The position numbers were made by a program, and so were the translations under genes. Shown here piece by piece: positions 1 to 57,026 of a DNA stretch of 57,026 bases; the stretch's first letter is position 1, and each line of letters opens with the position of its first letter. Under the pieces are notes generated by a model, which saw only the letters and a program-made list of their open reading frames with translations, was not told the DNA's origin and ran no database searches. Origin of the DNA: a virus; IMG/VR virus record IMGVR_UViG_3300049215_000704, positions 1 through 57,026 of that record. One strand, written 5' to 3'.

Positions 1-18
1 GAGGTTTTGGATTTTCCA

Positions 19-55
19 ACTCATAGCTTGGGGGCTACGCCCCCAAGCTATGAGT
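19..55. repeat. Perfect 17-bp inverted repeat (hairpin)
   Basis: Two perfectly complementary 17-base arms surround the loop TAC. There is no T-run on either side, so it is not a standard intrinsic terminator. It lies downstream of the TMTC-like gene and next to an IS-like repeat block. It could be a dispersed palindrome or a processing hairpin. Confidence 0.6.
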
Positions 56-58
56 CGC

Positions 59-115
59 CAAGTGTAAACCATGTCCCCGAACACCTGTAAACCATGTCTC
101 CGGTCAGTACACTTG
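59..115. repeat. Compound repeat resembling an IS end
   Basis: An 8-bp inverted repeat (CAAGTGTA at 59-66, TACACTTG at 108-115) encloses two near-identical 16-base direct repeats, GTAAACCATGTCCCCG at 64-79 and GTAAACCATGTCTCCG at 87-102. Repeated motifs inside a terminal inverted repeat are typical of insertion-sequence ends. No transposase gene is visible here, so this is at most a remnant or the end of an IS lying off the left edge. The rest of 116-237 shows nothing else I can support. Confidence 0.35.
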
Positions 116-237
116 CGACGGCCCCCTGCATCGTAAAATCAAACAGGTCCGTCGCAAGCGACGCCCCAACAAGTGAGGGCTGCCATGTGATTATGCTGCA
201 AAATGCGTCAATACCCCTTAGGAAATTTATTTGCGCG

Positions 238-2592
238 TCACTTTTGGTCAAATAATTCGGGCGGGATTTGGTAAGCGGTGACGCACTTTTGGCGTATCTG
301 TTCCGCCAGTCCCGGTTGCTTATAAACCAGCAGGCTTTGCACCAGGCCCACGCCTGCCTGATTGAGCATTTGGCGGACACGGGGATCGGAGGGATTGAGG
401 GAAAAGTGGTCGCCGACGGGCGTGATGGGGTTCGGATTGAAGCCCATGGCCTGAAAGTAGGTAGCGAGAATTTGCCATAAATCTTGGTCGTTCGGATTGA
501 GCAGCATCGCCTCCAAAATTTGGACGGAAGCATCCGGCAGTTTGCCCGAGTTGGCCAGGACATCGGCCAGCAGCCGATAGCACTTGGCCTCCAGCGGCGC
601 CAAGTGGAGGGCATAGCGCGCGGAAGCTTCGGCGTTGGGCCAGTCGCGCAGGTGCCCATAGGCCATGGTGATCAGAATGTAGACGTTGAAATTGCCCACA
701 TCGACGATTTCGGATTCCGGGCGCCCGCGCTGGAGCGAACTGGCGCGCGAGGCCTGATTGGCGTAATGGTCCACTTCTACCGCGCGCAAAAGAATATCCA
801 CGGCTTTTTGGTAGGCGGCTTTTGCCTCGTCCGGCTGGTTGCGGTGCTCCAGATATTGGCCCTTGGCCGTGTAAAAGCGGCCCATGTCTTGAAACAGCGT
901 ATTGTCTTGTCGCGCCGTGGGCAAGAGCGGGTGGTCAAGGATGAAGAGGCCTTTTTCCGCCTCGGCAATGGCGGCGTCGAGGGCTTTTTCCTGGGCGATA
1001 TAATCGCCGGGGTGCTGTTTGACCGCCTGCCCCATGATGGCGTTGGCCAGGCCCTTATGCACCTTGAAGCTGCCCGGCTCGGCGGCGGCGGCGCTTTGCC
1101 AAAGCGAAAGTTCGTCCTTCCAGTCGGCATTGCGCGCGTAGGTGCGCGCACCCAGCGCGAAAATCGCGATGGCGGGAAGAATCCCCCGCGCGGCGATGCG
1201 CCGGCCGCGGTTTGCGCCGGCAAGCGGAATTTGCTTATCCATGAGCAGGGAAAAAGTTTGCGCCGCGACCATGCAAAAGCCGAGGGAGGGCAGATACAAA
1301 AAGCGCTCGCCCATGATGCTGCCAATGGGGAAAAGCAGGTTGGCCGTCGGCAACTGCATGATAAAAAATATCCCGATGCCCGCGGCATAGAGCGGTTGGG
1401 TGCGCCAGCATTTTATCGCCCAGGCGATGAGCGCGACAATCGCCGCCAGCGACACCCACGCGAGCAGGTTCACCGCCCCCGCGCCCGGTTCGCCATAGAG
1501 CGGAATTTGATGATAGGAATAATCGCAGGAAAGGGTGCGGGGAAAAACCATCAGCGCGAGGTAGCGCCCCAGAATGTAAATTGCCGACATGCAGCCGTGC
1601 CACCAGGAGTCCGCGCCGGAGATCGGATTGTCCACATACACCTCGCCGAAAACGGGCGAGTGGAATTTCATGTAAAAATGCACCACGAGCACCAGCACCG
1701 CCCCCGGCGCCACGGCAATCCAGCCCTTCAGGCCAAATTCCACCAGGGCGCGGAGGACGCGCTTGAAAAAAGTAGCTCCCGGCAACGCAGGCCAGCGCCA
1801 GAGCATATCGTAGAGAAAAACAAATCCGCAAATCAGAATGGCGCTTTCCTTGGTGAAGCCGCCCCAGATGGCGTTAACCGCCGTTCCCGTCAGCCAGAGA
1901 AATTTACGCCAGCCCGAAGTGTCCGCCGCGCGCACGTAGCACCAGACGCCGAGGAGGATGGAAAGCGTCGCCAGCAAATCCGCGCGACCGATGATGTTGG
2001 TGACGGATTCGACATTGACGGGATGCACCGCGAACAGCGCCGCGGCCAGCACCGCGACATCCAATCGTTGAGTCAGCCGCCGCACGATCACCAGCACCAG
2101 GCCGACATTGGCCCAGTGCAAAATAAAATTAAACACATGGTAGCCAAAAGGGTCCGTGGGGGAATGGCCGCCGCCGATGACCGCATAATTGAACAGGTAA
2201 GTAAGCGTGGTGAGCGGACGGTAGAGGTTGCTCTCAAACGCGGGCCACCAATAATTGCGGGTGAAGATGGCCTCGATATTGGGGTAATTCACGGCGGTAA
2301 TGCGCGGATCCGTGCCGATGATGACGGAATTATCCAACACCAGCCCGGTGTGGAAGGAATTCGCGTAGGCCGCATAGGCGACCAAGCCCAAGGCCAGTCC
2401 GAGGGCCATGAGTTGGAGCGCGAGCCACGGGTTGCTGGGGCGTTTGGTCGTCGCAACGGGCGCTGCAAAAGCGTTGAGTAGCGCCAAGCCTTCCTTGGCC
2501 GTCATGGCCGCAGGCATGGTTTTGCCGGGAGTGGCGGCAACCGGAGTGCGGGGCAACGGGTTGCGGTCGCGGTTTTTTGGTTTATTTCCCAT
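238..2592 (-). CDS. TMTC-like multi-pass membrane glycosyltransferase with C-terminal TPRs
   Basis: A 784-aa protein. Its N-terminal half has many hydrophobic segments. It includes the stretch AVHPVNVESVTNIIGRADLL, which matches the luminal motif of TMTC (transmembrane and TPR) GT-C type mannosyltransferase-like proteins. From about residue 490 it becomes soluble and helical with TPR-like repeats. Family knowledge suggests transfer of a sugar from a lipid-linked donor to proteins or surface glycans at the membrane; the substrate is unknown. I start it at ATG 2592; a TTG 36 bases upstream would also be in frame. This looks like a host housekeeping or envelope gene and lies outside the mobile elements. 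Confidence 0.75.
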   Translation of the reverse strand: MGNKPKNRDRNPLPRTPVAATPGKTMPAAMTAKEGLALLNAFAAPVATTKRPSNPWLALQLMALGLALGLVAYAAYANSFHTGLVLDNSVIIGTDPRITAVNYPNIEAIFTRNYWWPAFESNLYRPLTTLTYLFNYAVIGGGHSPTDPFGYHVFNFILHWANVGLVLVIVRRLTQRLDVAVLAAALFAVHPVNVESVTNIIGRADLLATLSILLGVWCYVRAADTSGWRKFLWLTGTAVNAIWGGFTKESAILICGFVFLYDMLWRWPALPGATFFKRVLRALVEFGLKGWIAVAPGAVLVLVVHFYMKFHSPVFGEVYVDNPISGADSWWHGCMSAIYILGRYLALMVFPRTLSCDYSYHQIPLYGEPGAGAVNLLAWVSLAAIVALIAWAIKCWRTQPLYAAGIGIFFIMQLPTANLLFPIGSIMGERFLYLPSLGFCMVAAQTFSLLMDKQIPLAGANRGRRIAARGILPAIAIFALGARTYARNADWKDELSLWQSAAAAEPGSFKVHKGLANAIMGQAVKQHPGDYIAQEKALDAAIAEAEKGLFILDHPLLPTARQDNTLFQDMGRFYTAKGQYLEHRNQPDEAKAAYQKAVDILLRAVEVDHYANQASRASSLQRGRPESEIVDVGNFNVYILITMAYGHLRDWPNAEASARYALHLAPLEAKCYRLLADVLANSGKLPDASVQILEAMLLNPNDQDLWQILATYFQAMGFNPNPITPVGDHFSLNPSDPRVRQMLNQAGVGLVQSLLVYKQPGLAEQIRQKCVTAYQIPPELFDQK

Positions 2593-2695
2593 GGCGGCCG
2601 GAAGCCAGCCATTGTGGAAATCGGCCAACGGGAAGCGATGCCAAAAACGGGCGCGGGAGCGAGGCGATCTTGAGCACCGCCGCGCTTTCCGTTTC

Positions 2696-2724
2696 TTGAC
2701 TCACCCTCCGCCTCCAGCTAGAAA
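2696..2724 (+). promoter_or_regulatory. Sigma-70-type promoter of tRNA-Ser
   Basis: TTGACT (2696-2701) and TAGAAA (2719-2724) are separated by exactly 17 bases. The tRNA begins 8 bases after the -10 box, a good geometry for a stable-RNA promoter. Confidence 0.6.
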
Positions 2725-2731
2725 CCAACCC

Positions 2732-2816
2732 GGAAGGGTGGCAGAGTGGACTATTGCGGCGGCCTTGAAATCCGCTGAACCGAAAGGTTCCGGGGGTTCG
2801 AATCCCTCCCCTTCCG
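2732..2816 (+). tRNA. tRNA-Ser (anticodon UGA)
   Basis: The 85-base sequence folds as a class II tRNA. The acceptor stem GGAAGGG/CCCTTCC closes with discriminator G. The anticodon loop is CTTGAAA (UGA), the variable arm is long (GAACCGAAAGGTTC region), and the T arm is GGGGGTTCGAATCCC. The base of the anticodon stem has one C-U mismatch. CCA is not encoded. The mobile-element junction starts 11 bases after its 3' end, and the tRNA is probably the integration target of the serine-recombinase element. Confidence 0.93.
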
Positions 2817-2826
2817 CTCCCTTTCA

Positions 2827-2831
2827 ACAGC
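2827..2831. repeat. Left copy of putative 5-bp target-site duplication
   Basis: ACAGC lies immediately left of the phage end and recurs at 44444-44448 immediately right of the other end. Mu-type transposition produces 5-bp duplications. The exact phage boundary could shift by a few bases. Confidence 0.55.
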
Positions 2832-2839
2832 AGCAAAGT

Positions 2840-2983
2840 CGCAAAAGGTTTGGGCATAGGCGGAAATGGCCGGATTTCACCGGACAATGCCGTAAATCAA
2901 TGACTTACGAGAGGTTTTGTCTCGCGCCCGAGGTTTGGGCATATTTGATGCCTAAATGTGCCCTTTCGCAGAGGTTTGGGCAT
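2840..2983 (+). promoter_or_regulatory. Left-end transposase-binding-like repeats
   Basis: Three copies of a motif close to CGCAAAGGTTTGGGCAT lie at 2840-2857, 2925-2942 and 2967-2983. A weaker reversed relative lies at 2948-2970. The same motif appears inverted at the right end. By analogy with Mu attL, these are probably MuA-type transposase binding sites; binding itself is inferred. Confidence 0.6.
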
Positions 2984-3042
2984 TATTTCAGCGGCCTGCA
3001 ACAAAGCGTGCATGGCGCTTGCAGGGGTCATGTCGTCGCGGA

Positions 3043-3378
3043 TTAGGGCGGGCGGTGGGCGTGGAACACCCGCTGGATTTTTATGGCGCGGGCGGTCATC
3101 TTGGCGGCTTGGTTTTTGAGCCAGTCTGCGGCCTGGCTGGCTTCGTCGGGGTTGGCTTCGCGCGTCAGTTTGTAACCCTTCTGGCCGCTGATAACGCGAC
3201 CATCGCTGGCTTCGGCGAACGAACGAACATCCCGATCCGACCAGTCGAGCGCTTCATGGACTTGCGCGGCAGTAACCCAACCACGACCGGCAAGCCAGGA
3301 GACGAATCGGTCAACGCGCGGATCATCTTCGGCGGCGCGGAAGAGCGAGGAGGAAAAGTCCTGTTGGGCGGCGCTCAT
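3043..3378 (-). CDS. Small phage protein with winged-helix-like fold
   Basis: A 111-aa protein, the last gene of the leftward early operon before the phage end. The centre (VSWLAGRGWVTAAQVHEALD, then WSDRDVRSFAEAS and a GRVISGQKGYKL wing-like hairpin) has the helix-helix-wing pattern of DNA-binding winged-helix domains. The start overlaps the upstream stop by 4 bases (ATGA), so it is translationally coupled. A role in replication or regulation next to DnaB is possible but not shown. Confidence 0.6.
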   Translation of the reverse strand: MSAAQQDFSSSLFRAAEDDPRVDRFVSWLAGRGWVTAAQVHEALDWSDRDVRSFAEASDGRVISGQKGYKLTREANPDEASQAADWLKNQAAKMTARAIKIQRVFHAHRPP

Positions 3379-3941
3379 TCAGTGTAATAGTCGTCGTTGA
3401 TTTCATCCACGATGATTGTGCCCGAAAATCCCTTGATTTCAGATTTCAGAGGAGAAGATGCGCTATCGGTCACCTGTTGAGATTCGCGTTGGCCGGCTCG
3501 TTTTTTGGCGCGGGCGCGTTCGATCAGGGTGATGCGAAGCTGGTCAAGCTTCTCTAGGGGAAGATTGCGCCAATCGGCCAGGCAGCCAAATTTGTCGCGG
3601 GCAACGGCGAGGATGTAAGCCTCGGGCAGAATTTGCTCGATGGCGTAGACCTTGCGCGCGCGTTCCCCGGCCTCGGCAATGCCAGGGAGTCGCTCCGGGC
3701 CTTCGGGGTTCAGTCCGGCCAGCCGTAACTTGAGCACGCGAAACACCAAGTCCCATTCCTTCGGGCCGAAATCCTTCTGGCGTTTTTCGTAGCCCAGCGC
3801 CTGCCAATAGAGCACGTGGCGTTTCTCGTCGGTTGGCTCAATGCCTTCGCGGCGGCAGACGGCCAGCCAGAGCCGCCAGAAACCCCGGCGTGTGGGCGAC
3901 TGGAAACGACGACGGCGGCGTTGTTGGGTGGTAGTTTTCAT
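3375..3941 (-). CDS. Phage early protein, possibly GemA-like
   Basis: A 188-aa basic protein. An Arg-rich N-terminus is followed by a helical region that ends with DWRNLPLEKLDQLRITLIERAR (residues about 120-145). The same kind of motif (DWRKLSLPQLQQLNAILL) occurs in the 76-aa product at 8854-9084. Such helical ends occur in small regulators of transposable phages such as Mu GemA, but the similarity is too weak to name it. Its start overlaps the dnaB stop (ATGA). Confidence 0.55.
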   Translation of the reverse strand: MKTTTQQRRRRRFQSPTRRGFWRLWLAVCRREGIEPTDEKRHVLYWQALGYEKRQKDFGPKEWDLVFRVLKLRLAGLNPEGPERLPGIAEAGERARKVYAIEQILPEAYILAVARDKFGCLADWRNLPLEKLDQLRITLIERARAKKRAGQRESQQVTDSASSPLKSEIKGFSGTIIVDEINDDYYTE

Positions 3942-5308
3942 AGCGCCGTAAAATTCTCGAATCGCGTCAGCCGTTTGTTGAAAGTCAAATCCACCTGCCC
4001 CACCGGGCCGTTGCGGTTTTTGGCAATGATCAATTCGCGCTTCACCGCCAGCTCCGCGCCCGTCTCTTCGCCGTCCTTTTGGTCGCGTGGCTTTGATAGC
4101 AATAGCACCACATCCGCATCCTGCTCAATGGAGCCCGACTCGCGCAGGTCAGACAGCCGCGGCTGACGCTTCTCCTTTTCGCTTTCGCGGTTGAGCTGCG
4201 CCAGCACAATGACCGGCACGCCCAATTCCTTCGCCATCGCCTTGATGCCGCGCGATGCCTCGGCGACCTCCTGCTCTCGGTTATTGTAATTCCCAGCTGG
4301 CGACAGCAGTTGCAGGTAGTCAATGATGACCATGCCGAGCTTCTGCCGGGAATGCAGCCTCCGCGCCTTGGCGCGCATTTCAAGGATGTTCAGGTTCGCG
4401 CTCGCGTCGATCCACAGCGGCGCAGCCTTCAACGCCGCCGAGGATTGGGCCAGCGCCTCTTTGCGATCGCAAAAGCCGTCCTTTAATTTCTGCATGTCCA
4501 CCCGCGCGTTTGAGCATAGCATCCTTAGCGCGAGCTGCTCGGCGGACATTTCCAGGCTGAAGATCAGCGCCGGGATGGCCGCGCGGGTTTCCCGCGGCGC
4601 GGGCAGCGCGGCATTCTCCGCGATGTTCAGGGCGATGGCCGTCTTGCCCATCGAAGGCCGCGCCGCGATCACGATCATTTCCGCCGGATGGAAACCGAAG
4701 GTCAACCGGTCAAGGTCGGTAAACCCGCTCGGCACCCCGTTCACCTCGCCGCGCCGCGCGAGCATTTTTTGGATAGAAGCCGCCGCAATATCAACCGACT
4801 TGGCGACCAGCTCGGCATTGTCCGAGACGGTATCCTGCTGAATGGCGAAGAACGCGCTCTCCACGGCGTTGAGCAGCTCGGAGACATTTGCCGCGCCGTG
4901 GCCGTGCGCCTGCTCGACGGTCCATTGCGACGTGCGGATGAGCTGGCGGAGGAAAAACTTGTCGCGGATGAGCTGCATCCAATGCCGCGCGTGGACGGTC
5001 GTCTGAATGCGATTGGTGATTTCATAAAGATAGGCATGGCCGCCGATGCGTTCGAGCTGCCCGGCGTCCTTGAGCTTATTGGCGACGAGGATTTCATCGG
5101 CGGGGACACCCGCGGCGGCGAGGGCCAGCATGGCCTCGAAAATGAGATAATGCCGCGCATCGTGAAAATAATCCGGGCGGATTTTCGCCGCTAGGCAGTC
5201 GTTCAACACGTCGCCACCATGCTCGTCAATCAGGCACGCCGCCAGCAAGCCCTGCTCGGCGTCAAGGTTGTGCGGTGTCACTGCGGGAAACTCAGCGGTG
5301 ATGCTCAT
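3938..5308 (-). CDS. dnaB: Replicative DNA helicase, DnaB family
   Basis: A 456-aa protein, close to the normal DnaB length. The N-terminal domain opens with the typical HNLDAEQGLLAACLID. The RecA-like C-terminal domain has Walker A ARPSMGKTA (residues 216-224) and Walker B GMVIIDYLQLL (D330). It also has VIVLAQLNRE and a DLRESGSIEQDAD motif, as in hexameric replicative helicases. It should unwind DNA 5'-3' at a fork. Mu relies on host DnaB recruited through PriA, so a phage-encoded DnaB here suggests the phage loads its own helicase at transposition forks. It is coupled by 4-base overlaps to its neighbours on both sides. Confidence 0.92.
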   Translation of the reverse strand: MSITAEFPAVTPHNLDAEQGLLAACLIDEHGGDVLNDCLAAKIRPDYFHDARHYLIFEAMLALAAAGVPADEILVANKLKDAGQLERIGGHAYLYEITNRIQTTVHARHWMQLIRDKFFLRQLIRTSQWTVEQAHGHGAANVSELLNAVESAFFAIQQDTVSDNAELVAKSVDIAAASIQKMLARRGEVNGVPSGFTDLDRLTFGFHPAEMIVIAARPSMGKTAIALNIAENAALPAPRETRAAIPALIFSLEMSAEQLALRMLCSNARVDMQKLKDGFCDRKEALAQSSAALKAAPLWIDASANLNILEMRAKARRLHSRQKLGMVIIDYLQLLSPAGNYNNREQEVAEASRGIKAMAKELGVPVIVLAQLNRESEKEKRQPRLSDLRESGSIEQDADVVLLLSKPRDQKDGEETGAELAVKRELIIAKNRNGPVGQVDLTFNKRLTRFENFTAL

Positions 5309-7032
5309 TCCGCGGCCCTCGCTTTCTTGCGGTTGCCGAAAAGAGCGGCTGTGACCAGTGCGCTGGCAGTATTCACGGGCACGGCGTTGCCGATTTGTTT
5401 GACGACCTCACTTTTGTTGCCGGTGAATTGGTATTCCTTCGGAAAACCCTGCGCTCCGGCCAGCTCATGCGGTTGCAGCATCCGGAATAGAATATCCACC
5501 AGATATTTTTTACGGCCGATTTTAACCACCGGCATGGTCAAACCAAAGCGGTCGCGCCCGGTAACGGTTGGCAACGGCTCCTTGATGTCCGACGATTTGC
5601 TCGATCCATAATAGGGAGTCAGAAAAGGCGACACCAAGGCGATGGCACCATCGGTCGCCACTGTAGGCAAAGGCTTTTTCACTGAGCGCGCGGCGCTACA
5701 ACTTTGCTGTCCTAAAATCATCGGCTCTACGACCGCGCAATCGCCACGGTTGCCGGCGACCGTGGGCATTGGTTCTTTCAGGCTGCGGGCGCGGCGTTTG
5801 CCCGTATGGGCGGTTTGCACGAGGAACGGTTCGGCAATGGCCCATTCCTTCGCGCCGCGCACCGTCGCCAAGGGCTTATCCACGCTTTTGGCGCGGCGCT
5901 CGTTGCCCGTTCGGTCGTCATTGCCGTGTGCCGTTTGAACAAGGTAAGGAGAAACAACGCCGGCATGTATTCCACCGGTAGAGACAGTCGGCAATGGCTT
6001 ATCAATGCTAGTCGCCGTCATTTTAAGTTGCTCGGGACTTGTTCCGCGCAGGCTGATCAAATAGGGTTCAGCAATTCCAAAACGGTTTTCTGAAGTGACA
6101 GTGGACAAAGGCTTTTTCGTGCTTTGCACAAGCCGCTTAGAGTTGTCCCTGTTTTTATGATCGCCTTGAAAGCGCACGACAAACGGTTCAACCAATCCAT
6201 GCCGGGCTTTTGTCGAAACCGTGCTCAACGGTTGTCCCTCTGACCGAATCCCACTTTGCGCGGCTCGACCCCACCCCCCCTGCTGATCCCACTCCGCGAC
6301 AAATGCCCCCAATCCAAACTTCACCAATCCTGCCTCGATTCGCGCCAGTGTCTTTTCCGAAAGCGGTTTTTTCCGAGAAAAAATGCTCTGACCTTTGAGG
6401 GACCAGTCGATGATCTCGCGCGCCGCGCGCCATTGGCCGGCGTGTGACGGCTCGGGCCAGCAAATCGGGCGCGTGCGCTGGCATTGGATGAATAAGCGCG
6501 TGCGCGTGGTCGGATCGCCATAGTCCGCGCAGTTGATCAGCCGATCTTCGACCGTATATCCCGCCGCCCGCAGCGCGTTGAGAAACGCCTGGTAGGTTTG
6601 CCCCGCGAGCCGCTTGATTGGCTTGCCGCGTTTGTTGAGCGGACCCCACTTGCGAAACTCCCGCACGTTTTCGATGAGAATGGTTTCGATGTGGATTTTG
6701 TTCACCCACTCGATGATGCTCCACGCCCCCGCACGGGTTTGATCGTTTGTCGGCTTGCCGCCCCGCGCATTGGAGTGGCCGGTGCATTCGGGCGATGCGA
6801 GCAGAATGTCCATCCAGCCGCGCGGCGCGGCATCCTCCGGACGCACCTGATCCAGCCGGATGCACAAATGCCGCGCCTTCGGGTGGTTGGCGGAATGCGA
6901 GGCGACGGCGCGTGGCCAATGATTGATCGCCAGCCAGTCCGTCATTTCGCCACCTTTGGCGACGATGGCCTGCCGCGCGCCCTCGGTGAAGCCGCCGGCA
7001 CCGCAGAAGAAATCTCCGCCGGAGATTTTCAC
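5305..7032 (-). CDS. DNA (cytosine-5) methyltransferase with seven internal repeats
   Basis: A 575-aa C5-MTase. Motif I is FFCGAGGFTEGA (residues 8-19). Motif IV appears as ASPECTGHS with catalytic Cys83, where most family members have PCQ. ENV (121-123), TTRTRLF (motif VIII, about 175-181), AGAQGFPKEY and KQIGNAVP (motifs IX-X) follow. Where a target-recognition domain is expected (about 266-502) there are seven imperfect repeats of 30-40 residues built on KPLPTVxxxxxxGLVEPFLV. It probably protects phage DNA from host restriction. It overlaps neighbours by ATGA on both sides. Confidence 0.88.
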   Translation of the reverse strand: MKISGGDFFCGAGGFTEGARQAIVAKGGEMTDWLAINHWPRAVASHSANHPKARHLCIRLDQVRPEDAAPRGWMDILLASPECTGHSNARGGKPTNDQTRAGAWSIIEWVNKIHIETILIENVREFRKWGPLNKRGKPIKRLAGQTYQAFLNALRAAGYTVEDRLINCADYGDPTTRTRLFIQCQRTRPICWPEPSHAGQWRAAREIIDWSLKGQSIFSRKKPLSEKTLARIEAGLVKFGLGAFVAEWDQQGGWGRAAQSGIRSEGQPLSTVSTKARHGLVEPFVVRFQGDHKNRDNSKRLVQSTKKPLSTVTSENRFGIAEPYLISLRGTSPEQLKMTATSIDKPLPTVSTGGIHAGVVSPYLVQTAHGNDDRTGNERRAKSVDKPLATVRGAKEWAIAEPFLVQTAHTGKRRARSLKEPMPTVAGNRGDCAVVEPMILGQQSCSAARSVKKPLPTVATDGAIALVSPFLTPYYGSSKSSDIKEPLPTVTGRDRFGLTMPVVKIGRKKYLVDILFRMLQPHELAGAQGFPKEYQFTGNKSEVVKQIGNAVPVNTASALVTAALFGNRKKARAAE

Positions 7033-7232
7033 TTGGATGCGCTCCTTCCTGCGGACTGTATGTCATTTTTGACCTTGGGCTTTTTAACATACACATAGAC
7101 TCCGTAGGTGGGGAGATAGACCCGCTGACCCGTGTCGTCGGTGAGGTCGTGGCGCGTCAGGCCGTGACGGCCAATCAGCACGCCCGCAATGTGGGCAAAC
7201 TCATTTTGCGCTTCGTGGGTCAGGAAGTTCAC
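7029..7232 (-). CDS. Small phage early protein
   Basis: A 67-aa protein from a GTG start that overlaps the upstream stop (GTGA). Its own stop overlaps the methyltransferase start (ATGA). It reads VNFLTHEAQNEFAHIAGVLI and later GVYVYVKKPKVKND. No family recognised. The tight coupling on both sides supports it as a real gene. Confidence 0.6.
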   Translation of the reverse strand: MNFLTHEAQNEFAHIAGVLIGRHGLTRHDLTDDTGQRVYLPTYGVYVYVKKPKVKNDIQSAGRSASK

Positions 7233-7834
7233 GACTGGCCCCCTTCCGTCCGCTTGAAAGTGATCACCCAGACCCACGGATTTTGCTGCCAGCCAACCCC
7301 CCGCTTGGCATGGAGCGAATCCCAGAGCCGTTCGTAGCCACGCCGGTAATTAGGCGTGCCACCGCCCGCGGGAAAGGCCGTGGCGCAGCCTTCGGCCTGA
7401 GCATCTGATTCGGAAATGTCCCTCACGCGTTCGACGCCCACGCTGACGACTTCAAGCCAGAGACGGCACGCCCACATGGGCATAAATATGGACGGTCGCC
7501 ATTTTCCCGGCCAACCTGTCGGGCCGTTAACATCGGCGCGATAGGAGATGCAGCCTTCCACGTCGCCGCCCATGGCGGTATGGACCGCGGCGACCTTCAG
7601 GCCGTCATAGCACTTGTTCACGCGCCAAGTTTCCCGCACCCAAAGACGATCCCCAACCTGATAGCGGCATTGAACTGGCATGACCAGGTCGTTGCCCACG
7701 CGATTGTAATACACGCATGGCCGATCACCCTCGACGTTATCCGGCACCGGCCTGATCACGCGCCGGGTTTGCGTTTTGCGGTCGTCGAGAATAGCCTGCA
7801 CCATCGGGCCGGAAAATAGAATGGGTTTGTCCAT
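7229..7834 (-). CDS. Phage ASCH/morphogenetic-type protein of unknown function
   Basis: A 201-aa protein opening MDKPILFSGPMVQAILDDRK then TQTRRVIRP, followed by YQVGDRLWVRETWRV and a C-terminal WDSLHAKRGVGWQQNPWVWV. This pattern is common in phage hypothetical proteins with an ASCH-like (RNA-binding PUA-related) beginning. The biochemical role is unknown. Start chosen at ATG 7834, where this conserved beginning sits; an upstream in-frame extension has no family-like sequence. Confidence 0.72.
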   Translation of the reverse strand: MDKPILFSGPMVQAILDDRKTQTRRVIRPVPDNVEGDRPCVYYNRVGNDLVMPVQCRYQVGDRLWVRETWRVNKCYDGLKVAAVHTAMGGDVEGCISYRADVNGPTGWPGKWRPSIFMPMWACRLWLEVVSVGVERVRDISESDAQAEGCATAFPAGGGTPNYRRGYERLWDSLHAKRGVGWQQNPWVWVITFKRTEGGQS

Positions 7835-7838
7835 AGCG

Positions 7839-8078
7839 TTAATTTTTTTCGTGGGGTCGGCTCGTTTTGACGGCGAGCATGAGAGAATAGGCCATGTCCT
7901 CAGCGTCGCGCTTGTTGTGTGCGCAGATCGTAATGGCGGCGCTGGTGTCCGGGTCCTTGACGGCAACGAGGGCGAACATGGGAAAAAGTTTTTTCAGTTG
8001 GGCGCGGATGGATTCAAACGCCTCCCGTTCGGCAGGCGTGAAAGGCGCGGGCAAATAATGGGTGTCGGGGGGGGGCAT
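7839..8078 (-). CDS. Small phage early protein
   Basis: A 79-aa protein (MPPPDTHYLPAPFTPAE..., with DTSAAITICAHNKRDAEDMA). It lies 4 bases upstream of the ASCH-like gene and is likely in the same transcript. It seems to be a small alpha/beta protein; no family recognised. Confidence 0.5.
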   Translation of the reverse strand: MPPPDTHYLPAPFTPAEREAFESIRAQLKKLFPMFALVAVKDPDTSAAITICAHNKRDAEDMAYSLMLAVKTSRPHEKN

Positions 8079-8124
8079 GGAATTTTGATTCTTCGTTCTT
8101 GGTGCTTAGTTGAATCTCGCCCGG

Positions 8125-8173
8125 CCCGGCGGAACCTGCGAAGGCGCGTCAGCGCCGAGCGCGTTCCGCCGGG
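8125..8173. other. Large two-part hairpin between early genes
   Basis: An 11-bp perfect outer stem (CCCGGCGGAAC at 8125-8135 with GTTCCGCCGGG at 8163-8173) encloses a 5-bp inner stem (GGCGC/GCGCC). It sits between the glycine-repeat gene and the next gene of the leftward operon. No T-run follows in the direction of transcription, so it may be an mRNA processing or stability element. Confidence 0.5.
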
Positions 8174-8185
8174 CTAACGATTTTT

Positions 8186-8500
8186 TTAGCCAGAGCCATC
8201 GCCATCGCCAGAGCCATCGCCATAGCCAGAGCCATCGCCAGAGCCAGAGCCATAGCCAGAGCCATCGCCATCGCCATAGCCAGAGCCATCGCCAGAGCCA
8301 GAGCCATAGCCAGAGCCATCGCCATAGCCAGAGCCAGAGCCATCGCCAGAGCCAGAGCCATAGCCATAGCCAGAGCCATAGCCATAGCCATAGCCATCGC
8401 CATAGCCATCGCCATAGCCATCGCCAGAGCCATCGCCAGAGCCATAGCCATCGCCAGAGCCATCGCCATAGCCAGATTTGATAGTAGATTGTGATGTCAT
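8186..8500 (-). CDS. (Gly-X)n low-complexity repeat protein
   Basis: A 104-aa protein. After MTSQSTIKS almost every second residue is glycine and the residue between is Tyr, Asp or Ser. The DNA is a degenerate hexanucleotide array on the minus strand (GGC followed by TAT, GAT or TCT), with no visible frame break over about 285 bases. The protein ends at TAA inside TAAAAAAAT. A flexible, acidic, tyrosine-rich, possibly phase-separating product is an inference; function unknown. It lies beside a DUF6948-like gene in the early operon. A longer N-terminal extension in the same frame is less likely because it overlaps that gene. Confidence 0.6.
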   Translation of the reverse strand: MTSQSTIKSGYGDGSGDGYGSGDGSGDGYGDGYGDGYGYGYGSGYGYGSGSGDGSGSGYGDGSGYGSGSGDGSGYGDGDGSGYGSGSGDGSGYGDGSGDGDGSG

Positions 8501-8547
8501 GTTTTTGTGCGTTGATGTTTGTGCGTTGGCGGACGAAGCGCGCGGAT

Positions 8548-8835
8548 TTAAGCGCTCCAGATCGCGACCGAGTCGATGGACTTGCGGGCTTTGTCGCTGA
8601 GCGGCAAAACTTCGATGACCTCGGGCAGAATCACGCTGGGAACTGCGCAGGGGAATTTGCACTTGTCCGGCTTGCTCGTGCCGTCCACGGAAAGCTGACT
8701 CAGCGTGGCTGCGCCATCCCAATACCAGAGGCGCCGGGCCGTCTTGAGTTCAGCGGTGTTGTCTTTAAGCGACACCAACTCACCGGCGAAAACGCCAGCG
8801 GAGCGGGTGCGGATGATTACTTGTTTGCTTTTCAT
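8548..8835 (-). CDS. DUF6948-like phage protein
   Basis: A 95-aa protein with VIIRTRSAGVFAGELVSLK, ARRLWYWDGAATLSQLSVDG and CKFPCAVPSVILPEVIEVLP. The combination SAGVFAG plus ARRxWYWDGAASLSQL is typical of a widespread small phage family (DUF6948). The fold is probably a beta-barrel. No activity is known. It is part of the early leftward operon. Confidence 0.72.
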   Translation of the reverse strand: MKSKQVIIRTRSAGVFAGELVSLKDNTAELKTARRLWYWDGAATLSQLSVDGTSKPDKCKFPCAVPSVILPEVIEVLPLSDKARKSIDSVAIWSA

Positions 8836-8853
8836 GATCGTGATTTTCGATTT

Positions 8854-9084
8854 TTAGAACGGTAGCTTGAGTTGTTGTTTTTCCGCATGGGCCGCCCGTT
8901 CTTTTGCGGCCCGGCGGGAAAGTAAAATGGCGTTGAGTTGTTGGAGTTGGGGGAGCGACAGCTTGCGCCAGTCGCGGGTGTTGAATTTTTCGAGGGCGAC
9001 GAGGTCAGGGCGTTCGTGGAGTCGGATTAAGCGGTGAAGGGAAAAGGCGACCGCAATCTCATCGCGGTGCACCGCGATGCTCAT
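8854..9084 (-). CDS. Small phage early protein
   Basis: A 76-aa protein starting at ATG 9084, which overlaps the upstream stop (ATGA). It contains DWRKLSLPQLQQLNAILLSR near its C-terminus, like the end of the 188-aa product at 3375-3941. This suggests a shared helical interaction module. Function unknown. Confidence 0.55.
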   Translation of the reverse strand: MSIAVHRDEIAVAFSLHRLIRLHERPDLVALEKFNTRDWRKLSLPQLQQLNAILLSRRAAKERAAHAEKQQLKLPF

Positions 9085-9458
9085 GTGCGGCCTTTCTTTT
9101 TGGGTGAGAGTGGCACACATGCCGAGCACAGCCCTGGCACAACCCAACGGCACGGTTTGCCAGTCTTTTTGATGCACTGCCGGCAGTCCCTATCGGTGCA
9201 GCCGCAGAGGCGGCATTTGCCCGGACGGCGAACGCTACTCAATTCTTCTACCGTGGCAATCTCCTCGAAGATGGCGACGCGGTTGGTGATTGCCCGCACT
9301 GCGGCAATGAAGTCGCGATCGGTTTGGTCCAGTGGGTCAAACGAACCTGTCGTCCATTCCGCGCGTCCGATAAGATGATTAAGCTCCTGGGCGACTTTGT
9401 TTTTCCATGGTTCGGATTGACCCCTCTTGGCGTAGACTGGAAAATTGGATTGGCTCAC
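9081..9458 (-). CDS. Phage protein with C-terminal cysteine cluster
   Basis: A 125-aa protein. The last 50 residues hold CRLCGCTDRDC, CIKKTGKPCRWV and LCSAC: eight cysteines in a pattern seen at the end of many phage early proteins and likely to bind zinc. The N-terminal 75 residues are helical. Probably nucleic-acid binding (inference). Overlaps the Gam-like gene upstream by 4 bases. Confidence 0.65.
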   Translation of the reverse strand: MSQSNFPVYAKRGQSEPWKNKVAQELNHLIGRAEWTTGSFDPLDQTDRDFIAAVRAITNRVAIFEEIATVEELSSVRRPGKCRLCGCTDRDCRQCIKKTGKPCRWVVPGLCSACVPLSPKKKGRT

Positions 9459-10003
9459 GACGCGCCGCCTTCCTCATCGCCGGCGTTGAGCAGGGCATCC
9501 ACCAGCTTGTCGATTTCATCGGCGGGGGTTTTGATAATCACTTCGTCGCCGGAACCGACGATCGCGCAGCCCAAGCGCTTGAGGTCCGCCGCTGACAGTT
9601 CCGCCAGCCCAGCCTTGTCGGGTGTTTCCTTGAGCGCCACCAAGGCGGCGAGCTGGTTGGGGAAAAACTTTTTGATTTTTTCCACCACACTGTCGGCGTC
9701 CGCGAAGGTGATTTTCCCCTTGGCCTTTTGGAATCCCGCCTTAACGCCGAAGAGCGTGACGGTGCGCGGGCGCGGCGCGTCAAACTCCGTGCGGTGTGCC
9801 AGCAACGACTCGCGGATTCTGACCCGCAGCTCTGTCGTTCGCTCGGCGGCGGATTTGATGCCCGGCAGCAATCGGCGCCTTAATGTATTATGTTCGTCCT
9901 GAAGGACGGTGACGCGCTCGCGCAAGACTTTGCGCTCGGCGGCATACTGCGAAAGCAGCGGCCCGAGTTCGTCGGTGATGGTGGTTTCGGTCGTGGTGGT
10001 CAT
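9455..10003 (-). CDS. Gam-like DNA-end-binding / host-nuclease inhibitor protein
   Basis: A 182-aa protein. The N-terminal 70 residues form a coiled coil (VLRERVTVLQDEHNTLRRRL). A second part follows with TVTLFGVKAGFQKAKGKITF and a segment that ends in GCAIVGSGDEVIIKTPADE. Length, layout and position after the B gene match the Mu Gam family, which binds DNA ends as a Ku-like dimer and blocks exonucleases. Direct similarity to Mu Gam is weak by eye, so the name is a family-level call. Confidence 0.6.
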   Translation of the reverse strand: MTTTTETTITDELGPLLSQYAAERKVLRERVTVLQDEHNTLRRRLLPGIKSAAERTTELRVRIRESLLAHRTEFDAPRPRTVTLFGVKAGFQKAKGKITFADADSVVEKIKKFFPNQLAALVALKETPDKAGLAELSAADLKRLGCAIVGSGDEVIIKTPADEIDKLVDALLNAGDEEGGAS

Positions 10004-10018
10004 GGGAGGTGTTTTTTT

Positions 10019-10037
10019 GGACAGAATTAACAGAATT
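10019..10037 (+). repeat. Dispersed ACAGAATTAAC repeat, copy 1
   Basis: GGACAGAATTAACAGAATT lies upstream of the Gam-like gene. Related copies are at 18686-18704 and 19598-19628, in gaps between rightward genes. Confidence 0.45.
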
Positions 10038-10044
10038 GGAGGAA

Positions 10045-10662
10045 TTATTTTGCGAGCGGCTGTCCCACGCGTTGCTCGGGATCAAACCCCCCCACATCGT
10101 CGGCTGGGTGAGGTGCGGTTTCTGAGGCGAGTTTTGCTACTGCGGCTTCCTTGGCTTCGTCGACGAGCTTCTCGAACTCCCAGCGTTTAAGCAGGCGCGC
10201 GCCTGCGGCCTGGATGATCGGATCGCTGTCATTGCGGGGTATGACCAGGACGATGCTGTCGCCCATTTTCCCGCAATTCGGGAAAAACACGCGCGCGCCC
10301 TCCGTCACCGCCTCGTCGCCAAAGCTAAACAACTCGTCGAGATCATTGACGACGGGCGGAAGTCGGAAGGCGTCGAACTCGGCGACCAACTCCTGAAAGC
10401 GCGGACGTGGCGCGCCAGCGCAGAAGCCCGGTTGCAACGCAACCTCGCCCTCGAATTTGCGCCACGCCGGCGGGCGCGCGCCCTTGAAAATCAGCGCGAC
10501 CAATTTCGTTCCCAGCGGATTGGCGGCGGTGGCGACGTTGGCCGCGCCATGCGACTTGGCGAACGCTTTGACGCGCTCGAAAAAATCGGTGCGGCGGACG
10601 CAATAGGCTTCCCAGCGGGCGCGCGGCTCACCGGTTTCGAGGATGTAGTAATCTTTTCTCAT
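10045..10662 (-). CDS. Phage early protein of unknown function
   Basis: A 205-aa protein starting MRKDYYILETGEPRARWEAY. It has an alpha/beta N-terminal half, ARVFFPNCGKMGDSIVLVIP in the centre and a helical C-terminus. No motif recognised. It sits between the small membrane protein and the Gam-like gene. The last codons overlap one copy of the dispersed hairpin repeat (10075-10113). A longer reading frame to 10869 is open, but the ATG at 10662 gives sensible sequence and leaves room for the 54-aa gene. Confidence 0.6.
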   Translation of the reverse strand: MRKDYYILETGEPRARWEAYCVRRTDFFERVKAFAKSHGAANVATAANPLGTKLVALIFKGARPPAWRKFEGEVALQPGFCAGAPRPRFQELVAEFDAFRLPPVVNDLDELFSFGDEAVTEGARVFFPNCGKMGDSIVLVIPRNDSDPIIQAAGARLLKRWEFEKLVDEAKEAAVAKLASETAPHPADDVGGFDPEQRVGQPLAK

Positions 10663-10673
10663 GGTGTTTTTGG

Positions 10674-10838
10674 TTAGTGAAGTTGCATACCGACGAGGTC
10701 CGCGCCGAGGGCGAGGCCGATGGCGAAGGCGAGAAGAAGCGCGCCGAGGAAATAGCCAATGATCTCGAGCAGGAGCCAGCGGCCATGGGGCGCGGGCGGA
10801 TGGCGGAAGGAACGGAGGGGCGCGTGCATGGCAGTCAT
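10674..10838 (-). CDS. Small single-pass membrane protein
   Basis: A 54-aa reading frame from ATG 10838 to TAA 10674. A basic N-terminus (RSFRHPPAPHGRW) is followed by one strong hydrophobic helix (LLLEIIGYFLGALLLAFAIG) and a short tail. It fits the gap between the MuB-like gene and the next gene in the same direction. Role unknown; early transposable-phage regions often carry tiny membrane proteins. Confidence 0.5.
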   Translation of the reverse strand: MTAMHAPLRSFRHPPAPHGRWLLLEIIGYFLGALLLAFAIGLALGADLVGMQLH

Positions 10839-10858
10839 GGGTTGGTCCACTCGCTGCG

Positions 10859-10895
10859 CTCGGGATCACTCCCGCCGCTTTGCGTCTGGGTGAGG
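10859..10895. repeat. Dispersed hairpin repeat (five copies in the phage)
   Basis: Consensus about CTCGGGATAACTCCCG followed by a small GC hairpin and CTGGGTT. Copies are at 10075-10113, 10859-10895, 12266-12307, 15321-15362 and 19539-19574. All lie at or just past the 3' ends of genes, and some encode the last residues. They look like a small REP-like element and may derive from the host genome. Confidence 0.5.
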
Positions 10896-12137
10896 TTAGA
10901 CGGCGACTGGGGTTTTGAATTTGAAGTAGATGTCGTGAGCGTTGATAAAGTGCTCCCAGCCGATCGGCTTGCCGCGTTTTTTGGCGATGATGGCGGCGTG
11001 CTGGAATTGCTTGAACAGGCGCTCAATGCCGAAATGCCAGGCGATTTCATCGAGGCAGGTGAATTGCTCGTCGTTAAAGGCGAGTTGCAAATTTTTCCAG
11101 TCGTCGGCGATGCGCGTTTTGCCGCGCAGGAGTTTTTCGATGCTGCATCCCGGCATTTTCTCCACCTTGGCGCAAATGCTGGCGTAGGTCGGAAAGGGCA
11201 GATTGTAGTGGGCAGCGATGGCGCGCACGTCGCCAACCGGAATGGCCTTGGCCAGGTTGAGCTCCAGGATGCCGCGGCGGCGGATTTGCTGGAGGAATTT
11301 GAAATCGTGCGATTCGTTCTCGTCGGTCATTTCTTCCCGCGCCACATCCGTCCCACAAATGACCATGCCGCACTTCGCCGCGTCTTTGATGGCCTTGATG
11401 GCGTTGATCATTTTGATGGCGCTGTTCTTCTGGTAGCTGTGCGTGATCGAGTGAAATTCGTCGAGAATGACGAAGCGGCGGGAAAACGGCGTGCCAGCGG
11501 GGCGCAAGGCACTGATGATGCGGCGCGCCAGTTTTTCCGAACCGCAGTCAACGGAGAGGCGCAAGGCCACTGCGAATTGCTTATAGAGGCCATGCACGCC
11601 TTGCGCGTGCTGCAAATCGACATAGACCGTTTTGCCGTGGTTGTTTTCATCGCGGAACCATTCCAGCGCCTCCGTCTTGCCCAAGTGGGAAAACCCGTAG
11701 AGAAAACCGATGGCGCGATCCTGCCAGGCCATATGGCACAAATCCCAGATGTTTTTGACCGTGGGCGTCATGACCCGCACCTTTTTGGTGTGCACCGCCT
11801 CGCGCAGATTTTCGCGCGTTTCGCGGATAACTGAAAGCAACGCCGCGGGTGGCGGCAGCATCAGGCTCGTGCCGGGTGATTTGTATTCGCCGCGGTAAAC
11901 GCGCGACAGCGTGGAAGTGTCGATAAAATAATTGTCCGCCGCCTCGCGCATCGACCAGCCTTGAGCGCGGGCGTGCTCGTAGCCGAAGTGAAGATCGTCG
12001 TGATATTTCGGATCGTATTTGGCGATGCCCGCGGCGACCACGTCGCCAGGGATGTTCCATCCGCCGGAGGTGTTAAGCACCGGAGTATCGATTTGACTTT
12101 CGGCGGCAGCGCCGCCAGATTGTTTGTCGGTAATCAT
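10896..12137 (-). CDS. MuB-like transposition ATPase
   Basis: A 413-aa protein. The N-terminal part has a helix-turn-helix-like region (about residues 55-85, AQGWSMREAADNYFIDTSTL). An AAA+ core follows with Walker A GFSHLGKT (148-155) and Walker B RFVILDEF (D226, E227). MuB is an ATP-dependent DNA-binding protein that selects target DNA, stimulates the transposase and gives target immunity. It is encoded directly downstream of the transposase, as in Mu. Family members are usually about 310 aa, so this one has a longer N-terminus. Confidence 0.8.
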   Translation of the reverse strand: MITDKQSGGAAAESQIDTPVLNTSGGWNIPGDVVAAGIAKYDPKYHDDLHFGYEHARAQGWSMREAADNYFIDTSTLSRVYRGEYKSPGTSLMLPPPAALLSVIRETRENLREAVHTKKVRVMTPTVKNIWDLCHMAWQDRAIGFLYGFSHLGKTEALEWFRDENNHGKTVYVDLQHAQGVHGLYKQFAVALRLSVDCGSEKLARRIISALRPAGTPFSRRFVILDEFHSITHSYQKNSAIKMINAIKAIKDAAKCGMVICGTDVAREEMTDENESHDFKFLQQIRRRGILELNLAKAIPVGDVRAIAAHYNLPFPTYASICAKVEKMPGCSIEKLLRGKTRIADDWKNLQLAFNDEQFTCLDEIAWHFGIERLFKQFQHAAIIAKKRGKPIGWEHFINAHDIYFKFKTPVAV

Positions 12138-12151
12138 GTTAGTTTTGAATT

Positions 12152-12189
12152 GGCCGCCCGGCGTATCAGCGTCGGGCGGCCGTTTTTTT
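12152..12189 (+). terminator. Terminator-like hairpin in the A-B gap, oriented rightwards
   Basis: A 12-bp stem with a wobble pair (GGCCGCCCG... with ...CGGGCGGCC) is followed on the plus strand by GTTTTTTTG. It would stop transcripts entering from the left, antisense to the early operon, rather than the A-B mRNA. In the leftward mRNA it forms a strong hairpin just before the B start and could tune B expression. Confidence 0.5.
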
Positions 12190-12194
12190 GTTAA

Positions 12195-14474
12195 TCAAAA
12201 AGGGCGATTTTCCTCCGGAACATCGGAGTCGTCGGAGTGGTTGAGAAGGAGGGAGAGATCGTCGCCCTCATCCGAGGGTAACTCCCGCCGCTCTGCGGCT
12301 GGGTTATCTTCCCGCTTTATACCGAGGTGTTCCGGTGAATTGGCCGCCACTTCCACGAAGTTGTCCAAGGCAGACGGGCGGGTGGGTGTTTCCATCAGCT
12401 CGGAAATGTCGCCGTCGCTCGCGGCGGCGCGGCGGTTGCGGCGGTCAATCGCGGCCTGGTTAGGGCCGGGGCGCGAGGCTTTGAGTTTGTTGGCGAGCGT
12501 GTTGATGGCGCGGGTGTTGGCGGCGTGGTGCTCGCCGTTGCCGATGCCCGCGCGCACGGTGAGGTCGGCCACGGCGTCCTTGAATATCCGCTCGCGCTGG
12601 CCGGTCTGCGCGTGAATGGCGTCGGCCTCGGCGCGCTTGGGGATGTTCCAGGGCACGCATTCGCCGATGTAGGCCATGGTCTTTTCGTCGCAGACGATGA
12701 GGCGGTCGCGGGCAAAGGGATTGAGGAACACGCGATACCACTCGCCGTTTTCGAGCTGGCGCGGGAAGCCAGCCTTGTCGCGGACTTCGGCGAGGAAGAA
12801 GGTGCCACCGATCTCAAAGCATTTGCGCTCGACCGGCTTCCGCAGGGAAAGCTCGCGGCCCAGCAGCTCGGGCAACGCGCTGAACGGCAGGCGGATCAAT
12901 TCGTCCTTGCCCGCGGCATAGACCTCAGCGGGCTGCAAGCGGCGATTGCGCGTGCAGCGGACATCGGCGGCGAGCATGGCATCGGCCATCGCGCGTTTGT
13001 CGGCGGGGAGCTTGTCGAGCGCGGACAGCGGCTGCCAGTGGGGTTCGGCGGCGTCGGGATCGAAAGTGAACTCGCGCGCCCACAGATCGTCATCGTCCCA
13101 GCCTTCCATTTCGTGATCGGGACGGCGATTGATCTGATCCTGCACTTCATGCACCTTGGCAATGAAGGTGACGGGATTGCAGAGCGCGTATTTCAATTCG
13201 TTGGCCAGCTCGGGGAAGATGATGCCGAGTTGCATCAGAAATTCGTCGTGCTTTTTCTCGCCGTCGTGTTTGGCGGGCTGCGCCATGAAGTTGGTGCCGA
13301 CGTTGCCGGGCAAATGCGAGAGGCGGTTATGCACGAGCTTGCCCATGCCCTCCTTGAGCGCTTTCGCTCGGAAATTGCCCTTGGCACGGCCCGCGAACTG
13401 GCCGGGGATGGCGGGCGCGCCGGTCATGCCCGAGCGTTGGATGGTGACCTTGGCGCCAACCATCTGGCCGTCCACGAGTTTGCCACCGGTGAGGCGCGTG
13501 ATCACCTCTTCCAGCCAGGTCGGGATGGCGGCGGTGCCGTTCTCGACGTTGAGCACGGTGCCGCGCGGGCTGTAGCCAACGCAGGTGAGAAACCACGCAA
13601 TGTAGAAAATGAAATCAACCTGCGAGAGCTGCTTCATGCGCTCTTCGTTTTCATCGGGCATCCGCACCTTGAGGCCGGACTTGAAGATGAAGCCGGAGTA
13701 ATGGTCAATCGCGCCGAATTCGAGGATGCGGCGCACGCCGCTGTTTTTGGAAGTGGCGGCGCGGACGGCGTTATTGTGCCAGAAGTCGTCGAACTGGACT
13801 TCCGCGCCGACATAACTGCCGACGCGCGTGGTGCGCACGGAGGGCAATTCCTTGAGCGCGGCTTCGCGGCCATCGCGGGCGGCGGCGAGCTCGAGGGTGG
13901 TTGAGCCGTGGCGCATCAGGTTGGCGTAGCTGCAGCCGGCGGGGTGGCGCTTGCCAGGGGCGTTGGGCGGGGGCGAGTCGTAACCGGGAATGGCGGGCCC
14001 GCGCCCGCGCCGCCAGGCGTCGAACTCGGCGAGCAGGAGTTCGTAGGCGGTTTTGCAGCCGCCGCATTTTTCGGACAGGGCTTTGAAGCGTTCCTTCACC
14101 CCCTCGGGCAGGATGATATTTTCCTCCAGGGTGTTCCACCATTCCGGCTCGTGGCGCTTGTCGACGACGGCCTTCCAGGAGAAGGATGCGCCGGAGTATT
14201 GCTCCCAGAGCCGCGCGGGTTTTTTCCAACCGGCCTTGCTGACCCAGCCCATCATGCGGGCGACATTCTTGGCGGCGGTGGTCAGTTTTTTTCCGGCGCG
14301 GAGTTGGAGAAATACCTGTTCGCAGACGGAGAGGGCTTCCTTGACGGAGTCGCGGGAATCATCGCGCAGGCGGGACCAGTCGGAATACGTCGGGTCGTTG
14401 GCCTCGGGCGGCTGAAAGGTGGGCCAGGCCTGGGGAATTTCAGCGACGGAGGCGGCTAAGGCGGTTGAAGACAT
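12195..14474 (-). CDS. MuA-like DDE transposase
   Basis: A 759-aa protein (Mu A is 663). The N-terminal about 200 residues are helical DNA-binding segments. The retroviral-integrase-like core has VQFDDFWHNN (D229/D230), TVLNVENGTAAIP (E311 where Mu has D336) and KALKEGMGKLVH (E375). Spacing is similar to the Mu D269-D336-E392 triad. The second acidic position is Glu here if this alignment is right. A long C-terminal part follows, as in the family (B-interacting region). It catalyses strand transfer at the phage ends for integration and replicative transposition. It lies directly upstream of the B-like gene. Confidence 0.85.
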   Translation of the reverse strand: MSSTALAASVAEIPQAWPTFQPPEANDPTYSDWSRLRDDSRDSVKEALSVCEQVFLQLRAGKKLTTAAKNVARMMGWVSKAGWKKPARLWEQYSGASFSWKAVVDKRHEPEWWNTLEENIILPEGVKERFKALSEKCGGCKTAYELLLAEFDAWRRGRGPAIPGYDSPPPNAPGKRHPAGCSYANLMRHGSTTLELAAARDGREAALKELPSVRTTRVGSYVGAEVQFDDFWHNNAVRAATSKNSGVRRILEFGAIDHYSGFIFKSGLKVRMPDENEERMKQLSQVDFIFYIAWFLTCVGYSPRGTVLNVENGTAAIPTWLEEVITRLTGGKLVDGQMVGAKVTIQRSGMTGAPAIPGQFAGRAKGNFRAKALKEGMGKLVHNRLSHLPGNVGTNFMAQPAKHDGEKKHDEFLMQLGIIFPELANELKYALCNPVTFIAKVHEVQDQINRRPDHEMEGWDDDDLWAREFTFDPDAAEPHWQPLSALDKLPADKRAMADAMLAADVRCTRNRRLQPAEVYAAGKDELIRLPFSALPELLGRELSLRKPVERKCFEIGGTFFLAEVRDKAGFPRQLENGEWYRVFLNPFARDRLIVCDEKTMAYIGECVPWNIPKRAEADAIHAQTGQRERIFKDAVADLTVRAGIGNGEHHAANTRAINTLANKLKASRPGPNQAAIDRRNRRAAASDGDISELMETPTRPSALDNFVEVAANSPEHLGIKREDNPAAERRELPSDEGDDLSLLLNHSDDSDVPEENRPF

Positions 14475-14502
14475 GGTAGGAAGGGGTTAATCGCGCGGAG
14501 AC

Positions 14503-15288
14503 TCAGAGGGATTTTTTAACGCGAACGAAGGCGGCGTGGAGGGAGTCGGCGAGCTTCTGGCGGTCGGCGCGGGGCAGGTTTTCGAAGGTCGGCTTGTCGC
14601 ACAGGAAACATTCCTGCACCTTGGGCAGAAACTCGGTGAAATAGAGCTGCTCCGCTTCCTTGCGGCGCGCGGCGGTTTGCTCTTCGGGGGAAAGCCGCTG
14701 GCGTCGATTGGCGTGTTGCTCGTCAGCCAGCTCGTCGAGTTCGGCGTCTTTGTCAGCCTGGCGGAAGTCGGCGAGCATCTGGCGGAGAGATCGACCGGCG
14801 ACGAAGGCACCCAGCGCCTGACCAAACTTGGCGTCGCCAGCGGAAAGCAAATGCTCGGCAATGACCAATCCAGGCGGAACGTCCTTGGGGAGTTGCACTT
14901 TAAGGGCCGCCGCCCAGGCAGTGCGGCTATCGCCGCTTTCGATATTTTCGAGAAACTTTTTGGCGAGCATCAAGTAACTGCGTAACTGGCGGCAGGCATC
15001 GTCTTTATTCAAATCGGAAGCGGGTGCTTCCGATTTGCTCAAGATGGCGGAAAGCACGTCCTGAAACTTGCCATGCTCGGTGTTGGCTTTGACGCCGAGC
15101 AGGGCGAGGCCGAACTGGATGGATGCCACGGTGAAATTGCCGCGCTGCTGTTCGACGGCCAGATAAAGGCGGTGCAGTTGCGCTGGGCCGATTTTCTTGC
15201 CGAGCTGTTCCAGGGCGGTTTGCGTGCGCAGGGATAACTCGCCGGAGGGAACAAGTTCGGTGGGGGTAGTATCGGTTTTTTTGGACAT
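14503..15288 (-). CDS. Phage early protein of unknown function
   Basis: A 261-aa, mostly helical protein just upstream of the transposase gene in the early operon. It has a charged linker (about 180-215, RQADKDAELDELADEQHANR) and a C-terminal segment KVQECFLCDKPTFENLPRAD. No family recognised. Start at MSKKTDTTPTEL. Confidence 0.6.
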   Translation of the reverse strand: MSKKTDTTPTELVPSGELSLRTQTALEQLGKKIGPAQLHRLYLAVEQQRGNFTVASIQFGLALLGVKANTEHGKFQDVLSAILSKSEAPASDLNKDDACRQLRSYLMLAKKFLENIESGDSRTAWAAALKVQLPKDVPPGLVIAEHLLSAGDAKFGQALGAFVAGRSLRQMLADFRQADKDAELDELADEQHANRRQRLSPEEQTAARRKEAEQLYFTEFLPKVQECFLCDKPTFENLPRADRQKLADSLHAAFVRVKKSL

Positions 15289-15339
15289 AAATTTTGGAAT
15301 TTGATGGCGGTGACCCCCATTCGGGGTAACTCCCGGCGG

Positions 15340-15699
15340 CTACGCCGCCTGGGTTAATTTTTGGAGGAGTTGGTGCTTCAAAGATTTGTCCCAGCGCGCG
15401 ACCATGCGGACGATGTAGTCGAGGGCTTCGTCGGGGCCGTAATTGGCGATGCTAGCGAGGAAGAGAACGGCCCATTCGCGGGGGATGCGATATTGGCCGC
15501 GTTCCTTCGCTTTGTCCTTGCCGGACATGGAGGCGTGGTTGCCGAGGATTTTGCCCTCGTCGTAGGCGCGCTTGATGGAGTCGGCATCCCAGCCGCATGC
15601 GCCGCCGACCTGCTTGGGCGTGAGGAAATCGCCCGCGGGCAGGCGGTAATCGAAGAGCATCTGCGCCTGGCGCAGCTTCTTGGCGTGATCGACGCTCAT
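15340..15699 (-). CDS. Small helix-turn-helix-like phage protein
   Basis: A 119-aa protein with LTPKQVGGACGWDADSIKRA then YDEGKILGNHASMSGKDKAK. This resembles an excisionase/MerR-like winged helix-turn-helix (residues 25-75) followed by a helical tail. Its ATG overlaps the upstream stop (ATGA). It is probably an early DNA-binding regulator. Its stop codon lies inside a dispersed hairpin repeat. Confidence 0.6.
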   Translation of the reverse strand: MSVDHAKKLRQAQMLFDYRLPAGDFLTPKQVGGACGWDADSIKRAYDEGKILGNHASMSGKDKAKERGQYRIPREWAVLFLASIANYGPDEALDYIVRMVARWDKSLKHQLLQKLTQAA

Positions 15700-15872
15700 A
15701 TAAAGATCACCTTTCCCTTCGGGAGTTTACCGAGTGCTTCACGAATCGCTGTCTCACACTCACCAACCTCATGCGGTGAAGCCGACTTTATAACGAAAAT
15801 AGATACGCCACGGCGGAGGCGCACCCAGCGCGCGGAGGCGGTATTCTTAGGCACGGTGAAGTCGGCGCTCAT
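15696..15872 (-). CDS. Small phage early protein (58 aa)
   Basis: A reading frame of 58 codons from ATG 15872 to TGA 15696, overlapping both neighbours by 4 bases (ATGA on each side). It encodes MSADFTVPKNTASARWVRLR then RGVSIFVIKSASPHEVGE and ends KGKVIFI. Double coupling makes it likely to be real. Function unknown. Confidence 0.55.
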   Translation of the reverse strand: MSADFTVPKNTASARWVRLRRGVSIFVIKSASPHEVGECETAIREALGKLPKGKVIFI

Positions 15873-16054
15873 CGGCTGGCCTCCGTAGGTTCGTATTGTT
15901 TGATTTCGGCGATGCGTTTCAGCAGCGCCTTACTCTGCCGGCTACCACTAAGCACCTTGGCGAGATGGTTCCAATTCACTCCCAGAGGCGCGCCCGCGCG
16001 ACGGTAACTCCATCCGCGCTGTTTCAAAATTCGTTTGGCTTTGGCTGGGGTCAT
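15869..16054 (-). CDS. Ner/Cro-like small DNA-binding regulator
   Basis: A 61-aa basic protein, the first gene of the leftward early operon. MTPAKAKRILKQRGWSYRRA plus GAPLGVNWNHLAKVLSGSRQ reads as a lambda-repressor-type HTH. Its position divergent from the repressor matches Ner/Cro proteins, which shut off early transcription. The frame is open to an ATG at 16171, which would overlap the repressor start and swallow the operator region, so I prefer the ATG at 16054. Confidence 0.6.
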   Translation of the reverse strand: MTPAKAKRILKQRGWSYRRAGAPLGVNWNHLAKVLSGSRQSKALLKRIAEIKQYEPTEASR

Positions 16055-16169
16055 TGCTCTAGGGAGTTTGATTTTTGTTGCGCTTGTCGGTGTATCCGGG
16101 GCAACATTGAGGCAATGTTGTGCTAAACGTTCTAAACAGTCAATAGCATTTTTAGCACTTTTTTGGGGC
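16055..16169. promoter_or_regulatory. Divergent early/repressor control region with operators
   Basis: This AT-richer gap separates the Cro-like gene and the repressor. It holds a perfect 19-bp palindrome with 8-bp arms, CAACATTG-AGG-CAATGTTG (16102-16120). It also holds an 8-bp inverted repeat, GTGCTAAA (16120-16127) with TTTAGCAC (16151-16158). These are good candidates for repressor and Cro/Ner operators that decide between lysogeny and the lytic cycle. I cannot assign the -35/-10 boxes with confidence. Confidence 0.6.
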
Positions 16170-16751
16170 ATGACTTTTCCCGACAAACTCAAGCGTCTAA
16201 TGGCACAAGAGCGCCTATCCCAACAGGCGGTCGCTGAGCGCATTGGCGTTTCTCAGCGGGTCGTCTCAAAATGGCTTTCGGGTTTTCTTCCCAAGGAATC
16301 CACCCGGCGACTAATGGAGGCGAAGTTTAATTTGCCGATTAACTGCTTGGATAATGGCCAAGCGCTACCACCCGAACGGTCCGGGTTTATTATTCTCAAA
16401 ACTAAATCAGTAATTGGTGATTTGAAGAAGCGCCACGAAATTGAAACCAGCAATGCGGAAGAAGTCGCTTTTGCAGGATATGTGGCGACAGAGCCACATC
16501 GGCCTCCATTGACTAAGGCAGATTTTGCAGCGCTGGATGATATGATGCATGATCACCCGGAAATTTATAAAACGGTGATTGGATTAATCCGATCCACTAA
16601 GAAAGTTACTGCAGGCCTAAAGGCCGCCGAGGCGCACAAGCCATTCGGTAATAGCCCGAAAAAAGCCCCGACCCTCACTCCACCGCAAAAGAATTACGAT
16701 CCTATGGAGGCGGGAAAATTTGTTCGCCGCCATCGCCAGCAAGCGGGGTGA
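16170..16751 (+). CDS. XRE-family phage repressor
   Basis: A 193-aa protein. The N-terminal HTH is clear (KRLMAQERLSQQAVAERIGV then SQRVVSKWLSG, residues 8-38). A longer middle and a basic C-terminus follow. It is the first rightward gene, divergent from the early operon and next to the palindromes, so it is the likely lysogeny repressor. There is no LexA-type Ser-Lys peptidase domain that I can see, so induction may not be RecA-dependent, as in Mu. Confidence 0.72.
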   Translation: MTFPDKLKRLMAQERLSQQAVAERIGVSQRVVSKWLSGFLPKESTRRLMEAKFNLPINCLDNGQALPPERSGFIILKTKSVIGDLKKRHEIETSNAEEVAFAGYVATEPHRPPLTKADFAALDDMMHDHPEIYKTVIGLIRSTKKVTAGLKAAEAHKPFGNSPKKAPTLTPPQKNYDPMEAGKFVRRHRQQAG

Positions 16752-16974
16752 GGGATGTGCCTTTGGCAAACATCAGGGCTTCGTCCACATTGTAGACCGC
16801 TGCGGGTAACTGACCCAGATCGCGCAACATGACTTCGCGGGCAAGCAATTCATCCAAGAGAATTCCCACGAGTCGCCGCAAATGCTCGGCATCCCTTGCG
16901 CGCATCGCCGCGCGCCGGTAGTGCCAAAGTTCGTCCGCGAATCGTCGCGGAGGCCGGATGGGGAATTGCGACAT
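16702..16974 (-). CDS. Small phage protein, antisense to repressor end
   Basis: A 90-aa reading frame with protein-like composition (PIRPPRRFADELWHYRRAAM, HLRRLVGILLDELLAREVML). It fills the gap between the repressor and the next rightward gene and overlaps the repressor 3' end by 50 bases in the opposite direction. Possibly expressed with, or antisense to, the repressor. Function unknown. Confidence 0.4.
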   Translation of the reverse strand: MSQFPIRPPRRFADELWHYRRAAMRARDAEHLRRLVGILLDELLAREVMLRDLGQLPAAVYNVDEALMFAKGTSLTPLAGDGGEQIFPPP

Positions 16975-17000
16975 GGCGTAAATGCCTGCGCGGGGTAACT

Positions 17001-17044
17001 ATGTTAATACCACTTCCATGAACAAAAGTTGCCGAATGTTAATA
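17001..17044 (+). promoter_or_regulatory. Paired ATGTTAATA motifs before the rightward operon
   Basis: Two exact copies of ATGTTAATA (17001-17009 and 17036-17044) are 35 bp apart in an AT-rich gap just before the gene at 17064. They may be activator or repressor sites or part of a promoter for the rightward arm. Spacing is the only evidence. Confidence 0.3.
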
Positions 17045-17063
17045 AATTCCGCGGGGACAATCC

Positions 17064-17894
17064 ATGACGACAAGCCTTGACCTTTTTTGCCGCGGTGAAT
17101 ATCACGACGCCATGAAACTCACTCGTGCTGAATACGAACGGCTTCACTTGGAGGGCAAAGCCGAATACTTGGCGACGCTCGACCCCAACGAGGTGGCTGC
17201 GCTTTTTTCGACATCCGCTTCGCCGCTCGGCATCTTAAGCACCGGGCCGCGTTCAATGGATTACGCACCGAGAATCCAGCAGATCCAAAAAATCGAACGC
17301 CGGATTGATCTGAATGGTTGGTTGCTTTTGCTCATCCTGATCTTGCTCATTCCCGCATGGCTTTGGATTCGCCAGCAATGGAGCCTCGTTCCTCAAACTT
17401 CGCCAGTGAACGCGCCCGTTGCGGTTGCTATGCCTTCGCCGCAAACGCCCGCGCCCGGTGCGATGGTGACGAGCGCGCCGCCGCCTCCGGTTGAGACACC
17501 CGCTCCTGCCATTGCTACGCCTGCAGCGTCCGCGGCGCAACCCCATCCAGCCAAAGCTATTGCATCAGCGACACTACCGAAAGAGAAAATGCGCAAGGTA
17601 ACATACACCGTTAATGGCAATCCCTATGGTGCGGTGGAGGTTTATTATCACCTGCCCGATGGCACACCAGACGGGAAATGGACGCGCGTCATGGTCAATA
17701 CCGGATGGACAATTAAATTTGACGCGCCGATAGGCGCGGATGTCAGCTTGAGCGCATCCAATCCCACGCTGACGCCGGTTGAATTGAGCGCGCAAATTTA
17801 TCTCGATGGGACAATCTGGAAACGGGATGAGCGGTATTTTCCCTCGGGGAGCGCGCATGTGAATGTGACGGGCATAGTGCGGGATTTCCCATGA
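17064..17894 (+). CDS. Membrane-anchored protein with Pro/Ala-rich linker
   Basis: A 276-aa protein. Residues about 83-104 form one transmembrane helix (NGWLLLLILILLIPAWLWI). A Pro/Ala-rich linker (about 115-165) and a C-terminal beta-rich domain (VTYTVNGNPYGAVEVYYHLP...) follow. A second possible start is ATG 17112 (MKLTRAEYERL). A strong terminator follows directly, so it is expressed as its own unit. As an isolated gene near the repressor it may be a lysogenic-conversion or surface-exclusion protein (inference). Confidence 0.6.
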   Translation: MTTSLDLFCRGEYHDAMKLTRAEYERLHLEGKAEYLATLDPNEVAALFSTSASPLGILSTGPRSMDYAPRIQQIQKIERRIDLNGWLLLLILILLIPAWLWIRQQWSLVPQTSPVNAPVAVAMPSPQTPAPGAMVTSAPPPPVETPAPAIATPAASAAQPHPAKAIASATLPKEKMRKVTYTVNGNPYGAVEVYYHLPDGTPDGKWTRVMVNTGWTIKFDAPIGADVSLSASNPTLTPVELSAQIYLDGTIWKRDERYFPSGSAHVNVTGIVRDFP

Positions 17895-17896
17895 GC

Positions 17897-17926
17897 AAAA
17901 GGCCCGGAGTGTACCGGGCCTTTTTT
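17897..17926 (+). terminator. Intrinsic terminator
   Basis: Stem GGCCCGG/CCGGGCC with a 6-base loop followed by TTTTTT, directly after the membrane-protein stop codon. Between it and 18182 I see no convincing gene. Confidence 0.85.
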
Positions 17927-18182
17927 GTTGACTGTTTTCCGGAGCCGCCATAATCCGCCATCGGCGCGGGATGGCAAACCCCTCCGCAACATTGGCAAAG
18001 ACAGCATGATTGGCAGAGAACGCAGCTTGTGAGACAGATGGCCAATAAGCGCGTAAAGTCGCGGCGTGCAAAGTTCCACGCCAACGAAATCTTCAGTGCT
18101 GGTGAGTTGCTTAGGCTTCGGCCTGGTCGCTCGCGTGGCGCATGATTGCGTGCATGTCGGCGCGAAGACGCGGCATGGCTGG

Positions 18183-18686
18183 ATGAAATTTGAGTCCACG
18201 CTGGGCGGCGCGGAGAATCTTTACGAGCAGCTCGGCGCGGCGCTGGGCTACGGCTTGAACGCGGGCGAGCGGTTGCGCCTGGCGGAGTTGGAAAAGCTGT
18301 TGACCGACGCGAAGGACGAGCGGCGCAAATTGCTCAAGCTGGAAAGCGATCTCACCCAAGTGCGGGACGCGCTGCGGATTGCCACCGCCGTGGCGCAACA
18401 CAAGGAAACGCCCGCGCCCACTGCGCCGAGGGCCGCGATAAAAGTGACGGAGGAAACCGTCCGCCCGATGTTCGAAGCATGGAAGGCGAGCGACCAATTT
18501 TTGCTGCCGTATCTGCGCGGACAAGGTCTGGGGCGGGAATACACCAAATGGCTGCAACGCTTTCGGTTTCGGATGCACGACGAATTCACGGCGCACATCC
18601 AAAGCCTGCTGAAACGCTTTAACAAGACCGGCAAACCCAAATCCTATTCTGTAATTCTGTCCAAGAATCCGGGCGCAGCGGCTTAG
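18183..18686 (+). CDS. Coiled-coil phage protein of unknown function
   Basis: A 167-aa protein from ATG 18183; the frame is open upstream to 18066 and the start is uncertain. It has a central coiled coil (LRLAELEKLLTDAKDERRKL...) and a basic C-terminal helical domain (REYTKWLQRFRFRMHDEF). No family recognised. It starts the rightward (middle/late) arm after the terminator. Confidence 0.5.
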   Translation: MKFESTLGGAENLYEQLGAALGYGLNAGERLRLAELEKLLTDAKDERRKLLKLESDLTQVRDALRIATAVAQHKETPAPTAPRAAIKVTEETVRPMFEAWKASDQFLLPYLRGQGLGREYTKWLQRFRFRMHDEFTAHIQSLLKRFNKTGKPKSYSVILSKNPGAAA

Positions 18687-18704
18687 ACAGAATTAACCAA
18701 ATTT
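18686..18704 (+). repeat. Dispersed ACAGAATTAAC repeat, copy 2
   Basis: GACAGAATTAACCAAATTT directly follows the stop of the coiled-coil gene. It matches copies at 10019-10037 and 19598-19628. Confidence 0.45.
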
Positions 18705-18739
18705 CTCCCAGCCAATTTCCTCCCACCACATAAAAAATT

Positions 18740-18777
18740 CCCCGTCCGCGGCTCTGCGGCTGCAACCGCCGACGGGG
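18740..18777 (-). terminator. GC hairpin, terminator-like on the minus strand
   Basis: CCCCGTC (18740-18746) pairs with GACGGGG (18771-18777). On the minus strand the stem is followed by AATTTTTT. It lies 24 bases before the gene at 18802 and may insulate it from antisense transcription or act as a leader hairpin. Confidence 0.4.
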
Positions 18778-18801
18778 AGATAATTTTCCAAATCCAAAAA
18801 A

Positions 18802-19590
18802 ATGAACACTCCATTCCTCTCCCTCTCGCTTTGCGGCGTCAATCTGCTGCAACTCCAATACGACCAGATTGAAGGCTGGTTCGTCGTCCTGCTGGGCTTC
18901 GTCACCAAATGGTTGAGCGACCATCAGGTGATCAACTGTTACGAGGCGTCGGGCGTCGCGGCGTTGCTCGTCGGCTGGTTCCACAAATTTTTGCGCAATG
19001 ACACCACGGGCTATGTCACGCAGCTGGCGGGATTCATTCAAAAGAGACTCGGCAAGACACCGCCGAGCCTTCCGCCCGCAGCCAAGGCCACGCTGCTGCT
19101 ATTATGCATCATCCCTGCCGCCCTGCTGCAGCATGGCTGCACGACGTTGAACAACGCTGCCGCCGGCGTGCCGACGAGCACGGTGCAGAACGCCGCGAGA
19201 TTCGTGCAGGCGGAAACTCAAGACGCCGTAGCGTCCTATGTCGCGCATCATCCGAACTACAAGGGCGACTTTGTGATCGCGGGGCACGCGCTGAACACGT
19301 TTCTCGCGACTGGCAGCACCGACCCGAGCGCGCTGCGCACGGCCATACTTGCGGACATTCCGGCGGCGGACCAGACGGACTTTGCTCCGCTGGTGGATGC
19401 GGCGGTCGGCGCATATTCGCTCTATGCCACGGACTGGGTGCAGAAGGAAACCTCCGGCGCTTTCGCCGCCGATGCGAAAATTTTGCTCCAGGCCATTGCC
19501 AATGGCCTCAATGCAGCGGTCAGTCCCTCGTCCGCGCCCTCGGGACAACTCCCGGCGCAAGCGCCTGGGTTGAACGCCGCGACAAACTAA
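18802..19590 (+). CDS. Probable lysis-cassette membrane protein
   Basis: A 262-aa protein with hydrophobic segments near residues 20-35 and 45-62 (EGWFVVLLGFVTKWL and a GVAALLVGWFHKF stretch). A third stretch, ATLLLLCIIPAALLQHGCTT (about 96-115), looks like a lipoprotein signal with a C after it, inside the protein. The remainder is Ala-rich and soluble. Position before the terminase genes and the membrane features suggest a holin or spanin role (inference). The 3' end contains one dispersed hairpin repeat. It could be two fused functions. Confidence 0.5.
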   Translation: MNTPFLSLSLCGVNLLQLQYDQIEGWFVVLLGFVTKWLSDHQVINCYEASGVAALLVGWFHKFLRNDTTGYVTQLAGFIQKRLGKTPPSLPPAAKATLLLLCIIPAALLQHGCTTLNNAAAGVPTSTVQNAARFVQAETQDAVASYVAHHPNYKGDFVIAGHALNTFLATGSTDPSALRTAILADIPAADQTDFAPLVDAAVGAYSLYATDWVQKETSGAFAADAKILLQAIANGLNAAVSPSSAPSGQLPAQAPGLNAATN

Positions 19591-19597
19591 ATCCTTC

Positions 19598-19628
19598 GAC
19601 AGAATTAACAAAATTAACCGAATTTTTT
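19598..19628 (+). repeat. Dispersed ACAGAATTAAC repeat, copy 3
   Basis: Starts GACAGAATTAACAAAATT and continues AACCGAATTTTTT. It has the same core as the copies at 10019 and 18686 and again sits just after a gene end. Confidence 0.45.
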
Positions 19629-19650
19629 CACCCTCAATCCCATCACAAAA

Positions 19651-19875
19651 ATGAATATCCGCGCCAAAATGTTATGCCTCTCCGTCACACGCCACGGTCA
19701 ATCCGAGGAAGTTAAATTCATCCCGGTCTATTCGAGTGACCCGGAATCTGAAAATGCGAAGTGGGCCAAGGCTACACCCGGCGGCGAGCTTCGCCTTTGG
19801 ATCGACAATCCTTCCGCCCAGGGCGCGTTTGCCGAGAACAAAAACTATTTCGTGGACATCAGTCCGGCGGAGTAG
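19651..19875 (+). CDS. Small conserved phage protein (74 aa)
   Basis: It reads MNIRAKMLCLSVTRHGQSEE, then VKFIPVYSSDPESENAKWAK, and ends AENKNYFVDISPAE. The pattern KMxCxxVT...F..VYSSDPxSENAxW..TP...L...IDNP.A...F..GK.YFVDFSPAE belongs to a small beta-rich protein common in phages. Function unknown. It sits in the lysis-type region before the terminase. Confidence 0.6.
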   Translation: MNIRAKMLCLSVTRHGQSEEVKFIPVYSSDPESENAKWAKATPGGELRLWIDNPSAQGAFAENKNYFVDISPAE

Positions 19876-19923
19876 CTCGCGCAAAGCCAAGAACGAAGAA
19901 CCAAGCACCCGAACACTTCCTTC

Positions 19924-20151
19924 ATGTCCACCACCGCAACCATCCTGACCCAACTCCTGGCCTTCCTCGGCCAGTTGGAAGGTTACGCGAACACCGGCGA
20001 CATGGTGAAGCACGCCGAGGCGCTGGCGGGCGCGAAGTTCTGCGCGGAGCTACTGACCGCGATGAACGCGAGCCAAGCCGACCCGACCAACCCGGACAAA
20101 CTCGACGCGGTGCAAGCGATGCTCGGCACCGGCGCAAAATTCCTGCCATGA
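19924..20151 (+). CDS. Small helical phage protein
   Basis: A 75-aa helical protein (MSTTATILTQLLAFLGQLEG...). Its TGA overlaps the next ATG (ATGA), showing coupling with the lipoprotein-like gene that follows. No family recognised. Confidence 0.5.
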   Translation: MSTTATILTQLLAFLGQLEGYANTGDMVKHAEALAGAKFCAELLTAMNASQADPTNPDKLDAVQAMLGTGAKFLP

Positions 20152-20558
20152 AAAAAACCCTCGCCAATGTCAAATCCGAAGACCTCCTGATTCGCGGTCT
20201 TCTCCTATGCCTGGCGATTGCCTTGTTCGGCATGATTTTTGACGCGTGCACGATTGCGCCGAAGGCGATTGTGCCGACGACGCCGACGCCGGGCGCATCC
20301 GGCCAGCTGAACTCGGGCGTGCTTGGCCCGCAGACGCACAATGGCGTGGAAGGCTGGCGCGTGGATTACACGTTGCCGGGCGCGTATGCCATCCTGGCGG
20401 AGAAATATGGCGCGCGGCTGGACATACCGCCGCAGCCCACGGACAAGGCATTCCTCGCGCTCGGTGACGGCACATTCTGGTGCTCCGAACTCACGCTCTT
20501 CCAATACGGCGTCATGCATTTCCTTCATTTGCAGGATGCGACGCTGCAAAGCCCATAA
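20148..20558 (+). CDS. Putative lipoprotein / membrane-anchored lysis-region protein
   Basis: A 136-aa protein. A basic start, then LLIRGLLLCLAIALFGMIFD and AC, gives a lipoprotein-like signal with the lipobox Cys near residue 34. The rest is a compact periplasmic-type domain (GVEGWRVDYTLPGAYAILAE ... FWCSELTLFQYGVMHFL). Position beside other membrane proteins suggests an outer spanin or other lysis factor, but the sequence alone does not prove it. Confidence 0.5.
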   Translation: MKKTLANVKSEDLLIRGLLLCLAIALFGMIFDACTIAPKAIVPTTPTPGASGQLNSGVLGPQTHNGVEGWRVDYTLPGAYAILAEKYGARLDIPPQPTDKAFLALGDGTFWCSELTLFQYGVMHFLHLQDATLQSP

Positions 20559-20581
20559 CACCCAAACCATTTCCCAAAACG

Positions 20582-20992
20582 ATGCTTCCCTTCCTTGCTG
20601 ACATGCCGCCGCCGAGCGATTCGGGTTTTGCCCAGACCTGCTACACATTGGCCGCGTTGACGATTTTCGCCTACTACGCCGTCGCGCTGGCGCAGAAGAT
20701 TTTTCCGCCGAAGAAGCACAACCTGATTGAGCCGCAGCCGCTCGAAGTCATGGAAGCGCACGCGTATGCCACGACGCATGACATCGAAACGATGAGGGGG
20801 GAATTTGAAACGCGCATGAAGGCAATGAGCGATTCGAGCAAGGTGTTCCGCGACGACATGCGCAGCGAACAAAAAGAAATCGGCGAGCGCCTGGCCGTGG
20901 TCGAGACCAAGCAGGATTCGTCGAAGGATAAACTCGACGTGATGGACGCGAAACTGGACCGCCTGATCGAGAAGGGAGTGCGCCATGACTGA
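20582..20992 (+). CDS. Small membrane protein with coiled-coil tail
   Basis: A 136-aa protein. A transmembrane helix (CYTLAALTIFAYYAVALAQK, residues about 20-39) is followed by a long charged coiled coil rich in Glu, Lys and Asp up to LDVMDAKLDRLIEKG. This design fits an inner-membrane spanin or a Mu-type lysis accessory protein. It overlaps the next gene by 8 bases. Confidence 0.55.
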   Translation: MLPFLADMPPPSDSGFAQTCYTLAALTIFAYYAVALAQKIFPPKKHNLIEPQPLEVMEAHAYATTHDIETMRGEFETRMKAMSDSSKVFRDDMRSEQKEIGERLAVVETKQDSSKDKLDVMDAKLDRLIEKGVRHD

Positions 20993-21239
20993 CCAACTTT
21001 TTCTCCGCAAGGAAGTCCTGCGCATGTGCGCGGGCATGGGCAGCACGGGCATGAAGTTTGACACGCTGCTGACGGAGCTGCGCCGCGAGATTTTCCACGA
21101 GCTCACTGACGATGAACTGCGCGAGCAGCTCCACTACCTGGGCGCGGAACATTTCATTTCCGTCAAGCGCGCCGTGCTCGATCCGTCGGCATTGCGCTAC
21201 GTCGTGACACCCGAAGGCGAAGAAGCAATTTCCCAATGA
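20985..21239 (+). CDS. Small winged-helix-type phage protein
   Basis: An 84-aa protein: KEVLRMCAGMGSTGMKFDTL, then LTDDELREQLHYLGAEHFIS, ending RYVVTPEGEEAISQ. The helix-helix-strand-strand order with a terminal TPxGxE segment is typical of winged-helix domains. Genes of this kind sit just upstream of the terminase in transposable phages. It overlaps the small-terminase-like gene (ATGA). Confidence 0.6.
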   Translation: MTDQLFLRKEVLRMCAGMGSTGMKFDTLLTELRREIFHELTDDELREQLHYLGAEHFISVKRAVLDPSALRYVVTPEGEEAISQ

Positions 21240-21862
21240 TGCGCAAAGGCAAATCCGTCCTCGACAAGCCCCCGCTGGAAACGCAGGAGCGGATTTACCG
21301 TTTGGGCGAAAGCAAGACGCTGGACGAGATGGTCGTGCTGGTGAATGCACCCGAGTCCGAAGGAGGCTTTGGCATCAAAATCGAACGCTCTGCGCTGCGC
21401 GACTGGTTGGCCAAGCAGCGCAACCAGTGGCGGGCGCTTGACCTGGGCGCACGGCTGCGGCGCGGGCGCGAGCGCCTGGCGGAGGCGGAGTCGATGATCC
21501 AGGAATCCGATCCGGCGGCCTACGACGCGGCCAACATGGCGGCGCTGCGTGAACTGGTGCTCGACATGCAGGTGACGGGAGATTTTGAGTCCAAGGACAT
21601 CTGCATGCTTTACAGCGTGCTGCAACAGCAGGGCAAACTGGTTTTGGATCGCGAGAAGCTCGAAATATCGAAGCGCGAAGTCGCCGTGCAGGAGAAGAAG
21701 CTGGCGATTGAAGTGGTGGCGAAGAGCAAGGAAATCATCGCGTTGCTGCGCGACAGGACGCTGAGCGAACCGCAGCGCCTCGCAGGCGTGCAAACCATTT
21801 TGTTCGGCGAGAAGCCGGCGGACGTTCCCACCCTGGCACAGATTGGAGGCCAGAAGTCGTGA
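21236..21862 (+). CDS. Small terminase subunit-like protein (Mu gp27/DUF3486 type)
   Basis: A 208-aa protein. The N-terminal region ETQERIYRLGESKTLDEMVV and the following SALRDWLAKQRNQ look like an HTH module. Long helices and a coiled coil (about 125-175, LVLDREKLEISKREVAVQEK) follow. Mu gp27-like small terminases have this layout and are encoded directly before the large subunit, as here. It would recognise phage DNA and form the packaging motor with TerL. The assignment rests on position and architecture. Confidence 0.6.
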   Translation: MMRKGKSVLDKPPLETQERIYRLGESKTLDEMVVLVNAPESEGGFGIKIERSALRDWLAKQRNQWRALDLGARLRRGRERLAEAESMIQESDPAAYDAANMAALRELVLDMQVTGDFESKDICMLYSVLQQQGKLVLDREKLEISKREVAVQEKKLAIEVVAKSKEIIALLRDRTLSEPQRLAGVQTILFGEKPADVPTLAQIGGQKS

Positions 21863-23451
21863 GCACGAAACTTAAACGGAAGCTCAAGAAGGCCGCCGTC
21901 GTCACGACGATGCTGGTTACTGCTGCCGCGCAGGCCGCTGGCTTGACGGGCGCGGCGAAGGTGATCAGCGGCTTGGTGCACTACCGCAAATACCAGCAGC
22001 CGGTTTTCTGGGACAGCGAGACGAAGACGGCGATCATCCACTGGTCGCGCCAGATCGGCAAGAGCTACACGCTCGCCGGCTGGGCGGTGAAGCGGCTGCT
22101 CGACCGCCCTGGCCGCCTGGTGACGGTGCTGTCCAACTCGCGGGACAACGGCGCGGAGTTCGTCGTCAAGTGCCACGAGATTGTCGAGAAGCTGAAGGAG
22201 GCGATGAAGATCGAGGAGTTCCAGATCGAGAGCAATGCGGACGAACTGAACGCCAACACCTCTTTGTCGGAGGACGTGAAATACGAGCTGATGCGCTTTG
22301 AAGTGCGGATCACGGTCGGCGGCAAGACCGGGCGCATCAAGGTGCTGGCGGCGAACCCGCGCACGGCGCGCGGCTTTTCCGGCGACTTGATCCTGGACGA
22401 GTTCGCCTTCCATGAAAACAGCGCGGCCATCTGGGAAGCAGCGGAGCCGATCATCTCGTCGAACCCGGATTTCCTCTGCCGCATTTCGAGCACGGGCAAT
22501 GGCCGGCACAACATGTTCTACCAGCTCATCGCCGACGGGCTGATTCCCTACTACCGCGTGCGGCGCTCGGACGCCTGGGCTACCGGCGAACTGAAAATTT
22601 TCTCGATCATCAACAACAAGGAGATCACGCCGGACGAGGCGCGGGCCCAGGCCGCGGACAAGCGGGCTTACGACCAGAATTACGAGTGCGCCTTCAACGA
22701 CGAGGCGAGCGCGCTGCTGACGCAGGACCTGATCAACGCCGCGCAGCGCGAAGGCGTGGTGGTCGAGGAGCAGGAGTGGAGCGAGGCGACCATCAAGCGG
22801 CTGCGCGAGCAGCCGATCGGCGACCTCTACCTCGGCCAGGACGTGGGCCGCAAGCGCGACCTCTCGGTGCAGGCGGTGATTGAGAAAAACGGCAGCAAGC
22901 GCGACGTGGTGGCGATGCTGCGCATGGAAAACATGCGCCTGCCCGCCCAACAACGCGAGCTGGACAAAATCGTGACCCTCCCAAAATTCCGCCGGTCGTG
23001 CATCGACATGACCGGCCTCGGCACGGGCCTCGTCGAATACGCGCAAGAGGACCATGGCGGGAAAATCATCGGCATCAATTTCGCCACCACCGTGCCGATC
23101 ACCCAGCGGCTGAAAAAAGAAGGCCGCAAAAAGGAGACGGCGCGCGTGACCGAAGTCATGGCCACGAACCTCCTCGGCGTGTTCGAGGACGGCGCGATCA
23201 CCATTCCCCAGGACGGGCAACTGCGCGACGACCTGCGCAAGCCGGAGCGACTGGTCTCGCCGGGCGGCAACGTCAGCATCGCGGCGGTGCGGGATGAAGC
23301 GGGGCACGCCGACCACTTCTGGGCGCTGGCCCTGGCCGAACATGCCATCGGCCAAAAAGGCACATGGGCGGCAGAACCGGTGAAAGTGCGCGGCACCCAC
23401 GCCGTGCGCTCCATGCGCATGCGCGAACGCCGCCGCGGCCTGGCCGCCTAA
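21859..23451 (+). CDS. terL: Terminase large subunit (Mu gp28-like)
   Basis: A 530-aa protein from a GTG start overlapping the upstream stop (GTGA). The ATPase motor has HWSRQIGKSYT (R64-S69, Walker A of TerL type) and LILDEFAFH (D180, E181, Walker B). The RNase H-like nuclease half shows YLGQDVGRKRDLS, SCIDMTGLGTGLVEY and GHADHFWALALAEHA, which carry the acidic metal ligands. It packages phage DNA into capsids, and in transposable phages cuts beyond the phage ends into host DNA. Length is normal. Confidence 0.9.
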   Translation: MSTKLKRKLKKAAVVTTMLVTAAAQAAGLTGAAKVISGLVHYRKYQQPVFWDSETKTAIIHWSRQIGKSYTLAGWAVKRLLDRPGRLVTVLSNSRDNGAEFVVKCHEIVEKLKEAMKIEEFQIESNADELNANTSLSEDVKYELMRFEVRITVGGKTGRIKVLAANPRTARGFSGDLILDEFAFHENSAAIWEAAEPIISSNPDFLCRISSTGNGRHNMFYQLIADGLIPYYRVRRSDAWATGELKIFSIINNKEITPDEARAQAADKRAYDQNYECAFNDEASALLTQDLINAAQREGVVVEEQEWSEATIKRLREQPIGDLYLGQDVGRKRDLSVQAVIEKNGSKRDVVAMLRMENMRLPAQQRELDKIVTLPKFRRSCIDMTGLGTGLVEYAQEDHGGKIIGINFATTVPITQRLKKEGRKKETARVTEVMATNLLGVFEDGAITIPQDGQLRDDLRKPERLVSPGGNVSIAAVRDEAGHADHFWALALAEHAIGQKGTWAAEPVKVRGTHAVRSMRMRERRRGLAA

Positions 23452-23463
23452 CCTCTTTTTTTC

Positions 23464-25116
23464 ATGCCCGCCAAAAAACAACCCACACGCCCCGCGCCGC
23501 GGAAAACCACCGCGCGCCACGGCGGCGCGCCGAAAACCACCGGCATGGTGCCGGAGGAACGGATGCTCATTTTCCGCCGGTCGCACTGGAACCCGCTGTT
23601 GAACCTGACGCCGGAAAAATTGCGGCACTACCTCGACCTCTTCGACATGGGCTATGTGCGCTACGCGGCCATCACCTGGGACTTCATGATGCGGACGGAC
23701 GACACGCTGCCCTCGGTGGCGGACAAGCGGAAGAAATCCGTCTCGGGCATGGAATGGACGATTGAGGCGAAGGATGAAACCCCGGAAGCCAAGCGCCAGG
23801 CGGAATGCCTGAAATTCGCTTACGACCATATTTCCGCGACGAACGCCTATGATGAAAACCAGCGGGGCGGCGTGGCGCAGCTCATCATGCAATGCCTGGA
23901 CGCGCTCGGCGTGCACTACAGCGTCCACGAGCTGATCTGGAAACCGACGGCATCCATGACGCCGCTTGGCGCGCCGCAAGTGCTGCTCGAGGCGCGCTTC
24001 GTACCGTTGTGGTTTTTCGAGAACCGGCGCGGGCGACTGCGCTATATGCCGGTGGAAGGACAGATCGAAGGCATCGAACTGGAGCCGGACGGCTGGATTG
24101 TCTGCGCCTCGCACCGCGCGCTGATGCGGCCCTGCTCGGTCGCCTACATGTTCAAGCATCTGCCGCTGCACGACTGGTTGATTTATTGCGAACGCTACGG
24201 AATGCCCGCATTCCTGGGGAAAACAGACGCAGCGCCCGGCAGCGAACAATGGGAGGCGGACAAGCAGGCACTGGAATCGCTGGCGGCGGAATTCGCCGGA
24301 CTCTCCACGCGCGACACCGAAATCGAAATCCTCGACCTGTCGGTGAAAGGCGAGCTGGCGTTCCCGAAACTCATCGAGCGAATGGACCGCGCATTCACCG
24401 TCCTCTGGCGCGGCGCAGACCTCTCGACGCTGTCGCGCGACAACGCGGCGGGCGCGAGCCTGCAAAGCGGCGAAGCCAACCTGCTCGAGGAGGATGATGC
24501 CAAGTGGATGAGCGAGGTGATGAACAAGCAGATCGACGAGCCGGTCTTGCGCTACGCGTTTGGCGAGGACGTGGAAATCAAGGCATTTTTCAAACTCATC
24601 CCGCCGGATCGCAAAGGGATGAACGAGCATCGGGCGAACCTCATCACCGCCTACAACCTGCAGGTGCCGATTTCCCTGGGCGAAGTTTACGACCGGTTGG
24701 GCTTGCAGCGCCCGATGGACGCGGCGGACACGCTCATCAAGCCCGCGCAGGCCATGGACGCGCCGGGCGGCAACGCGCCCGCGGGCGTGGCCTCGGCGAA
24801 CGCCCTCGAGGCGACCGAGGCGTTTATCGACGCCTGCGCCGACCACGGCGGCCACGCGGTGGCGGACGACTTCGCGCCGCTCCGCGCGGAGATGCAGGCG
24901 ATCGCCGACCTGAGCGACCCCGGCGTGCAGCGGGCACGCTTGATCCGTTTCCGGCAAGAATTGCCCGGCCACATGCGGCGCATGGCGCAGCATGGGAGGC
25001 TCAGTGGCGCGCTGGCGGACATTCTGGCCACGAGCCTCGCCAACGGCATGTCCCCCGGCACAAAACCGCGCGGCCAACCAACCCAAACCTCCATGGAGAA
25101 AAAAGCCCATGTCTAA
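23464..25116 (+). CDS. Portal protein, DUF935 (Mu gp29-like)
   Basis: A 550-aa protein. After a basic tail come LDLFDMGYVRYAAITWDFM, a DTLPSVADKRKKSVSGMEWT stretch and GVHYSVHELIWK. These match DUF935 portals of Mu-like phages. It forms the dodecameric channel at the capsid vertex used by the terminase and joined to the tail. Encoded 13 bases after TerL. The 3' end overlaps the start of the protease/scaffold gene by 8 bases. Confidence 0.88.
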   Translation: MPAKKQPTRPAPRKTTARHGGAPKTTGMVPEERMLIFRRSHWNPLLNLTPEKLRHYLDLFDMGYVRYAAITWDFMMRTDDTLPSVADKRKKSVSGMEWTIEAKDETPEAKRQAECLKFAYDHISATNAYDENQRGGVAQLIMQCLDALGVHYSVHELIWKPTASMTPLGAPQVLLEARFVPLWFFENRRGRLRYMPVEGQIEGIELEPDGWIVCASHRALMRPCSVAYMFKHLPLHDWLIYCERYGMPAFLGKTDAAPGSEQWEADKQALESLAAEFAGLSTRDTEIEILDLSVKGELAFPKLIERMDRAFTVLWRGADLSTLSRDNAAGASLQSGEANLLEEDDAKWMSEVMNKQIDEPVLRYAFGEDVEIKAFFKLIPPDRKGMNEHRANLITAYNLQVPISLGEVYDRLGLQRPMDAADTLIKPAQAMDAPGGNAPAGVASANALEATEAFIDACADHGGHAVADDFAPLRAEMQAIADLSDPGVQRARLIRFRQELPGHMRRMAQHGRLSGALADILATSLANGMSPGTKPRGQPTQTSMEKKAHV

Positions 25117-26473
25117 AAATCGCCACGAACCCCTCCAAATTGCCCCAGGACGATTTGATGGGGGCCATGACCCGTCCACGCGTTTGCAGCGCCTATGCAA
25201 GAGGTTGGCGCGCTTATGCAAGGGCATAGCGCATGAGCATGACTTCTTGGGCCGGGGTCGACGAGTGGCCGCGGCCAATGAAGGGGAAGCCACCGCCAAA
25301 CTGGTGCGCGGCGGACTGGAAGGGGAGGCAGACGGTGATTTGCCAATGCTCGCAGCGGCCAACGCCGAGGACGGCTGGCTGCGCCTGACCCCCTTTGGGC
25401 GCTTCCCGAATTCCGCCGGAATGCAGATCGTCACGCAGGATGCCGGGACGAGAATGGCCAATGCGATGAACGACGCGGTGGCGAAGGTGAAAAAAGCGTT
25501 CGCCTGGTTTGCGGGCGCGAACGCCGCGCCGCCGATTTATCTCGGGCACCCGGACCACGCGCATTTCGCCACCAAGGAAGGTCACCGGGACAAGACCGTA
25601 TTTGGGCATGTAACCGCGCTGGAAAACCGCGCGGACGGCATCTGGGCGAACCTGCAATGGAGCGACGCGGGCAAACAACTTTTGCAGGCAGGCAAGAAAC
25701 TCTTCCTCTCGCCCCACTGGAACATGCTGCCGCTCGCCAACAGCGAATTCATGCCTGCCGAATTACTTTCCATCGGCCTGACGCCAAACCCGAACATCCG
25801 GGGAGCGGCAGCCGCGAACCAACAACCGTCAACCACCATGAACGAATACACCAAGAAAATCCTCGCGGCGCTGAAACGACTCGGTTTCAGCGACGCGCAA
25901 ATCGCGTCCGCCGCCAATGCCACGAGCGATGGCCAGACGCCCGCCGGCGCACCCACGCCGGAAGAGGTCGAGACGAAAATCTCGACCCTCCTCACCAACG
26001 CCGCCAACGCGACCGAGCTGCAAACGCAGCTCACCGAAGCCACGCGCGGCAAAACGCAGGCCGAAACCGACCTGACCACGGCCCGCACGAACGCGGCCAA
26101 CGCCCAAAAGGCGCACACCAAGACGCTGCTCGACCATGCGGTCGAACAAAACCGGATCACCCCCGGCGAACGCGGCGGCTGGGAGAAACGCTTCGAGACC
26201 GACTTCGTGCCGGCGGCGAACGCGCTGGCGGATATCAAGGGCAAAGCCCGCAAGGATACGCCGGCTTCCGGCAACCTCGGCGCGGCCAACGAGGCGCAAA
26301 CGAGCGCGGCCAATGCCATTCAGGTGGAAGCCGACCGGCGCTGGGAACTGGAAATGGCGAAGAAACCGGGTCGCCGCAAAACGTGGGCGCAAATCTGGGG
26401 AGACGTGAAAGCCGACCCGAAATTTGCCGGCCAATTCAAAAACATGGAGGCATCCGCGGAACAAACGATCTAA
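25109..26473 (+). CDS. Head maturation protease / scaffold (Mu gpI-like)
   Basis: A 454-aa protein. AEDGWLRLTPFGRFPNSAGM, the following APPIYLGHPDH and LFLSPHWNMLPL with a PAELLSIGLTPNPNI segment match Mu I-type capsid proteases (residues about 85-240). The C-terminal half is Ala/Thr-rich and helical, as in scaffolds. An internal ATG at 25840 (MNEYTKKILAALKR) could give a separate scaffold, as Z does in Mu. The first 79 residues look unlike the family; ATG 25346 is an alternative start. It shapes the prohead and is removed or cleaved during maturation. Confidence 0.78.
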   Translation: MSKNRHEPLQIAPGRFDGGHDPSTRLQRLCKRLARLCKGIAHEHDFLGRGRRVAAANEGEATAKLVRGGLEGEADGDLPMLAAANAEDGWLRLTPFGRFPNSAGMQIVTQDAGTRMANAMNDAVAKVKKAFAWFAGANAAPPIYLGHPDHAHFATKEGHRDKTVFGHVTALENRADGIWANLQWSDAGKQLLQAGKKLFLSPHWNMLPLANSEFMPAELLSIGLTPNPNIRGAAAANQQPSTTMNEYTKKILAALKRLGFSDAQIASAANATSDGQTPAGAPTPEEVETKISTLLTNAANATELQTQLTEATRGKTQAETDLTTARTNAANAQKAHTKTLLDHAVEQNRITPGERGGWEKRFETDFVPAANALADIKGKARKDTPASGNLGAANEAQTSAANAIQVEADRRWELEMAKKPGRRKTWAQIWGDVKADPKFAGQFKNMEASAEQTI

Positions 26474-26522
26474 GCGCCGCGCGCCACCATAACCCAACTT
26501 CAACCTCAAGCACATCTCCTCT

Positions 26523-27167
26523 ATGAATACCATCCTCCATCTGTTCATTATCTTCAGCGTGCTGTTCGTCGGCGCGCTTGCCATGCTCGGGGCCGTCCTC
26601 CTGGACGGCGGCCTGCGCGGCCACCATCGGCGCGGTTATCGCTGCACGTTGCGCGGGCGCATGGTCGCCGCGGCCAACGCGGCCATCCTGTCGTTCCAGT
26701 CGCACAAATCCATCTCGCGAGTCCTCGATAACGCGGTCGCCACCCGCTACCTGCTCGCCAAATCGGGCGTGACGGCGGGCGCGACGGCGGATATCTGCGG
26801 TGCTGCCGACGAACCCATCGGCGTGTTCACGGACGAAGGCGCAGCGGGCGATTATAAAAACATCCAGCTCGCGGGCATCGGCGACGAAACGGCAGCAGGC
26901 TGGTCGTCTGGCGCCATCGCTGCGGATGCGGCGGTTTACGCCGCCGCGAACGGCCAGATACAGGCGGACCCGACGACAGTCGCCGGCACTTACTGGCGCG
27001 TGGGCCGCTCGCTCACGGCGACGACCGGCGCGAACCAACTGCTCGAATACACGCCCTCACGCCCGGTGAAAGTGATCGTGATCACGGCGACCGGCGCGGC
27101 AGCGGTGGCCGACATCGTCACGCTGCTCAAACTGGCGACGGGCCATGCGGAAGTGAAATTCATCTAA
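26523..27167 (+). CDS. Putative capsid decoration protein with hydrophobic N-terminus
   Basis: A 214-aa protein. From about residue 60 it resembles small head decoration or stabilising proteins encoded between scaffold and capsid (GVTAGATADICGAADEPIGV, a VAGTYWRVGRSL stretch, ending AEVKFI). The first 30 residues form a transmembrane-like helix (ILHLFIIFSVLFVGALAMLG), unusual for a virion protein; ATG 26661 would omit it. Position makes a head role likely. Confidence 0.6.
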   Translation: MNTILHLFIIFSVLFVGALAMLGAVLLDGGLRGHHRRGYRCTLRGRMVAAANAAILSFQSHKSISRVLDNAVATRYLLAKSGVTAGATADICGAADEPIGVFTDEGAAGDYKNIQLAGIGDETAAGWSSGAIAADAAVYAAANGQIQADPTTVAGTYWRVGRSLTATTGANQLLEYTPSRPVKVIVITATGAAAVADIVTLLKLATGHAEVKFI

Positions 27168-27218
27168 CCGCGCCGCGAACAATCCAACCAACCTCAATCC
27201 ATCATCTCAAAAAAATCC

Positions 27219-28310
27219 ATGAAATCCATTAACAAATCCCGATCGTTGGCGGCCTTGCTGGCCTTCGCCAACGCGCTCACGCCGATCCAAAGCGCGAGCC
27301 ACGCCCTGGGGCACGGCGAAATCAGCCTGATCCCCGAGTTCCCCGGCGCGCGCGCGCGCGCCGGGCGCAGTGTCAGCGCGGCGAATTCCGTCGAGCTGAA
27401 CTTCGCCAACGAGTCGCGCGACACCGAGTTCCACTATTCGGTGCCGCTCACCACGTTCACCACCGGTTGGAAAGACCCGGAGAACATCCAGGAGCTGCTC
27501 GCGTTCATCGCGCCCGACGTGCCGGCCGACCGGCGCTTCGAGTTCAAGAACGGCACCAATGCGGAATACTTCCTGACGGAAGCAGACGACATCCGCGCGA
27601 CGGGCGCGGATTTCAAACGCATTGAATACACGGGGCAGTCCCAACTCGGCAAAACGCTGAACAAGGGGTTGCGCATCCGCGTGGACCGCGACGAAGTCGT
27701 GGGCAACAACTGGCGCGAATCGTACACGCAACGCCTGCTCCAGCGCCTGTGGCGCAACGAGCTCGTGCGCACGCTCGTCCTCCTGGATGCGGCGGCTACG
27801 AACGTGGCCAAGACCTGGACGAAGGGCAACACCTCGACGAGCAACCCGGACGGCGACGTGCGGAACATGCTCAAGGCGTCGCGCGACCAATCGGGCCTGT
27901 GGCCGAACCACGTGCTCTACGGCGCGCTCGCCTGGCTGTCGCGCGTGAACGTGTATGAGACGATCAACACGCCCAACGCCGGACGGCGCGCGGACTTCAC
28001 GCCGGAAGAGCTGGCCACGAAGCTGATGGTGGGCGCGGTGGAAATCGCCAAGGCGCAATACCAAAGCGGCGCAGCGGCCAAGACCGACATCGTGGGCAGC
28101 GCGGTTTACGCGTACAACCACGTGGAAGGCGCGACGCTGGACGATCCGTCGAACTTCAAGCGCGTGATGACGCCGACGGAAGGGGGCGGCCCGTTCCGCG
28201 TGTACACCCACGAAGGCGCAAAGTTCACCGACATCATGGTGGAACACTACTCGACGATCATCAACCCGACCTCGCTCGGCGTCGAGAAGATCACCGTGAC
28301 CGAAGCGTGA
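27219..28310 (+). CDS. Major capsid protein
   Basis: A 363-aa protein directly after the decoration-like gene. The sequence has the alternating alpha/beta character of HK97-fold capsids, with a long N-arm and FHYSVPLTTFTTGWKDPENI, a KGLRIRVDRDEVVGNNWRES stretch and RRADFTPEELATKLMVGAVE. It is followed by a strong hairpin and a short gap, consistent with high expression. Role assigned by size and position in the head module; no database match was run. Confidence 0.75.
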   Translation: MKSINKSRSLAALLAFANALTPIQSASHALGHGEISLIPEFPGARARAGRSVSAANSVELNFANESRDTEFHYSVPLTTFTTGWKDPENIQELLAFIAPDVPADRRFEFKNGTNAEYFLTEADDIRATGADFKRIEYTGQSQLGKTLNKGLRIRVDRDEVVGNNWRESYTQRLLQRLWRNELVRTLVLLDAAATNVAKTWTKGNTSTSNPDGDVRNMLKASRDQSGLWPNHVLYGALAWLSRVNVYETINTPNAGRRADFTPEELATKLMVGAVEIAKAQYQSGAAAKTDIVGSAVYAYNHVEGATLDDPSNFKRVMTPTEGGGPFRVYTHEGAKFTDIMVEHYSTIINPTSLGVEKITVTEA

Positions 28311-28330
28311 TCCACTGGTTCCGTTTGCGT

Positions 28331-28361
28331 CCGCCGCCCGGCGTGAAAAACCGGGCGGCGG
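28331..28361 (+). other. Perfect 11-bp hairpin after the capsid gene
   Basis: CCGCCGCCCGG pairs with CCGGGCGGCGG around a 9-base loop, 20 bases past the capsid stop. No T-run follows, so it more likely stabilises capsid mRNA or slows polymerase than ends transcription. Confidence 0.55.
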
Positions 28362-28403
28362 CCCAAGCGCAACCCCAACCACAAAAATCCAACCCTATTA
28401 TAT

Positions 28404-28637
28404 ATGCCTGACCCAACTCAAACGCCGGCGGCGCAAAAGGCCGCCGCGAACAAAAAACCCGCAGCAGCTGCGCCGGAAAAACCGGTGAAGAAAACACGCG
28501 CCCAGCGCGTCGCGGAAAAAATCCGCGCCGGGATGTTGCGTAATGAAGCGGAAGCGGTCGTCGCCCGCCAGGATGAGCGCGACGCCGCCATCGCCGCACA
28601 AAGCGCCGCGGAGGCAGAAACCCCCGCCGAGGAATAA
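28404..28637 (+). CDS. Small Ala/Lys-rich charged phage protein
   Basis: A 77-aa protein rich in Ala, Lys and Glu: MPDPTQTPAAQKAAANKKPA at the start and an amphipathic helix RAQRVAEKIRAGMLRNEAEA in the middle. It lies between the capsid and connector genes. It may be a minor head component; no family recognised. A similar Ala/Pro-rich layout occurs at 31272-31658. Confidence 0.5.
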   Translation: MPDPTQTPAAQKAAANKKPAAAAPEKPVKKTRAQRVAEKIRAGMLRNEAEAVVARQDERDAAIAAQSAAEAETPAEE

Positions 28638-28779
28638 TACCCTCCCATTCTTCAGCCCAGGCGGTCCCATCCCGCCGAAGGCTGAACACTTTTGTTCAAA
28701 AAATAAAATAACACGACCACGCCCAATCCCTCGCCACTTCGTGGCCTCGGGATAAGTGCGTTCTCTTCGTTCACTCCTT

Positions 28780-29223
28780 ATGTCCTGGATAACCCTCACC
28801 GCCGACGACGTGCAAACCGTGTGCACGCCCCAAGAAATCGCCGTGCACCGCAAGCTGGCGAAGCAATCGGACAACTCTGACCCGGTGCAAAAGACGATTG
28901 ACCAGGTCGTGGGCATCGTGCGCGCGCGCGTCGGCGGATGCTCGCGCAACGTGCTGGGCCCGGACGGCACCATTCCCGACGAACTGCGCGACGCGACGCT
29001 GGACCTGATTGCCGCGAGAATACCCGTCGGCGCGGGCGAGGACCGGGAAAAATCCGCCAAGGTGAAAGAAGCCAACGAACTGCTCAAGGAAGTGGCCGCA
29101 TGCCGCTATGCGATCGTGCCGCCCGCGGTGGCCGCCACCAACCAACCGCAACAAGGCGGACGCATCACCACGGTGCGACGCGGGCGCGTGCGCCGCCGCG
29201 ACGAGGACATGCGAGGACTCTGA
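28780..29223 (+). CDS. Head-tail connector, Mu gp36/DUF1320-like
   Basis: A 147-aa protein: MSWITLTADDVQTVCTPQEI, then a helical segment VQKTIDQVVGIVRARVGGCS, a central PDELRDATLDLIAARIP and a basic tail RRGRVRRRDEDMRGL. This is the usual size and layout of gp36/DUF1320 connectors encoded after the capsid in Mu-like phages. It should sit below the portal. Confidence 0.65.
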   Translation: MSWITLTADDVQTVCTPQEIAVHRKLAKQSDNSDPVQKTIDQVVGIVRARVGGCSRNVLGPDGTIPDELRDATLDLIAARIPVGAGEDREKSAKVKEANELLKEVAACRYAIVPPAVAATNQPQQGGRITTVRRGRVRRRDEDMRGL

Positions 29224-29225
29224 CC

Positions 29226-30080
29226 ATGGACTTCGACCAACCCATTCCCTACGACGAGGCCCTGACCGCACTCAATGCGCGGCAAGAGCTGCCGAACACG
29301 CTGACGAGCCGCGAACTGGAACGGCTCGGGCCGGCGATACTGGCGCGTTCGCGGTTTTCCGCCGGGGTGGTAAGCGGGCGCATCCTCGCGGGAATGGACC
29401 AACAAGTTCAGGACATAATCGACGGCAAGACCAGCATCGTACAGGGCATGAAACACCTGGGCGAAGTCATTGATTCGACCGGCTACACCCCCGCCGAAGG
29501 CGACGAAGGGACAATCAAAGACCTGCGCACGCTGGCGCGCCGTCGGCTGATGATTGAAACGAATGTGGACCTGATCACCGGACGCGGGCATTGGATGCAA
29601 GGGCAAAAACAACACTTGCTCGACGACTGGCCGATCATGGAGCTCGTGCGCGTGCGGCGCTCCGAACGCCCGCGGGACTGGCCGGAAAAATGGCCAGCGG
29701 CGGCGCGCGCGGCGGGCAGCATGAAGGCACTGGAAGTTTTCCAAAACACCGGACGCATGGTGGCGCGCAAGGACGACCCGATCTGGACGTGGCCGCTTGC
29801 CGATGGCGGCTTCAACCGGTTCGGCGTGCCATGGGGACCGTTCGACTATAACAGCGGAATGGGCACGCGCGACCGCGACCGCGCGACTGCGCTGGCGCTG
29901 GGCATCATCACCGCCGACGAAGCCGCGCCCGCGCCGGATGAAGCGCCGGACATGAATGATGATTTGCAAGCGAGCCTCAGCGATTTGCCCGCCGGGGAAA
30001 TCCGCGACGCGCTACTTGAAGCCCTGGGCGACCAGGTGAAAATGGACAACGGCATTCTGACGTATGCCGGGAAGAATTAA
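29226..30080 (+). CDS. Minor head / connector-region virion protein
   Basis: A 284-aa protein from ATG 29226. It contains VDLITGRGHWMQGQKQHLLD, LVRVRRSERPRDWPEKWPAA and a C-terminal GVPWGPFDYNSGMGTRDRDR. The WPP/G-x-FxxNSGMxxRDxxRxxA ending is common in phage minor head proteins. It probably joins the portal region; the exact role is unknown. A longer upstream frame overlaps the connector gene and is not used. Confidence 0.6.
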   Translation: MDFDQPIPYDEALTALNARQELPNTLTSRELERLGPAILARSRFSAGVVSGRILAGMDQQVQDIIDGKTSIVQGMKHLGEVIDSTGYTPAEGDEGTIKDLRTLARRRLMIETNVDLITGRGHWMQGQKQHLLDDWPIMELVRVRRSERPRDWPEKWPAAARAAGSMKALEVFQNTGRMVARKDDPIWTWPLADGGFNRFGVPWGPFDYNSGMGTRDRDRATALALGIITADEAAPAPDEAPDMNDDLQASLSDLPAGEIRDALLEALGDQVKMDNGILTYAGKN

Positions 30081-30103
30081 CGCACAGCAAATTTTCAATT
30101 CCT

Positions 30104-30754
30104 ATGTCTGTTACCACCATCATCACATTGCCAATCGACCCGCCGCTCGGGCCGGTGGCGCGCGCGCTGACGCCGGCGGCGCAGCGGATGCTGACGGAGA
30201 AAATCTCGAAAGCCGTCGTGGAATTGTGGATCGCCAATTTCGACAAACTTGGCGCGCGCCCGCAAACGGCGTTCTGGGCCCCGCGCCCGGTGGAATTGAA
30301 AACGCGCAAGGGCGTGACGGCGGCGGTGCCGGAACTGAACGTCACGCACCGGGCAGCGCAGGGGTTCTGGAACAAGGCGGCGGCGCTGACGCATTACAAC
30401 CTGATCAGCGACCGCGAATCCGTGGTGAGTGTGAACCTGCTCGGCGTGCGGCTGCGATTTTACGGCGGAGACATCGACAAAATCCAAACCATTCCGGCGA
30501 TACCCGAAGCGGTCGGCACCGTGCCGAAAGACTGGCCCGACCTCAAGCTCGTGCCGAACTGGCATGGCCCGGAAACGGTGGCGGCGCTGGTGATGGACTC
30601 GGGCTACGGCGGGACGGCGGTGCCGATATTCTGGCTCACGGCGCACACGCACCACGAGCCCGACCCGGCGGTGATACCGGAAAAAGAAACCGCCGCGCTG
30701 ATCGACCAACAACTGGACGCCTACCTCGCGGGCGTGGTGAAGGAGAGGAACTGA
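30104..30754 (+). CDS. Virion morphogenesis / tail-completion region protein
   Basis: A 216-aa protein in the head-tail joining segment (ISKAVVELWIANFDKLGARP, VVSVNLLGVRLRFYGGDIDK, PIFWLTAHTHHEPDPAVIPE). Size and position resemble the Mu gpG-type virion morphogenesis family, but similarity by eye is weak. Next gene follows after one base. Confidence 0.5.
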   Translation: MSVTTIITLPIDPPLGPVARALTPAAQRMLTEKISKAVVELWIANFDKLGARPQTAFWAPRPVELKTRKGVTAAVPELNVTHRAAQGFWNKAAALTHYNLISDRESVVSVNLLGVRLRFYGGDIDKIQTIPAIPEAVGTVPKDWPDLKLVPNWHGPETVAALVMDSGYGGTAVPIFWLTAHTHHEPDPAVIPEKETAALIDQQLDAYLAGVVKERN

Positions 30755-30755
30755 C

Positions 30756-31241
30756 ATGAGCTCCGCGCTGGAATTTCTCCAGGAGGCCATCGTGGCGCGA
30801 TTGCGCACGCGCCAATTCCACGCGCAGGCGCGCGGCGGACGCATCGAGGTGATCCCGCAGGGAATCTCCGACCTGGAACAAACCATCGAGGAAAAAGTGA
30901 TGAAACGCAGCGGCATCTTCACGCTGGCGCATTACCCGCTGCCATCGCAGGTGATCGCGGACACGCAATCGCTGTCGGTCAACGTGAAGCTGCAGCTCTC
31001 GATTTACGAGCAGGTAAAATCCAACAAGAGCGGACTCGGCTGCCTGGGCCTGGCGGAAAAGGACCTCGGCACGCTGCATGGATGGGAGCTGCCACAGCAC
31101 CGGGCGTGGTCGACCGGCCGCGTGATGTTTGCGCGCGAACACGACCCGATGGAAATCCTGCCGTCGCTGCCCGGCTTCAACAAAATCGCGCTGCATTTGA
31201 CGGTCTCCGATGTCGGCCTCTATTCGGAAAATCCGGAATAA
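30756..31241 (+). CDS. Tail terminator-like protein (Mu gp37/DUF1834 position)
   Basis: A 161-aa protein: SALEFLQEAIVARLRTRQFH, SLSVNVKLQLSIYEQVKSNK and a C-terminal KIALHLTVSDVGLYSENPE. The alpha/beta layout and its place just before the tail tube gene match tail-completion proteins that cap the tail tube. Assigned by position. Confidence 0.5.
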   Translation: MSSALEFLQEAIVARLRTRQFHAQARGGRIEVIPQGISDLEQTIEEKVMKRSGIFTLAHYPLPSQVIADTQSLSVNVKLQLSIYEQVKSNKSGLGCLGLAEKDLGTLHGWELPQHRAWSTGRVMFAREHDPMEILPSLPGFNKIALHLTVSDVGLYSENPE

Positions 31242-31271
31242 TTTTTCTTTAACCCACAACTCCACACTACC

Positions 31272-31658
31272 ATGCCCGCACCCAAAAAACCCACACCCGA
31301 GCAACTGCGCGACGCCGCCGTCGCGCTCGAAACCGAGGCCGCCGCGGAAGAAACCGCCGCGACCGCCAGCGAACCCACAGCCACCGCAGCCACCGCCTCC
31401 GCCACGCCGGCGCCGGCCACGCCGCCTGCGCCGCCGGAACTCGACCATGCGACCGCTCGCCCCCTGGCACGCGGCCCATACCGGCACGATGAGACGCAAC
31501 AAACCGTTTTCTACCACCAGGCCGGGTGGGCGTTCACCGCGACGGGCATCCCGATCGCGCCGCTGACGGAAGCGGAAGTGAAGGCGGAGAATGACGCCGC
31601 CGTCGCCAAGGCCGCCCGCAAAAATCCGGCACCGCCGGCCAATGCGACCGCGAAATAA
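31272..31658 (+). CDS. Ala/Thr/Pro-rich small virion-region protein
   Basis: A 128-aa protein. Residues 15-58 are almost only Ala, Thr, Pro and Glu. A compact domain follows (RHDETQQTVFYHQAGWAFTA) with a charged tail. It lies between tail terminator and tail tube genes. No family recognised. Confidence 0.5.
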   Translation: MPAPKKPTPEQLRDAAVALETEAAAEETAATASEPTATAATASATPAPATPPAPPELDHATARPLARGPYRHDETQQTVFYHQAGWAFTATGIPIAPLTEAEVKAENDAAVAKAARKNPAPPANATAK

Positions 31659-31693
31659 ATCTCACCCAACACCAACCTTAACTCCCTCATAAA

Positions 31694-32638
31694 ATGTCAA
31701 ACGCAATCGACAGAAGCACGATTGAGATCGGCCCCGGCGTGGTCGATTTCAACGGCGCAATCATCTACAGCATGGGCGGCATCAAGCTTGATGTGGACAT
31801 CAAGACCGCCGAACAAATCAACGACCTCGGCTCGCGCGAGGAAGTCCTCGAAGATGTGGACATCAACGTCGTGTTCACTCCATCTGACGAGGCGGACGGC
31901 ACGATCCTGCCGGTGCTTTACCCTTATGGCGCGATGGCGCTGGGCACGGAAGTGTTCGGCGCGACGGACGTGCCGATCAACATCTGGGCGTTGTCCACCG
32001 GAAAGAAATACACGGTGAGCGCGGGCGCGGTGAAAAACCAGCCCGAGTTCAACGGCTCGGGCAAGGGCAAAATCTACGGTCCATGCACCCTGCGCGGACT
32101 GTGCGCGAACAACACGGCGCGCACGACGGCGAACTCCACGCTGACGATTGCGACGGCCACCTTCGCGGGCCGCGCCTACGACCGCACGAAACTCAAGGCG
32201 GTGCCCTACGCCATCGCGCTGGCGGGCGCGAGCGCGCCATGGACGGCACTGCTCACGGGCGCGCCGTTCAAATTCAAACCGAAGGAAAAATGGACAGACC
32301 TCTACATCGAAGGCCACGGCGTAGTCGGCATGGTGCTCGACGATTTGACCGCGGAGGTGGAAATCGTGAAGCCGCGCAACGTGACGAGCGCGCAGATGCT
32401 CGCGCAAATGGCGATCCAAGGCACGGGCATCCAGCAAGGGGCGAGCCGGTTCACCGGCGCGGCCAATATGACGCTCGATGGTGGCACCGGCAACCCGCTG
32501 ATCACCGTCAACAAGGTCAATGTGATGCGCAAGACCGGCTTTGTGTTCCACAAATCCGACCCGCGCTTCGACACCCTGACGTTTGCGGCCCAACGAGCAC
32601 TGTACGGCGACACGCTCTATTCCATCGCCCTCCACTAA
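31694..32638 (+). CDS. Major tail tube protein
   Basis: A 314-aa beta-rich protein with IEIGPGVVDFNGAIIYSMGG, DVDIKTAEQINDLGSREEVL and GFVFHKSDPRFDTLTFAAQR. Alternating strands and its place before the chaperone/tape-measure block fit a siphovirus tail tube subunit. No sheath gene is present next to it, arguing against a Mu-type contractile tail. Confidence 0.68.
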   Translation: MSNAIDRSTIEIGPGVVDFNGAIIYSMGGIKLDVDIKTAEQINDLGSREEVLEDVDINVVFTPSDEADGTILPVLYPYGAMALGTEVFGATDVPINIWALSTGKKYTVSAGAVKNQPEFNGSGKGKIYGPCTLRGLCANNTARTTANSTLTIATATFAGRAYDRTKLKAVPYAIALAGASAPWTALLTGAPFKFKPKEKWTDLYIEGHGVVGMVLDDLTAEVEIVKPRNVTSAQMLAQMAIQGTGIQQGASRFTGAANMTLDGGTGNPLITVNKVNVMRKTGFVFHKSDPRFDTLTFAAQRALYGDTLYSIALH

Positions 32639-32658
32639 ACCAAACGCGGATTCGCGTT

Positions 32659-33093
32659 ATGATCATCAAATGCGGAACACTTGTCCTGTGCCAAGGCTAT
32701 GGACGCCCGGTCCCCGGAGGACCGGGTGTCCTGGTCGGCAAGTTTCTGCCCAAAACCAAGAAGCAGCAGCAGGTGGCGGAATACCTGCGCGCGGATTCGG
32801 CGGACGTGTTCCCCCGAGGCAACGGCATCACGCAGGTGCCCTTTACCGTGCGGCGCGAACACGCGACGCCGGCGCAGGCGCAGGACTTCCGTGCGACGCA
32901 CACCATAGCCGTCGAGGGACTGCAGGGAACATGGACGATGCAGCCGGATTGGCCGGGCGACGGGATTTATTCAACGCTGCAAGTGACGGGCGTGATCTCG
33001 GTCGAGTTTCCCGACCACGCGCTGAACAACGGCGTCTCGACGCTCGCACTCTACACCATCACCGGCGGCACCATCACCAAAATCGGAGTCTAA
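32659..33093 (+). CDS. Tail-region protein of unknown function
   Basis: A 144-aa protein: MIIKCGTLVLCQGYGRPVPG, TPAQAQDFRATHTIAVEGLQ and a C-terminal beta segment. It is transcribed with the two paralogous genes that follow (gap of one base). Probably a minor tail component; no family recognised. Confidence 0.5.
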   Translation: MIIKCGTLVLCQGYGRPVPGGPGVLVGKFLPKTKKQQQVAEYLRADSADVFPRGNGITQVPFTVRREHATPAQAQDFRATHTIAVEGLQGTWTMQPDWPGDGIYSTLQVTGVISVEFPDHALNNGVSTLALYTITGGTITKIGV

Positions 33094-33094
33094 C

Positions 33095-33547
33095 ATGAGC
33101 GCATTTCCCAGCGACCGCATCCGCATCTTCGCGGACATTGAAGCCCTCGACAACCCGTTGAACGTGTTGACGGGAGCAGCGCCCGTCGTCCTGCCCGCGA
33201 CGGATTTCCAGGTCGAGGTCGGCTGCGCGCTGGCGGGCGCGATCATCACCGATGTTTCCGGACTCACGAACATCATCGTGCAGATCATCCCCGCCGGCAC
33301 GAACGGGGCCGCGCCCGCCGCCGGCACGACGCCCGCACTCACCAAGACGGTGAGCAGCCTGGACAATACCGTGACGGCGAACAACTGGGCGGATGGCACG
33401 CATCAGCACGCGGTGGCGGCCTTCACCAATGCCGCCAACACCCTCACCGCCGGAAGTTACTGGCTCTATATCTACGCCACGACCAGCGATTCCACCGCGC
33501 GCCTCGTGCCGCTGGCCTCCGGGCCAATGCGCGTCATCAACCCATGA
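33095..33547 (+). CDS. Beta-rich tail protein, paralogue of next gene
   Basis: A 150-aa protein. It has ADIEALDNPLNVLTGAAPVV and a closing motif WADGTHQHAVAAFT...LTAGSYWLYIYATTSDSTARL. The next gene carries the same W-DGT-QHA-AFT-AG-YWL-YA-T-D-TA pattern, so the two arose by duplication. The Ig-like or jelly-roll character suggests tail or fibre-base decoration (inference). Confidence 0.55.
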   Translation: MSAFPSDRIRIFADIEALDNPLNVLTGAAPVVLPATDFQVEVGCALAGAIITDVSGLTNIIVQIIPAGTNGAAPAAGTTPALTKTVSSLDNTVTANNWADGTHQHAVAAFTNAANTLTAGSYWLYIYATTSDSTARLVPLASGPMRVINP

Positions 33548-34299
33548 GCGACCCCATCACCATCAAATGCAAGCGCATCCGCGTCCAGGGGGATGCGGCG
33601 GCTTTGTTTCAACTGGTGGACCTATTCACCGGTGAGCGACCGGTCGTGCCGCGCAACGCGGATTTTCAAATCGAGGGCGGCTTGTTTTTTGCGGAAAAAA
33701 TCGTCGACAAAAGCAACCTCGCCAGCGTGACGGTGGAATTCCGCACGCCGGGCGCGAACGAAACGCCGCCCGATCCGACGCAGGAGCCGTTGTTGACCAT
33801 CACGGTCGCGGCGGGCGCGCTGGCCCAGCCGACCTGTGAAACATGGGAGGACGGCACCGCGCAACACGCGATCCTCGCCTTCACCGCCGCGCAGAACAGC
33901 GTCGCCGCAGGAGAATACTGGCTTGACCTGTACGCGCTGACGACGGACGGCACCGCCAAGCCGATTCTGTTCGCGCGTGGCATCGTTTGTTTCGAGGAAA
34001 GCGGCACCAATTTTGGCGCGCCGCCGAACACGCCGATCGGCTCGGGAGTGCCCAACACGGGAATTTATCTCTCCGCCATCACGGGCTACACCGGCGGCGG
34101 GGCCACGAACGCCGACGGCCTTAATCTCGCGCCGTATGCCGTCGGCACGAAGATTGAATTTTATATCGGCGGAAAATTCAGCGCGTGGTGCGTGCAAATG
34201 TCCACCGCCGCAACGCAGGTGGCGGACGACGGCGGCATTATCCGCGGCGCGGACTCACCCGCCGCGCCCGCCAACGGCAAATGCCTCATTTCCGGCTAA
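33544..34299 (+). CDS. Beta-rich tail protein, extended paralogue
   Basis: A 251-aa protein that overlaps the previous gene by 4 bases. The first 150 residues repeat that protein ([16 protein letters not shown] ... [14 protein letters not shown] ... [20 protein letters not shown]). It adds a Gly/Ala-rich C-terminal domain ([20 protein letters not shown] ... [15 protein letters not shown]). It may help attach the fibre encoded just downstream. Confidence 0.55.
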
Positions 34300-34318
34300 A
34301 ATCATCACTCCATTTTTT

Positions 34319-36952
34319 ATGAAAAAAGCACTCCTCATCCTTGGCATATTGACGGCAACCTTGGCGCGCGGGCAAACCCCCGATGCGCCGATGCGATTCA
34401 ACCCGCTGACCGGGAATATAGACTACGGCTTTGCCATTCCCAGCGGACTGACGGAGACGATCCGCAGCGGCGGGACATTCACCGCCGCCAGCGGCGCAAC
34501 CATTGACCTGCATCTCGGCACGGTGACACTGCCCAGCTCGGGCGTGACGGCGGGCATGTACGGTCTGGCCAATTCCGTCGCCCAGATCACGATTGGCGCG
34601 GATGGGCGGGCGACGGGAATTGCGAACATTTCGATTTTAATTTCCGAAAGCCAGGTGACGAGCCTGACCACTGATTTAGCGGCGCGCCTGGTGGCGGCGA
34701 ATAACCTCTCCGATCTGACCAACGCGGGCACCGCTCGAAACAATCTCGGACTTGGTTCGATGGCACTCGTATCGTCTACCGCAGGTGGTGATTTGACCGG
34801 CACATTCCCCAGCGCGACGCTGGTGACCTCGGGAGTCACCGCCGGAACCTACGGCAACGCGACGACGGTGCCGCAGCTTACGATTGACACCAAGGGACGG
34901 ATCACGCTCGAGGCGAACGTCTCCATCCAACTGGCGGAAAGCCAGGTGACGAGCCTCACCTCGGATTTAGCGGCGCGCCTGGTGGCGGCGAACAACCTCT
35001 CCGACTTGGCCAACGCGGGAACCGCCAGGACAAACCTCGGGCTCGCGATTGGCACCAACGTGCAGGCATACAATGCCAACCTGACGACATTCGCGGGGAT
35101 CGCGCCCGCGGCATTCATACAGACGTTTCTCGGCGCGGCCTCAAACGCCACGGCGGAAGCGGACCTGGGCGCGACGACACTGGGCAAGAACTTTTTCACG
35201 ATGGCCACGCCCGGAGCGACATCGTTTGTCCAGATCAACACCGACGGTACGATCACCCTCAATGCCGCGGCGGCGCAACGCACGGCATTGGGACTTGGTT
35301 CAATGGCGCTGGTGTCGTCAACGGCTAGCGGGGATTTGACCGGAACATTCCCCAGCGCAACGCTGGTGACCTCGGGAGTCACCGCCGGAACCTATGGCAA
35401 CGCGACAACGGTGCCGCAGCTTACGATTGACGCCAAAGGACGGATCACACTGGAGGCGAACATAGCCATCCAACTGGCGGAAAGCCAGGTAACGAGCCTC
35501 ACGTCGGACTTGGCGGCGCGACTGGTGGCGGCGAACAACCTCTCCGACCTGGCCAATGCGGGCACCGCCAGGACAAACCTCGGGCTGGGTTCCATCGCCA
35601 CGGTCTCATCCACCGCGGGCGGAGATTTGACCGGAACCTACCCAAATCCAACGCTGACGACTTCGGGGGTGACCGCCGGCACGTATGGCAATGCCACGAC
35701 CGTCGGGCAATTCACGGTGGATGCGAAAGGCCGCATCACCGGCGTGACCAATATCACGATTTCCGGCGGCGGGGGAGGCGGCGGCACGGTGACGAGCGTG
35801 GCCGCATCCACCAGCCTGGCGGGGTTGAGCTGGACGGGTTCACCCATCACCGGCAGCGGCACGCTGGCCCTGGGCGGCACGCTGGGCGTGGCCAATGGCG
35901 GTTTGGGGGTGACGACCCTGGCGAACAATTCTTTTATTTATGGCAACACGACGGGCGCGGTCAAAACGCTGGGCACGGTCAACAACACGCTAGTAGGCTA
36001 CAATGGGACGGGAGTGCCGACCACTTTTGCCGATGGCTCGTTTGGGTTGACGCTGCTGGGTGAAACGAGCGCGGCAAATGCGCGGAGCGATTTGGGACTG
36101 GGCGCGATGGCATTGCTATCGTCCACCGCGGGCGGGGACTTGACCGGAACCTATCCGAGCCCGACGCTGGTTGCTTCGGGCGTGACCGCCGGGACGTATG
36201 GCAACGCCACGACCGTGGGGCAATTCACGGTGGATGCGAAAGGCCGCATCACCGGCGTAACCAACATCACGATTTCAGGCGGTGGAGGTGGCGGCGGTGT
36301 TCCTTCTATTGCGGGAACGGCGAATCAAATCGACGAATCCGGCTCTCCAGGCGCGACCACACTGAGCATCAACTCAACACTTTTTTCCGTTCCCGGCCCA
36401 ATGAACTTTGGAGGCAATGTGGACATGATGGGATGGCAAATGGTCAACGGCACCTTGAACGGGAATGTGGTTGGGTTGACACAGGCCCCCGGCACGAACA
36501 ACACCACTTTGGCCACCACAGAATTTGTAATGGCGAATGCGGGCGGCGGCGGCGGGGGCACTCAAGCGCAAATTGCCGGAACAACGGCGGACGTTACCAC
36601 CAACGGCACCATGTTGAGCGTGACAGTTGCGTCCGGCGGCTATTACCGCATCGAATTAAACGCCTATGTGTCGGGCTGCGCCTCGGCGGGTTGCGAGATG
36701 GATTTTGCCGGGACTGCGACCTGCAACGCATTTCATGGCGAGGTCACGCAGGACTTCGCCAACGGATCACTCGATGAAACAACTTTTGGCCCGATTGTGA
36801 CCAATCTTGAGACACAGGACACGATGTTCGTGCACTTCGTCGGCTGGCTCTACGTCAATGCGGGCGGCACGCTTGAAGTCAATGTCGTGGGCGACACTAA
36901 CACGGGCTTCGATGTTGCTCCGGGCGCGACCCTCATTGCGACGAAACAGTGA
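34319..36952 (+). CDS. Repetitive fibre/adhesin-like protein
   Basis: An 877-aa Gly/Ala/Thr-rich protein. The N-terminus [20 protein letters not shown] looks like a Sec signal peptide, odd for a tail protein. The middle has repeated blocks: [19 protein letters not shown] with [19 protein letters not shown] and [19 protein letters not shown]; related blocks start near 34560, 34830, 35370, 35670 and 36180. The GGGGGGG linkers at about 35765 and 36280 separate the last blocks. The C-terminal 150 residues form a distinct domain. Probably a trimeric tail fibre that binds the host surface, or a host-adhesin relative captured by the phage. Confidence 0.62.
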
Positions 36953-36994
36953 TTTCGTTTTGGGCCAAAATTTCAGCCTAACAAAAATTAAAAA

Positions 36995-37590
36995 ATGAAC
37001 CTCACGCATTCCAAAAAAATCCGGTTTGTAATTCCGGAGCGACCGGGCCAGCGCGAGCGCGAGCTGCTAGTCGAAATGCCCACGGTCGGACAAACCATCG
37101 AGGTGCTAAACCTTGAGCCGGCGGACGACGCGGCGCGCGCCAAGGAAACACCCGGCGAGCGCTTCGCGCGCAACTACAAACAGGCGCTCGTCTTGATCGC
37201 CCCGCCCGAACCGGAACACCCGACACTGGAGCAACAGGCGCAACACGCCGCCGCGCTAGACGCGGCGCGCGGCATGCTGAATGCCCTGACCATCGGGCAG
37301 CTCGCCCAGGTCTTTGAAACGCTGTGGCTGGCCTCGCAAGGCTACAGCCTGGACAAGATCGCCGACCTGGCGACGGAACTGGCTAAAAAAAAAGCGACCT
37401 CACGCGCGATGAATGCCTTGAGCAGCTCACGACCCAAGTCCTCTCCGTCGCCGAAGCCAGCCACAAACTCCCCGGCGAAATCCGGGAAATGCGCGCCGAC
37501 GACTTCTACGGGCTCGCCCGCACCATCACCGACCGGCGAAACGCGGAGGCCGAATTCCAGGCCGCGCTCGCGGGCAAAGAACTGAGATAA
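36995..37590 (+). CDS. Tail assembly chaperone with probable -1 frameshift
   Basis: Frame 0 from ATG 36995 gives a normal protein up to LATELAKKK (residue 133). Beyond a run of nine A the frame 0 sequence turns into Ser/Pro/Arg-rich nonsense, while the -1 frame gives a protein-like 65-residue tail (SDLTRDECLEQLTTQVLSVA ... AALAGKELR) ending at TAA 37588-37590. Siphophages make tail chaperones G and GT by exactly this kind of -1 slip, directly upstream of the tape measure gene. Frame 0 alone stops at 37585. The fused product would be 198 aa. Confidence 0.78.
37385..37393 (+). promoter_or_regulatory. Slippery A9 site for -1 frameshifting
   Basis: Frame 0 reads GCT AAA AAA AAA GCG, so a heptamer A-AAA-AAA is in the correct phase for tandem -1 slippage. 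A9 can also cause transcriptional slippage. The coding signal moves to the -1 frame exactly here. Confidence 0.7.
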
Positions 37591-37623
37591 CCTCTCTGCC
37601 AAGCAACGAAGGAAAACCGCGCC

Positions 37624-40440
37624 ATGGCCGATTCCGACAAATTCTACAATATCCACCTCGTCACCGACGCGGACGGGAAGGGCGTGGACCAGATCATCGC
37701 CAAGTGGCAGCAACTGCGCGCGGCGCGGCAGCAAATGCAGGCGGAGGACAACGCCGCGGCGGCGCGCGACCGCGAAAACGAGGAGCTGCAAAAACTCGCG
37801 CTGCAAGACAGCATCGACCAGCACTTCAAACTGACCGGCGCGCTGCAACAGCAGGCGGAGGTCGAACGGGAGACGGCGGAAGCGGGCAACGAGATCGGCG
37901 AGGCGCTGAAAATCGGGTTGAGCGTGGACCTCGTGCACCGGTTCACCGAGGCGCTCGAGGAAGTCCCCGCGAAGATCAAGGAAGCCATCCACCTCGGGCT
38001 GGAGTTCAACGAGTCGAGCGAAGGGACGATGATCGCGGTGCGCGCGGCGTTCCTAGCTGCGAGCAACGGCGCGCTGACCCTTGAACAGGCGGAGGAAGCG
38101 GCGAACGAGGAAATGGCCAAGCTGCGCGAGGGCGCACAGGTGGCGGCAGTGCCCATCGAGGCGCTGTACCGCATTTACACGCGCACCGTGGACATCGCGA
38201 AATCGCAAAACATACCCTTGCGGCAATGGACCGACCTGCTCAATGAGGCGGCGTTGGCGGGCAGTAATATGCACCTCTCGATGGACGAGGTGGAAATGTC
38301 CCTGCGCTACCTGATGGAAGGCATTGCCAGCCGGCGAAACATTTTCACCCAGAACCTGGGCATTGACCAAAAAAGCCTGGCGCTCGCGAAAGAAGCGGGC
38401 CTGACCATTGATTATCTGCACGAGAAAATCGCGGCATTCCAACAGCCCATAAATTCGGAGGAAGGCGCGTTGACACGACTGGAGAATGCGCTGAACAAGG
38501 CCCTGGGTGCGGCCACCAAACAACTCTTCGACTCGATCAAGCAATCCGCCGGCGAGCTGGCGGAAAAAATCGAACAAATGGACACGAAGCCGTTTGAGGA
38601 ACTGGCCCAAGATTTGGGGGAGCTGGTTAAAATCGGCGAACGCTGCGTCGAATGGGCCATCGACAACAAAGAGAAATTGATATTTCTCGCCAAAGCCGCC
38701 TTTGATTTGGGAATTGTTCTGGCCGGGATAAAGATTGGTGAGTTCGTCGGCTGGCTGGCAAAACAGGCGTTTTCCATCGGCCAAAATGTCGCGGCGCTCG
38801 CCGCGGAAAATGGATTATTACCAGCGAACACCCTGCTCTGGGCCGAAAACGCGGCGGCGCGGGCGGCAGCCAGCGGCGCGGGCGCGGCCCAGGCTGGAGA
38901 AAGCGCCCTAGCCGGAGGCGTGACGGCTTATGGCGCACAAAAAGCCATGCGCGCGGTCCGCATCCGCGCCGCAGGCACAGACGCCATGGCCGCCGAAGGA
39001 GAAAGCATCCTCGCCGGCGGCGCGGAGGCGGGCGGCGCAATGGGCATCGCCGCCATTGGTGAAGCGGCGGCCATGGTGCTCGTGCCGCTCGGCGCGCTTT
39101 ATTTGCTCATGCAAGGCGTGGATGCGGAATATGAAAAAGAAAACGCCGCGATGGTGGCCGCCGACGAACCGAACCGCAAAATACTCGACGGCATCCGGCA
39201 GCGCATTGCCGCGGCGAAATCCGAGGATGAAATGACGGCGATCCGCGGGGACACGGTGCGCGAGCTGAGATATGCGCAGGACGAAGCCCACGCCGCCTAT
39301 GCCGCGGGCGACGATGAAGAAGCCACGCGGCAGGCGAACCAGATCGGGCGGCTGCGCACACTGCTCGACGTGATCGACAACCACGGCACGAAGCTCATCG
39401 AGCAAAATGCGCTGGAGGCGGAAAACAACCGCCTCCAGCAGGAGAAGAACGCCGCACTGCTGCAACAAACCCAACTGCGCAATGCGCTGGACAAAGCCGC
39501 GCCGAAGGTGAGCGAGGAGCTGGAAAAAATCAAGGTGGAGAACATGACGCCGGAAGAAAAGCTGGCGGACGCGCAAGCCAAACTCGCGACGGCCACGCAT
39601 GGCATGGGCATGGAAAAATATACAGCATTTCTCGCGGGCATGCAGCCCGAGGACGGCAGCGCCGGCGCGAAAAAGGAACTGGAGGAGGAAGTGAACCAAT
39701 TCCTGCTGACGGCAGAGCAGGCGCAGCGCGAACTGGAGCAGGCACAAAAGGCGGTGGACGCCAAAAACAAAGCCGACGACGAAGCCAACACGCGCAGCGA
39801 AGAGGAAACCAACCGGCAGACCGAGAAGATCAACAAACAGCAGGAATCGCTGTTGATCTCCATGATCGAACTGCAAATTTCCGAGGCGAAGGCCAAAGGC
39901 GATGAAAAGACGGCGGCACTGCTGGAACACGAACTCAAGGTGCGCGAGCTGATGAAAAAGCTGATGGCCGACACGGCGCTCAGCGAGCAGCAGGCGGCGC
40001 AATTCGCGGAGCGCAAAGTAACCGCGGATGAAAAGGCCGCGAAGATCAAGACCGCCGACAAGGCGGAGGAAAAAGCCATCGGCAAGGGCGAGCACCTGGG
40101 CAAAGCGCATGGCGCGCACGGCGACCCCGGCGGAATCAACGCCAGCGGATTCAGCGTCAGTGGAATCGACATCAACCATAACCACACGCGCCCCGCCCCC
40201 GACCCATGGCAGCGCGCGCAATGGGACGCGGACACGCGCCGCCTGAACGCAACGGCGACAGCCTCGGCGGCGCTGCCGACGGACAAGGCGGGCGCGGACG
40301 TGGCCAGCCAGGTGAAAACGGGAACGACGGCGCAAGTGGCGGCGCTGGATAAAATCGGCACGGCGCTCAAGGACCGTGACGAGAAAATTTTGCAAAAACT
40401 CAAAGACCTCGAAGGCATTGTGCTGGAGGCACGAAACTAA
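37624..40440 (+). CDS. Tail tape measure protein
   Basis: A 938-aa protein, the largest tail gene. It is mostly helical with long coiled coils (IIAKWQQLRAARQQMQAEDN near the start; EELEKIKVENMTPEEKLADA and later Glu/Lys/Gln-rich helices). It has hydrophobic patches that fit inner-membrane insertion (FDLGIVLAGIKIGEFVGWLA; MVLVPLGALYLLMQGV). It sets tail length; at about 1.5 angstrom per residue this predicts roughly 140 nm, normal for a siphovirus. It follows the frameshifted chaperone by 33 bases and its stop abuts the next start. Confidence 0.85.
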   Translation: MADSDKFYNIHLVTDADGKGVDQIIAKWQQLRAARQQMQAEDNAAAARDRENEELQKLALQDSIDQHFKLTGALQQQAEVERETAEAGNEIGEALKIGLSVDLVHRFTEALEEVPAKIKEAIHLGLEFNESSEGTMIAVRAAFLAASNGALTLEQAEEAANEEMAKLREGAQVAAVPIEALYRIYTRTVDIAKSQNIPLRQWTDLLNEAALAGSNMHLSMDEVEMSLRYLMEGIASRRNIFTQNLGIDQKSLALAKEAGLTIDYLHEKIAAFQQPINSEEGALTRLENALNKALGAATKQLFDSIKQSAGELAEKIEQMDTKPFEELAQDLGELVKIGERCVEWAIDNKEKLIFLAKAAFDLGIVLAGIKIGEFVGWLAKQAFSIGQNVAALAAENGLLPANTLLWAENAAARAAASGAGAAQAGESALAGGVTAYGAQKAMRAVRIRAAGTDAMAAEGESILAGGAEAGGAMGIAAIGEAAAMVLVPLGALYLLMQGVDAEYEKENAAMVAADEPNRKILDGIRQRIAAAKSEDEMTAIRGDTVRELRYAQDEAHAAYAAGDDEEATRQANQIGRLRTLLDVIDNHGTKLIEQNALEAENNRLQQEKNAALLQQTQLRNALDKAAPKVSEELEKIKVENMTPEEKLADAQAKLATATHGMGMEKYTAFLAGMQPEDGSAGAKKELEEEVNQFLLTAEQAQRELEQAQKAVDAKNKADDEANTRSEEETNRQTEKINKQQESLLISMIELQISEAKAKGDEKTAALLEHELKVRELMKKLMADTALSEQQAAQFAERKVTADEKAAKIKTADKAEEKAIGKGEHLGKAHGAHGDPGGINASGFSVSGIDINHNHTRPAPDPWQRAQWDADTRRLNATATASAALPTDKAGADVASQVKTGTTAQVAALDKIGTALKDRDEKILQKLKDLEGIVLEARN

Positions 40441-42471
40441 ATGGCCCTCTCGAACATCTGGACACTCAAGCGCTCGAGCGACGGCCTCGAGCAGACACTC
40501 TCCGCATGGGGAATCTCCGCCGCGCAGCTCGTGCGGCGCACGCAGCGCGCCAGCTCGCTCGAAATCAAATTATCGAAAGCCAAGTTCGACGACGCGGAAT
40601 TGTTTTCGTTCTCGTATAGTCCCTCCTCCGTCATTCTCAAGCGCAATGGCGTGGTGTGGTTCATCGGCTACGCGACGAAAACCCCGCGCATGGGCCGCCC
40701 CAGTGCCGAGGGCGTGGGCTACACTTTTGAAGATGCATGGTGGTTTCTCGAGCATACTCCCTACTCACAGGCCTGGATGTTTACCGGCGGAGTGGACTAC
40801 CACAACACGGGCGGCTATATCGGCTGGACGCCGCCGGGCGGTTCGCCGCCGGGCACGGCCAACATCACGAACCTCATCCTCGGCATTGACGACAGCGGCA
40901 ACCCACAGACCACGAGCTGGCAAATCCTGAACGCCATCGGCTGTTGCCAGACTGCCATCCTCGGCATCGGCGGAACGAATCCGCTGCAGCCGGGAACCAT
41001 TAGCGGCGCAATTCTCCCGCCGGCGGAGGCGGCGCGCGACCTGACGTGCGCGGAGGTGATCCGCCGCATGTTGCGCTGGCATCCGAATTTCGTCACCTGG
41101 TTTGACTACACCGCCACGGCCTCGGGCAATCCGTGCCCGGCGCTATACATCAAGCCGCGCACGGCGCTCACCGCCGTTTCCTTTGCCTGCGCGGGCAAGC
41201 CCGCGAGCAGCATCGACATCGCCGCACGCCCCGACCTGGTGCCACCGGTGGTCGTCATCAACTACGAGATCGTTAGCCAGGTGGATGATCAGGACCAACG
41301 GTCCGTGCAAATCGACCAATATCCATCGGCGACACCAACGCTGCAACCGGGCGGCATCATGCTGACAATGGACTTGCAGGGCATGAAGACGACGTATGTG
41401 CGCCAATATATCAAGACCACGCCGATTGATTATAACATTCTGGATTGGTGGAAGGAGCGCCTGCCCTGGCTGAACGATGCGAACATTTCTAATTTGTTTG
41501 CGTCCGCAAATCCCACGGGCGCGAATCCGGCGAGCACGAATGGCGGATCGGTCGCGCCAATTTTCCCCGATGGCGGGACGGACACGGACAACCCCGGTGA
41601 TGGCACGGACCCGGCCAGCGGATCGACCGATAGCGGGACGGCGTGGGGCAACATGCTCATTGAGGGCGACATTCCCAACTGGATCGACGGCAATGCGCAA
41701 ATGGCGCTCGTTCAGCTCGCTGTGAACTACGACGTTAACATGGGCAATGACGCGAACGGCAACCCCGTTATCGAGCACCATTTGAATGAGACCATTTTTG
41801 TCAAAGTATTGAGCACCGATTTGAACACCGGTTGGTACAACCAGCTCAGCGGCGTTTACGTCGGCGAACCGGTGCCGACGGGATTGGCGGAAGCCTATTA
41901 CCTCGCGCTGTCACAACTGCAATACGAAGGGACGTGGGAAATAACCGAACAGGAATGCGGCACCATTGGCGGACCATACCTAGGCTGCGTATTGAACCTC
42001 ACCGGCGGCTTGACAGCTTGGGCGACGATGAACGCCGCGATCTTTGAGACCACGGAGGACTTGGCCACCGGAAAAACGCGATTACGATTTGGCCCGGTAG
42101 AATACCTGACGCCGAAGGACTGGCTGGCGCTCCTGCGCTTCCAACGCGACCGCAACACCGGCGACCGGCAGGCGCGAGTGAATGGGTTGCTCACCAACGC
42201 GCAGAAGCCCATTGGCGGATCGGGCAAGCATGATCGCGGCGGAAGCGGCAGCAAAGCGCCGCCCTCGCGCGATGTTTGGATCGGCACGCCCGCCGGCGGC
42301 AATCCGGGTGCCTATAAAATCACCATGGCTCCGGCCCAACTTGATAGCGCCGCCGTTTCGGCACTCGTCACCAATGCCGCCAATTTGACGATTCAAGCGC
42401 GCCTCATCTCGGGCATCTGTGTCGGCGGTGTAACCAAAAACCTGCTCGTTCTCTGCAGCGAGCCATTCTGA
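40441..42471 (+). CDS. Tail tip / hub protein
   Basis: A 676-aa protein that starts right at the tape measure stop (TAAATG). The N-terminal 250 residues look like a tail-hub domain (NIWTLKRSSDGLEQTLSAWG ... LTCAEVIRRMLRWHPNFVTW). A Gly/Asp/Thr-rich linker near residues 365-400 and a second beta-rich half follow. In siphophages the first gene after the tape measure encodes distal tail or hub components. Receptor binding or membrane penetration is inferred. Confidence 0.65.
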   Translation: MALSNIWTLKRSSDGLEQTLSAWGISAAQLVRRTQRASSLEIKLSKAKFDDAELFSFSYSPSSVILKRNGVVWFIGYATKTPRMGRPSAEGVGYTFEDAWWFLEHTPYSQAWMFTGGVDYHNTGGYIGWTPPGGSPPGTANITNLILGIDDSGNPQTTSWQILNAIGCCQTAILGIGGTNPLQPGTISGAILPPAEAARDLTCAEVIRRMLRWHPNFVTWFDYTATASGNPCPALYIKPRTALTAVSFACAGKPASSIDIAARPDLVPPVVVINYEIVSQVDDQDQRSVQIDQYPSATPTLQPGGIMLTMDLQGMKTTYVRQYIKTTPIDYNILDWWKERLPWLNDANISNLFASANPTGANPASTNGGSVAPIFPDGGTDTDNPGDGTDPASGSTDSGTAWGNMLIEGDIPNWIDGNAQMALVQLAVNYDVNMGNDANGNPVIEHHLNETIFVKVLSTDLNTGWYNQLSGVYVGEPVPTGLAEAYYLALSQLQYEGTWEITEQECGTIGGPYLGCVLNLTGGLTAWATMNAAIFETTEDLATGKTRLRFGPVEYLTPKDWLALLRFQRDRNTGDRQARVNGLLTNAQKPIGGSGKHDRGGSGSKAPPSRDVWIGTPAGGNPGAYKITMAPAQLDSAAVSALVTNAANLTIQARLISGICVGGVTKNLLVLCSEPF

Positions 42472-42473
42472 CC

Positions 42474-43517
42474 ATGACTATTCCCATCTGGGTTGGCCTT
42501 GCGGGTTGCCCATCGGCGACTGTCTCCGCCGATTTATATATCGGCGACCCTTACCTCGTCGGATTCATGGAATTCGGCTCCCTCTCGGTTCCTCCGAATG
42601 TTTATGGCTCCTATCAAACAACTGGATCCGGTTGGACATGGAAGCGCACATCGCCTACGCATCCTGATTGGACGATTCAAGGCTCTCCCTATGGCGTTGC
42701 CACTTATACTTGGACGGCTGGTTCGCTCTTCTTGGGAATTGATGCCGCCATCACTGACACGAACGATGAAAACGTGACGCACTCGGGCGTCAATAGTTCA
42801 ACGTGCGTCGCCTACAACGGGAGCCTGCTTTATTATGGCCTCGGCACCACCACGCCCAGCGCGGACGGACTCAATGGCACAACTATCAATGATCCAATGG
42901 TTCCTACCGCCTTATTCGGCACCGGTGCTGAATTTAAGGTCGGCGTGACCGTCAATAGCAAAACGCAGTTGACCCTCACCCAGACGGCGCAAAGCGCCTC
43001 CAATGGGGTCGGGGGCACCGATTCTGTCACTGCTGGCACGCTCGTATTGACCCTCCAAGACCAAGACACTGACGCGGCTGCCGTCACGCGATTCCTGTTG
43101 GGAGCAACCGCCGGTAGCACTGGCGCAATCGGCCCCTCGATCAGTGATATGTTCACTGGCAATGGTGGCGTGACGTATCCCATCTATGGGTTATGGGAAA
43201 ATCGCGCCGCCACCGCCGGCCTCGTTCAATTCAGTTACCGCAGCGGCCATTACTCCCTCAACGTGTCCAATGTCCTGGCGGGCATCAGCTACCATTATGT
43301 CGTTGTATGGGAGAGCCGTGATGCCACCGGCGATGGCACGATGGGCGTCACGGATTACGACAACCCAAACTATGGCACTACCTGGTCAAATTCCGATTCG
43401 GCCAGCGGCGATTTTACACCCACCGGGACCACCTACACCGTCCCGTCTTTGGTCATTCCCGTTCATCAGGGCAAACAAACCCGAATCAAATCCATCAACA
43501 TCACGCCCAATCTATGA
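42474..43517 (+). CDS. Minor tail / fibre protein
   Basis: A 347-aa beta-rich protein with many Gly, Thr, Ser and Tyr residues (WVGLAGCPSATVSADLYIGD, FSYRSGHYSLNVSNVLAGIS, ending GKQTRIKSINITPNL). It starts 2 bases after the hub gene and overlaps the methylase gene. It probably forms part of the tail tip or a short fibre; no family recognised. Confidence 0.55.
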   Translation: MTIPIWVGLAGCPSATVSADLYIGDPYLVGFMEFGSLSVPPNVYGSYQTTGSGWTWKRTSPTHPDWTIQGSPYGVATYTWTAGSLFLGIDAAITDTNDENVTHSGVNSSTCVAYNGSLLYYGLGTTTPSADGLNGTTINDPMVPTALFGTGAEFKVGVTVNSKTQLTLTQTAQSASNGVGGTDSVTAGTLVLTLQDQDTDAAAVTRFLLGATAGSTGAIGPSISDMFTGNGGVTYPIYGLWENRAATAGLVQFSYRSGHYSLNVSNVLAGISYHYVVVWESRDATGDGTMGVTDYDNPNYGTTWSNSDSASGDFTPTGTTYTVPSLVIPVHQGKQTRIKSINITPNL

Positions 43518-44344
43518 AACCTCACAAACCCTCCAACCTGGTGCCGTTCAGCCATCCGGGCTCGAAGAAACGGCTGGCGTCCACCATCGTGCCGCTGCTT
43601 GAGACGATTCCACACACGCGCTATGTCGAGCCATTCTTTGGCGCGGGCGCGGTGTTTTTCGCCAAAGCACCGGTGGCGCATGAAGTGCTGAATGACGTGA
43701 ACGGCGAGCTTATCAACTTGCTGCGCCAACTGCATGCCCACCCCGAAGCATTGATTGAAGAGATTGCCCGTTGGCCGCACAGCCGGGATTTGTTCAAGCT
43801 ATTGAAGTCCGAGACCGGCGGAACTGAATTGCAGCGCGCGGCGCGGTGGTGGCGCATCAAGCAGGGCAGTTTTGGTGGCAAGGCGGAGCACTTTGGTCGG
43901 CAGGCCCAATCGCCCCTGGTTGGCGATCGGCGGAAGTTGAAGGCACGATTCAACGCTGTGCGCCAACGTTTGACTCAAGGCACCGTGACACTGGAAGCGC
44001 AGGACTATCGCAAGATACTGGAGTTTTACGATGGGCCTGAGGCGCTGTTCTATTTCGATCCTCCTTATATAGATGTGGCGGACGTGGGCTATGCGCCATG
44101 GAGGCTGCCCGAATTGGCCGAATTGGCGAGGCTAATCAATCGGTTGGAGGGCGGATGGTTCTTGAGCATTAACGACCGTGCGGACATCCGGGCGCTGTTT
44201 AAGGACTGCCAGATCATGCCCCTCAGCCATCGGTACACCCTTTGCCAGCGGCATACGCCCGGCGGGAAGGAAGTAACCGAGTTACTGATTGCCTCGCCCG
44301 GCATGGCCCTGGGTGGCGTGACAAAGGGCTTGCAAGCGGCTTGA
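43514..44344 (+). CDS. DNA N6-adenine methyltransferase, D12 (Dam) class
   Basis: A 276-aa protein with the class alpha order: PFSHPGSKKRL (motif X), YVEPFFGAGAVFF (motif I, AdoMet binding), EVLNDVNGELINLLRQ, and LFYFDPPYID (DPPY catalytic motif, residues 182-185). Dam-type enzymes methylate GATC or related sites. At the right end, where Mu has mom, it probably serves to evade host restriction. It is coupled to the tail gene by ATGA and is the last gene before the phage end. Confidence 0.9.
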   Translation: MKPHKPSNLVPFSHPGSKKRLASTIVPLLETIPHTRYVEPFFGAGAVFFAKAPVAHEVLNDVNGELINLLRQLHAHPEALIEEIARWPHSRDLFKLLKSETGGTELQRAARWWRIKQGSFGGKAEHFGRQAQSPLVGDRRKLKARFNAVRQRLTQGTVTLEAQDYRKILEFYDGPEALFYFDPPYIDVADVGYAPWRLPELAELARLINRLEGGWFLSINDRADIRALFKDCQIMPLSHRYTLCQRHTPGGKEVTELLIASPGMALGGVTKGLQAA

Positions 44345-44397
44345 ATGCACGGCTGCATGGGGTCTGCAAAGGCCAAAATCACCCCCAAAGTTGTAAA

Positions 44398-44443
44398 ATG
44401 CCCAAACCTTTGCGAAACGTGCCTAAACGTTTTGCGACGCTAC
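44398..44443 (-). promoter_or_regulatory. Right-end transposase-binding-like repeats
   Basis: Two motifs related to the left-end repeats lie in reverse orientation: ATGCCCAAACCTTTGCG (44398-44414) and TGCCTAAACGTTTTGCG (44420-44436). The reverse complement of the outer end (GTAGCGTCGCAAAACG) shares GTCGCAAAA with the left end. Confidence 0.6.
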
Positions 44444-45933
44444 ACAGCGTCTTTACCGGAGGGGGAATAGTAGAACACGAACTCAAAGTCGTCGCGCCCG
44501 ACGACGATTTTCTCGGTGACGAGTTCGACCTTTTCCAGCTTCTCCTCGGGGGACATTTCGTTCCATTTGTTGGCGAGCCAGCCAGCATTTCGGGCGATTT
44601 CGTCCGCAGAGAGGGAGTGGACTTTCATGATGTCTAGTTCGGCCTCAAGCCGGGGGATGGTCGTTTCAATCTGTTTTTGGCGCTCGACGAGGGGGTCGTG
44701 GAACTTGGCAAACCCATCGGCGTCGAGTTTACCCTTTTGATAAAGCTCAAAGGTCTTCTGAATCTCGCGCTTGGTTTCCTGCAAGGCTTCGCGTTGGGCG
44801 GCGATGGACTGCTCTTTCTCTTCGGCGGCTTGGTCGGATTTCTTGAGGTAGACCTCGATATTGGCGGGCGAGAGGCCAAAGTCCCTGATCTCGCCGACAA
44901 ATGCTTCCTCTAAAATATCTTCGGCAACCCTGTTCCTGCACTTCCGGCAGGTGTATTTCTTGGTGTTCCCAGGGATGTGCATTTTTTGCCCGCAATGGCA
45001 GAATGTGAGGCTGGCGAAAAGATGCACTGGTTTCTTGGCGGGCCGGTTCTGCTTGCTCAAGGAATCATCAATCATCCGGTTGCATTCCTCCCAAACCGCC
45101 TCGCTCACGATAGCCGGGATTTTATGGTGCTTCCATTCGCTCTCGGGTTTGATTGTCCACGGGCTGGTCGGGCTGGCGCGGGTCGTGTAGTTGATTCGGT
45201 GGACACCCTTGGCGGTCGGGTCGCGTAACAAACGCGTGAGTGTTAACAAGGTGAACTTTGACCCGCGCCGAGAGCGGTGGCCAGCGTCGGTTAACAGTTT
45301 GATAACCGTTTTCTTCCGCTTGTGCTTCAAGTAAAGGTCATACATCAACTTCCGTACTGGCGCTTCGTCCGGGTGGGGAACAAGCCGCTTCTCCTTCCAT
45401 TGGTAACCAAAGGGCGCGGGGCCGCCCAATGCGGTGCCAATCTTGGCCCGCACGGCGATCGAAGAGTTCACGCGGTCTACGATTTCCTCTCGCTCCCATT
45501 GGGTCATCGCCGCAATAATGGTATAGAAGAGCCGCCCGGCTGGAGTAGACGTGTCCACCCGCTCCTGCAAGGAAATCATGTCGGCGTTGTGCTGCCGGAA
45601 GAACTCGGCGAACTCCAAAAGCTCCTTGGTGTTCCGGGCCAGTCGCGCCAGTTTGGAAAAGATCAGGCCGGTGATATGACCGCGCTTTACGTCGGCCATC
45701 ATCCGCTTGGCTTCGGGGTTCTCCATCACCGTCTTGCCCGACACCCCGGCAAGGTCATAAACCTCCACCACTTTCCAATCGCAGAAGCTCGCGTATTCCC
45801 GCGCTCGCCGCTCGTGATGTTCCGGCGATTCACCCTGGGCTTGGTCGTCCGTGCTCACGCGAATCCAAATACCCACCCGCTTTTTGTTATCAAGCGGCGG
45901 CTGCTTCGGATTGCTGGACTTCGCGGCACTCAT
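44440..45933 (-). CDS. Large serine recombinase, 3' end altered by phage insertion
   Basis: A 497-aa protein starting at ATG 45933. The resolvase domain has GIWIRVSTDDQAQGESPEHH (catalytic Ser27), GLIFSKLARLARNTKELLEF and an RLFYTIIAAMTQWEREEI stretch. A recombinase domain, a zinc-ribbon (CHCGQKMHIP...CRKC) and a coiled coil follow. Serine integrases catalyse site-specific integration and excision. The last residue and TAG stop lie at the phage end; across the rejoined site the frame would run on for 24 more codons into tRNA antisense. Activity of the truncated form is uncertain. Confidence 0.88.
   Translation of the reverse strand: MSAAKSSNPKQPPLDNKKRVGIWIRVSTDDQAQGESPEHHERRAREYASFCDWKVVEVYDLAGVSGKTVMENPEAKRMMADVKRGHITGLIFSKLARLARNTKELLEFAEFFRQHNADMISLQERVDTSTPAGRLFYTIIAAMTQWEREEIVDRVNSSIAVRAKIGTALGGPAPFGYQWKEKRLVPHPDEAPVRKLMYDLYLKHKRKKTVIKLLTDAGHRSRRGSKFTLLTLTRLLRDPTAKGVHRINYTTRASPTSPWTIKPESEWKHHKIPAIVSEAVWEECNRMIDDSLSKQNRPAKKPVHLFASLTFCHCGQKMHIPGNTKKYTCRKCRNRVAEDILEEAFVGEIRDFGLSPANIEVYLKKSDQAAEEKEQSIAAQREALQETKREIQKTFELYQKGKLDADGFAKFHDPLVERQKQIETTIPRLEAELDIMKVHSLSADEIARNAGWLANKWNEMSPEEKLEKVELVTEKIVVGRDDFEFVFYYSPSGKDAV
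44444..44448. repeat. Right copy of putative 5-bp target-site duplication
   Basis: ACAGC, identical to 2827-2831, directly follows the phage right end inside the 3' end of the serine recombinase gene. Confidence 0.55.
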
Positions 45934-46012
45934 AGATGGAAACGTAGGCTTTCGGCCTACTCTCGGCAAGAAAAAAGTAGGCTTCCTGAGATTATTTTGC
46001 TAGTTGGTAACC

Positions 46013-46249
46013 ATGCCGAAAAGCACTTTGTTATCAGAGTCCGATCTGATGGCGCTAGCAAAAAAATACCGCAAGGCGACAGGGAAGACTCGCGCTGCTG
46101 TCGCCCGTGAACTCGGCGTCGCCCGACCTACGATTGTTCAAGCGGAGGAAAATCTAGAACAGAGTTTAACTAAACTTCGGATTCGGATTATCGAGACCTA
46201 TTCCCGTCAAAAGGTTACCGGCCCCTGGTTCAATGTTATTGAAAAGTAG
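46013..46249 (+). CDS. Small HTH protein divergent from the recombinase
   Basis: A 78-aa protein. ARELGVARPTIVQAEENLEQ with the preceding KATGKTRAAV forms an XRE-like HTH. It is transcribed away from the recombinase, with a hairpin (GTAGGC TTTCG GCCTAC) in the 79-base gap. It may regulate the recombinase or act as a directionality factor (inference). Confidence 0.55.
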   Translation: MPKSTLLSESDLMALAKKYRKATGKTRAAVARELGVARPTIVQAEENLEQSLTKLRIRIIETYSRQKVTGPWFNVIEK

Positions 46250-47071
46250 CTACACGATTTTTGTTCGCTTTGCCTTCCTGGGTTTCTTTTGCAACTCCTC
46301 CAAGTGCTCTACGTAAGTGTGGTAATTCCGATAAGCATTAAGCTGTCCGTTAATCGTTCCATCAATCATTGAATGTAGGTAGCCGACCAAGGCTTCAAAT
46401 CGTGATTGTTTGATTAAGAAAGTTCTTGAGGAAAAAGTTTTTTCGATGTGCTGATGAATCATTGATGGATGAAATGGCCTCTTGTCCTTGCCGCTGCTTA
46501 TGCCCTTTTTCCTCCAATCAATGTAGCGCTTAACTAAATATTCTATGTATGAGCGCATATCGGCGTTTGCTCCGATAACGTCTGTTGGTTGAGGAGCCGC
46601 AGATTTTTTGCTCGTAGTCTTGTAAGTGATGTTGTGGGCCTGAACAGAACCAGGACTGTTCATCATCACTTGGGAATGATCTTTGGCTTCGATGTGTATA
46701 TACGAACTATACAAAGCACGAGCTAACGCGGCATCGGTTGGGGAAATCTCAACCGGCCCACTCACATATTGTTCGTGCGTTTGTTTAATTTGTCGTAATT
46801 TCTCAACGGTGTAAATTTCAGGCTGGTCGTCGATAATTGTATGATGGAATCCGCACATTAAGACTAGGTTATCGAAGCCGTGTCGCTCTTCATCGGTTTG
46901 TTTTGGATCAAATCTCGGGCCTTTAGGATTTTTTGCCTTAATGTGGCAGACTTCTCCAGTTACCGTTTCCGATCCCGGTTGCACGATTGAAGTGCTGCAA
47001 CTTGCAAATGCACATTGATTTTTGGAGAGCGCAAAAAGCTTCTTAATAACTCGTTCGCTCGGTGCATTCAT
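46250..47071 (-). CDS. HNH endonuclease
   Basis: A 273-aa protein. CAFASCSTSIV, EVCHIKAKNPKGPRFDPKQT and FDNLVLMCGFHHTIIDDQPE form an HNH (beta-beta-alpha metal) nuclease with Cys ligands (residues about 20-95). A linker and a C-terminal helical domain follow. The gene is much richer in A/T than its surroundings, which marks recent transfer. It follows an XRE regulator by about 20 bases (ATG 47071; a TTG at 47089 is also possible). The pair resembles small nuclease-regulator defence modules; the target is unknown. Confidence 0.72.
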   Translation of the reverse strand: MNAPSERVIKKLFALSKNQCAFASCSTSIVQPGSETVTGEVCHIKAKNPKGPRFDPKQTDEERHGFDNLVLMCGFHHTIIDDQPEIYTVEKLRQIKQTHEQYVSGPVEISPTDAALARALYSSYIHIEAKDHSQVMMNSPGSVQAHNITYKTTSKKSAAPQPTDVIGANADMRSYIEYLVKRYIDWRKKGISSGKDKRPFHPSMIHQHIEKTFSSRTFLIKQSRFEALVGYLHSMIDGTINGQLNAYRNYHTYVEHLEELQKKPRKAKRTKIV

Positions 47072-47091
47072 GTGTTTACTTAAAAACAAAA

Positions 47092-47370
47092 CTATTTTTG
47101 AGAGTTCTTTACAACTTTTTCCGCTTCGGAAATTATCGCTCCTAAATTGAGATTTAACGCCTCTGCTATTCTGAGCATCGTTTCCAAAGTTGGGTTCCGT
47201 AGATCTCGCTCAATGTAACTGATCATTTGATAGGAAAGCCCCGCTCGTTCGGCAACGCGGTTCATCGAAAGCTTTTGCCGTAACCTCTCTTCTTTGAACA
47301 TCTTAGCCACTTGAGCACAAATGGCGTCGCGGGTTTTATTATTCATTATCCCGAGGGTAGGAACATCCAT
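47092..47370 (-). CDS. XRE-family transcriptional regulator
   Basis: A 92-aa protein. The HTH is FKEERLRQKLSMNRVAERAG followed by LSYQMISYIERDLRNPTLET, a textbook XRE domain (residues about 23-80). It lies upstream of and co-directional with the HNH gene and probably controls it. ATG 47370 is chosen; ATG 47346 would remove eight residues. A 10-bp palindrome lies just upstream. Confidence 0.75.
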   Translation of the reverse strand: MDVPTLGIMNNKTRDAICAQVAKMFKEERLRQKLSMNRVAERAGLSYQMISYIERDLRNPTLETMLRIAEALNLNLGAIISEAEKVVKNSQK

Positions 47371-47385
47371 GCTTGACTTGTATGC

Positions 47386-47395
47386 AACTATAGTT
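47386..47395. promoter_or_regulatory. Palindrome AACTATAGTT, possible XRE operator
   Basis: A perfect 10-bp palindrome in the 36-base gap between the divergent XRE gene and the gene at 47407. It is well placed to let the XRE protein control both directions. Confidence 0.4.
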
Positions 47396-47406
47396 ATGGG
47401 TAGGGC

Positions 47407-47652
47407 ATGAAATTCCTCCATCGTCTCGGCCCCGACCCGCACTCCAACGGTCAGCGCACCGCGAATTTGAGCGGATGCCCTGACATTCTTGCCCTGGACA
47501 CAGGGGATTTTGCTGTTATCGGGAAGGACATTACGGACGAAGCGTGCGGGCGGCTTCCGCCTACCGTGGGTTGTGGGCCGGATGAGCGCGTGGTCTTGCT
47601 CCCGCGAAAGACCCTCGTTCTGGCGAGGGCTGACATACCGAGCACGCTCTGA
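47407..47652 (+). CDS. Small conserved-looking protein (81 aa)
   Basis: MKFLHRLGPDPHSNGQRTAN, then a segment with CPDILALDTGDFAVIGKDIT and a C-terminal VVLLPRKTLVLARADIP. It has a coherent small-protein composition with acidic turns and a GDFAVIG strand pair. No family name recognised. It starts 37 bases from the XRE gene in the opposite direction. Confidence 0.55.
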   Translation: MKFLHRLGPDPHSNGQRTANLSGCPDILALDTGDFAVIGKDITDEACGRLPPTVGCGPDERVVLLPRKTLVLARADIPSTL

Positions 47653-47689
47653 ATTTTGCCGATGTCAGCATCTGCGCTATACTGGCGGG

Positions 47690-48139
47690 ATGATTTTGAT
47701 AAGCTGGCTGGCACAACACTGGTTTGACCTGCTGCAAACCATCGGCATTGTTGGAGGACTTTTCTTTACAGGCTGGTCTTTGCATCTGGACACACAAACC
47801 CAGCGGGCCGCTAATCTGCTCACTCTGACCTCTCAGCACCGGGATATATGGAAGATTTTATATTCGGAGCCACAACTTGCCCGCGTCTTAGAGGTGAATC
47901 TCGATCTGGCAAAGTATCCGGTGACTGACGATGAAGCCCGCTTCGTGGGATTTCTAATCCTGCATTTGAACGCCTCCTATCAGGCAATCAAGGCGGGCGT
48001 TCTGATGAAAGCGGAAGGGCTTGCTTCAGACATTCAAGGATTCTTTGCCCTGCCAATTCCAAAAACTGTCTGGGAAAAATTGCGGAAGTTCTACGATGCC
48101 GACTTTGTAGCGTTTGTTGACGAACAAGTTAAGGGATGA
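47690..48139 (+). CDS. Single-pass membrane protein of unknown function
   Basis: A 149-aa protein with GGCGGG 3 bases before the ATG. One membrane helix (FDLLQTIGIVGGLFFTGWSL, residues 10-29) is followed by a helical cytoplasmic domain (LTLTSQHRDIWKILYSEPQL ... LHLNASYQAIKAGVLMKAEG). Small proteins of this design occur in defence islands as signalling or effector partners, but nothing here proves it. Confidence 0.55.
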   Translation: MILISWLAQHWFDLLQTIGIVGGLFFTGWSLHLDTQTQRAANLLTLTSQHRDIWKILYSEPQLARVLEVNLDLAKYPVTDDEARFVGFLILHLNASYQAIKAGVLMKAEGLASDIQGFFALPIPKTVWEKLRKFYDADFVAFVDEQVKG

Positions 48140-48153
48140 CTTTCTCGATGGGG

Positions 48154-48218
48154 AACCAAGCCTATGGCTGCTTCACTACATATGATTTGACGATACGAAG
48201 CAGCCATAGGCGTTGGTT
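48154..48218. terminator. Long hairpin between convergent genes
   Basis: Arms of 21 and 22 bases pair almost completely (AACCAAGCCTATGGCTGCTTC with GAAGCAGCCATAGG plus CGTTGGTT; one bulged G) around a 22-base loop, and TTTT follows on the plus strand. It lies between the convergent genes ending at 48139 and 48238 and probably terminates from both sides. Confidence 0.6.
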
Positions 48219-48237
48219 TTAATTTTCTGAGCGTTTT

Positions 48238-48414
48238 TTACTTCTTGCCGCCTTGAACTGGCGTGTTGAGTGCCGCAGCTGACTGTGCCCTTGCTGCGAA
48301 GCTACCACTCTGAACCTGCCCTCCTGATGCTTTTGCAGTCGCGCTCTGAATTCGAGATGCCGCGCTCTGCGTCATTGGGGTTCCTGATTTGCCGCCTGTG
48401 TTTCCTGTTTTCAT
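48238..48414 (-). CDS. Small SMP-like (seed-maturation-protein-like) protein
   Basis: A 58-aa protein: MKTGNTGGKSGTPMTQSAAS, then RIQSATAKASGGQVQSGSFA and ARAQSAAALN. The MTxSAASRIQSAxAKxxGGxVxxGSFAARAQSAA pattern is recurrent in small proteins carried by plasmids and conjugative elements. Function unknown; its presence supports the mobile nature of this segment. Start at ATG 48414. Confidence 0.6.
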   Translation of the reverse strand: MKTGNTGGKSGTPMTQSAASRIQSATAKASGGQVQSGSFAARAQSAAALNTPVQGGKK

Positions 48415-48488
48415 GGTGTTGTCTTTTGGGTTTTGGATTCGACCAACAGGGGCACAACTTAGCACAACATTAGATAAAAATCCCAAAC

Positions 48489-48513
48489 AAAAAAGCCCCT
48501 CCAGGTGGAGGGG
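48489..48513 (-). terminator. Intrinsic terminator of the hicBA operon
   Basis: On the minus strand CCCCTCCA pairs with TGGAGGGG and is followed by CTTTTTTG. It lies 10 bases after the HicA stop. Confidence 0.75.
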
Positions 48514-48522
48514 GGTCTGACG

Positions 48523-48747
48523 CTAAAGCAACTCACGGAATTCCTCCTCTGAGAGACCCGCCTGTTCGAGGATCATGCCCATGATTTTTCGGGAAAGGTC
48601 TCCGGGGTGCAGGGATACCATGGTGGTGCAGCCGGTAATGGGATGCCGCAGAGAATGGTGCGCGCCTTCGATTGCTACAATTTGGAAATTGCCCCGTTGC
48701 AAGGCTTGCAAAACTTTTCTGGGCGTGAGGGTGGGCAACCGGCTCAC
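48523..48747 (-). CDS. hicA: HicA-family toxin (YcfA-like mRNA interferase)
   Basis: A 74-aa protein: LTPRKVLQALQRGNFQIVAI, EGAHHSLRHPITGCTTMVSL and the typical ending ILEQAGLSEEEFRELL. HicA has a dsRNA-binding-like fold with an active His in a G-x-H-H segment, present here (residues 28-31). It cuts mRNA when free. It is downstream of and overlaps hicB by 4 bases (ATGA), so antitoxin is made first. Confidence 0.85.
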   Translation of the reverse strand: MSRLPTLTPRKVLQALQRGNFQIVAIEGAHHSLRHPITGCTTMVSLHPGDLSRKIMGMILEQAGLSEEEFRELL

Positions 48748-48989
48748 ACCAGTTGAGAGAAATTCAGGCGAAACTTCATGCTCTGAAGGGGCTTCTTGTC
48801 GACTGGCAGTGGCTGCTTCAGCTTGTGCATGGCCTTCACGTAGCAGCGGAAGGCCTCCCGGATGTTGGACAAAGCATCATCGTAAGTCATGCCGTGTGTA
48901 AAGCAGCCCGGCAGGGCGGGGATCGACACTACGTAACCTCCTTCCTCGTCCACCTCCATTTTTACGTTATAGCTGTATTCTCGATGCAT
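48744..48989 (-). CDS. hicB: HicB-family antitoxin
   Basis: An 81-aa protein: VKMEVDEEGGYVVSIPALPG then CFTHGMTYDDALSNIREAFR, the core of HicB (partial RNase H-like fold). The family core ends near residue 60; a short tail replaces the usual RHH or HTH domain, so it may not bind DNA itself. Start ATG 48989; a TTG at 49016 is possible. Confidence 0.82.
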   Translation of the reverse strand: MHREYSYNVKMEVDEEGGYVVSIPALPGCFTHGMTYDDALSNIREAFRCYVKAMHKLKQPLPVDKKPLQSMKFRLNFSQLV

Positions 48990-49031
48990 GTAAGCCAGCT
49001 TAACATGGCGGCGCAATTTCAGTCAAATGGG

Positions 49032-51617
49032 TCAGGTTGCACCCACGGGCACGGTAAGTAGATTGCTTATTTCGGTATAGAGAGGGATGTTGGCCTCCGA
49101 CTCCACGCTGACAATGAGGCTGTAGCGAAGAGGCAGCGAGTGGCAGTTGTGCCAAGTATCACCTGGAGGAAATTTGCGGTAAGCCCACCAACCTTTAGCG
49201 GGGAAAATAGCGATGCGATCCATCCGGGCGAGGTCTGCGGCGGAGCCTTTCCATACGTCATGAATAAGTGAGCCGCCTTTGCCGCAAAGTTTGGAGCCCA
49301 ATGCCCAACCCGGATCGGAGGGCAGGGTTTGTCCGTTGGCATCGTTATCCGCTGCTTCATCTTCCTGGGCTGCCCTTGTCAAGCGTTGCTCAAAACTGGC
49401 GTCGTCAGTTTCGTCCCTATTGCGGACAAGGAAGCGGAGAAGGCTGCCGCCATAACGATAGCGCGAGCCTTTGAGTGCGTTATTAGCTGACGGGTTCGGG
49501 GCTACGAAATAGGACAAAGTCACCCGCAGAGTAAGGGTAGTCTCGAAGTTGTTTTGCAAAAGCTGCACAGGCCAAGGCAGCTTGTGAATATGGCAATCGT
49601 TAAGCTTAATGGTACTGTGTTCTTTCCTGTATGGCCTAAGCTCATCCTGCCGGATCAAGGTCGTGGCGTGCTGGGCGCTAAAATAGGCTCGCTCAACGTC
49701 CGGCTCGCCATAGCCGTAAGAGCGCAGTATTTGAACAAATCGCTGGCGGTTGTTTGCATTAAAACGCTGGTGCGGATCGATGCCATCAAGCATCGGCGAG
49801 GTCCATCGGGCGGCATGAACAAGAAGGCCACGTATGGTTTCCGGCCAGTATTCGGGGTAGCGGGCAGTAATCTCGGCGGCTAGGCGAGCGGCTTGGGCGG
49901 TGGCTGCGCTCGTTGCATTGAAAGAACAGAAAGGCCGCCCCATTTGCGTCCTTGCTGAGGTGCTGACTAATTGGAGGGAATCGCGATGCTCTATGCCATT
50001 TTCCGGATGAATGGCGGCATTACCTCCCTCGAACACAATCTCGGGCTTGAGCGGCCAATGGGTGTCCCAATCGCAAGAGGTGCGGCTAAACGGGCTGAGC
50101 ATATCCTTTTGCCGGACAATGGGAGTGAGGCGGCGGGCTTCCGCGTCGGCTTCAGTCACTACGGTTCGATGGGTGTTCGCACCCACGGTTACGGCATTCC
50201 AAGCCTGAGCGGGGTCTTCAATTGGCGTCTGACGATTTTCGTCGGGGTAAGTGTAAGTGGCCCCCGCATTTTCTGGATTCACATTTCCGGCGGCGACAAG
50301 GATTAAGCGCTTTACCCCATTGCCGTCGCCATAGGCGGCCATATCAACAGCAGCACTCCAAGCCGAAGGCTTGCCGTCGTTTGTCCCTTGGGCGGTAATG
50401 GCAAGGCAGTAAGCTCGACGCCGTTGGGCTTGAACAATTTCGGGGAGGTGGATGGCTTGAAGCGTGACGGAGCCGTAATTGTCCGGTTCGTGAAGGCGCT
50501 GTGGGTCAAAAAGGCGAACGGATTCGAGCCGGTGTAGTTGATTCCAAGGCTGGGTGGACGCGGTAAGTTGGCGCAAATCACCGTAGGCAGCCAGTCCAGC
50601 CATAGGAGTGCCGTGTCCGTGAGCGGTGCGGGCGACATAGCCATCGCTGCCGTCTCCATCTCCAAATACAGTATGATTGTCAGGGGCGGCGAGAAGAGGT
50701 TCAAGCAGCCGGTGTCCGCGATTTACACCGGTGTCCAGCAAGCAAACGGCGGGGGCATTATCCGCAGGGAAGGTAATGCGTTGCAAGGCATCGGTAATAT
50801 AGTCCTCTTGTTCAATGGATGTAAGATCGGTAAGGCCGAGTGAGCAAGGATGGGCTCCGCGCAATTCGGCGAGAGTGTCGAGCAAGGGGATAGACGAAGC
50901 CAAATCAGCATAGGTGCCGCGAGCAACGAACACATAGTGGTCGGGAAGATCGAGGGCTTCCCCACGTACCTCCAGCCTCAACCTCTCGGCGATGGCTAAA
51001 AAACGGCCCCGAACAATTGCGGGATATTTCCTGACCCAGAATTGCCACCAATGGGGGTTTCCGTCGCGCGGGAGATCTTCTTGCGGGTCTGTCCAGAGAC
51101 CTTCAATTGCTGCTTGGCCTATGCGACCGATATTTGCGATATAAGCATTTCCTCGTGTGCCAGTGCCAACACTGAATTTTCTGATTTTTTCCTCAAGGAT
51201 ACCCAGCCCGCCAAAGGGCACGCTTAGAAGCACGCGGGTGTATGGGCGGCCGTCGGCGTCGAGCAGTTGCTGAGAATGCAAATGCACCGGAAGCTGGCCG
51301 GGGTTTCCTCCACGTTGAGTGGTCAGAGCATAAATCTCCTCCGTGGAGAGTGGATAGCCAGATTCGGAGGTGAGCGTAATGGGAATACCCGTCATCTCGG
51401 GCATTGTAGCTGTCGGAATAGATTCTTGCACCCAATCGCGCACCGATTGTAATTGTGTCGTGAGGAATGCTGCGTGCTCGGATCGCACAACCTCTCGAAA
51501 GTTGCGTTGGCCATACCCGCGCCCTGTGTAATTCACACGTTGAGGTTGAACTGTAAGCAGCAAGTGCCTGAGCGTAGGCCTTGGAAGGGGCACAAAAGGC
51601 TGCGTGTTATCTGGCAC
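49032..51617 (-). CDS. ietS: Subtilisin-like serine protease, IetS-type
   Basis: An 861-aa S8 peptidase. The triad is visible: AVCLLDTGVNRGH (D295), TAHGHGTPMAG (H335) and CSFNATSAATAQAARLA (S570), with the oxyanion Asn in LVAAGNVNPENA (N445). There is no signal peptide, so it works in the cytoplasm. About 280 N-terminal residues precede the protease core. It is encoded 24 bases after an AAA+ ATPase gene. This ATPase + subtilase pair is the IetAS system, first described on an Agrobacterium plasmid and later reported as an anti-phage system. The protease substrate is unknown. Confidence 0.8.
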   Translation of the reverse strand: MPDNTQPFVPLPRPTLRHLLLTVQPQRVNYTGRGYGQRNFREVVRSEHAAFLTTQLQSVRDWVQESIPTATMPEMTGIPITLTSESGYPLSTEEIYALTTQRGGNPGQLPVHLHSQQLLDADGRPYTRVLLSVPFGGLGILEEKIRKFSVGTGTRGNAYIANIGRIGQAAIEGLWTDPQEDLPRDGNPHWWQFWVRKYPAIVRGRFLAIAERLRLEVRGEALDLPDHYVFVARGTYADLASSIPLLDTLAELRGAHPCSLGLTDLTSIEQEDYITDALQRITFPADNAPAVCLLDTGVNRGHRLLEPLLAAPDNHTVFGDGDGSDGYVARTAHGHGTPMAGLAAYGDLRQLTASTQPWNQLHRLESVRLFDPQRLHEPDNYGSVTLQAIHLPEIVQAQRRRAYCLAITAQGTNDGKPSAWSAAVDMAAYGDGNGVKRLILVAAGNVNPENAGATYTYPDENRQTPIEDPAQAWNAVTVGANTHRTVVTEADAEARRLTPIVRQKDMLSPFSRTSCDWDTHWPLKPEIVFEGGNAAIHPENGIEHRDSLQLVSTSARTQMGRPFCSFNATSAATAQAARLAAEITARYPEYWPETIRGLLVHAARWTSPMLDGIDPHQRFNANNRQRFVQILRSYGYGEPDVERAYFSAQHATTLIRQDELRPYRKEHSTIKLNDCHIHKLPWPVQLLQNNFETTLTLRVTLSYFVAPNPSANNALKGSRYRYGGSLLRFLVRNRDETDDASFEQRLTRAAQEDEAADNDANGQTLPSDPGWALGSKLCGKGGSLIHDVWKGSAADLARMDRIAIFPAKGWWAYRKFPPGDTWHNCHSLPLRYSLIVSVESEANIPLYTEISNLLTVPVGAT

Positions 51618-51641
51618 AGAGCGTATTCGTTGGGGTTCAAA

Positions 51642-52625
51642 CTAGTGGTTGAGAAAGAGACGGCGCTCAGTCAAAGCTGTGACCAAGGTGTCGGTCGTGA
51701 TTGATTGTTTCCCGTGCAGGAGCATTTCCTTGGCGGATTCTTCGCAGGCACGGGTAATCTCGGCATAGCTAAGCCCTTGGGCTGCTTTGAGAATCTTTTT
51801 CTTGCCAAGTCGAGGGGCGGGAAGGCCATGCAAGCGGGTTTGAACAGTTGCCCACGTATGGGCTCCGTCGGGTAGGCCAAATTCGACAAGATCGTCAAAG
51901 CGTCGATACAGAGCCTTGTCGAGACGATCGCCGTGGTTGGTTGCGGCAATGACGAGGCTGTTGCTGGTCAGCTTTTCGATGAAAGCGAGGAAACTATTGA
52001 GTAGGCGGCGCATTTCGCCAACATCGCTGGTAAAGTCTCGCGTATAGCCGATACTATCGAATTCGTCGAAAAGGTACACGGCCCGGGTTTGATTGACGGT
52101 GTCAAAGATGAGGCGCAGCTTGCTTAGCGAATCGCCCAGATAGCGGGTAATGAGACTATCGAGCCGGACGACAAAGAGCGGCAGGGAGAGATCATCAGCC
52201 AAGGCAGCAGCAGTCATAGTCTTACCACACCCAGGAGGGCCGGTGAAAAGAAGGCGTTGGCGTGGGCGAAGCCCGTGCTCTTTCAGGTTACTGAGATTTT
52301 CCTGTTCGGAGAGGATGCGCTGAATGCGAGACTTAAGAATATCCGGGAGAATCAAATCTTTTACCTTCCAGCCAAGGTCAATGTGCTCCAGCAATTCAGC
52401 GGCTTCCCCTTGCGGCTGAGCAACATGGAAAATGGAAGGCATTGATTTCGGAAGGGGCCTTCGCTGCTTGGCTTCGTCAACGAGCCGCTTAATCTCCAGA
52501 GCGAGTGTTTCATGTCCCCGGCGGGCCTCGGCTGCAGCCACTTGCAAGGCGATAGCATAGAATCGCTCGTCATCGCCACTGCCGTGGCTCTGAAGGAGGG
52601 CTTTAATCTGGGGGGCGCTAGCCAT
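51642..52625 (-). CDS. ietA: AAA+ ATPase, IetA-type
   Basis: A 327-aa protein from ATG 52625. Walker A is LLFTGPPGCGKTMTA (G129-T136), Walker B is AVYLFDEFDSIG (D187, E188), followed by SNSLVIAATNHGDRLDKALY (sensor and arginine-finger region). The N-terminal 100 residues are helical. It probably senses a trigger and controls or feeds the protease encoded downstream. Same operon as the subtilase. Confidence 0.82.
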   Translation of the reverse strand: MASAPQIKALLQSHGSGDDERFYAIALQVAAAEARRGHETLALEIKRLVDEAKQRRPLPKSMPSIFHVAQPQGEAAELLEHIDLGWKVKDLILPDILKSRIQRILSEQENLSNLKEHGLRPRQRLLFTGPPGCGKTMTAAALADDLSLPLFVVRLDSLITRYLGDSLSKLRLIFDTVNQTRAVYLFDEFDSIGYTRDFTSDVGEMRRLLNSFLAFIEKLTSNSLVIAATNHGDRLDKALYRRFDDLVEFGLPDGAHTWATVQTRLHGLPAPRLGKKKILKAAQGLSYAEITRACEESAKEMLLHGKQSITTDTLVTALTERRLFLNH

Positions 52626-52773
52626 GAAGGTAAGAAGTATGAACGATATACTTGCACAGCATCTTGGTGGTAGTTTGGCATCAAGGCGAGCTTTTGAGGA
52701 GGCAAAAGCACTTATGTTTGTTACGGAAGTATACCTCACGACTTTCGATCATCAAGATTCTGTGCCGCCTTAT

Positions 52774-55700
52774 TTACCTTGTGCGCTTTGCCTTTTTCAT
52801 CGCGTCTACCATGACTTTGATGAGTGCCTCTTCGCGGGCCTTGGCTTGTTCGGGGGGTATGTTCGCCAGTCTGCTTTTGACTTTCCAGCCGCGCACGATT
52901 TTGACTTCGGGAGTCGGTGGCGCAGGCGGCGGCAGGTTTTCCAATGCAGTGAGAAAGGTGTCCGGCGAATAATATCCCACGCGGGCGGCAACCTCTTGGC
53001 CGAGGCTGCTGGCAACCGCGCCCGCGAGTTTGCCTAGCTTGGCCTCATCAATGCCGACGACTGCGATTTGTGAAAAGCCTGTCTTGGCGCACTTGGAAAC
53101 ATTGCCGACTTCATGGTCAATGGTCGTGCTGACGGTGATTTCGACGGCAAGGGCTTGGTCGTCGCGCTCTAGCAATAAGTCAACAATGCCCAGGCCGTTC
53201 GGCAGGGGCTTCTCAAGTGTCGCCCGGAACCCGAGAGCTTCGGCAGCTTCTTTGATTCGGCGTTGGATAGCCTTATGCTCTACGCCGCCGCGTCCTGGGT
53301 CAGTAGGCTGGACAACAAGTTTTTCCTCCCTAACCAGTGGCGGGGGTTCGGGTTGGGCAGGCAGGGCTGGGGCAACCGACGGAGATTGCGAAGCCTCGGT
53401 TGCCACTGCCGGGCCTGCGGGCTTGGCGGCCTTGGGCCGCTCTTGATGCGGCGCGGGGGTGGACGCTGCCAGCGGAGCTGACGGCAGCGAAGCGGAGATG
53501 GCTGCTTCCACTGCCGCGCGGGATGCCGCGTATTTTTGACGGGATGCGGCAATGACTTCCCGCCGACGCGCGGCGGCGGTCTGGGCATCGAGAGGCTCCG
53601 GCAGTGGAACACTGAGGTTGAAATCAAAATCGCTCCGCTCGACGCGGCAAATCGCCTGCCCGGTGTCGAGATTTTGCAAGTCGCGGGCTTCAAATGATGA
53701 GAAGCCACTTTCCAACGCCCGTGCGTCTTGGTCGCCAACGCGAAAACAAATCCGCGTGCCTGTGCTGCCCAGCACGGCACTGGCGACTTCGGGATCACGC
53801 TGCAACTGGCGCAAGTCTTGATGCGCGAGAGTGAGGCCGAGCCGATACTTGCGTGCGCCAGTCAAAATTTCCGCCATCGAGGGAGTGATGAAATTTTGGA
53901 ACTCATCAAGATAAAGCCAAAAGTCGCGCCGCGCGGCGGCTTCCTGTCGCTGGCGGGCGATGGCGAGTTGCTGGAATTTGATGACGAGCAACGAGCCAAG
54001 TAAATAGGCGTTCTCCTGGCCGATGGCTCCCTGCGAAAGTTTGGCGAGGAAGATTTTGCCACCATCCATGATGTCGCCGAAATTGAGCCGGTTCTCTCGC
54101 TGCGATACCATGTAGCGGATAGGCTTCGGGCCAAGGAAGGTATCGAGGCGGGTGAGGATTGGGCCAATGGATTTGTTGCCCCCAAGCTGGGGGAAGCCCT
54201 TGCGCCAATAATAGACCACGCCTTCATCCCGAACGGTCGCAAGAAATTGATCACGCACTCCGGGTTCCAATAGAAACCGCTGCAAGTCCGCGAGCGTGCC
54301 ACCGCGTTCGCTTTCGAGAAAAGCACGCACGGCGTTCGACAAAACACTGCCCATCTGGTCGCCCCAACTCGTGGAAAGGCGGCGAAATACAGATACAAGG
54401 TCTGACGCTAAAAGATTCTTTTCCCAATCCGAGTGCGCCGAGAGGATATTGAATCCGACTACGAAATTTTCATCAGCGGGATCGAGCAACACCACATCGT
54501 CAATGCGATTTTTGGGGATAACGCCGAGAATGCTTTCAATAAGATCACCGTGTGGGTCAAGGACACCGATGCCCTGGCCGTTTTCAATATCCTGCCGGAT
54601 CATATTGAAAAGCAGAGTGCTCTTGCCGGTTCCTGAAGCACCGATCAGGTGGGTGTGGCGGACACGCTGCTCGGGCGCGATAACAACGGTGTGCGTCTCG
54701 CCCGCATGGGTATTTGTGCCAAGCACAAGACCTTCCGCCGCCGTCGTGATGGCCAGCGCACGTTTGGTCTTCTGTGTTTGTCGGCGAAACTTCGGCGAAG
54801 AAACCGCTTCGGTAGGGAAGCGCACGAAACCGATCAGCTCGTCGGCATTGAGAAGCATTCCGCTGCGGCGCGACTGGCGGCGAAGCATGTCCTCGATGTG
54901 TGCCTCCAAGGGGTAGTCGTGGTTGCTAAGCGGAATCAATTCATTGCCGTTTGGGTCGGCAAAGGCACTCAATGCTCCGGCCAAGCTTCGGCCAATGTCC
55001 ATGACTCGCTCAAAATTGGGTGCGCACGCTGCAACGCGAACAATCATTCCATAAAGTGGACGAGCAATCTTTTGCCTCGTGGCGGAAACCAATTCCTTTC
55101 CGTTGACGAAAAAGGCGTCGCCAGAAGAATCTGTGACAGAGCGAAGAAGATTTTCCGCCCAGGGCTTTTCTGTTGGTTGAAAGAGCACTTGGTAAAGGGC
55201 GATTTCCCCTTCGGCAAGTTCGCTCATGGCTCCGATCAGTGGCACACAAAGATCATGGTCAACATCGGCGAGCGGCAATACGGCTTCGCGGGAGAGACCA
55301 AATTCGATCACGGCAATCGCGCCTTCGCCAGTTGCATCGAGCGCGGCTTCAAGAGTTCCCTTGGTGGACAGACACACCACCTCGGGAAAGAAGGCGCGGA
55401 TTTGTTGTTTTACCCGCATTTCGTCTGCCGAGCTAACTACCAATTGCGCAATGCTGTGGGTGGAGGTGCCGAGTAATTCAAAGGCAACGGGTTCTGCTAG
55501 GTGAGCGAGGCTGTAGAGAAATTGCGCAAATGCCTGCGGTTTTCCCGCGAAGTCCTTGGGCAAGTTCAGCGTCAATTCGATCAATTCTCCACGTTCAAGA
55601 ATTTCCGGCTCTGATGCTTCTTCGGTGTCCTCCGGGGAAGGTGGTGTGTTCTTTCCGCCAGCAAATTTCTGTTTTAACGAACTAAATAGACCTGGCTTGC

Positions 55701-55857
55701 GACCGTCGTCAATCACCGGCTTCTCAAAAAAATCCGTGTTCCGAAATGGAACAAACGACGGCTCCGGTGCAACCGGATGGGGATGCACCTGCCAGCCGCG
55801 AGCACGTTCCTCCCAGCGGTGGAACCTCGCGCTCAATTCTTCGTCAAGCCGCGACAT
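52774..55857 (-). CDS. HerA/VirD4-like ATPase with C-terminal nuclease-like domain
   Basis: A 1027-aa protein. Residues about 90-350 form an alpha/beta N-terminal domain. The motor has HLIGASGTGKSTLLFNMI (G407-S414), GVLDPHGDLIESIL, WLYLDEFQNFITPS (Walker B) and LTLAHQDLRQLQRDPE, the signature of type IV coupling/HerA ATPases. No membrane helix is obvious. A Pro/Ala linker (about 790-855) leads to a C-terminal domain with LGIVDLLLERDDQALAVEIT (D893, E906), a PD-(D/E)xK-like pattern. Either a mobilisation coupling protein or a helicase-nuclease defence protein. Its partner is the membrane protein 4 bases upstream. Confidence 0.75.
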   Translation of the reverse strand: MSRLDEELSARFHRWEERARGWQVHPHPVAPEPSFVPFRNTDFFEKPVIDDGRKPGLFSSLKQKFAGGKNTPPSPEDTEEASEPEILERGELIELTLNLPKDFAGKPQAFAQFLYSLAHLAEPVAFELLGTSTHSIAQLVVSSADEMRVKQQIRAFFPEVVCLSTKGTLEAALDATGEGAIAVIEFGLSREAVLPLADVDHDLCVPLIGAMSELAEGEIALYQVLFQPTEKPWAENLLRSVTDSSGDAFFVNGKELVSATRQKIARPLYGMIVRVAACAPNFERVMDIGRSLAGALSAFADPNGNELIPLSNHDYPLEAHIEDMLRRQSRRSGMLLNADELIGFVRFPTEAVSSPKFRRQTQKTKRALAITTAAEGLVLGTNTHAGETHTVVIAPEQRVRHTHLIGASGTGKSTLLFNMIRQDIENGQGIGVLDPHGDLIESILGVIPKNRIDDVVLLDPADENFVVGFNILSAHSDWEKNLLASDLVSVFRRLSTSWGDQMGSVLSNAVRAFLESERGGTLADLQRFLLEPGVRDQFLATVRDEGVVYYWRKGFPQLGGNKSIGPILTRLDTFLGPKPIRYMVSQRENRLNFGDIMDGGKIFLAKLSQGAIGQENAYLLGSLLVIKFQQLAIARQRQEAAARRDFWLYLDEFQNFITPSMAEILTGARKYRLGLTLAHQDLRQLQRDPEVASAVLGSTGTRICFRVGDQDARALESGFSSFEARDLQNLDTGQAICRVERSDFDFNLSVPLPEPLDAQTAAARRREVIAASRQKYAASRAAVEAAISASLPSAPLAASTPAPHQERPKAAKPAGPAVATEASQSPSVAPALPAQPEPPPLVREEKLVVQPTDPGRGGVEHKAIQRRIKEAAEALGFRATLEKPLPNGLGIVDLLLERDDQALAVEITVSTTIDHEVGNVSKCAKTGFSQIAVVGIDEAKLGKLAGAVASSLGQEVAARVGYYSPDTFLTALENLPPPAPPTPEVKIVRGWKVKSRLANIPPEQAKAREEALIKVMVDAMKKAKRTR

Positions 55858-55861
55858 GGGA

Positions 55862-56602
55862 CTACACTGTCGCAGGTTCGGCGTTGGGCTTTACTGTCGC
55901 CGTTTTGTAAAGTTCGCCAAGAATTGGACTGTATTCATAGCTGCGAACAAGCTTCACGCCCTTGGCGGCTGTTACCTCATCCACCTTCATTTTAACGATT
56001 TCGGTGATGACTGTCAGATACATCAGGCGCGTGTCGTGCCGGAAATAGGTGTCTTTGCGAAAGCGATCATACCATGCGCCGATAACCGTGTAGTCGAGCA
56101 AGAGACTTTGTAAATCGGGAATGGGCGGCAGCTTCACTGGGCTACTTGAATCCTTTTTATCGGGTTCAGAGTCTGACTGTTGAATTGACCTGTATATTAA
56201 ATATGCAAAGGCAGCGAAAACGGCAAGACCCAGAGCATTGATACCAATATGGCCAATTAGCCATGAGGCCACACCCAGCAGGAATCCGATTGCGATAAGC
56301 GCCAGCCACCCGAAGCGCGGCTTTTCAACAAGTCGCACGGAAAAGAAATACTCGCGGCCAAACGGGGCGGCGCAGACATCGAAGGCGTAACGCTCGCGGG
56401 CCAGACGAAGATATGTTCGCTTGTCCGACAGTACACTGCCTTCAAAGAAATCCACGCGAGAGATTTTCAATCCGGGAACCTGCCGTGCGGCCAGTTCCTT
56501 TTCAACTTCGTCGTAAAACTCCTGGGTGGAAAACTGGAAATTGTCCAACGGGGCAATCCAGTGCGAAAAGACGTTGTCCGACTGACGCTTGGATATGAGC
56601 AT
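55862..56602 (-). CDS. Membrane protein paired with the HerA-like ATPase
   Basis: A 246-aa protein. Two adjacent membrane helices (WLALIAIGFLLGVASWLIGH and INALGLAVFAAFAYLIYRSI, residues about 98-140) separate an N-terminal alpha/beta domain from a C-terminal helical domain. It lies 4 bases from the ATPase gene in the same operon, so it probably anchors the ATPase at the membrane, as a coupling complex would need. No family name recognised. Confidence 0.6.
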   Translation of the reverse strand: MLISKRQSDNVFSHWIAPLDNFQFSTQEFYDEVEKELAARQVPGLKISRVDFFEGSVLSDKRTYLRLARERYAFDVCAAPFGREYFFSVRLVEKPRFGWLALIAIGFLLGVASWLIGHIGINALGLAVFAAFAYLIYRSIQQSDSEPDKKDSSSPVKLPPIPDLQSLLLDYTVIGAWYDRFRKDTYFRHDTRLMYLTVITEIVKMKVDEVTAAKGVKLVRSYEYSPILGELYKTATVKPNAEPATV

Positions 56603-56680
56603 AGCGAAACATATAGTGATGTATAAAAATTCGCTGGCAAGAAATAATCTTGATGTGTTCTGTCTGTATGAGAAAATAAA

Positions 56681-56702
56681 AGCCCCCTAATGAAAGGGGG
56701 CT
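56681..56702 (-). terminator. Intrinsic terminator after the Toprim gene
   Basis: On the minus strand AGCCCCC pairs with GGGGGCT around an 8-base loop and runs into TTTATTTT. It ends the transcript of the gene at the right edge and separates it from the next operon. Confidence 0.75.
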
Positions 56703-56720
56703 GTAATACAAGCGAATGTC

Positions 56721-57026
56721 TCAATCAGGCACAAGATGCAAGACGGCGGCATAGTCATGAGTAAGATTTTCTGGCTGAAAGCCTTCTTTCTCAAACGCAA
56801 CAACGCGCACAAAGGACTTGGTTGCAAGCCGTCGCATAATGTCTTCACGTCCAGCACGTCCGGCATCGTCCTCGTCAAGCATTACGATGATCGTGCTGTC
56901 TGAATTGGTTGCCTGGACAATCAATTTTTCTTGCGTGACTGACATAGAACTACCCATTAATGCAATGGCTTTTCGGTAGCCAAGCTGCCATAGTCTCATT
57001 ACGTCAAAGAAGCCTTCGACAATCAG
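56721..57026 (-). CDS. Toprim (DnaG-like primase) protein, partial at window edge
   Basis: The visible 101 residues are the C-terminal Toprim part. They begin LIVEGFFDVMRLWQLGYRKA (catalytic Glu in VEGFFD), then AIALMGSSMSVTQEKLIV and TIIVMLDEDDAGRAGREDIM (DxD motif). These match bacterial DnaG and related phage or plasmid primases. The protein ends soon after Toprim, so it lacks the DnaG C-terminal helicase-binding domain; the N-terminal part (zinc finger?) is off the window. It may prime replication of the element. Confidence 0.78.
   Translation of the reverse strand: MIVEGFFDVMRLWQLGYRKAIALMGSSMSVTQEKLIVQATNSDSTIIVMLDEDDAGRAGREDIMRRLATKSFVRVVAFEKEGFQPENLTHDYAAVLHLVPD

Follow-up and report, generated by a model that had tools for sequence, protein, structure and literature searches.

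The IetAS module of the Ti plasmid pTiC58 was reportedly described by Yamamoto et al. in 2009 (J Bacteriol 191:4656), a study to which PMC8562856 and PMC8765062 refer. The NCBIfam models NF042956/NF042959 represent an anti-phage form of ietAS, which is said to go back to Gao et al. 2020. A plan of the same kind is found in the Mycoplasma mycoides toxin-antitoxin system TA132/3, which joins an AAA gene (353 aa) to an S8 gene (757 aa); according to that report, the protease alone brings E. coli counts down by 3 logs and is fully neutralised by the ATPase (PMC8562856). In two further sources, ietAS is listed among the systems that phages escape via changes in functional phage proteins (PMC10286901) and is treated as an anti-phage system on a Salmonella ICE, its mechanism awaiting description (PMC9958689, 2023). 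A literature search covering few subscription journals and no preprints returned no paper on the ietAS mechanism, and how an AAA+ ATPase restrains an intracellular subtilase is a question that the pair reported here could address. This pair lies in a window of 57,026 nucleotides, the whole stretch of DNA analysed (IMG/VR virus record IMGVR_UViG_3300049215_000704). As judged from its sequence, it is a true IetAS relative of the pTiC58 type, because it matches the profiles, aligns over nearly its full length with the pTiC58-type pair, and shares its gene order and the invariant active sites. The IetAS match of the original prediction, made before any PADLOC search, is thus supported.

The ietA and ietS genes and their products

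Both genes are encoded on the minus strand, with ietA directly upstream of ietS and a gap of 24 nt between them, and the coordinates and frames first given for them, including the ietA start, are correct (Table 1). The ietS frame runs from a GTG at 51617 to a stop at 49032. The open frame of ietA extends to a GTG at 52739; the ATG at 52625 is favoured as start because relatives and a DNA homology ending at 52630 support it. Pfam analysis reports PF00082 in IetS (E 7.9e-52) and PF00004 (AAA) in IetA (E 1e-27), while the PADLOC profiles match IetA with E 1.2e-67 (profile positions 4-320 of 374) and IetS with E 8.9e-35 (positions 244-709 of 795), E-values that exclude chance matches for both proteins.

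Table 1. Features of the IetAS locus and its surroundings, in window positions
Feature	Position	Strand	Description and basis
Large serine recombinase (backbone)	44440..45969	-	Resolvase and Recombinase domains; relatives
Small HTH protein (backbone)	46004..46249	+	Divergent from recombinase; relatives
Cargo slot	46250..52773		HNH, XRE, 81-aa protein, P0008, HicAB, IetAS; comparison with relatives
HicB and HicA	48523..49016 (HicB 48744-49016; HicA 48523-48747)	-	15 bp downstream of ietS; Pfam
ietS	49032..51617	-	S8 (subtilisin-like) protease, 861 aa; PF00082, PADLOC IetS, invariant triad
IetS residues 651-861	49035..49667	-	C-terminal domain, mainly beta; structural comparison
IetS residues 284-650	49668..50768	-	Subtilisin catalytic domain; structural comparison, conservation
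IetS active-site codons	D295 50733-50735; H335 50613-50615; N445 50283-50285; S570 49908-49910	-	
IetS residues 173-262	50832..51101	-	Second predicted beta-alpha-beta-beta-alpha-beta module, invariant W194; AlphaFold2 model, conservation
IetS residues 75-172	51102..51395	-	First predicted beta-alpha-beta-beta-alpha-beta module; AlphaFold2 model secondary structure
ietA	51642..52625	-	AAA+ ATPase, 327 aa; PADLOC IetA, AAA domain, invariant motifs
IetA K135 codon	52221-52223	-	
Type IV coupling-protein-like ATPase (backbone)	52774..55857	-	C-terminal nuclease-like part by eye; Pfam
Protein whose hydrophobic stretches look TM-like by eye (backbone)	55862..56602	-	Conserved upstream of coupling-protein-like gene
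Primase (Toprim), C-terminal part	56721..56999	-	Cut by window edge; matches in L018 and L164

The fold of IetA resembles those of the AAA+ proteins PAN, 26S, FtsH and p97, the closest being the proteasomal ATPases and FtsH. Its Walker A lysine K135, correctly picked out beforehand, is invariant in 108/108, as are the Walker B residues D187/E188 and the arginines R241/R242. The pore loop carries an aromatic residue at position 162 in 103/108 and Gly164 in 108/108.

The full S8 triad that had been noted for IetS, S570 included, is present: D295, H335 and S570, together with the oxyanion residue N445, are invariant in the 107/107 aligned proteins, own sequence included. Simple hydropathy reveals neither a signal peptide nor a TM-like stretch. 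Structure comparison of the model, which tested well only residues 261-653, aligns the catalytic domain with subtilisins (Z about 23), and KP-43-type subtilases align with the catalytic and C-terminal domains together (1wmd, Z 25.1, model residues 284-838). PDB sequence searches with the family profile return only ordinary subtilisins, and those with the own protein return nothing. The N-terminal region, raised in the original prediction as a possible sensor, may be a sensor or a prodomain. It is not peculiar to this IetS, since relatives carry it too, the pTiC58-type protein included. Conservation, expressed as the mean share of the commonest residue, rises from 0.33 for residues 1-74 to 0.43 (75-172), 0.49 (173-262) and 0.57 in the catalytic domain (284-650), and identity to the closest relative is 0.69, 0.69 and 0.77 in the N-terminal modules versus 0.83 in the protease part. 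In the AlphaFold2 model, the strand and helix order of the two modules fits an inhibitor I9 prodomain. The I9 Pfam model finds no match among 78 members of the second module, a PDB search with the profile of this module returns a single match (E 0.17), and no internal repeat between the two modules is detected (hhalign probability 4.2).

A two-gene unit in a variable slot

Among the related loci, IetA is directly upstream of IetS in 122/125, the other three being cut at the contig start. The two proteins diverge together (r 0.895 over 101 loci; 0/500 permutations equally high), and in the genome G374, whose IetS is 79% identical, DNA homology to the window spans exactly ietA and ietS. Both genes are under purifying selection, since dN to the closest relative is low (0.14 for IetS, 0.09 for IetA) and dS is saturated (above 2). 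The presence of the pair is patchy and on mobile DNA. Among the plasmid records that carry the protease, 335/459 are classed as conjugative, a count taken without base rate from a Klebsiella-dominated set (213/459). With IetS relatives available at 79, 50 and 44% identity, this well-bounded two-gene unit makes a practical test case.

The carrier is an integrative element, probably of Verrucomicrobiota. The location first described as "on the island" is borne out because the pair occupies a variable slot of this element; the slot is empty in 5/10 and filled in 5/10 assessable relatives. In relatives, the coupling-protein-like gene keeps its place beside the recombinase, and the relative of the truncated primase in L164 is a CHC2/Toprim primase. 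Searches of viral contigs with P0003 and P0007, and a literature search on such integrative elements in Verrucomicrobiota, returned nothing useful.

The proposal of a compact defence cargo is supported in part. HicAB is real (PF15919, 8.8e-12; PF07927, 2.6e-9), and the XRE-type HTH and HNH-like proteins are both confirmed by PADLOC and Pfam searches; 2/5 other filled slots have PADLOC matches as well. By its Pfam scores, the supposed HerA-like ATPase is closer to a type IV coupling protein: TrwB_AAD_bind scores 44.2 bits (cut-off 20.5), whereas the HerA central domain DUF87 stays below its cut-off (19.6 of 23.2). The gene belongs to the backbone, not to the defence cargo. As a member of the IetAS system this ATPase was rejected, since a match lies near IetAS in 1/125 loci (L018) and in 1/4 genomes with near relatives, and the gene is part of the backbone elsewhere. 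HicAB, HNH and XRE were likewise rejected as fixed partners (HicA, HicB and HNH in 0/125 loci, XRE in 4/125), and HicAB is co-cargo outside the IetAS unit. The IetAS module is itself ordinary; the swappable cargo slot is the more interesting part, and elements of this family, whose one slot is either empty or filled, provide a ready-made set of Verrucomicrobiota modules that are candidates for defence.

Possible modes of action

On balance, we incline to the view that the pair is a protease toxin restrained by its ATPase and working as an addiction or abortive module. IetS would be a cytosolic subtilisin-like protease able to harm its own cell, and IetA, a AAA+ ATPase of the ring type whose pore loop would thread polypeptides, would bind IetS and either restrain or remodel it. 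If IetA were lost or overwhelmed, upon loss of the element or disturbance by an invader, IetS would be released and growth would stop; on balance the element would be stabilised, and abortive protection might be gained as well. We infer that this copy acts like its studied relative, and likewise its trigger and the mode of action of IetA. Counted for an addiction or abortive role are the near-full-length identity to the pTi_C58PMP90 pair and the shared tree branch, the conserved pairing, the co-divergence, the two-gene DNA unit, the pore loop and AAA+ fold, the conjugative plasmid counts, the mycoplasma pair and the seat in the cargo slot beside HicAB; counted against a toxin are the parts of IetAS, which would also suit an ATP-dependent protease, the chromosomal location of the mycoplasma pair, the Klebsiella bias of the plasmid counts and the PADLOC-richer flanks near related pairs. 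To our knowledge, an AAA+ threading motor is unusual as an antitoxin. A more elaborate version, which we consider unlikely, has IetS locked in cis by its two tandem attached prodomain-like modules, the IetA motor keeping or returning the locked state, and the pair travelling as an exchangeable cartridge; the Verrucomicrobiota element would keep a dedicated slot between its coupling-protein gene and its recombinase, in which defence and addiction modules are exchanged. Were it true, the antitoxin would be a machine and not a stoichiometric plug.

Less probable than the restrained toxin, though quite possible, is a dedicated anti-phage system, in which IetA or the N-terminus of IetS would sense a phage product and switch the protease on for abortive infection, element stability being a side effect. 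The PADLOC matches of both proteins, the anti-phage context given to ietAS in the two sources cited above and the PADLOC-like proteins in two other filled slots argue for it, whereas the NCBI equivalog cut-offs are far from reached (scores below) and the pair belongs to the pTiC58-type branch, for which no phage test was found in the accessible literature. The faster divergence of the IetS N-terminal modules than of the protease part would suit a sensor but fits a prodomain too. The flanks of related pairs match 138 PADLOC families near the pair (within 3 kb) versus 31 far from it (beyond 6 kb), which leans to defence, although this test is weak, counting families and not proteins at 30 loci (115/174 near and 120/144 far proteins, those over 900 aa being dropped). 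It is very unlikely that the pair forms a two-part ATP-dependent protease of the PAN/FtsH kind, where IetA would unfold foreign or damaged proteins and feed them to an IetS that idles without it: the conserved threading pore loop, the closest folds of IetA, and the obligate pairing and co-divergence would all agree with such a machine, but patchy presence on mobile DNA and two-gene mobility are unlike a housekeeping protease, and the protease of the mycoplasma pair proves toxic when its ATPase is missing (PMC8562856).

Placement among IetAS-type systems

The restrained-toxin reading is likened by description to mycoplasma TA132/3, which has the same AAA plus subtilisin-like plan and is chromosomal, unlike the pair studied here. 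The anti-phage ietAS of NF042956/NF042959 has the same two-gene plan and clear homology (E 1.1e-55 for IetA, 3.4e-13 for IetS). However, its equivalog cut-offs are missed by far (IetS 48.8 of 900 bits, IetA 189.3 of 510), as they are by the pTiC58-type pair (39.9 and 198.8 bits, respectively), and the rows nearest to the anti-phage IetS model sit elsewhere in the tree than the own IetS. The pTiC58-type IetS falls in the same clade as the own IetS, with an SH-aLRT of 100 in two quick trees with long branches flagged, the second dropping five long rows and thirteen others and both lacking the fragment L127. The pair of the C58-derived plasmid pTi_C58PMP90, which from the plasmid name we take to be the published pTiC58 IetAS, shows 47% identity in IetA and 35% in IetS over residues 12-852. 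Gene order and both domain plans are alike, including the N-terminal region of IetS; the pTiC58 IetAS resides on a Ti plasmid, whereas the present pair resides on an integrative element, probably of Verrucomicrobiota.

The ietAS pair and its branch of the family

In the 57,026-base virus record, ietA comes first, and a gap of 24 nt separates it from ietS. The profile matches, the alignment with the pTiC58-type pair, the tree and the conserved gene order confirm the IetAS-type ATPase-subtilase pair that the original prediction had proposed, and its membership of the IetAS family is firm. Compared with the pair of plasmid pTi_C58PMP90 (L009), IetA exhibits 47% identity and IetS 35% identity over residues 12-852, the N-terminal region thus being included. 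The L009 pair also served as a yardstick for profile scores: its IetS (PADLOC 4.8e-25, NCBIfam 39.9 bits) and IetA (2.6e-71, 198.8 bits) score comparably to their window counterparts, and both pairs alike miss the cut-offs of the NCBI anti-phage equivalogs (900 bits for IetS, 510 bits for IetA). The Rhizobium pair L012 is closer to a PADLOC IetS model (441 bits). In two quick maximum-likelihood trees, with long branches flagged, the window IetS falls in a pTiC58-type group that takes in 43 of the 55 rows of one tree and 28 of the 37 of the other (SH-aLRT 100); separate from it in both are the L012-like rows and L128-L130, the full-length rows with the top anti-phage model scores among the rows used. 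One genome, G251, holds IetS of two branches (L144 and L153), the window kind and the L012-like kind.

Features of the window
Feature	Position	Strand	Remarks
Terminase and portal genes	21.9-25.1 kb		
DNA methyltransferase gene	end at 44344		
Serine recombinase	44440-45969		element
Small HTH	46004-46249		element
Slot	46250-52773		element
HNH-like protein	46250-47089		in slot
XRE-type HTH	47092-47442		slot module; divergent
81-aa protein	47407-47652		slot module; no Pfam match
P0008	about 47690-48139		slot module; no Pfam match
ietS	49032-51617	minus	861 aa; Pfam Peptidase_S8 7.9e-52; PADLOC IetS 8.9e-35, positions 244-709 of 795
ietA	51642-52625	minus	327 aa; Pfam AAA 1e-27; PADLOC IetA 1.2e-67, positions 4-320 of 374
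Coupling-protein-like ATPase	52774-55857		element; end resembles PD-(D/E)XK nuclease by eye
Gene with TM-like stretches	55862-56602		element
Primase fragment	window's edge		element

A two-gene unit and its spread

IetS matches were collected at 125 loci (10 hand-picked plasmids, 80 genome contigs and 35 viral contigs). IetA lies upstream on the same strand in 122 of them, the remaining three beginning less than 80 bases from the stored end. Where a pair is closed at both stops (119 cases), the gap is at most 60 nt in 117. Genome G374 holds the closest relative (79% identity over IetS) and shares with the window only the DNA of 49039-52630 within the 37 kb compared. The unit therefore consists of exactly two genes, and the same limits support the ATG at 52625 as the ietA start. 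Between the window and G374, dN is 0.14 for IetS and 0.09 for IetA, with dS saturated. Pairwise IetA and IetS distances correlate (0.895 over 101 loci), a value reached by none of 500 permutations. A tblastn search reports IetS in 459 of 72,556 plasmid records, of which 335 are classed as conjugative, although these counts are non-independent, Klebsiella contributing 213 of the 459; 2 of 50,697 phage records, the 35 viral contigs and at least 590 genome-contig stretches, from which the 80 loci were taken, also hold it. Within the class to which the Spartobacteria locus L018 belongs, 14 of 286 genomes give a match at E 0.001. Since the nearest named relatives among the matches listed, L013 and L014, both belong to Verrucomicrobiota, the host is probably of that phylum.

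Protein architecture and possible function

The IetS structure model (mean pLDDT 86) comprises a subtilisin-like middle part (Z about 23), which together with the C-terminal part resembles KP-43 (Z 25.1, rmsd 3.0, 381 residues aligned). Residues 77-168 and 189-254 are each predicted to fold as strand-helix-strand-strand-helix-strand, an order that occurs in subtilisin prodomains. Sequence searches returned no match for such a likeness, and the structure comparison hardly covered this part; the top Foldseek match, 3afg, is a pro-form, listed without residue ranges. Conservation is lower in the N-terminal part than in the protease part, though the N-terminal residues H48 and W194 are invariant. 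The N-terminal part also diverges faster (0.69-0.77 identity to the closest relative, versus 0.83). The IetA fold is akin to the 26S, PAN, FtsH and p97 ATPases, and of 108 sequences, 103 have an aromatic residue in the pore loop and all have the glycine that comes next.

In PMC8562856, a mycoplasma pair with the same layout gave a 3-log fall in E. coli counts when the protease was present alone, and the ATPase fully neutralised the protease. The paper also cites studies of pTiC58 for the view that IetS is a toxin giving plasmid stability. Together with the conserved parts, these data suggest by analogy that IetS is probably a protease toxin, which its AAA+ partner IetA would hold safe. PMC10286901 and PMC9958689 report anti-phage action of ietAS systems in general; the literature searched returned no such report for the pTiC58-type branch. 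Genes near related pairs match 138 PADLOC families versus 31 for further genes, a weak sign for defence because the counts are of families, not proteins.

An integrative element with a variable slot

Past the phage genes, an integrative element extends to the window's edge (44440-57026). Its recombinase is matched in 76 of the 286 genomes of the L018 class (E 0.001), the 16 strongest places (at least 45% identity, at least 290 residues) falling in 15 genomes. Regions were read for 14 of these places, and the interval from the coupling-protein-like gene to the recombinase is readable in ten. Five of the ten have an empty slot (L164, L167, L168, L172 and L175), 9-48 bp separating the alignment end of the coupling-protein-like gene from that of the HTH, and the other five a filled one (L170, L171, L173, L176 and L179); L166, L174, L177 and L178, cut short or otherwise arranged, stay outside this count. 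L170 and L173 hold the XRE, 81-aa and P0008 module, as in the window. The L179 slot (L179:8660-15253) encodes a 2197-aa protein that may be a large defence protein, with a PADLOC DUF626_VIII match (1.4e-16) in its N-terminal part, and the L171 slot a protein with a PDC-M14A match (2.7e-14); PADLOC returned nothing for the two L176 slot proteins tested. No IetAS was detected in any of the ten readable relatives. Beyond the primase of L164 lie ArdC-like and RadC-like genes, an arrangement of conjugative elements. Window phage-part genes found no match in the seven stretches of relatives tested, which argues that phage and element are separate.

The element, its variable slot and the separate phage genes indicate that the island originally predicted to carry defence cargo is real, its cargo being of a defence or addiction sort. 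However, the HerA-like ATPase counted among that cargo belongs to the carrier: it is the coupling-protein-like gene, and its conserved C-terminal piece is also found in the relatives. Within the slot, the N-terminal part of the HNH-like protein matches PADLOC PDC-M68A (7.5e-31) and several HNH endonuclease effector models, and its C-terminal part no profile. The neighbouring three-gene module (47092-48139) is conserved and recurs in L018, L170 and L173.

As judged by sequence comparison, this is a predicted integrative-element family of Verrucomicrobiota comprising recombinase, HTH, variable slot, coupling-protein-like ATPase, TM-like gene and primase. Relative to known systems, the novelty of the pair is low and that of the slot-bearing element moderate.
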